Positions 1-64,000 of a stretch of DNA of 64,000 nucleotides are shown here, piece after piece. The DNA comes from Zeus faber (lineage: Eukaryota > Chordata > Actinopteri > Zeiformes > Zeidae): positions 9,553,237 through 9,617,236 of the forward strand of contig OY482860.1 of NCBI GenBank assembly GCA_960531495.1, read 5' to 3'. The position numbers were made by a program, and so were the translations under genes. The notes below the pieces were generated by a model. That model did no database searches. It had not been told where the DNA came from and saw nothing but the letters and a program-made list of their open reading frames with translations. Position 1 is the stretch's first letter, and the number at the start of each line of letters is the position of its first letter.

Positions 1-30
1 CACTACACATCAGATTTTGGCGCATCCGCT

Positions 31-49
31 ACACACACACACACGCACG

Positions 50-117
<68 letters not shown>
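31..117. repeat. (CA)n microsatellite
   Basis: Nearly pure CA dinucleotide run with a few CG interruptions near its left side. Long cysteine/valine 'ORFs' across it are artefacts. The following stretch to about 960 is AT-rich single-copy-looking DNA in which I see no gene. Confidence 0.95.
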
Positions 118-123
<6 letters not shown>

Positions 124-960
124 AAACAGCAGATATTCTGTATTGTGGAAAGAAGAATCTGTCTAACAATAAACAGACTGAAAGAGGTGCACATACATCT
201 GTATCAGAGGTGGAAAGACTACTGCCCATCCTTACTTAAGTAAGACTACTGCTGCTGCCGAGATACTTTACTGGGGTACAAGTAGATGCAGTGCTGAGGA
301 TGATCAAGTTACTTACATTACTTACTTACTACTTCAGCTTCAGCCTTTATTTTTCACCCTGTTTATTTGGAATGCAATCTTTTTGAGATGACATTGGCTC
401 TAACCCAAATGAACGTAAATAACATATTTTCAACATATTTTGTGTACACAATAGTGGGGATTGCAATGATGATATCTACGCAGATTCATGTTAAAATACT
501 TACTTTGCAACTGTTATCAAATTTGATAATAGGTAGGTACAGACCTTTGTGGAAAATAACTCAAGTAAAAGTATTGAATTTTATTTCTACCAAATGCAGT
601 GGCTGCAATAGAGTAGTTGTTGCTTGTTATGTTGCTACTTTCCATCTCTGCTATAAATGCAAACCTTCTTAAATTGGATTGAGTTATTGCATGTTCAGAA
701 AAAAAGTTAATTGGCTTTAATGATGTTCAGAAATCAGTTTTTCAAAGTCGCCATCCAAATGAGCCAAATGAAAAGAAAAGCAGCAGATTGTTTTGAATGA
801 GAGACATAATGCAATCCCTCTGAGTTCCCATTAAGGTATACAATGTTAAACCAAAAGACTAAAAACTATTTGTCTTGATGATGGAAGGGATGGAGCTACA
901 AATAGATGTGGCATTATCGGGCTACCCCTGACATTTACATGATGACCCACTTGTCTATGG

Positions 961-982
961 CTCTTTACCTCTCTTTCTCTCT

Positions 983-1023
<41 letters not shown>

Positions 1024-1036
1024 CCTCTCTCTCTCG
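961..1036. repeat. (CT)n microsatellite
   Basis: Imperfect CT run. The sequence from here to about 1286 shows no coding signal. Confidence 0.85.
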
Positions 1037-2439
1037 GCTGATGACCATCCATGCGTCAGGTTTCCTCCGTGCACAGCCTGGCGTCTTGACTTAGGAGACA
1101 TCTCCGATAAGCCCACGCTTCTCCCTCCACCCTGGAGCCGTCACATGTCTCTAGTTTCATTACACAGACCCACACCCTGCAACATTGCGCTGTAGGTGGA
1201 CGTATGGGAAATTTCGGACCTCAACGGACCATATCATGAGTCCTTCAGAAAATTAATTTTTCACCAAACAACTATTCTACTGTTTGTATGCGCTGGCTTT
1301 GGAAAGTATTCAGACCCCTTCACTTTTTGCACACTTTATTGTGTTGTAGATGTCATTTTAAACTGAGAAAATTTCCATTTTGCCCATCAATCTACACTCA
1401 ATAACCCATAAATGACAAAGGTAAAATGTGAAAGTGAAAAAATCTAAAATCTAAAATTGAACTCTCTCATTTACATAAGTGTTCATTATTATCAGTGTCC
1501 TCTGAAGACGCTGAGACCTCGCCCAGTCGTGTTAAAATACGTTTACATTGGAGTAAATTCCATGTTTAAATGTTCTCCTGAACCCAGTCCTGTGTGCCAG
1601 GTTGCTTATCTCAAAGCACCGCCGTCTGGCTGGAGGACTCCCCACCACAAAAATGGTGAGAAGCAGTTTAACAGTCTAACTCCACAATTCAGTACTACAT
1701 AGTTTGCAGTCTTTTCAGATGTTTTCAGCGATTACTTTCTTACATAATTTGTGGACTTTGGCTGGGCCACTCAAGGACAGTCAGAGACTTGTCCCGACGC
1801 CACCTCAGCGTTGTCTTGAAAGGTGAACCATCGCCCCAGTCAGAGGGCGCGTGTGCTCTTGAGCAGGTTTTATTCAAGGGATGTATTTGGCTGCATTCAT
1901 CCTTCCCTCAATTGTGACTCGTCTCCCTGCCGCTGAGAAGTACCCCCATAGCACGATGTTGCCACCACCATGCTTCACCGTGGGGATGGTGTTACAGTAG
2001 CCAGGTGATGAGCGGTGGCCTGGTGCTTGGAGTTTTGCCCCAAAGAGTTAAATTGTTGTCACATCAGACCAGGGAATCTTTTTTCTTGTGCTCTCAGAGT
2101 CCTTTAAATGCCTTTTGGCAAGCTCCAAGCGGGCTGTCATATGCCTTTTAATCAAGAGGGGCCTCCGTCTAGCCACTCTACCATAAGGGATTGATGGAGT
2201 GGTGCTGAGATGGTGGTCCTTCCGGCAGGTTCTCCCGTCCCTGCAGAGGACTTCCGAAGTCCTCTTAGAGTGACCGCCGGGTTCTTGGTCGTATGGGACG
2301 TTTGATACCGACCGATGCACCGATGCCTGATCCACTCTGGTGAAGGCAATATCAAAGGAGCCTAAGCATGTAGCTGATGATGTCTGAACCTTCGAACAGT
2401 TTTGAAGTTTTGGCGCTATCACATACCCATAAAATACTA

Positions 2440-4067
2440 CAAATGTGTATTACAGAACTTTAATGAGTGAACATTGAGCGCATATCAAATTGTAACTGAA
2501 ACTAACCTGCCCTTGTGTCAGAAATCTCACCTAATTCGCATCTGCAGTGTCCAGATTACGTTACTGCTGTAACTTTTTCAACACAAACCGGAAGAAAGCC
2601 CCAAAGCCCCTCTGCTTTCAAAGTGGCTAGGGTCTCACCACTGCTCAAAAAACCCTCACTCGATCCCACTCAAGTAGAAAACTATCGGCCGGTCTCACTC
2701 CTCCCATTCCTTTCCAAAACCATAGAGAGGGCGGTCTCTAGACAGGTAACAGAATACCTGTCAAGAAACAACCTTCTCGATATACTTCAATCTGGCTTCA
2801 AAAGTGGTCACTCCACCCAAACAGCCCTGTTGTCTGTGACAGAGGCCTTAAAAACTGCTAGAGCTGCTGGCAAATCCTCGGTTCTCATTCTGCTAGACTT
2901 ATCAGCTGCTTTTGACACTGTCAATCACAGCATACTCCTGTCCATACTCTCAAGTATGGGCATATCGGGCAGTGCACTTTCCTGGTTCGAATCTTACCTC
3001 ACTGGGCGCTCGTTCAGCGTGACATGGCAAGGCCAGCTGTCTGTGCTTCACAACCTCACCACAGGGGTGCCCCAAGGCTCGGTGCTGGGACCCCTCCTCT
3101 TTGCCATATACACCACCTCACTGGGCCCGATCATCCGCTCACATGGCTTTTCATATCACTGCTATGCGGATGATACTCAACTCTATCTGTCCTTCCTGCC
3201 TGACAACCCCACTGTCTCGACGTGGATCTCGGATTGTCTCGCTGACATATCCACATGGATGAAGGATTATCATCTTCAACTAAACCTGGCGAAAACGGAA
3301 CTGCTGGTCTTCCTGGCCAAACAAGGTATTCATCACAACATTGATATTAAAATTGACTCTCTATCTCTTGTTCCTACCAAGGCTGCAAGGAATCTAGGCG
3401 TCATTATCGATGACGAACTGACATTCTCGGACCATGTTGCCGCCGTCTCCCGGTCCTGCCGCACTATTCAACATCCGAAAAGTCAGGCTGTACCTGACCC
3501 AATATGCCATTCAACTGCTGGTACAAACCTTGGTGATGTCCCGTCTCGACTACTGCAACGCTCTCTTAACAGGCTTGCCGGCGGCGCGACTGGTGTTCAA
3601 CCAGCCAAAGAGGGCACATGTCACTCCGCTGCTCATCGAGCTCCACTGGCTACCTGTAGCCGCTCGCATCAAGTTCAAGTCTCTTATGTTGCCTACAGAG
3701 TGATTGTTGGGAATGCTCCCACCTACTTAAATGCTCTTGTAAAAGCATATGTTACCCCCCGGATGCTGCGCTCATCAAATCAACCACGGCAATCCAGGTT
3801 ATTCTCATTTGTAGTTCCACGTCGGTGGAATGAGCTGCCAAAAACGACCAGAGCAGGGGCCTCCCTCTCTGTCTTTAAGAAGCACTTGAAGACCCAGCTC
3901 TTCAGAGAGTACCTGCTCTCCTAACTTACAATTACTTAGCACTACTTAGCAGTATTTATTGTTACACTAATGTCTCTGTCGCAATGTAGCTTGAATGTTA
4001 TTCTCCCTTGTAAGTCGCTTTGGATAAAAGCGTCTGCTAAATGACTAAATGTAATGTAAATGTAAAA
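2440..4067 (+). mobile_element. L2-like non-LTR retrotransposon (LINE), 5'-truncated
   Basis: Holds a reverse-transcriptase reading frame followed by a short 3' UTR. The 3' tail starts TGTAAGTCGCTTTGGATAAA at 4009 and ends in TGTAATG-type repeats near 4060, the usual tail of fish L2-type LINEs and of SINEs that use them. The endonuclease domain is absent, so the copy is 5'-truncated. The insert sits inside the Tc1 transposase. TTCTTGGTC (2282-2290) and TTCTTGTC (4101-4108) flank the whole insert and may be the target duplication, although about 150 bp upstream of the LINE inside the insert is unexplained. Confidence 0.8.
2515..3924 (+). pseudogene. LINE reverse transcriptase ORF (L2-like), frame-shifted
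   Basis: The open frame is 469 codons long. RT motifs appear in order: the PVSLLPFLSK region (near 2690), the LLDLSAAFDTVNH block (near 2900), GVPQGSVLGPLLF (near 3065), and the catalytic YADD at 3163-3174. From about 3430 to 3700 the correct LINE C-terminal sequence (MSRLDYCNALLTGLP and ELHWLPVAARI) is in a different forward frame (3434-3703). The first frame resumes before the WNELP motif near the end. At least two compensating frameshifts therefore make this a dead copy, although it looks young because the frame is otherwise intact. I see no upstream endonuclease. Confidence 0.85.
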
Positions 4068-4377
4068 AGCGAGGATCACGAGGATTTGCCCGCCCATCAC
4101 TTCTTGTCCCCTCCCTAAACCAAGGCTCTTCTCGCCCGGTTACTCAGTTTGGCCGGATGGCCAACTCTAGGCAGAGTCCCGGTGCTTCCAAACTTCTTCC
4201 ATTCACAGTTATTGAGGCCACTGTGCTCCTAGGAACGCTCAACCTTCAGAACTGGTTTTATTCCCTCACCCTGATCTGTGCCTCACCACAGTTTTATCGT
4301 GGACGTCTACAGAGAGTTCCTTGGGCCTCATGGCTTGGATTTTGTCCTGACATGCAGTGTGAATTGTGGGACCTCAT

Positions 4378-4456
4378 ATACACACACACACTCACACACA
4401 CACATTCACACAGGCACACACATAGGCACGCACGCAAGCAGGCACGGACGCATGCA

Positions 4457-4541
<85 letters not shown>
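4378..4541. repeat. (CA)n microsatellite inside the Tc1 element
   Basis: About 80 CA-type units, imperfect on the left and pure on the right. They lie between the Tc1 transposase start and the flank that reads TGTGTGCCTCTC. Confidence 0.95.
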
Positions 4542-4544
<3 letters not shown>

Positions 4545-4705
4545 GTGCCTCTCTAAACTATGTCCAATCATTTCGATTTGCCACAGGTGAACTCACATTA
4601 AGTTCCAGAGACATCTCAAGGATAATTAAAGCAAACAGGGTGGACGCGGCCACAATTTGGAGTGCCACAGCAAAGGGTCTGAATACTTATTAAAATGAGA
4701 GACTT

Positions 4706-6447
4706 GGAGCACCGTCTTGCATTATATGCAGATGATATTATTGTCTTCCTAAAAAATATGGGAAAATCTATTCCTGTTCTGTTAGACTTGATCAAGACAT
4801 TTGGAAACATATCAGGCTATAAGATAAACAAATCTAAAACTTCAATTATGCCGTTAAACCATTTAGAAAGGAAATCCCCACCTCAGGAAGCTGCTCAATT
4901 TAAAGTTGTTGATTGTTTTACATACCTGGGCATTCAAATTGTGCCCCATCTTGAGAATATTGTAGAAGTTAATTACAGTCCTTTAATGCACGAAGTCCAA
5001 AAGTCGATGGATAGATGGTCATTTATACCAATGTCGTTAATAGGGAAATAAACGTCCTTAAAATGAATGTAATGCCAAAATTGTTGTATTTGTTTCAAAA
5101 TTTACCACTGCCACCACCGAGTAATCTATTCTCTCACCTAAAGAAACTTTTCATTGGATTTACATGGAACAATAGACGCTCCAGGTTGCGACTGTCACTG
5201 CTATTCTTGCCGTATGATAGAGGGGGGCTTAAGTGCCCCAATCCGCTCTGGTATTATTGGGCAGCACAGTTAAGGAAGCTGATGGTTTACTTCTCAGAAG
5301 AGGAAGCCCCTCTTTGGAGGGAGATGGAGAGCCAACAGCTGAGCCTCCCTCTTCCCCTTTTCCTGTACTCGGATAAACTTAAAAGGCTTAAAAAAATCAT
5401 AAAGAACCCCATTGTTAAAAATATGATTACTGTGTTACAACAACTTAACACACATCTTGGGGAACATGTCTCTCTCTCACTCTTTAGTCCAATCTGGGGA
5501 AAAAAAATGTTCCCTCCAGGTAAATCCGATGCAGGATTCAAACTCTGCGCTGACAATGGAATACAAAAAATTGGAGATTTATTTAACCCAGTCACGAAAC
5601 ATCTGAAATCATTTGAAGAATTAACTGCTAACTATAATACCCCTCGTAATCACTTTTTCAAATTTTCACAATTGCAGAATTGAATTTTATCCGATCACAA
5701 CAAGGCCAATCATTATCCATCCCACCCTTATCAAAAGCAGAAAAGGTAATGTGTACGGACAATTTGGGGCGGGGCATAATCTCAAAAATCTATAACCTTG
5801 GAGTAGCTGAGTCCTTAGCGTCATCGGTAAAGAGGCTGGAGGCCTGGCGAGAAGACCTACATGACAACATAACCATTGAGGACTGGGAGAGAGCATGTAC
5901 CAAAGCACAATCACAGACAATCAACACACGTCTTAAATTACTGCAGTACAATTGGCTCGTGAGAACTTACATTACCCCAGAAAAACTCAATAAATACAAC
6001 AGTGACGTTCCTGATATCTGTATCAAGTGTGAGAAGGAAAAGGGCACTCTTTTTCATTGTCTTTGGTAATGTGATGAAGTAAAAAGGTTTTGGGAGGCTG
6101 TGAGGATGTGTATCCAGGATATTCTTCCAATACAAATACCTTTAGATGCCAAACTTTTCTTACTCGGCCTATATCCAGAGAAGTATAATATTAGGAAAGG
6201 ACACCGCATATTTTCAGAAATTGGTATATTGTTGGCAAGAAGAATAATTGCTCTGTCATGGAAAAAAGTGGGCATGCCAAGTTTGAATAAATGGATCAGT
6301 GAGTTATCTACAACTCTGCCCTTGGAAAAAATTACGTACATTATCAAGGGCAAGGAGTTATTCTTTAATAACATTCGGGGTCTGTTTATAAGTTATCTGG
6401 AGAGGACAGACATAGCACATCTGATAGAAGAAACTGGGGATGAATAA
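4706..6447 (+). pseudogene. L1-like ORF2 C-terminal remnant
   Basis: The copy starts just upstream of the catalytic YADD box, so the endonuclease and the first RT motifs are missing. Four overlapping frames together give about 580 residues. They include the NGGLKCPNP-like motif (here DRGGLKCPNP near 5220) and the CxxC...HxxxxC cluster at about 6018-6066, both typical of L1/Tx1-clade ORF2 C-termini. Frame changes at about 5045, 5683 and 6069 show it is non-functional. The open stretches are read only as retrotransposon debris, not host genes. Confidence 0.8.
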
Positions 6448-6808
6448 ATGGCCCTCTGCAACGCTCACGTGATTATAAGATGAACACTAGACTGTAATGT
6501 AGCATCACATGTATTCCCCGACTGCAACATTTGAAATATCACAAGACTTATTAGTTGTATTTTATATATTTTTGGTATTGTTTGTTGTCTCACGTTATTT
6601 TTTTATTTTCTTGTTATTGTATTTGTGATATTGTTATTATTATTATTTTTATTTATTTTTTATTATTATTATTTTTATTTTATTTTTATTTTTTTGATGT
6701 CCTACACTTTGGTACTAATGTGTGATATAAACTTGCTGATTAATCTGTAAGACTTTGTATGTACAAAATTGTTAAAATCTAATAAATACAATGTTGGGAA
6801 AAAAAAAC
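4706..6808 (+). mobile_element. L1-like LINE, 5'-truncated, with target-site duplication
   Basis: A nine-base direct repeat GAGAGACTT flanks the insert at 4697-4705 and 6809-6817, and an A-rich tail (TTGGGAAAAAAAAA) precedes the second copy. The body encodes the second half of an L1-type ORF2: YADD at 4725-4736 and then the thumb and C-terminal region in frames 4695-5051, 5015-5683, 5680-6069 and 6100-6447, broken by frameshifts and a stop near 6068. The C-terminal Cys motif (CIKCEKEKGTLFHCLW) ends at 6066. About 6450-6800 is an AT-rich 3' UTR. Confidence 0.85.
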
Positions 6809-7010
6809 GAGAGACTTCCGTTTCAGGTTTTTAACAAATTTTCAAAAGAAATGTAAAAACATGTTTTCACTTTGTCATTATGGGTTATTGAGTGTAGATT
6901 GATGGGCAAAAATGATTGATGGATTGATGGGCAATTTTATCAGTTTAAAATTACTTCTCAAAGACAATAACGTGTGCAAAAAGTGAAGGGGCCTGAATAC
7001 TTTCTGTATG

Positions 7011-7301
7011 TGTCAGTTAATATTGTAATTAAAGGATACATTTTTCTAACCCAGGACTAAAAGTTAAAATGTTATAGCCCATCATTTGTAACTTACCACC
7101 ATCTTTTTATTCTATAAATGTCCTTTATCAAAACCGGAAACCTCCAGTATAGTCAAACAGTCTTTATATGTTATACCTAAATGGTTGCAACATGTGCATT
7201 TTATCAGGTTTTTCAGGGTTTTATCACTTTTTTATATATTAATTGTATGTCTCTTTTTCAGAAGAAGAGCTGGAGCTGAAATATAAAGAATACCAGAGAT
7301 T
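7011..7301. other. AT-rich interval, no gene seen
   Basis: AT-rich sequence between the Tc1 element and the next dispersed repeat. No open frame or repeat structure that I can name. Confidence 0.5.
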
Positions 7302-7370
7302 CAGGATTCAAGAGGTTTATTCGTCACATACATATACATACTTTCATACATATATGCAGTGAAATGTTAG
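7302..7370 (-). repeat. Dispersed repeat end (TTGAATC-type tail)
   Basis: The segment reads as the reverse complement of 15335-15395 with few mismatches, and it resembles 25440-25535. The common core is a GTGACGAATAAA or GTGACAAATAAA hexamer region followed by TCTTGAATC. It looks like the 3' end of a dispersed retroelement family. Confidence 0.6.
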
Positions 7371-7540
7371 AGCGGTGCACCGGCGCAGGCGACCGCAAGG
7401 GGCGGCGCCACTATCGCCTCCCCAGATTCAGGTGTGATGACACATTAGTAAAAAATTGGCAATCACACCCAGCTGAAACTCACCAATAGAAAAACAGAAT
7501 CACTGACCAGACATAACAGACATTCGTCTGGACCTCACGA

Positions 7541-8100
7541 GGGGGAGCGGTAGATCGCATCCCCGCAATAAGGTGCAGCTTCACGGACAGAATAGAGTTG
7601 GTTGCTTTTTCAACGATGTATTAGGAACCGTCTACAAGTTACATGACCCAATTGTAAAGTTTTAATAACTGTAATAACTATCATGTGACTTAGGACACCC
7701 AAACTAGGTCTATATAATACTAGCACCTGGACTACATGTTGCACAGCCTTTCAATTTCAAAATAAAAGCTCCTGTTTTTATATGGTTTTCTAAATTTCAA
7801 AGTTCAATAGCTTTTCTGGCTTGTGACTAAGGAAACCCAAACTAGGTTTATGAAGTACTAGGACCTAGACTACTGTTGCACAGCCTTTCGATTTCTAAAT
7901 AAAAGTTCCTGTTTATATATATACACACCTGTATATACATATGATTTCTTAATTTTCAAAGTTCAATATCTTTTCTGTCATGTGAATTAGTACACCCAAA
8001 CTAGGTCGATATAGTACTAAGACTAGACTACATGTTGCACATCCTTTAAATTTTGAAATACAAGTTCCTGTTTTTCTTCCGTCTTTAAAACAATTTCAAC
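7541..8100 (+). repeat. Left terminal inverted repeat with subunit array
   Basis: The terminal block (7543-7660) is followed by three degenerate units at about 7680-7815, 7820-7975 and 7976-8100. Each has the order ACACCCAAACTAGGT, then a TATA-like stretch, CTACATGTTGCACA, TTTCAATTTCAAAATAAAAG, and TTTCAAAGTTCAATA. The array is mirrored at the right end. Confidence 0.75.
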
Positions 8101-8706
8101 TCCCCAATCTTTTTCCTGCAGAGTCTTGGCCTCTCCCTGGTGGCTGAGCCTCCACACAGGCTCCAATGCTGCACGACCCAAAAGTGTAGGAAACAAATTC
8201 TCTGAGGATCACAGGAGACCACAACAGCTATCCTAGCCATGACATCTCTATTCTGCTACTATTTGACAACCAACAGGGTCATGGGTCGCTTCTTCTCAGC
8301 TTCTTCTCAGCTTCTCAGCTTCTCTCAGATCCTTTAGCTCTGACAGCTTTTAAGAAATGATGACACAACTCCATCAAAACGTGATTATTCCTGAGTCTGG
8401 ACGGTGTTGTGGTGTTTCGGGACATGTGGCTATTTTTCCAGGTTAGGGTGTTTGGGTTGCACCCGTGGCTGGCTTTGTGTGTTGTTGTAGGGTGCTGTGG
8501 TGGATGGGATGGCTTGTGCAGCCACACTCGACGCTCGTTGGTTGGGCGGACGAGAGGCAGGTTTAAAAACCCCATCCACACACTCAGTCAGCGTAGGAGC
8601 CCTGTCATGACATTTCCATCTGCTCCTGGCTAATTCCACCTATCCTCATCTCTACATTAAACTGGTGTTAACCCCCCCCCCGGCATCTGTGTCTCTGTGC
8701 CGACGG
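8101..8706. other. Transposon interior or insertions, no clear coding content
   Basis: Contains short CTTCTCAG repeats near 8285-8325 and a run of C at 8671-8681. Short open frames on both strands overlap each other and resemble nothing I know. Confidence 0.4.
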
Positions 8707-8941
8707 TCCCTGAAAACGCCACTGGGGTGGCGTGTGGTGGCGAAACTGCCACAGTTCTCCAGCGGACCCCCTGGATGCTGCTGCTGCTGCCAGTCGGGAG
8801 AGGGTTGGTGCTGGTGCCACCCGTTGAACCGCTGGTGGCTCCAGGACGTCTTCGGTGTCCCTTCCCTGTGCTGGAGCACCACATTGGGCGCCACTGTGGC
8901 CCTTTCGCCACCACATGCCACCCAGGTGGCGTTTTCAGGGA
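8707..8941. mobile_element. Short inverted-repeat element (MITE-like)
   Basis: Arms of 48 bp at 8707-8754 and 8894-8941 match in inverted orientation at about 43 of 48 positions, beginning TCCCTGAAAACGCCAC. The 139 bp between them are GC-rich with a CTG run. This fits a non-autonomous DNA element or a foldback. No clear target duplication is seen. Confidence 0.7.
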
Positions 8942-9559
8942 AGCTTAATGAAGTTTCAGAGACTGAGACAGTTTCTTCTGAAAGTCACATGAAACAGTCA
9001 GATTTGAGGTCAACAAAGCCTGGACCAAAGATGTTCACCATTGCCATTAATAGAAATAAGTGCAGCAAGATAAAACAGTTAAAAGTTTCAACGTGCCTCA
9101 GACAACCATGGGCATATATCATCTCTAAACAATTCTCGCCGTGCTGCACTCTTTCTTTTAAATATCAACATGTTATGCACAGACATAGCTTTAAAATAAG
9201 GTTACTGTACCTCCATTTATCTGCACGAATACCAACACGGCAAACCAAATACATTAACATCAACTTTTTTAGATTTGGAAAAGTGTGTAATGCAATTTAA
9301 GAAAGAAAATTCCGGCTTGCCAGCAACGTTAGGCGGGGTAAGATTGCAAGGTCTGTAAAAAAGGGGGGTGAGCAACTACCACGACAAAAAGCTCCAGGAA
9401 ACACCAACGGAGGAAATTTTAGCTGGCAACATAGCATGCAGTCTTACTAAAGATGTATTAAAAGTAATCTCCTCAGAATTGGGGGAAAAAAAAAAAAGTG
9501 GAAGACTGCACAAAAATATTTTACTGGAACTAATGTGAAACTCAAAAAATCAGTGCAGC

Positions 9560-10714
9560 ATGGACATGTTCACAGGTGGCTACGCGCAAAATGGTATGGT
9601 GGACCCATTTGCTGTACATCTGTAGATGGATGCAGGAATTAGGATTTGGGTGGAGCACCTTAAAAAACCCACACCCGTCACCCTCTATCTGGATGCTACT
9701 GGTGGGGTTCTCCAAAAGATTCCCAACCAAAACAAAAGTGTTCTGTATTATGCCCTTGTATATCCAGGAATGCGCAAAGACAAACCGCCCCTGCCTATTT
9801 CTGAGCTCATAACCAACCGGCATTCCATTCCAAACCTCACATATTGGCTGATGGAAACGCAACACTAAGTTTCCATTTTCACCACAAGAAGGGTGAGCCG
9901 GGTGGTGACTGACTACAGCTGGGCTTCAATGGAGAGTGTGCTCATGTCCTATAACAAACAGTATTACTGCATACCTTGAGATAACATATAATATAGTAAC
10001 CAAAAAGATAATCAGCAGTGATGTGCATAGAATCAAATTTTGCACCTGTATTCTGCCAGGCCTGCCAGCCTAAAGCCATCACACCAGGGATTTGGGAGGA
10101 AAGAAACAGACCAAGGGCTGAAGGAGTATACCACATGTTGTCTCATATTACTTCTGAACAGCACTTCAATGGATAAGGGACTTAATGTGTTCCATCCCAT
10201 GCGTCTTCTTTTCACCACTAAACAAGGCGGTGACGTGGTGAGAAAAAGCAGGCGCACCCTGGACCACCACTCAAACCCACAGGAACAGTCGGAGGAAAAT
10301 ACAGACAAAGAACTTGCCATAGAAAGCCATGCAAAGACTATGTGTGGGCAGTCCCCCTTTACACAAGAATTGAATGCAGTTTTCTAACTGGCTCGTGGAA
10401 ATGCCAACACAGGGAACATTTCCCAGAAATGAAAATCACATTTCTGTTCAGCAGCTACCTGGCATTACTTCCATTATGGAGGGGAATACTGCTCGGTAAT
10501 TCAAAAACATATATACTAAAGATGCTGACTTCTCACCAACAAAAAACATGGCATAAATGCGAGACACAAATTGTCATGTGGAGATGTGGTTCTGGTCAAG
10601 TATTCTATTCTTCAAAAGAAGAAATTCCTCCTCCCGGCTGATTTTATACAGATGTTGTACGGCTCTCTTCGAGGCCGGTACAAAGAACATGTAATGGAAC
10701 ATCAGCTCACTTAA
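9560..10714 (+). pseudogene. Broken D-D-E-type transposase of the large element
   Basis: Reading through several frameshifts, the plus strand gives a catalytic-core-like series. A first acidic strand LYLDATGG has its Asp codon at 9692-9694. A second, VVTDYSWASM, has its Asp at 9911-9913. A late CHVEMWF has its Glu at 10581-10583. A C-terminal stretch (RGRYKEHVMEHQLT) ends at a stop near the RTE insertion point. About 223 codons separate the second Asp from the Glu, which implies a large insertion domain. Supporting text lies between (LHLYSA-like near 10040, KGLKEYTTCCLILLLNST near 10110-10170). Stops and frame changes throughout mean it is inactive. The D-D-E reading is inference from motif spacing and remembered relatives. 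Confidence 0.6.
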
Positions 10715-10724
10715 ACCCCTTTCC

Positions 10725-11272
10725 CTCTTCTTCTTCTTTGGGCTGCTCCTGTTAGGGGTCGCCACAGCGGATCATCTGCCTCCAACACCTTCTGTTCTGC
10801 GCATCTTCCTCCCTTACACCAACCGCCTGTATATCCTCCCTCACCACATCCATAAACCTTCTCTTTGGACTTCCTCTTTTCCTCTTGCCTGGCAGCTCCA
10901 TCCTCAGCATCCTTCTCCCAATGTGACTCTCATCTCTCCTACACACGTGTCCAAACCATCTCAGTCTGGCCTTTCTCACTTTTCCACCAAACTGTCCAAC
11001 CTGAGCTGTCCCTCTAATGTACTCATTCTTAATCCTGTCCATCCTTGTCACTCCCAATGAAAACCTCAACATCCTCGACTCTGCCACCTCCAGTTCAGCC
11101 GCCTGCCTTTTTGTCAGAGCCACCGCCTCTGAACCGTACAACATAGCTGGTCTCACTACCGTCCTGTAGACCTCCCCCTTCACTCTTGCTGGAACCCTTC
11201 TGTCACAGATCACTCTGGACACTCTTCTCCACCCACACCACCCTGCCTGTACACTCTTCTTCACCTTACCTT
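10725..11272 (-). mobile_element. RTE-type LINE 3' fragment with 17 bp target duplication
   Basis: The minus-strand frame 10752-11264 (170 aa) is the C-terminal end of an RTE-clade reverse transcriptase, including RPAMLYGSEAVALTK, LRWFGHVCRRDESH and KRKRGSPKRRF. The 3' UTR ends with the common RTE tail (GGCTGCTCCTGTTAGGGGTC on the plus strand from 10741) and a CTT-rich end. Flanking copies of a 17-base sequence at 10708-10724 and 11273-11289 differ at one position, a classic target-site duplication. The insertion lands inside the transposon's transposase gene. Confidence 0.85.
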
Positions 11273-11289
11273 CACTTATACCCCTTTCC

Positions 11290-12160
11290 TACTGCACCAA
11301 AAACCCGGTAACTCCCACTAACATCTGGCATTTGTCACCAGTAGGAAAGAACTAACCCGGGTCATAGTACTGGGTCAAATTATCCTACAATAGACCACGG
11401 TTTTAATCGGCTCCACCTCCAAACAGCTCTGATGTGAACAGGACACCCGGGTCGACCTGCTAATTAATGTCCCTTTACCTGCGTGATGCGACGCTCGTTG
11501 AAATTACGGATGCTGCCGCGAAAATAGACAGGAATATCCGTGTCTCATCCATCATTTCATATCCCATTTTGAATCCAAAATCAGAGGTTATTGACATTTT
11601 TTCCGCATGGGGGACCATGAAATGTTGTGAGTATGAGGATCACATCCACGACTGCCAGTGTTGCATGCTGCCTCTACTGTAATGTTGGGTCATTCGTGAA
11701 CAATCCAATTATTTTGAACGGCTCAAAATGCCTTTTTTCAAGTTTCACAGTTTTATTGTGAACTGCCACGCCCCTTTTCCGGCGTGTCTGTGACGTTGAA
11801 CGTGACGCTCCAGAAAAAACAGCATTTCTTCCTACAATGGGAAATGTGTCAATCGCCTATTTTTTTTGCAGCTCATTTTTGGTGTGAAAATGGTAAAAGA
11901 GACGCTGGTGACTAAGCGATCTCCAGCTCTCATTCAAGGCCTTGATCAGGAAGAGGAGAAATGGGCAAGGAGAGGCACAAATGAGAGTGCAAAAAAAGAA
12001 AAAGTCCAGATACTTTCAACCAGTTAATCTCATCTCATCTCATCTCAGTTAATTACTTAGAAATATTTATAATGATCGTTTTGCGTACAAGTCAATGGAC
12101 GTTCCCTTTCATCAACTTCATTTGTTCTTAACTTTTTTACTTGCAGGTTACAACTCTTTG
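11290..12160 (+). other. Transposon interior: linker remnants and unexplained sequence
   Basis: About 11930-12030 reads on the plus strand as a basic linker ending SRYFQPVNL, which would fit the region between transposase and protease modules. The rest, including GC-rich text with CCCGGGT (11357 and 11446 areas), has no recognisable coding content and may hold a small insertion. Confidence 0.35.
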
Positions 12161-14361
12161 GAAAAGCAAAGCAGGAGGTGGAGGTGGAGGTGGTGGTTGC
12201 TTTGATTCCAGGAAGTGACCGAAGGGCGTCATACATTTTGCACCACTCCGATTTCAACACACTACGTCCACACCAACGGCGGACAGGAGGGGTAAAAGCC
12301 ACAACAACAAATGTTGTCTGTCTATCTAACCTCGTGAAAACGAGCCAGAAAAAATTTAATATGTAATAATATTTAAAAATCTACAATCTCGAGTAACTAC
12401 AGTCTATTTAAGACGTAAATGTTTTCATGACTTTATGTATACAGTATGTAAAATGTATTATTTCCTTTTTAAAAATATTTAACTCTTTTGTCTTGTTTTC
12501 ATTTAGACATTTTTTATTATTTTTGATTTCATCTAAAAAAAAATTATAATGCGACATTCGTTGAAGTTTTTAACATGCTTGTGCTGTCCCAATTTAGACC
12601 ATTGAGTGCTATAGTGGCTGTGCAAACTCGAGGCCTTCGACGAGACGTGTACATCCTGAACCATTACACTGCTGGCATGATAATGGATGGAAAGAGGACA
12701 GACGTACGCCGACAAGGTCTCCCAAAGGTACATGTCAATAAAATTGCGAGAATTATAAATGTGAGGTTAACATGATTCATCGCTACTACAGTCATTTCTG
12801 ATGTTCCGTTGCAGGTCAATTTTGAGGACTACATTGCAGCCATTAGTTGCCTCAATATCAACACTAATCACCGGAGGTTTCTGATAAGGATGTCTATAGA
12901 AATCTCGAGCAAATCATGAATAACTTTACTTTCTAATGTGCTGATCAATATTTACTTCTCCCCAGTATCTTCTCTAAGTGTTTGGCATCGCTCCTGCAGG
13001 TCAAAATGAGAAGCTGGACTCTTATTTCATAGATGAAGAAAATATTACATTTTACAGGCATATCCTAGTCATTAAATGTGTAGTGTAGTGTAGTCACAAT
13101 AAGTAAAGGTGCAACGATTTGTTGTTTAATATTACTCTGTAATGACTTTACTTCATGTAAGAGTCCCACTTGACAATGACACCTTCACTCCTTTATCAGA
13201 TAAGGAACCTCAGGGCAGACGAATACCACAGGTCCCGATACTGATGGGCCTGGAAATCAGGCCGAGAAGCAGATGCAGAGTAGAGACATACAAAGATGCT
13301 GTTGACAAAAAACAACAACCCAGAAATAGGTCAGTGTTCTAAAATAAACAGGGCCAGGAAAGGGTAAGTTCAGGGGCAGGACCTGTAGCGTTGTCATAAA
13401 GCGGCAGAAGCACAGAAATCCACAAGACCAAATACAACATAAGAAGAACTCATAAAAGATAAGCACTGCACACCAATCTGAATAAGTCCAAAATCGCACT
13501 CTGAAACACACTTGTCAGATCGGGACGCCGCTACAAGAGGGCCAAGTACCGGCAGTACAACCCTGATGTAAACCTGAATCTCCAGCATCCCAAGTATTGC
13601 GCTTCTACCAATAGAACCTACAATTAATTTACATTAAATGACACAAATTATGGGAATTTATGGAGTAGCAAGGCTATTGCACTACTTAAACTAAAAATAT
13701 ATTACACACACAACACCCTTAAACATCTTCACCTTCTATTGATAAATAAAATACTGAAATAAGACACAGTAATATAAATATCTTCCAATACATTTCTACA
13801 TTGTTATGTCATCATAAGATAACATCATGTAAAGTGCAATCATTTATGTCCAACTCAAATTGTAATTTTCTTTACATAAATATGCATTTAAATTCAGTCT
13901 TTGATGATGCAAACAACTGTGCAATGGGTATGTCGGACAAAGCGCGTGGAGGAGGACCACAAACAGTTTGGGTAGGTGATTTTGTTATAAACACTACAGT
14001 AGCTATTCGTTAATGTAAAATGTTACCCATTACAATCATGATTTGACAAATCTCTTACAGTCACTATGATCATATTCATCTCTAATACATTTGACATTCA
14101 TCTTCGGTCATTATTATTATGCTCTTGTACTTGTTTTTCCTGACAACACAGGATATCCGCTGTAAACAACATACCATGTGGTGCAAGCAGTGTGTGTGTA
14201 TGTTTATGGTTGGTGTTTTTATCTTTGAGATTGAATGTCACTGTTGTAAAAGATGGTACCACCAACTATGCCTTGGCATGAGTACAAAAATTCAACAAAG
14301 TGAAGAGATCTCACTAGAAGTATTCACTTTGCTGTTAATAAAGTTGGCCATTCTACAATAA
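12160..14361 (+). pseudogene. Ulp1/SENP-like protease and PHD-like finger remnant of the large element
   Basis: Pieces in order on the plus strand. An ASYILHHSDFNTLRPHQ block at about 12220-12275 resembles the start of Ulp1 (C48) protease domains. A block with VYILNHYTAGMIMDGKR and RRQGLPK follows at about 12640-12727. After a consensus intron (GT at 12728, AG at 12814) the frame continues VNFEDYIAAISCLNINTNHRRF; the His of NTNH (12869-12871) sits where the catalytic His would be. Next is FDDANNCAMGM at about 13895-13930. Last is a cysteine-rich finger, IECHCCKRWYHQLCLGM, at about 14229-14280. Stops lie between the pieces and I could not find the catalytic Cys. Naming is moderate-confidence inference. 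Confidence 0.5.
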
Positions 14362-14436
14362 TAATAATTCTATAATAAGGTATGACAACAAATTTTTACA
14401 TTGAATGAAAGTAAAGACATGTTTTTACGTATGTAT

Positions 14437-14438
14437 TA

Positions 14439-14526
<88 letters not shown>
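14437..14526. repeat. (GT)n microsatellite
   Basis: About 44 GT units between the finger remnant and the right inverted-repeat array. Confidence 0.95.
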
Positions 14527-14528
<2 letters not shown>

Positions 14529-14780
14529 TTATATGTATGTGTGACCAGTCTAGGTTCTAGTACCATAGAGACCTAGTTTGGGTTTCCTAAGTCACATGAG
14601 AGAAAAGCTATTGAACTTTGACATTAAAAAAAATCATATATATTGAAACAAGAACTTTTATTTTGAAATTGAAAAGCTGTGCAACGTGTAGGCTAAGTCC
14701 TAGTACTATATCGACCTAGTTTGGGTGTCCTAAGTCACATGAGAGAAAAGCTATTGAACTTTGAAATTCAAACAATCATA

Positions 14781-15232
14781 TTTGCGGCAGACCAAAGGGC
14801 GTGGTTAAGCCGCGGTTGCAGACGGCAGAATGGCTTCCTTCCCCGTGCCGGAAAGTCCCTGGTCAGGCGTCACTTGTGGGAGTCTCTGCCCACAGGTAGG
14901 GGTTGAGGGAGGGAGACGGAGTCGTTCTTGCCGTGGGTTGCCCACATGGCGAGAGTTTTATTATACAAACTGAACAAAAAGGCTCGATGGCCAAAAGGAT
15001 AAATGATAGAGAATAATGAGGTTGGGTGCAGGAGGAATGACGTTCCAGTTTGTCTCCTGGTCGGCTGATCCCCTCTGCAAGACGGACAAACATGAAGAAA
15101 GCTCCCTGCCCCGGATCGAACCAGCCAGCGCCGTGCGCGGGGCAGCTGTGCGGTCACGGGGAAGGAAGCCATGCTGCTGTCTGCAGCTGTGGCTTAACCA
15201 CGCTCCTTGGCGTGTGCCCCCTCGCCACATAT
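14781..15232. mobile_element. Foldback or MITE-like element inserted in the right array
   Basis: The outer arms are inverted copies. Both contain GCGTGGTTAAGCC, GCAGAC and ATGGCTTCCTTCCCCGTG in the same order when one is reverse-complemented, over roughly 55-60 bp. The interior (about 14860-15140) is unrelated. It interrupts one subunit, which resumes after it, so it inserted later than the array formed. Confidence 0.7.
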
Positions 15233-15334
15233 GTAAGAAAAGGAGCTTTTATTTTTAAATTGAAAGGCCGTGCAACATGTAATCTAGGTCTTTGTACCAT
15301 ACATTTCATTTCATTTCATACATTTCATTACACT

Positions 15335-15397
15335 TCACTGCATATATGTATGAAAGTATGTATATGTAAGTGACGAATAAAAATCCTGAATCTTGAA
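15335..15397 (+). repeat. Dispersed repeat end, inverted relative to 7302-7370
   Basis: Ends in GTGACGAATAAAAATCCTGA followed by TCTTGAAT, the same tail family as 7302-7370 and 25440-25535. Confidence 0.6.
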
Positions 15398-15717
15398 TAT
15401 AGACCCGGTTTGGGTGTCCTAAATGACATGACAGAAATGCTATTGAACTTTGAAATTTAAAAAATCATATGTACAAAAACAGGAGCCTTTATTTTGAAAT
15501 TGAAAGGCTGTGCAACGTGTAGTGCAGGTCCTCGTTCTATATAGACCGGGTTGAGGTGTCCTAAGTCACATGGCAGAGAAGCTGTTAAAATGTTTAAAAT
15601 TGGGTCATGTAACTTGTAGACGGTTCCTAATACGCCGTTGAAAAAGCGGCCGACTCTCAGCGCTGCCGCTGTCCGTGAAGCTGCACCTTATTCTGGGGAC
15701 GCGATCAACCGCTCCCG

Positions 15718-16595
15718 ACTGGACTGTTCCACTTTTACCATCGAGAGAGACGAGAGAGTCATTTTGATTTGTTTTCTAATTTTACTGTTCTGCCAACCTG
15801 CAGTGTAATTTGATCTTGTTTTACCTGAACATGTTTCGATCCAATTCTGCCATCTAGTGGTAAATAGGCCCAGTTATCCAACGCAAAATGAGCTGTAGTA
15901 AATAGTTACATCAAGCTCTAAGTAATTTGTTAATAATAGTCTAGATCCCGAGCTGCTTACTTTTCATTTTATTATTTGTTTTTGTTATAGTTGCCTTTCC
16001 ACTTAAACTGATCTCAAGTAAATGATTAGCACGTTCCATTTAAACCAAATTGCGTTCCCTTGCGTACCCATTTATAAAAGGAAGAAAGAAAGAAAGAAAG
16101 AGACTGATACGAAGCGTACACCAACTTCAAACTTCTCTTTTTTTAATCATCTTTTTTTTAATCATTTTCTTTTTTTATATTTTAAGAATATAACTTGTCG
16201 CAAATAATTGTATTGCGTGTACATATTGTGCGTGGGCACTTTTTTGCGATGATATGTTCAGTCCCACAGATATCATAGCCTGTAATATAAAATAACATCA
16301 ATATATAGTATACAAAAATATATATGTATCTTCTTCTCTCGGCAGTGAGAGTGGAGTTTGACGGTTGCCATAGAAACCGACGCCATATTTGGAGGATCAC
16401 TTGCGCAGAGAAAGCGCTCAAAGACACGAAATGAACAAATAAAAATGGAGAAAGGGAAGGGTCGGGGTTGCACACACACATGGATGCAAGATTGTCACCC
16501 AACAAGACTTCCAAGCATCTTTTAACTCGTGCCGACCGACATTCAGCCAAATGCGACGAGTGATCCCCCAAATGTGGCGGTTTGCGCCAGCAATG
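15718..16595. other. Intergenic, no gene recognised
   Basis: AT-rich with a GAAA run at 16080-16100 and T-runs near 16140-16175. Minus-strand frames in 16182-16604 do not resemble known proteins. Confidence 0.4.
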
Positions 16596-16614
16596 TGACG
16601 TCAATCTGACGTCA
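16596..16614. promoter_or_regulatory. Twin palindromic CRE sites
   Basis: Two perfect TGACGTCA octamers at 16596-16603 and 16607-16614, 11 bp apart start to start. They lie in locally GC-rich DNA downstream of the FBXO5 3' end on its strand. TGACGTCA is the CREB/ATF consensus. Whether they act on any gene here is unknown. Confidence 0.5.
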
Positions 16615-16922
16615 GCTTCACGTTCCCCATACCCAGGTTTGACAAATCAAACCTAACTTACATATTCTGAATGGTTGGTACAAGTTGTTTGTGTCCTTGT
16701 AATAATTGTACATTAACCAGGCAGACTTCTTTGTAAATAGTTTTTTTCTGAGAAGGAATGTCAGTTATTAATATATGAAGTTAATGATGCAATGTGTTTA
16801 TATGTTCCCCCTCTTTTGTGTTCAGATGTTCATCCCTCCTTGAGAGTAACTCAATAGTGGCTGATCTCAGAATTTGGTCAACACTGTCATAGTAATGAGC
16901 GCTGAAAGATTAGGCAAAGGGA

Positions 16923-16957
<35 letters not shown>
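16923..16957. repeat. (CA)n microsatellite
   Basis: Short pure CA run ending in an ATAT stretch. Confidence 0.9.
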
Positions 16958-16964
<7 letters not shown>

Positions 16965-17044
16965 GTGTAAAAGTGTAGAATACCATCATTTATGTAGGCC
17001 AGAAACAAAGCAACACAAAAAAAATCTATGGTCATATTTAAGTA

Positions 17045-17050
17045 TTTATT
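17045..17050 (-). terminator. FBXO5: Candidate FBXO5 poly(A) signal
   Basis: AATAAA on the minus strand, about 640 bp beyond the FBXO5 stop. A further TTTATT lies nearby at about 17085. Without transcript data the used site cannot be chosen. Confidence 0.3.
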
Positions 17051-17683
17051 TACATTAGATACAAAAACTCCCCATCCATAAACTTTTATTAAGTCTAATA
17101 ATTTTTTACATTTTTTTTTTTTACATTAATTTACAGATATATACAGACATATATTCAGACAAACAGTTCAGGGGTCCGCTCATAAAATAATAAAAATATA
17201 TATATATAAAAGTCGTTAAAGCATTAATTCAAAAATAGTTTCACGTTTCTGGTTTTTGGAAATATAGGCCATCGCTTACTAACGAAAGCCTCAGATTGTC
17301 ACTTCAGTCTGCCCAACAAATGGTGTTTTCAGTCTCTTTAAAATACTTGTGCAGCTGACTGGCATTTCATCATCTATTTGGAATGTAACCATGCCCTGTG
17401 TGCACTGCAGCGCACGTGGACTTAAGGCTGTTAAAATACAGCTACTAAACCCACAAGAAAAGAGAAGAAAGAGTCGGTTGTTGGGTTTAAAAAATAAAAT
17501 AAAAAGAGTCTTGCGCTCAAATGTAGAATTACATTTCTTCCGCTTTCAAAGAACAACAGTCCTATTGCCTTTGACATGGAAACAATGCGCTGACAGTCTT
17601 GGGCGGCACGCCGCCCAGGATGACAAGTTATTAAAAGTAATTAATACAAAAAAAAAATAATAATAAAGCCTCAACGTGCCAAT

Positions 17684-20936
<3,253 letters not shown>

Positions 20937-20953
20937 GATGGCTGAGACGCAGA

Positions 20954-21785
20954 ACTGCCGACAGAAGGAGGAACAACAGAAAAGTTGTATTAGACCTTAC
21001 ACCAACAATCCAAAATGTTAAAAGTAAGTCATTAAACTGACATCGAAACACTTTGTCACATAAGTCATAAAATGGTGGTGCAGTGAAATGGTTTATATAT
21101 AATAAAAAAAAAAAAAAGCATACGTCATCCATTCAACTAACTTCTAAGGTTTGACACTGGTGTTTGTGTCTTCTCACAATGTTGTATTTTGCAGTGTCGC
21201 CCCAAGCAGGAACAGCGCATCTTCCATCCCTTGTTTTCCCCGCATAGAAAGCTGTCCACGCGTACTGACACCAATCGCTTCCGAAAGCGGACAGGTCGTT
21301 TTGGCGGGGTGCATATTCAAACCCAAACACCTCAAACCGCGGCAAAAAAAAACAACAAAAAAAAAAACGAGGGACTTTCAAAGTCGGTGCAACGTCATGA
21401 CATATTAGGTGACCTGTTAGTTTACTTCGTTAAACGCGGTGAAGAAAACGGTTAAAAGCAAGAGTCGGGCCTAGTTAGGCCTGCCATGATTGCGCGGCAT
21501 ATACACGATGCATATACACTTTGCGTGGCAAAACAAACCCCAACTTTATCAACAACTGTCCTAAATACTTGAGGTTGATAAGGTGCGTTCCGTACTTACA
21601 GGACCAGCAGCGGGAATTCACCCGCTTCTTTCTTAACCCTCCTGTGTGAGCGCGTAGCAAAGCTTCCCACGGCGCCGACACGAAAACGCGTTCAACTAAG
21701 CCCACGAGCCAACACCACCGCAGCGCGTCAAAAGACGGCTTTTTCTTTTTGTCGTTGGCCTTGTTTCCCCCCCCCCCCCCTTACC
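20954..21785 (-). other. FBXO5: FBXO5 first intron (5' UTR)
   Basis: On the minus strand a donor CCGCAG|GTAAGG ends a GC-rich leader exon at 21785, and the acceptor GTCGGCAG lies just before 20954. That is 18 bases upstream of the start codon at 20936-20934. The first exon is therefore probably non-coding, running from about 21900 to 21785. Confidence 0.6.
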
Positions 21786-22050
21786 TGCGGGTTAGGGTGT
21801 TCGGTTAAATACTGTTTCCCTTCCAGAGCCGCCTCCCGTTCCAGACGCTGCGGGCACGGTGAACTCAACTGCTCTCGTACTCCCTGCGAGACCGGGAGCG
21901 CCAGATTCGGAGGCGTTTAAAATCCGTGCCCAAAAGGCGCAAACCAATGAGAGCGCAGCGCGGAGCGACCTTTAAAACGTGAGCCAATGGGCGCCGGAGC
22001 TGGCCACGTCGGCGTGGTGACGTCGCGCGTCCGACGTCTCACTCCCGCTG
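21786..22050 (-). promoter_or_regulatory. FBXO5: FBXO5 leader exon and promoter region
   Basis: GC-rich, CpG-containing DNA. Two CCAAT boxes lie at 21944-21948 and 21984-21988 (40 bp apart, plus-strand orientation), TTTAAA stretches near each, and a TGACGTCG CRE-like site lies near 22019. Paired CCAAT boxes are typical of cell-cycle promoters bound by NF-Y, which fits the job of Emi1. The transcription start is inferred near 21900 and not proven. Confidence 0.55.
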
Positions 22051-24000
22051 ATTTTTCCCTCATAATTTGAAATGATAAGGGATTCAGTCTGGTTAGTTGC
22101 TTTTTATTTTTGTTGTTCTTCCAGTTTTTAGTGAACACAATTACTCTCTATTTCACAATAAACTGGTGATTGAGGGAGACACTGCATTTTTTAAGATCAT
22201 ATTTTTTTTTAAATATGACATCTTTGTTTTTATGACCGCTCATGTTTTAAATTATTTTCCATCGTATTTCATTTTATGCCATTTACCTTTTGCGAAGTTT
22301 CTAAAAAGTCAAATATGAATAAAGCCTTACTAGCTATTCACACACAACGCCACAAAAATCACCATCACCAAAGCAGACTTAACTTAGGTTAAACTTGTGT
22401 CGAAGCGTGTCTTTCGTTCAAACATGTATACTCCTGCATTCATGCTGTCAGTATCATGTTTTTTTTTCAGGAAGTGCCTATGCCTTGGAGTGCAGGGAAA
22501 GACTGCAGTCCAGCTGGTGGACTACTGAAGTGCTTTGAGAGTTTGGAGTCCCCACAGGCACAGGCCAGTATTTCAAGAAACAAACGGGTCCTCATTTACA
22601 TTCCACCCCATATGTGTGGTATGTGTGAATTGGGCTATAATAGTGAAACCTGATATGGCCTACTTGTGTTTGCCAAGTAGGCTTATTTACAAAAGTGAAA
22701 CAGCATTAGAATGCTAATTGGAAAACACAATAAAAATAGGTAGAAAATCCAATAGGTCCGGTCTGTATATGCGTATATACACTGAACAGTGCACATGATG
22801 GGAAAAATGCTTTAATCCCCCTGTATTCTGCAAGGCAACAGTGTGGCATTGAACCAAGATTTCGGTCTCTCTTGTCTGAAAAAAAAGTAAAGACACTGTT
22901 TTCTTGTTTGCTTTCAAAGATATTTACTCACGCATAAGTAAAGGGACTGAAAGTTGGAGTAAGAAGTCAAACAAATATTCAAGTACAAGATCATTTAAGC
23001 CTAGTCTGTGTTTATGTATTGTAACATTTAAATACCAGTGCAACACATCCAACTTAACACAATGCACGCCTTTTATTTAAACAGGGAGCAGCTGACATTG
23101 ATGAAAGTTTCAACCCCACAAAGGAAATAGAAGGAGAGATGTGACCGCATTTAAAACAAAAACATGTTTTCTAATATGTCGTCAAAATGTAACAGAGGAA
23201 AAAGCCCATTACTTGCTTTACTAATATACTCAACTAAGTAATGGCACCTACAATCTACTCAGCAATTTCTTCAAAAGATTACTTAAATATATGTAACTGA
23301 GTACGTGTAGTAACTGTTACTACTACCCTCCTCCGGCGAAATCCGTTGTCAGAACAGTATGTCTGGTTGAAAATAAGTAAAGCCTTACATATAAGGGGAT
23401 CGGAAAACTCATTTCAATGCAGAGTACATACAGGGCCTTTCCACGATGATCCCACAACCAGAAACGACCCACTGAGACAACAGTTCACATGTAAAACAGT
23501 CACAACAGAGGAGGCACAAGAGAGTTTTTTTCCGTTTCCCGTGGGACTTTCCACACGGCAGAAGACAGAACGTAACAGCAGGCTCCAAATGCGCTGTGTC
23601 CCAATAATCCATGGGTTATGGGCCTTCATCGTTTGAGGACATTCACTGGACAAATTATTCCTAAAGGTTTATTTATTATTGGGTTTTTTTATTAATAATG
23701 ACATTAGGGAAGTATAATTACAGATCAGGCTACCTACATACATACGAGCAAGCAGCAGAAGGATATAACTTGGATGTTGACTGATAATTTTGCAGCATGT
23801 ACAGTGATACTTTCATTCTAACACTGTGACGTTTGGGTCAAAATTTTTGTTTCGCCTTTTAATTCTCAATTTGGGATTTGGTATTCCAGACCTGCTGTCC
23901 TATGCGCCATAATTAAAGGGGTGACTGCAGTGGATCGTGATTTTTATTTATTTATTTTATTCTGTTTTATTTTATGTATTAATTTAAAACACTGGACTCT
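22051..24000. other. Intergenic region between FBXO5 and MTRF1L
   Basis: AT-rich spacer between the two divergent genes. Short frames near 22456-22653 and 23346-23653 have no recognisable domains. I see no named repeat. Confidence 0.5.
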
Positions 24001-24394
24001 GGAGGCGGTGGATCCTCACCAGTTGGTCGCGGAAATGCGCCGTCATTGTCTTTCGCGCATGCGCGTCGCCTTCAACATGGCGGCCCCCCTCTAGCAGCTG
24101 CAGGGTGACGAAGAAGCGGACGAAGCAGACACATTCTCGGCGGCCTGCTCGCCCTATGTGGATGAAAGCGACCTTTTAAGCGTCGGTCGTAAGAAACGTC
24201 CGTCGCACGAGGTTAAGCATTTACTTTAACGTCGGAAATGTCACCAAACGAGTACACAGATAGCTCATCCCCTTGTGCGACGAGGTTTACGGAGCCGATC
24301 CTGTCTGGTGTTCTGCCGAACGTCAGTATTTCATTCTAGTTGTAGAGCTATTGCGTTTGGACTCTGGAGATTATCCATACAGATTAGGTTGAAC
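24001..24394 (+). promoter_or_regulatory. MTRF1L: MTRF1L promoter and 5' UTR region
   Basis: CpG-rich relative to its surroundings, with GCGCATGCGCG (an NRF1-like palindrome) near 24055-24065 and an ATGGCGGC YY1-like motif near 24077. Both motif types are common in promoters of nuclear genes for mitochondrial proteins. The start site is not determined. Confidence 0.5.
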
Positions 24395-32842
<8,448 letters not shown>

Positions 32843-33094
32843 GCTATGAATGAGCATACAGACGTCCTGTTTGTCATGGTCACACCTGACTCGCACGCTG
32901 CCTGTCCGCCAGGAATAGAACGGTAGAAAACAGAGCTGAAGGGCTGAGCTGAGTGCGTCATATTTTCACCCGGCAGAATTCTTGGCTGATGATTTGAATC
33001 GGAGTCACCTAACTCCCACCAACAACCAATGAGGAAAGCAGGCTGCTGATATCATTCGGAAGAGGGAAATTATGGGGAAATGTATTTTAGGGGA

Positions 33095-33100
33095 AATAAA
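33095..33100 (+). terminator. MTRF1L: Candidate MTRF1L poly(A) signal
   Basis: AATAAA about 250 bp after the MTRF1L stop, followed by TG/T-rich sequence. Confidence 0.5.
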
Positions 33101-33860
33101 TGTTGATGATTGAATGTTTAAAAAGGGCACTCGTGCAATGGCAGTATCAGAGCAGTTAGGTTTGTTTGATTCCAATTCCTAAACCTGTGTGTGCACATGC
33201 AATATTGTCAATAATGTCATTAATCAGGAGCTTCTGAAATTGTACTTTATTTGTAAGACAACAGAGGTCAGAGGCTGGGTCCATGTTACATTACTTAGTT
33301 ATAAGGAGACGACAAATTGCATTTTTGATCCCTTTTTTTGTTCTTTACAGAATGTTAAATTGCACTTCATTGTTTTGGATCTGTGAGAAAATGTGTGCAC
33401 TTCTGTTTGGAGCTAGGCCTGAATGTAATATGAGTCAATGATATATTTATATCCGTGTTTTTCAACCAGTGTGCCAGCACACTCGTGTGCCATGAAATCT
33501 TTGGGATTCCACTTTAAAATAAACACGCAACAGAAATGACTCGTGTTGCAAGATCGAAATTGCGGGGCTCTAGTAATTTATCGTGTGTGTGTGTGATTTC
33601 GGTTTGCAAATAGCGCCGGCAAGTGTTTGTGATGTTTTCGCGGTTCACGGAACATTTTTATATCACATGTTAAATATGCGATAGATCGATACCTCGTTCA
33701 TCCTGTGAGAGAGAGAGAGAGCATCACGTCGAAGGGAATAGTAAATAATAATACAAATAATAGAAACCCAGAAAAAAATGACAAAAGCGTTCACCCAGAT
33801 ATAAACAATATAGCCCACTTTAAATAATCCATTTGAAATACAGTTTGAACTTTTCTGAGA
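33101..33860. other. MTRF1L-DESI2 intergenic spacer
   Basis: AT-rich with a short GT run near 33584 and a GA run near 33711. No gene seen. Confidence 0.5.
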
Positions 33861-34474
33861 AAATAAATAGGCGCTTCATCGCGCTAAACTACATTACCCA
33901 TAACCCTCCTGCGTGCGACGACCCCCCCCCGCCCCAGGTTGACTAATCGAGCATCGAGTCTCCTCAGCTGATCGGTCTTGTTTTGTTTTTTTGGGGGGGG
34001 GGTTTTTTCTCTCCTTCCACCGAACAATCGCATCTTCTCTCCTCCCTGCGCCCCTGCTAGCACATAACGGAAGAAAAGCCTTCCCGGTTAGTCGTTCACT
34101 GACAAATACATTTTATTATTATTATTTTTTTTTTAGCATTTCAACGCGGTGGCGTCTCCGCTGGGGTCGTTCGCTGGTAAATATGGCATTCCGTCTTCTC
34201 AGTTGACAACCCGAAAGTGCTCCTTTCCCCTCGGAGCCCGCTAGCTAAGGTGGCTAGCCGCGCTAACAGCTGCTGGTGCTTTATGGAGGCGCGCACACGC
34301 GGCGGACCGACGGCGGCGGCTCGAGCTGGTGTGCTGGTGTCCGACTGGTTATGAAAATTAATACGCCAGCTGGTCGGCAGCGTGTGACCGTGCGGGGACC
34401 GAGGTGTGCGTTTGGGGTTGAAGGCAACCCAAAAGCAAAGCAGAGGCATAAAGGACTGAACCCTGATGCCAGTG
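33861..34474 (+). promoter_or_regulatory. DESI2: DESI2 promoter and 5' UTR region
   Basis: CpG-rich DNA directly upstream of the DESI2 start codon, with C-runs near 33925, G-runs near 33997 and dense CG dinucleotides at 34240-34400. It is the only CpG-rich block near the gene, so the transcription start probably lies here. Confidence 0.5.
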
Positions 34475-51710
<17,236 letters not shown>

Positions 51711-52015
51711 GGGGCGCTCACACAGCTGCCTGCCCGTCCGCCCGCAGGGAGATGCAGAGGCGGTACCCGGATCTGAGAGTCCGTTTTCGGATTGGAGTGT
51801 CCGTTCTGGGCCATGAAGCATTTCCTGTTGGTTGGTTCAATGCCACTCTGAAGTCAGCCAAACGAGACGTGGCTGGAAGGCCACGTTTCCTGTTTTACCA
51901 GCCAAATGGCTTTCAGAGTAGCAACAAACTGAGGGTTTCGGGCGTTTAGGCACTTTCAGTCTATTTCTGCTCACATCCCTCTGTTTTCTGAGAAGAATGG
52001 ACCTTGTGGCCTGTG

Positions 52016-52047
<32 letters not shown>

Positions 52048-52078
52048 GTGCGTTTGTGCGTTTGTGTGCGTGTGTGCA
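52016..52078. repeat. (GT)n imperfect microsatellite
   Basis: GT run with GC and TT interruptions in the region after the DESI2 stop. The gene's 3' UTR probably covers part of 51711-52300. Confidence 0.85.
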
Positions 52079-52319
52079 CTGTCTACTTTCTGACCTTGAT
52101 GGCGATAGAATAGGAAGACAATCTCCACAGGAGCCCAAAGGCAAACATCCCCTACCAAACATACACCCCTCCCTCTCCTCAGCGACCTGCTCAGGTGCCT
52201 TTGAGCAAGGCACTGCGTCGTTACCATCATGCCTCCAAGCTCTCAGGGATGAAGACACATCGTCACGTTGACACTGAACATAATGGTCGTCGGTCAACTC
52301 ATCCCATATATATATATAA

Positions 52320-53270
<951 letters not shown>

Positions 53271-53877
53271 CATTTCTGGACCCGTACCCAACAGGCTGAA
53301 AGGAAGGGTGGGACATTTTCTTTACCTTTCTATTTTTTTACTTACAGCAGTTATAAATAAAAACAAAATGTCCGATATACATTTTTAAAACACACATAGT
53401 AGTTTATATATAACTTTGCCTCTGACACTGCTCTGTCATCTCATTTCATTCTCCCATGTCATTTGGGAACCACACCTTGTATGTTCTTACAGAAGTTCTT
53501 TATTTATCACCAACCCTCAACACCCATAGATGTTATTTTCAAGAGGAGACGCACTCTCAACGACTCACCTTGAGTCGTTTTTTTTACAAGCCAGAAATTG
53601 TAAAAAGTGTTTTTTTGCTTTGATCTTTTTTTTTAAATCTGTGTTTTGTGCAGATTATTCAGACTGTTTAATCTGGTTTACTTTGTGTTTGATGAACTCA
53701 GGACTCCAAACAGACTTTGTGGTGAAATGTTTTTCTTTTCACACTGTCAGTTTTTTGCATTTTCTAATACAGTCAACACTCTGACGAACTGTTTGATACT
53801 CTGTAGAACTCTGGCGTACTTATTTTTTTTATTTTATTTTTTTTTTTTATTGCTGTTTCTAATTTGGGGTGAGAGCT

Positions 53878-54009
<132 letters not shown>

Positions 54010-55586
54010 ACTCTTGTATATTATAATTAGTACCGTGAAGCTTCCATCTGGGCAACCGCACACATGCACAGTAAAACTCCAGTGTGTTTGTATTGTGAGA
54101 AACTCACTGGACCACAAGTTCATTTCCAACAAACTTTTTTCCTCCTTCATGACAAAATGACTATTCTTACTCAAACACAAAGAATTGATTTCCCGAAACA
54201 ATTATTTAGGAACAATATCAAACATTTAGTTTAGCGTGTCAATTGGTCGTTTGGCCATGAAAACAGGGAATGGAGGTAATTTGCAGCAAGTTATAAAATA
54301 TAATTTCATTGTAAAATGGAGCTTGAAGAATATGCTGGATCTCTGAATAATCGTATTGTTTTTGCCATGTGCATTCATACAAACCACACACTCACACACT
54401 GTCAGCACCCCCTGGGGAGTATGCCTGATTTTTACTGTAACTGGCTCACTGAAGACTGCACTGTTTTTTCTACCGTCTCTCTCTCTCTCTCTCTCTGTCT
54501 GTCTTTCTGTCTCTGTTGCCTCACACAGACAGACAGACAGAAGTTGGTGAGGTTTCCGAAACTCCACAAGATTCCTGTGTTCTGTCCTTGAAATCGCTGA
54601 TTGATTCTTATTCAACACATGCTGTGAATCAACAGTTTATTTATACCGTTTATTTTATCAACAAGCTTATTTTTCTTCGTCCAAAAAATTGGCTTCACTC
54701 ATAATAATACTTTGTACCTTAATGTACCTTAAATGGGATCTTCTCTAACACGTGACTCTTTGGAAATCAGTAATCATTCCATGGCGTGCTTCAGACTATG
54801 TATTTTTAAGGACAACGGCTCCATATTGTTCAACACTTGGTTTACATTATTTCCGTATAAATGTTATTTTGTAAGAGGGTGTTCCTTCACAGATGGCATC
54901 CATCTCCTTTGGACAATAGCAAGTGATTCTGCTCGAAGTAAAATAGTCGCTGCACAGTGATCTATGAGATCCGTGAACCTCAGCTCAAACACCCTGAGAC
55001 CTTTTACACTTTGTTAACCCCACCCCACCCCACCCCCGTACCCCGTGGAGCTGTACAGATTTGTACCCTCTGAAAAGTTATTAAAGAACTTTTTAACACC
55101 TATAGAAGACCCATGTGTGTTTTGTCCCGATTGTACAATCTTGAGTTTAAAATGACACTGATGCAACATAGTAATTATTTATTCAATGACACATTAAGGA
55201 CATTCAGGCTTATTTAAGTTGATAAGATGTAATTCAGTGGAACAACGTTAACGTTAAAGCGGATATAACTATGATTTTTGATTTGATTAAATTGCATGAA
55301 AATATCCATATTCATGTGAAGGAACAAAGAGATACTTGTCTTCCCAACCCCTAGGCACAGATGGTTTGATATTTGCCTGTGTCTTACCTCCTCCCATGTG
55401 TCTCTTCTTGATTAGTCAGACATTCTGGGCTTTCTCCTTGATTGCTCAGAGATTTTGAGCCTCTCTTCCTAATTGGTCAGAGATATATTGTCTATCCCCC
55501 TGGGTCCCTCCCATTGCCAGGCTGTCCTGGAACAAGGACTTAGGAAGGCAGAACTACTGGGTCTCTCACACAAAAGACTATGTCCT
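54010..55586. other. DESI2-GPCR intergenic or 3' UTR sequence
   Basis: No coding content recognised. A TCTG/CAGA simple repeat lies at 54480-54542. ATTAAA near 55079 (plus strand) and AATAAA on the minus strand at 55178-55183 could be the poly(A) signals of DESI2 and the GPCR respectively, but this is only position-based. Confidence 0.35.
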
Positions 55587-56941
55587 CTAGAGTCGTGTCT
55601 CCACTGTTTCAGCCACAGTGTGTACGGTGGGCGGCGTTTTCTTCCAGCATGGCAGGGCCTCCAGGACCTGTCTGGGGCTTTGAGTCATTAATATGTACAT
55701 TAAAGGATCCACCAGAGGGCCGAGGTAGAGCAGCAGGTGAGACACTAGCCCCAGGTAGGGCACCTCGGCCTCTAATGACTCCAGCAGAATGCTGAGAATA
55801 AAGGGCAAGTAGAGGAGGCTGTATTGGGCCAAGATGACCGCCAGCCCCCATGCCATTCTCCTCCTCTCCGGCGTTGCAGGGGAAGGTGGACAGCAGACCA
55901 GAGCTCTCCAGGAGTCCACGGTGAAGAACAGGAAGAGGGGGGAGGGCCCCAGTAGAGCCACGGAGAACCAGAAGAAGTAGCCCAGGCCGGCCAAGGCCAC
56001 GACAGCAAACGGAATCGCCCAGATCACCAGAGAAACCAACGCAGACCGCCTGAGACTGCTGTTGAAGCCGTGACACTGCGGGTACGCCACCAGGAGATGG
56101 CGTTCCTGAGCTATGCAGAGCATGAAGGTGACATTGGAGACCATGCCAAAGTAGAAAATGAGGGTGGCGGTGTCAGCGGAAGTGACGGTCAAGCCTCCTC
56201 CTGCCTGCGGCCTCCCAAAGAAACTGAGGGCGTCCGATATCAGGAGACTAAAGATGTGGATGGGAATCTTTCTGTCGCCTTTTGGGGGGGAAAAATGCAT
56301 GTTAATAACATATGTAGTGTTATGTGTCCAATGGGCATTGGAAAGGATAAGCATTAACTATTTGAATATTATACAAATGGCCTGCACTCGTATAAAGAGT
56401 AGGTCAGCCTTTTATACAACTATAAAAGGGGGATTTCATCTCCCTTGTGTACTGTACAGCACATTTTACTGCTAAAAGTACGAGTAATAACTCTTATTTT
56501 AACACCTATGACTCACTAGTCAGAACACTACCGAAGCACAACTTCACACTTAATACTGAACTACTCTTGTGCTCTTGGAGAAATGGATTTATTTTGTCCT
56601 TTTTGCTTAACAGTACTCAGTCTGTTTCCCTAACTTTTCCGCACACACTGTCCGACCTGTGTGTTCATCTCTAACAAAAAAAGAAAAACATTTCGAAGGA
56701 AGGAGAATGAAAACGATTGTAATTGTGTGAGGAACGCTGATGTTTATGCTCCAGTCAAGGCTTCTTCAGACCAACCTGCCGACTGATGCGTGAGAATGTA
56801 AATAGCCAATCCGATGGCTGGAAGCCCGACGCTGAAGGTCAGCCAGCCTATCACCTGGGCCAGACGGTCTGCAGTGGGCGGGGCCGAGTTGCCTGTGGTG
56901 TTGATGATGACGGGTGATGTCCGTCCGGCAAGGTCGGCCAT
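55587..56941 (-). CDS. Orphan rhodopsin-like (class A) G-protein coupled receptor
   Basis: Two exons on the minus strand: 56776-56941 (start ATG at 56941) and 55587-56278, with GT-AG borders and matching phase, give 285 aa. N-glycosylation site NTT at residues 14-16. TM1 (IGWLTFSVGLPAIGLAIYIL) is followed by TM2 with the LLISDAL motif and TM3 (FYFGMVSNVTFMLCI) ending in ERH in place of DRY. TM4, TM5 and TM6 follow, with TM7 carrying DPLMYI (DPxxY). It resembles a group of fish receptors usually annotated as 'GPR4-like' or uncharacterised. The ligand is unknown. The usual Cys at the start of TM3 is missing and the second extracellular loop is almost absent, so the standard disulfide cannot form. 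Confidence 0.82.
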
Positions 56942-57059
56942 AGGAGGCGGCTTTTGGTTCTATTTATGTGCTCAGCTGTTGGGATGGATGCTGGAGTCCA
57001 ATCGGAAAGTCGTTCGACACTCTACAGACGGTGACGATTAACGTGTCTTCTGCATTCAA

Positions 57060-58760
57060 GAACAACACAACGTAAACACATGAGCGAAAAATACAACTGC
57101 GCCTCTTTCAGACGTTCGGCTCATTCCCCTTCGCCACGTCCCTCAGCGGCATTTTTTTTATTTGACCCCCATCCCAACCGAGATGGAAAGCATAAGGTTT
57201 CCAATTGGAAACCATTCAAGAACATGGGAAATAAGAATTGGACCTCCCAGTGAACCTGAGCAGGCTCAGAAACTGGCCTGTGGATTGCAGACGCCGCCAT
57301 GTTTAAAGGGATACGCCTCGTTTTTTTATTTTCTCTCTGTACCCAGATTCGTTTGAGAAAGTCAATACCGATTTCGTCCTCGCCCAGCTCCCGTGGTGTA
57401 TTTCCCCCAATTTCACCGCCGCTAGGCTCGTTGCTTCCCTCTGCAGCCTTGCATTGAGCTTAGTCGCCCATTGCTATCTCCGTACTGGACACGGGGATGA
57501 AATTGGTATCAACCTTGTCATCTCGCTCTGGACAAAGATAGATGAAAGAGACGCATGAGTAGTTCTTTTAATAACTCAAATCCTATTTCGGTGCATTCAG
57601 CTTTCCCGTAACGAGATATGACTCGGTATATCTAAAAATAAAAGAATTGTGGCAAACCATATTAAGCTGCTCACAGGTCAGTGCCTGGTGTGGTTTGCGG
57701 ACAGATGGCCCAGCGCTCAGTTGCTGGTGCCCATGAAAGAAATAGCGGTCCCGCTAATCTCTCATAATGTAAACAGTCGGGGTATTTTGTGTTTTGGCTG
57801 AAAAATGTTCGCCCCAAAATGTGACATCTGACACGATACAATGAAATGCCCGTACATAAATGCCCCTGGGTGTCGTGTTTAGGATGAAATCGTCAGCAGA
57901 AATATTTTCTTCCTCGATATTAAAGTAGGGGCCACGAGATGGTGTTTACATACCTCACAAAGTGCTTTAAAAATCACAGACAGATTTTACAAACTATTTC
58001 CATCTGCCCGTTGCACTTCAGCCCCGCTTGAAACCCGTCCCACTTCCCCCTGTCTGACTGTAGATTACGTCCTACAGTTTTTCATGTCCTGCTCATTACT
58101 GTGGACTCTCTGCACCAGCTCTCAATCTCTAGTTACTTTGTGGCCTCATCTGGAGTTTTGAACCCAACAGAGAGCCATTAAACCCCTGTTTTATAACGCA
58201 GCGGTTCCAATCTGAGGTCTGCGGCCTCCTGGGGGTCCGCAAAGGAATTTCCATGGGTCCCGGCATCCAAAATAATTCGCTGAGGAATGTGCTGTTACAC
58301 GTGCCTTACATTAACCAACAAGACTTCTATTTATTTATTTATATCTTTTTGGCACGGCTTCGTTGCAGACGTCAGCGCGCACGCGAAACGCCGGCATTCC
58401 GCTTCTGTTGGCGTGCGTCAAAGCGGCGCGATATCTCATTCACCGGGGGTCCCTGGACGTGTTAACGGTGACAGGAGTGACAGTGGAGTCGTGACTGCCC
58501 AGCTCCTTGTGCCCCTGACGGTCACGCGATACTCGGATTCCAGGATCATCAACAGCATTACTGTGTTTCCTCATTACGCGGCAGCTGCTGCTCTCAAACT
58601 GTCAACACAGCCGGCGATGCACGGCCTTCGCTGCGGCTGAGGAGCGTCTCGAAAAAGGAACTTGATGCAGGGCTCGGTGGTTCATCGAATCCTACCAAAA
58701 TGAATTTCTGTTGCATAGATATTTTGCCGGTAGGGCTTTCATGGTAAAATAAAAAAAAAT
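57060..58760. other. Intergenic, no gene recognised
   Basis: Short frames only, none with a recognisable domain. A GC-richer patch lies at 58370-58640. Confidence 0.4.
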
Positions 58761-58781
58761 ACAATGAAGTTCAGTTGTTAT

Positions 58782-58806
58782 TATTGTTATTATATTATTA
58801 TTATTA

Positions 58807-58847
<41 letters not shown>

Positions 58848-58880
58848 GTTGTTGTTGTTGTTGTTATTATTATTGTTGTA

Positions 58881-58921
<41 letters not shown>
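58782..58921. repeat. (ATT)n microsatellite
   Basis: ATT/GTT trinucleotide run of about 140 bp. Confidence 0.95.
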
Positions 58922-58922
<1 letters not shown>

Positions 58923-59487
58923 AAGCCCAAATTAAAACACCAATTTGACCTTAGAGTCGCTCTAGGTTTGCTGCTTCTGCCCTACTACAATTAGTTTTAT
59001 TGCTCCTCCTCCAGATGTTTCAGTGTGTGTGTAATGTTTGATGCCGTCTCAGTAGATCAGGAGATGAGAGAAGCAGCTTTGATGTCACATGTACCAGGGG
59101 TTTCCTTTCAGGAAGTGTGTCAGAGGTTGTTTTTTTCTTCCCCCCCCCCCCCGTAAATGTGAATTGACTCACCCCGCGAGAATGGAACGACTGTCACGTG
59201 AAATCCAGAAAAGAAATGCGGACGCTGTGCGTTGAAATTCAAGCACCATTAAAAACCCGTTTCGTACAGAGTCAATGAGGGCGGCGCGGTTCATCTAGCC
59301 GTGTTTAACGGAAAGGCTTTCGACCAAACAGGAACGGTTCGGTAACTTTACAAGTGGCTTTTCCAGCCGCTGATGAATTTCTTAAGAGCAGAAATTTGAC
59401 CTACCTCCCTTTCTCAGAAGGGTATACCTCTTCCCTGTCTCTCCTCAAGTTACATTCAGATGCACTCAATTTTTCCCTTTGTTTCCG

Positions 59488-59509
<22 letters not shown>

Positions 59510-59518
<9 letters not shown>

Positions 59519-60035
59519 GCTTTGACTGCCGCCGGGCTCCTGCGAGGGAACGCAGGCCGCCGTAGAAAACCACTGTTCTCCACTTTCAATACGTTCCACT
59601 GTGAGAACTGGCTACGTGACGGATCCAAAGCCGCGTCTGCGCTCTGGATGTCAGATCGACGCGGTCCCGTCTGTGCTGTTGCATTTATTTGCATGTGTCC
59701 CTTTTTCTGTCGGGGGAAAAACCCCGCGGCGCCTCTCGAGGAAGCGCTGCGTTTCTGTCCGGGAGCGCCATGGGAGCGGGGCGGCTTATCTGCACGCGGC
59801 GAGCTGATAGTGGTGTGGAGCGGCGCCCGCTGAACAGGGTTTACCCTTTTCTGGTGTTGTTTACAGGAACAACGCGGCCGCTTCTGCACCGGCGGCGGGG
59901 CGCCGCCACGGAGGGAGCGAGAGAATCCTGACTTTGGATCAAACTGTCTTGAGCCATAGAAGGAGTCTCAATATACGTGTCGCTCAAACTGCCGGCGTTT
60001 CGTTCGTCCGGGCTAACGATCATGCTGGTGAAGGT
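59510..60035. promoter_or_regulatory. CpG-rich block, possible promoter or first exon
   Basis: Many CG dinucleotides and GC boxes (for example GGCGGCGGGGCGCC near 59891) in an otherwise AT-rich interval. Open frames occur on both strands but none has a recognisable product. It may be the 5' end of an unmapped transcript. Confidence 0.3.
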
Positions 60036-61384
60036 CAGGTTTATTTAAAGCTGTTGTTTTGGGGTAAAACAGCGTGAAACAACCTTGCCTAAGCAAGGGA
60101 ACAGTGAGACACTGTCTTGCCAGCGAGTTTCAGCCCCTGCGGTTTGTTCACGCTCATGCTTCTTTTCTGGGCCTCCCTCCCTCGCTCGCTCACGCAAACT
60201 TTAAAACACGGTGGTACAAGAACTGTGATTATTCGATGGACAAGGGGAGACGGGGGGAGACGGGGGAGACGGGGCAGGCCAGAGACAGGAGGCGTTTCGC
60301 CGTTTTTTTTTGTTTTTTTTTAACTTGATGGGCTTTTGCTGTAAAACTACTTTAGGGTGATTAGCGATGGAATTTTAACACAGTATGGCTTCAAATTCCT
60401 GCCGCCAAATAACAAACCTTCTGTGAGAAAGATTATTTCTATTGGCAGAATTTCTAATCTCTCTCCCCCCCGCCACCCCTTTTTTTTTAATAAGCTTTCC
60501 TATAGGTTTTTATTAGCTGTTAATACATGCTACTCATTTGTTTCCCCCTGGAACTTGTACAATTCACGGGCCATGTATATGTACAGCGACAACATTATAA
60601 TTCCTGAGAAGCATCATAAGCAATTACATAAAACTTGAGCCGAATGGAATTTTTTTTAACTTTTCTTTAAATGTCTCAGTAAATGCTTGCACTGGTCAGA
60701 CGAGGCTGTTGCTCTTATCTTCTTCCAGGATATATTTGTGGACCTGCATGCACCTCGTTAAATCCGGTGTACTTATCGGCTGCTTTGAATGCATACAATG
60801 GTTTTAAACTTGATAACAAGCTGCCGCTAGATTGGCTGCAGTGTGTGGTATCGCTAACTCTTCACCGACGGCGCTCTGGCCTTTTGTAGCGACGCAGCCG
60901 GACCTGCTGTTGAATCAATCAACACTTTTGTTTTTTTGGGGGGGTTTTTTCTATCCATTGTTTCTCAGTGGATTGTTGATAAAAAAATTAAAAAAAATAA
61001 AAACATCATATCTCTTCAACAGGTTGAATAAATACCTACAGCAATACATGAGCACATGGTTGGCCATATTCGGCAATGGAATATTATAACTTATCCATTT
61101 CAGATTGTATCATCGAGGGAAACTCAGAAAATGTGTAGCCTCAGTAAATGACTCCTAATATGAGGTGTCTGGAATATTTATCTTTTGAGTTTTGGTCTGA
61201 TGTCACATCTTCCACCGCCCCATAGCTCAATGTAATGATTGTTTACAGTGCCGTACGTGCTGCCCAGGCTAAACAGGCTGCTCGACTGACCTTGACCGAC
61301 GATTAGCCGTAATGGCAGCGGCTGTTTACTTTATTTTGTTCCACCTTACCAAGGGACCGGGTGTGTTTGGGACATAAATCCTAC

Positions 61385-61518
61385 CACTGTAAGTCGACGT
61401 GGATCGCCGCAGCGCGGCGGCGGGTTCGCCAGAGGGCGGACGCGCCGCATCCTTCGCCTCGGGGGATCCGCTGGATGAGGCCGAAGAAGGAGCTTCGTAG
61501 CCCAGTCGCCGGCTGGCG
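61385..61518 (-). CDS. Candidate orphan coding exon
   Basis: On the minus strand a strong acceptor (pyrimidine run, then CCCCCCCTCCAG) is followed by 134 bp of GC-rich open frame. It reads SRRLGYEAPSSASSSGSPEA and onward to RRSTSTYSG, and then meets a donor G|GTAGG. Entry phase 2 and exit phase 1 would suit an internal exon. The Ser/Ala/Pro-rich low-complexity content could also arise by chance. I do not recognise the protein and see no partner exon. Confidence 0.3.
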
Positions 61519-62009
61519 CTGGAGGGGGGGGGAACCGTGAGCGGAGTGAGACTCCTGTTGGACCGCTGCCAGCTCAACTCACAATGCGTGTTGTTTTTTG
61601 TAAAGAAGCACGGGCTTCATCGCTTTGCATCATGGGAGGAGCAGATGGATGTGTGTGTGCGTGTTCTCTCACACCAGGACAATTACTGCAGCCTGCCCGG
61701 TGGAAAGCTGTTCGACCTTTACGAAAGGCAGATAGCGATTTCGGCGCGGATGCAAATCATAAGCGCCCTGCCTGGTAACTGAGTTGTTGACATTAAAGTA
61801 TTGATCTTATGGTTAAGGAATTGTGGATTTTCTTATACATTCAAATCCCATTTTCGAAACGTGTTCGAAGTGCAAATGTCGAAAACCGGCTTATGTTCGT
61901 CAACATATTAACTGATATACGGTAAGGTGATATAAGGTGGGAGTAGCGTGTCAGGTTAAATGCAAAAACTGCTCAACAGACGTCTGTGTAACGTACCGGT
62001 GTAAACCTT

Positions 62010-62973
62010 ACTGTGTTAAAGACGGCCTTGGAGGAACAACGGGAAACTCCTCCCGCCCTGGAGGAGGTCGGCTTCGGTGAGCTGTCCCCAGAATTCCCCC
62101 CGGTGGCACCAGGAGACCGATCAGAGGCCAGTTTGCCTCCAGCCAGAGGGAGGACCCCAGCCCCACCCAATGCGCTCCAGAATGTCCAGATAATTGAGGG
62201 GGGAACCTACAACCGTGTGCTTTGGCTAATCCCCATTCCGCTATCATGAATGGACCACTGTATCGCGTGATGCAGGGAGGAGGGGCAAAAGTTAACCAGG
62301 TGCTTGTGCCTCGAGCGTGTATCTCCCAGCTCCTATTTCCCGCTCACTCTCACCTGTTGGGGGGGCACACTTCGGGAGTCCTGGCACGGTTCTGCTGGCA
62401 CGCCGTTCGGTTGCCAGTCCAGGACTATTGTAGGCAGTGTGCGGCATGCCAACTCACCGCTCCGAAAGCCCGGTACAGCAGCCGCTGGCGCTGCTCCCTA
62501 TGAGTGCGGCTGGTGGCCAGCCCGTGTCAGTCAAGTGTCAGCTGGGCTTGGAAGGGGTCGAGTACCTTGGACACGCAATCGGGAGGGGGCTAGTGAGGCT
62601 CCGGCAGAGAAGGTAAGGTAAGGTAAGGACCTTCTTGGGCTTAATGGGGTATTATAGACAATTCATACGCAATTTTGCCATGCTGGCTGCACCTCTCCAT
62701 GCTCTGTTGCCGAACAGACAACCGCAACAGGTGAAATGGACCCCAAGACGGACAAGGCCTTCAAGACCCTGCCACAGCCTCTCGGCACTGAACCAGTGCT
62801 GGCGGGCCCCCCGACTTCATCCTGCAGACGGATGCGTCCGAGGCGGGCTCGGGGCCATCCTGACCCAAAAGGTAAATAGAGAGGAACACCCCATCATGTA
62901 CATTGGAGAGAAAGAGTGCCTGGCCAGCATCGAGTGGCCGGAGAGAAAACTGAAATTTTATTTGCCAGGGTGA
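62010..62973 (+). pseudogene. Scrambled Gypsy-type LTR retrotransposon fragment
   Basis: Plus-strand frame 62222-62503 carries an integrase zinc-binding (HHCC) region with RACISQLLFPAHSHLLGGHT and CRQCAACQL. Then 62521-62973 carries the end of a reverse transcriptase (GVEYLGHAIG, FLGLMGYYRQFIRNFA) and an RNase H start with DASEAGLGAIL. In an intact Gypsy element RT and RNase H precede integrase, so the order here is reversed. The frames are broken and no LTRs are seen. Confidence 0.75.
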
Positions 62974-63154
62974 ACATTCACTTTCATTACAGATCAAGGC
63001 TTGTACCTTTTGTTTACCCCTATCTGGGAGCCACAGCTGTTTAAACCATATACTGCAGTGATATATCATATTGTATGATATGTGATAGACCTATGATTTA
63101 CTCATGTTCTAAATGTATTTCACAGGCTATTTTAGCGTTGACAGGTATGAAGGT

Positions 63155-63215
63155 ATGGACTCAATATTCTTCTTCTTCTTCTTTTTCTTTCGGCTGCTCT
63201 CGTTACTGGACATAT
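63155..63215 (-). repeat. Possible RTE LINE tail scrap
   Basis: A TTCTTCTTCTTCTTTTTC run followed by TTTCGGCTGCTCTCGTTAC resembles the RTE 3' end seen at 10728-10760. Confidence 0.5.
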
Positions 63216-63360
63216 TCATTAACATTGCTAATGCCATAAGATCTTACATTACCATGAGTCTAAGTTTCACGTGTGTGCAGCCTGAGGCCTGCTTGTGTCA
63301 CTCTGATCCTATAGAAACTGTAGAACTACATACAGTAACTACAAATAACAACATAAACTT

Positions 63361-63404
<44 letters not shown>

Positions 63405-63465
63405 GTTATTATTATTTTTTTTATTATTATTATTATTGTTGTTATTATTATTATTTATTATTAAT
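63361..63465. repeat. (ATT)n microsatellite
   Basis: ATT run with a few G and T interruptions. Confidence 0.95.
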
Positions 63466-63656
63466 GATTGCCTTATATCAATGTAAAGCACTTTGAGTAC
63501 GAAAAGACAAGAACTTTCCTGATCTCTACTGATAAGATAAAATACTTACTGATAAGATACCTGATAACCTTTAGGTACACAAAATAAACACACCATACTT
63601 TTTTTAAAACACCAAACACATACCTTTCTATACTATATTGGTGCTATACAGATAAA

Positions 63657-63657
63657 G

Positions 63658-63700
<43 letters not shown>
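63657..63700. repeat. (ATT)n microsatellite
   Basis: Pure ATT run. It is flanked by CTATACAGATAAAGG, which recurs as CTATACAAATAAAGG at about 63801 and 63902, so the 63600-63950 stretch contains diverged tandem units. Confidence 0.9.
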
Positions 63701-64000
63701 GGAGTAATAGTATGAATAGTTGTAGTATTTATTTTCTTTTTTTAGTATTCAAATCGTCTTACAGATCGATTTATTTTCAAGCATGTGTCTGAAAAGAGCT
63801 ATACAAATAAAGGTTATTAGTAGTAGTTGTAGATGTGGTATGAGCAGTTCTATATTGAATTGACTTGCGCACGTTGACTTGCATGTTCCGTATGAAAAGT
63901 GCTATACAAATAAAGGCTATTGTTATTGTTATTAATATTATTATTATGCCTACTATTATTATCAGCAAGTGTTGTCTGCCTGCGTTTCTGGCTCAGTGAC

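Follow-up and report, generated by a model that had tools for sequence, protein, structure and literature searches.

A decayed inverted-repeat DNA transposon of Zeus faber with a transposase-like core, Ulp1-like motifs and a PHD finger

The element, its ends and its copies

The DNA analysed was a 64-kb stretch (C16:9553237-9617236) of the 803 Mb Zeus faber assembly, referred to here as the window. It contains a decayed element flanked by inverted ends of 48 nt (7543-7590 and 15669-15716) that are 92% identical. Subterminal repeats of about 145 bp, longer than the 48-nt ends, are found in inverted arrangement on both sides of the element. Between the two terminal regions lie a transposase-like core, a linker, Ulp1-like stretches and a PHD finger, all on the plus strand (Table 1). 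A preliminary description had read this interior as one long plus-strand gene, which did not hold up: the frame that carries the two Asp (D) motifs is broken by stops, the Glu (E) motif is in a different frame within a frameshifted region, the Ulp1-like and PHD parts consist of separate exon-like pieces, and foreign DNA is inserted ahead of the linker. The segment 10726-11265 has 91% identity to another place on contig C2. In the copy of the element on C2, the E region and linker form one stretch with two stops inside. The right end is interrupted by a second nested insertion and by a dispersed repeat at 15330-15398.

Table 1. Coordinates of the features of the element in the window
Feature	Position	Strand	Remarks
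Left terminal inverted region and ~145-bp subterminal repeats	7508..8075		lacks the family's outermost bases
N-terminal region	8942..9408	+	frame only partly clear; 76% DNA identity with C2
Transposase-like core, D motifs at 9692 and 9911	9440..9976	+	one frame, three stops
C-terminal transposase-like region, E at 10581	10352..10726	+	frameshifted; C2 has TNCHLEMWF
Nested insertion, one or more repeats, foreign to the element	10727..11897		absent from C2
Linker	11898..12030	+	contiguous with E region in C2
First Ulp1-like exon (HHSDFNTLRPHQ)	12147..12291	+	GT follows; SDFNTIHPHQ and GT also in C2
Second Ulp1-like stretch (VYILNHYTAGMIMDGKRTDVRRQGLPK)	12598..12727	+	window copy only; no Pfam C48 match
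Third Ulp1-like stretch (NFEDYIAAISCLNINTNH)	12815..12885	+	behind CAG acceptor; window copy only; no Pfam C48 match
PHD finger, first exon (NNCAMGMSDK...TVW)	13888..13971	+	GT donor at 13972
PHD finger, second exon (IECHCCKRWYHQLC...)	14230..14313	+	AG acceptor before
Inner right subterminal repeats	14547..14781		inverted copies of the left ones
Nested insertion (approximate limits), foreign to the element	14785..15227		own inverted arms 14792-14847/15155-15210, 88%
Right subterminal repeat fragment	15228..15301
Right terminal inverted region	15397..15716		lacks the outermost bases

The ends of the element recur throughout the genome. One search used the window's left end (at least 41 matches, the window's two ends counted, with 40 of 67 candidates scored) and another used the end of a different copy (at least 42 matches, among them the query itself and the window's right end, with 40 of 128 candidates scored). 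Merged, the two gave at least 60 other matched ends, spread over at least 53 further places of the 803 Mb assembly, and the number of matching ends exceeds chance. Eight pairs of ends face each other at spacings of 398 to 3713 bp, and terminal inverted repeats were found in several copies, as expected of a class II DNA transposon. When the eight pairs were checked for target-site duplications, only L048 and L049 were suggestive. By hand count, 8 of 10 end bases are alike at L048; at L049 the figure is 10 of 11, but the sequence is palindromic and is also present at the ends of other copies. The window's own ends are incomplete for this purpose.

The termini of the family lie outside the 48-nt repeats. 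In an alignment of 21 ends, the window's own two among them, sequence outside 7543 was common by eye to 18, including the window's left end. The window's right end (L014) had no common sequence beyond the boundary, and L019 and L036 had it only in part. The terminus reads ACCGTGG in 7 of 18 aligned family ends and differs by one base in 6 more. Alignment of the C2 copy with the terminal regions of the window copy starts at 7508 at the left end and stops at 15720 at the right end. It does not reach the terminus of C2 itself, near C2:21819588, so that the window copy lacks its outermost bases on both sides. Thus, the large decayed inverted-repeat transposon first proposed for this locus has real ends and copies elsewhere, but its boundaries were placed too far in. 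Certain family copies are alike still further out, and certain others have a second type of end.

Coding copies are few. A search of the genome with the core protein gave five matches at three loci, namely the window, C2 and a locus on contig C4. By piece, C2 shows 73-84% DNA identity to the window, and C4 shows 28-36% protein identity. The C2 copy has the same order as the window, that is N-terminus, core, E region, linker and first Ulp1-like exon, followed by a matching end, and it has nothing of what the window carries from 12397 up to the right terminal region. Only the window copy was seen to have the second and third Ulp1-like stretches and the PHD finger. Beyond this genome, no relatives were confirmed among IMG/VR pattern matches (5, 85 and 35 stretches) or among 79 pattern-match stretches of GTDB contigs, and tblastn against phages and against plasmids gave no match.

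The transposase-like core

The three acidic motifs pointed out in the preliminary description were confirmed: LYLDATGG with its D at 9692, VVTDYSWASM with its D at 9911 and CHVEMWF with its E at 10581. A distance of 73 residues separates the two D residues, and the E lies 223 codons of DNA further on, across frames. Among these catalytic-like residues, C2 retains the first D and the E, and C4 retains the first D; DATGGV is conserved at all three loci. Following the second D the window reads FCTCI, without the H of the C/DxxH motif that is common to Dada, MuDR, hAT, P, Kolobok and IS256 (PMC3706591), and this region is absent from C2.

Between the window and C4, identical bases at codon positions 1, 2 and 3 number 45, 64 and 28 of 97, respectively, and in 5000 shuffles none scored as high as either of the two pieces compared. 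This codon pattern is that of protein-coding sequence and points to an ancestor that was formerly under constraint. Between the window and C2 the differences at the three positions number 36, 41 and 39 of 283 sites, summed over seven framed blocks of which the 9227-9400 block has an uncertain frame. Since these differences are even, the pair has drifted without visible constraint from the time of its separation; the window-C4 comparison reflects a time earlier than this.

The motifs, together with the transposon context, suggest that the core was a DDE transposase. Of the earlier D-D-E assignment, a protein with such motifs stands, but a DDE fold was not recovered. Pfam and NCBIfam profiles gave no listing that identified the core or the E region (E up to 10 in Pfam), and the only match to either in a PDB sequence search was a dehydrogenase, at E 0.27. 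A fold predicted for the core alone from its single sequence had a pLDDT of 30.8, was unusable and was discarded. The Pfam MULE model (PF10551) gave no listing for the joined pieces of the element; across the genome both candidates (2 of 2) matched, and these lie only on contigs C31 and C60. Two IS256 transposases of the same assembly (C31 and C60) compared with the core gave nothing above shuffles, with an hhalign probability of 0.1.

The Ulp1-like region and the PHD finger

Downstream of the linker are SDFNTLRPHQ and NTNH, which we take to resemble motifs of Ulp1-type relatives; NTNH has a candidate catalytic His. A Cys motif was not seen by eye in 12900-13880, where the DNA was displayed for 12500-13250 and 13750-14400 and as longer frames elsewhere. 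Peptidase_C48 (PF02902) had no Pfam match in the Ulp1-like pieces, and there was no PDB match. The sole Pfam listing for this part was a sub-threshold DUF7476 (best E 0.012; 16.1 bits against 27), and its similarity to a host SENP exon was at the level of shuffles. Genome-wide, PF02902 gave 4 matches (C15, C13 and C1), none at the element. These four were set aside as they resemble host SENP exons; aligned to the C15 exon, the C13 and C1 loci score 201, 84 and 72. For the later Ulp1-like pieces the genome gave no further match. The Ulp1/SENP module proposed earlier is therefore present as motifs but not as a C48 match, and these short motifs suggest a Ulp1/C48 identity at a level not above chance. 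Since C2 also has the first Ulp1-like exon, there as SDFNTIHPHQ, this exon and the transposase belong to one element.

The preliminary description had also noted a C..C...WYHxxC pattern as a PHD-like finger. The pattern is present, and when the two exons (13888-13971 and 14230 onward) are joined in phase across GT...AG it passes the Pfam PHD cut-off, with 25.4 bits against 24; as a raw unspliced frame it scores 21.2 bits. By this measure the match exceeds chance. The alignment covers profile positions 9-36 of 47. The finger is incomplete: the second Cys of the C4HC3 pattern is replaced by G (NNCAMGM), and no final Cys pair was seen in the window copy. The best PDB matches of the spliced version are KDM5-type PHD fingers. 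An alternative reading with its start at CKQC (14178) likewise found PHD chains (35 sequences) and was replaced by the spliced version. Elsewhere in the genome there are six other PHD matches, all weak (E 0.01 to 0.57). At C2:17382268 a partial PHD, IQCDKCKRWFHEQCLDMDTEDLEQAR, follows an AG acceptor at the same codon, with a weak match (E 0.07). We infer that the PHD finger was part of the same gene as the transposase.

Interpretation and comparison with known systems

The locus is probably a dead autonomous cut-and-paste DNA transposon, with a spliced plus-strand gene for a DDE-type core, a basic linker, a Ulp1-like region and a PHD finger. The long inverted ends and the subterminal repeats would have served as binding sites for its protein, which would have cut at the ends and pasted the element elsewhere and may also have mobilised the short copies that retain the ends. 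The C-terminal PHD finger would have read histone tails and tethered the protein there; the Ulp1-like region, if its activity was real, perhaps removed SUMO. Together these modules might have acted against host SUMO or chromatin control, as was first suggested for them.

A contrasting explanation is that the later Ulp1-like pieces and the PHD finger came from a separate element, or from captured host exons, that landed in a transposon. This would fit the shorter C2 copy, the later Ulp1-like pieces that match nowhere else and the weakness of the other PHD matches. However, the modules are on one strand, in the order of transposase-Ulp1-PHD proteins described in PMC2836005; splicing of the two PHD pieces is in phase, and the partial PHD at C2:17382268 has its acceptor at the same codon, although its match is weak. 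The colinear C2 copy rules out separate origins for the transposase, the linker and the first Ulp1-like exon. It has no bearing of this kind on the later Ulp1-like pieces and the PHD finger, which it lacks, but overall we regard a composite as unlikely.

The element could also be a Zisupton/KDZ transposon, that is a fish transposon with a zinc finger and a SUMO protease. The Ulp1-like C-terminal motifs in a fish genome would agree with this, as Zisupton is known from fish and reportedly has a C-terminal Ulp1 domain. Neither the core nor the E region drew any listing at E up to 10 in Pfam, which probably includes a KDZ model. To our knowledge, a DATGG core and a PHD finger behind the Ulp1-like part are also unlike Zisupton, and we consider this identity improbable. 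It is much harder still to sustain a Ginger1 element, with a Gypsy-integrase-like transposase joined to Ulp1 and PHD. Ginger1-9_HM does have a C-terminal Ulp1 and PHD (PMC2836005), but no integrase model matches the core, and the 5' ends of Ginger1 start with TGTNR (PMC2836005), whereas 13 of 18 family ends have ACCGTGG or a one-base variant of it. Since no profile used recognises the DATGG protein and the ends are unlike those of Ginger1, the protein might instead stand for an unnamed superfamily of animal DDE transposons of its own, with the Ulp1-PHD tail acquired independently. We think this doubtful; if it were true, animal transposons would have gained the Ulp1-PHD tail more than once, as a recurrent module.

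If the element is, as we think probable, an autonomous transposon with all these modules in one gene, it adds one more genome, that of a fish, in which a transposase-like protein joins a chromatin-reading finger and a SUMO-protease-like part. One dead copy alone changes little. Should the fusion prove true in preserved relatives, the use of histone marks or SUMO by a transposon for choice of site or escape from silencing would become testable.

Several known systems share part of this design. Dada elements, known for insertion in small RNA genes, are, like this one, large multi-exon fish elements with a C-terminal zinc finger, and their D567, D635 and E811 place the first two D residues 68 apart (PMC3706591), compared with 73 here. 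They differ in that Dada-U6 and Dada-U1 lack terminal inverted repeats, whereas this element has inverted ends, and the term Ulp1 is absent from that report (PMC3706591). Zisupton, which was reported from fish with 8-bp target duplications (PMC12730594, PMC3424704), is like the element in its fish host and, reportedly, in a Ulp1 part, and differs from it in that the core here is unrecognised and a PHD finger is present. Ginger1 has C-terminal Ulp1 and PHD modules comparable to the Ulp1-like region and PHD finger here, and differs in its ends and in its core, that of the element being not integrase-like by Pfam; neither a Gypsy-type integrase profile match nor TGTNR ends were found in the element. 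Ulp1 domains were described in Mutator transposons of hydra and lancelet (PMC2836005, Bao and colleagues, 2010), and a figure legend in the same report gives the Ulp1 and PHD domains of Ginger1 and Mutator transposases as the subject of an alignment. Thus, the Ulp1-PHD architecture is already in print for animal transposons. The likeness to MuDR/Mutator is a transposase with a Ulp1 domain, which in this element is based on motifs, and the difference is a core without a Pfam MULE match, for which reason we do not class the element as a member of MuDR. With moderate confidence, and short of proof of superfamily, we place it nearest to MuDR transposons with Ulp1 and PHD.

Repeats within and around the element

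The dispersed repeat was found both inside the element and flanking it. The reading of the small fold-back repeat was similar to a stretch upstream of the partial PHD exon at C2:17382268 (about 1087-1200 of locus L069). In five other copies, L049 (C7:6827101-6831500), L055, L016, L027 and L032, the common sequence extended hundreds of bases past the usual terminus; these may constitute a longer-ended subfamily or represent insertions into one host repeat.

Transposase-like and reverse-transcriptase-like frames

The IS256-like transposase frames on contigs C31 and C60 of the source assembly, which were 414 and 421 aa, are probably bacterial contamination. DNA of the region of the minus-strand frame in the nested insertion was 91% identical to C2:21813016-21813555, and the frame itself resembles the terminal part of a reverse transcriptase encoded by a LINE.

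Coordinates of repeats and open frames (window positions unless a contig is given)
Feature	Location	Strand	Details
Small fold-back repeat	8707-8941		arms 8707-8755/8893-8941, 90%
Open stretch, 178 aa	10752-11288	minus	inside nested insertion
Dispersed repeat	7299-7367, 15330-15398, 25475-25538		3 occurrences in window
IS256-like transposase frame	G000:C31:42577-42813		L073; open
IS256-like transposase frame	G000:C60:16798-17040		L074; open
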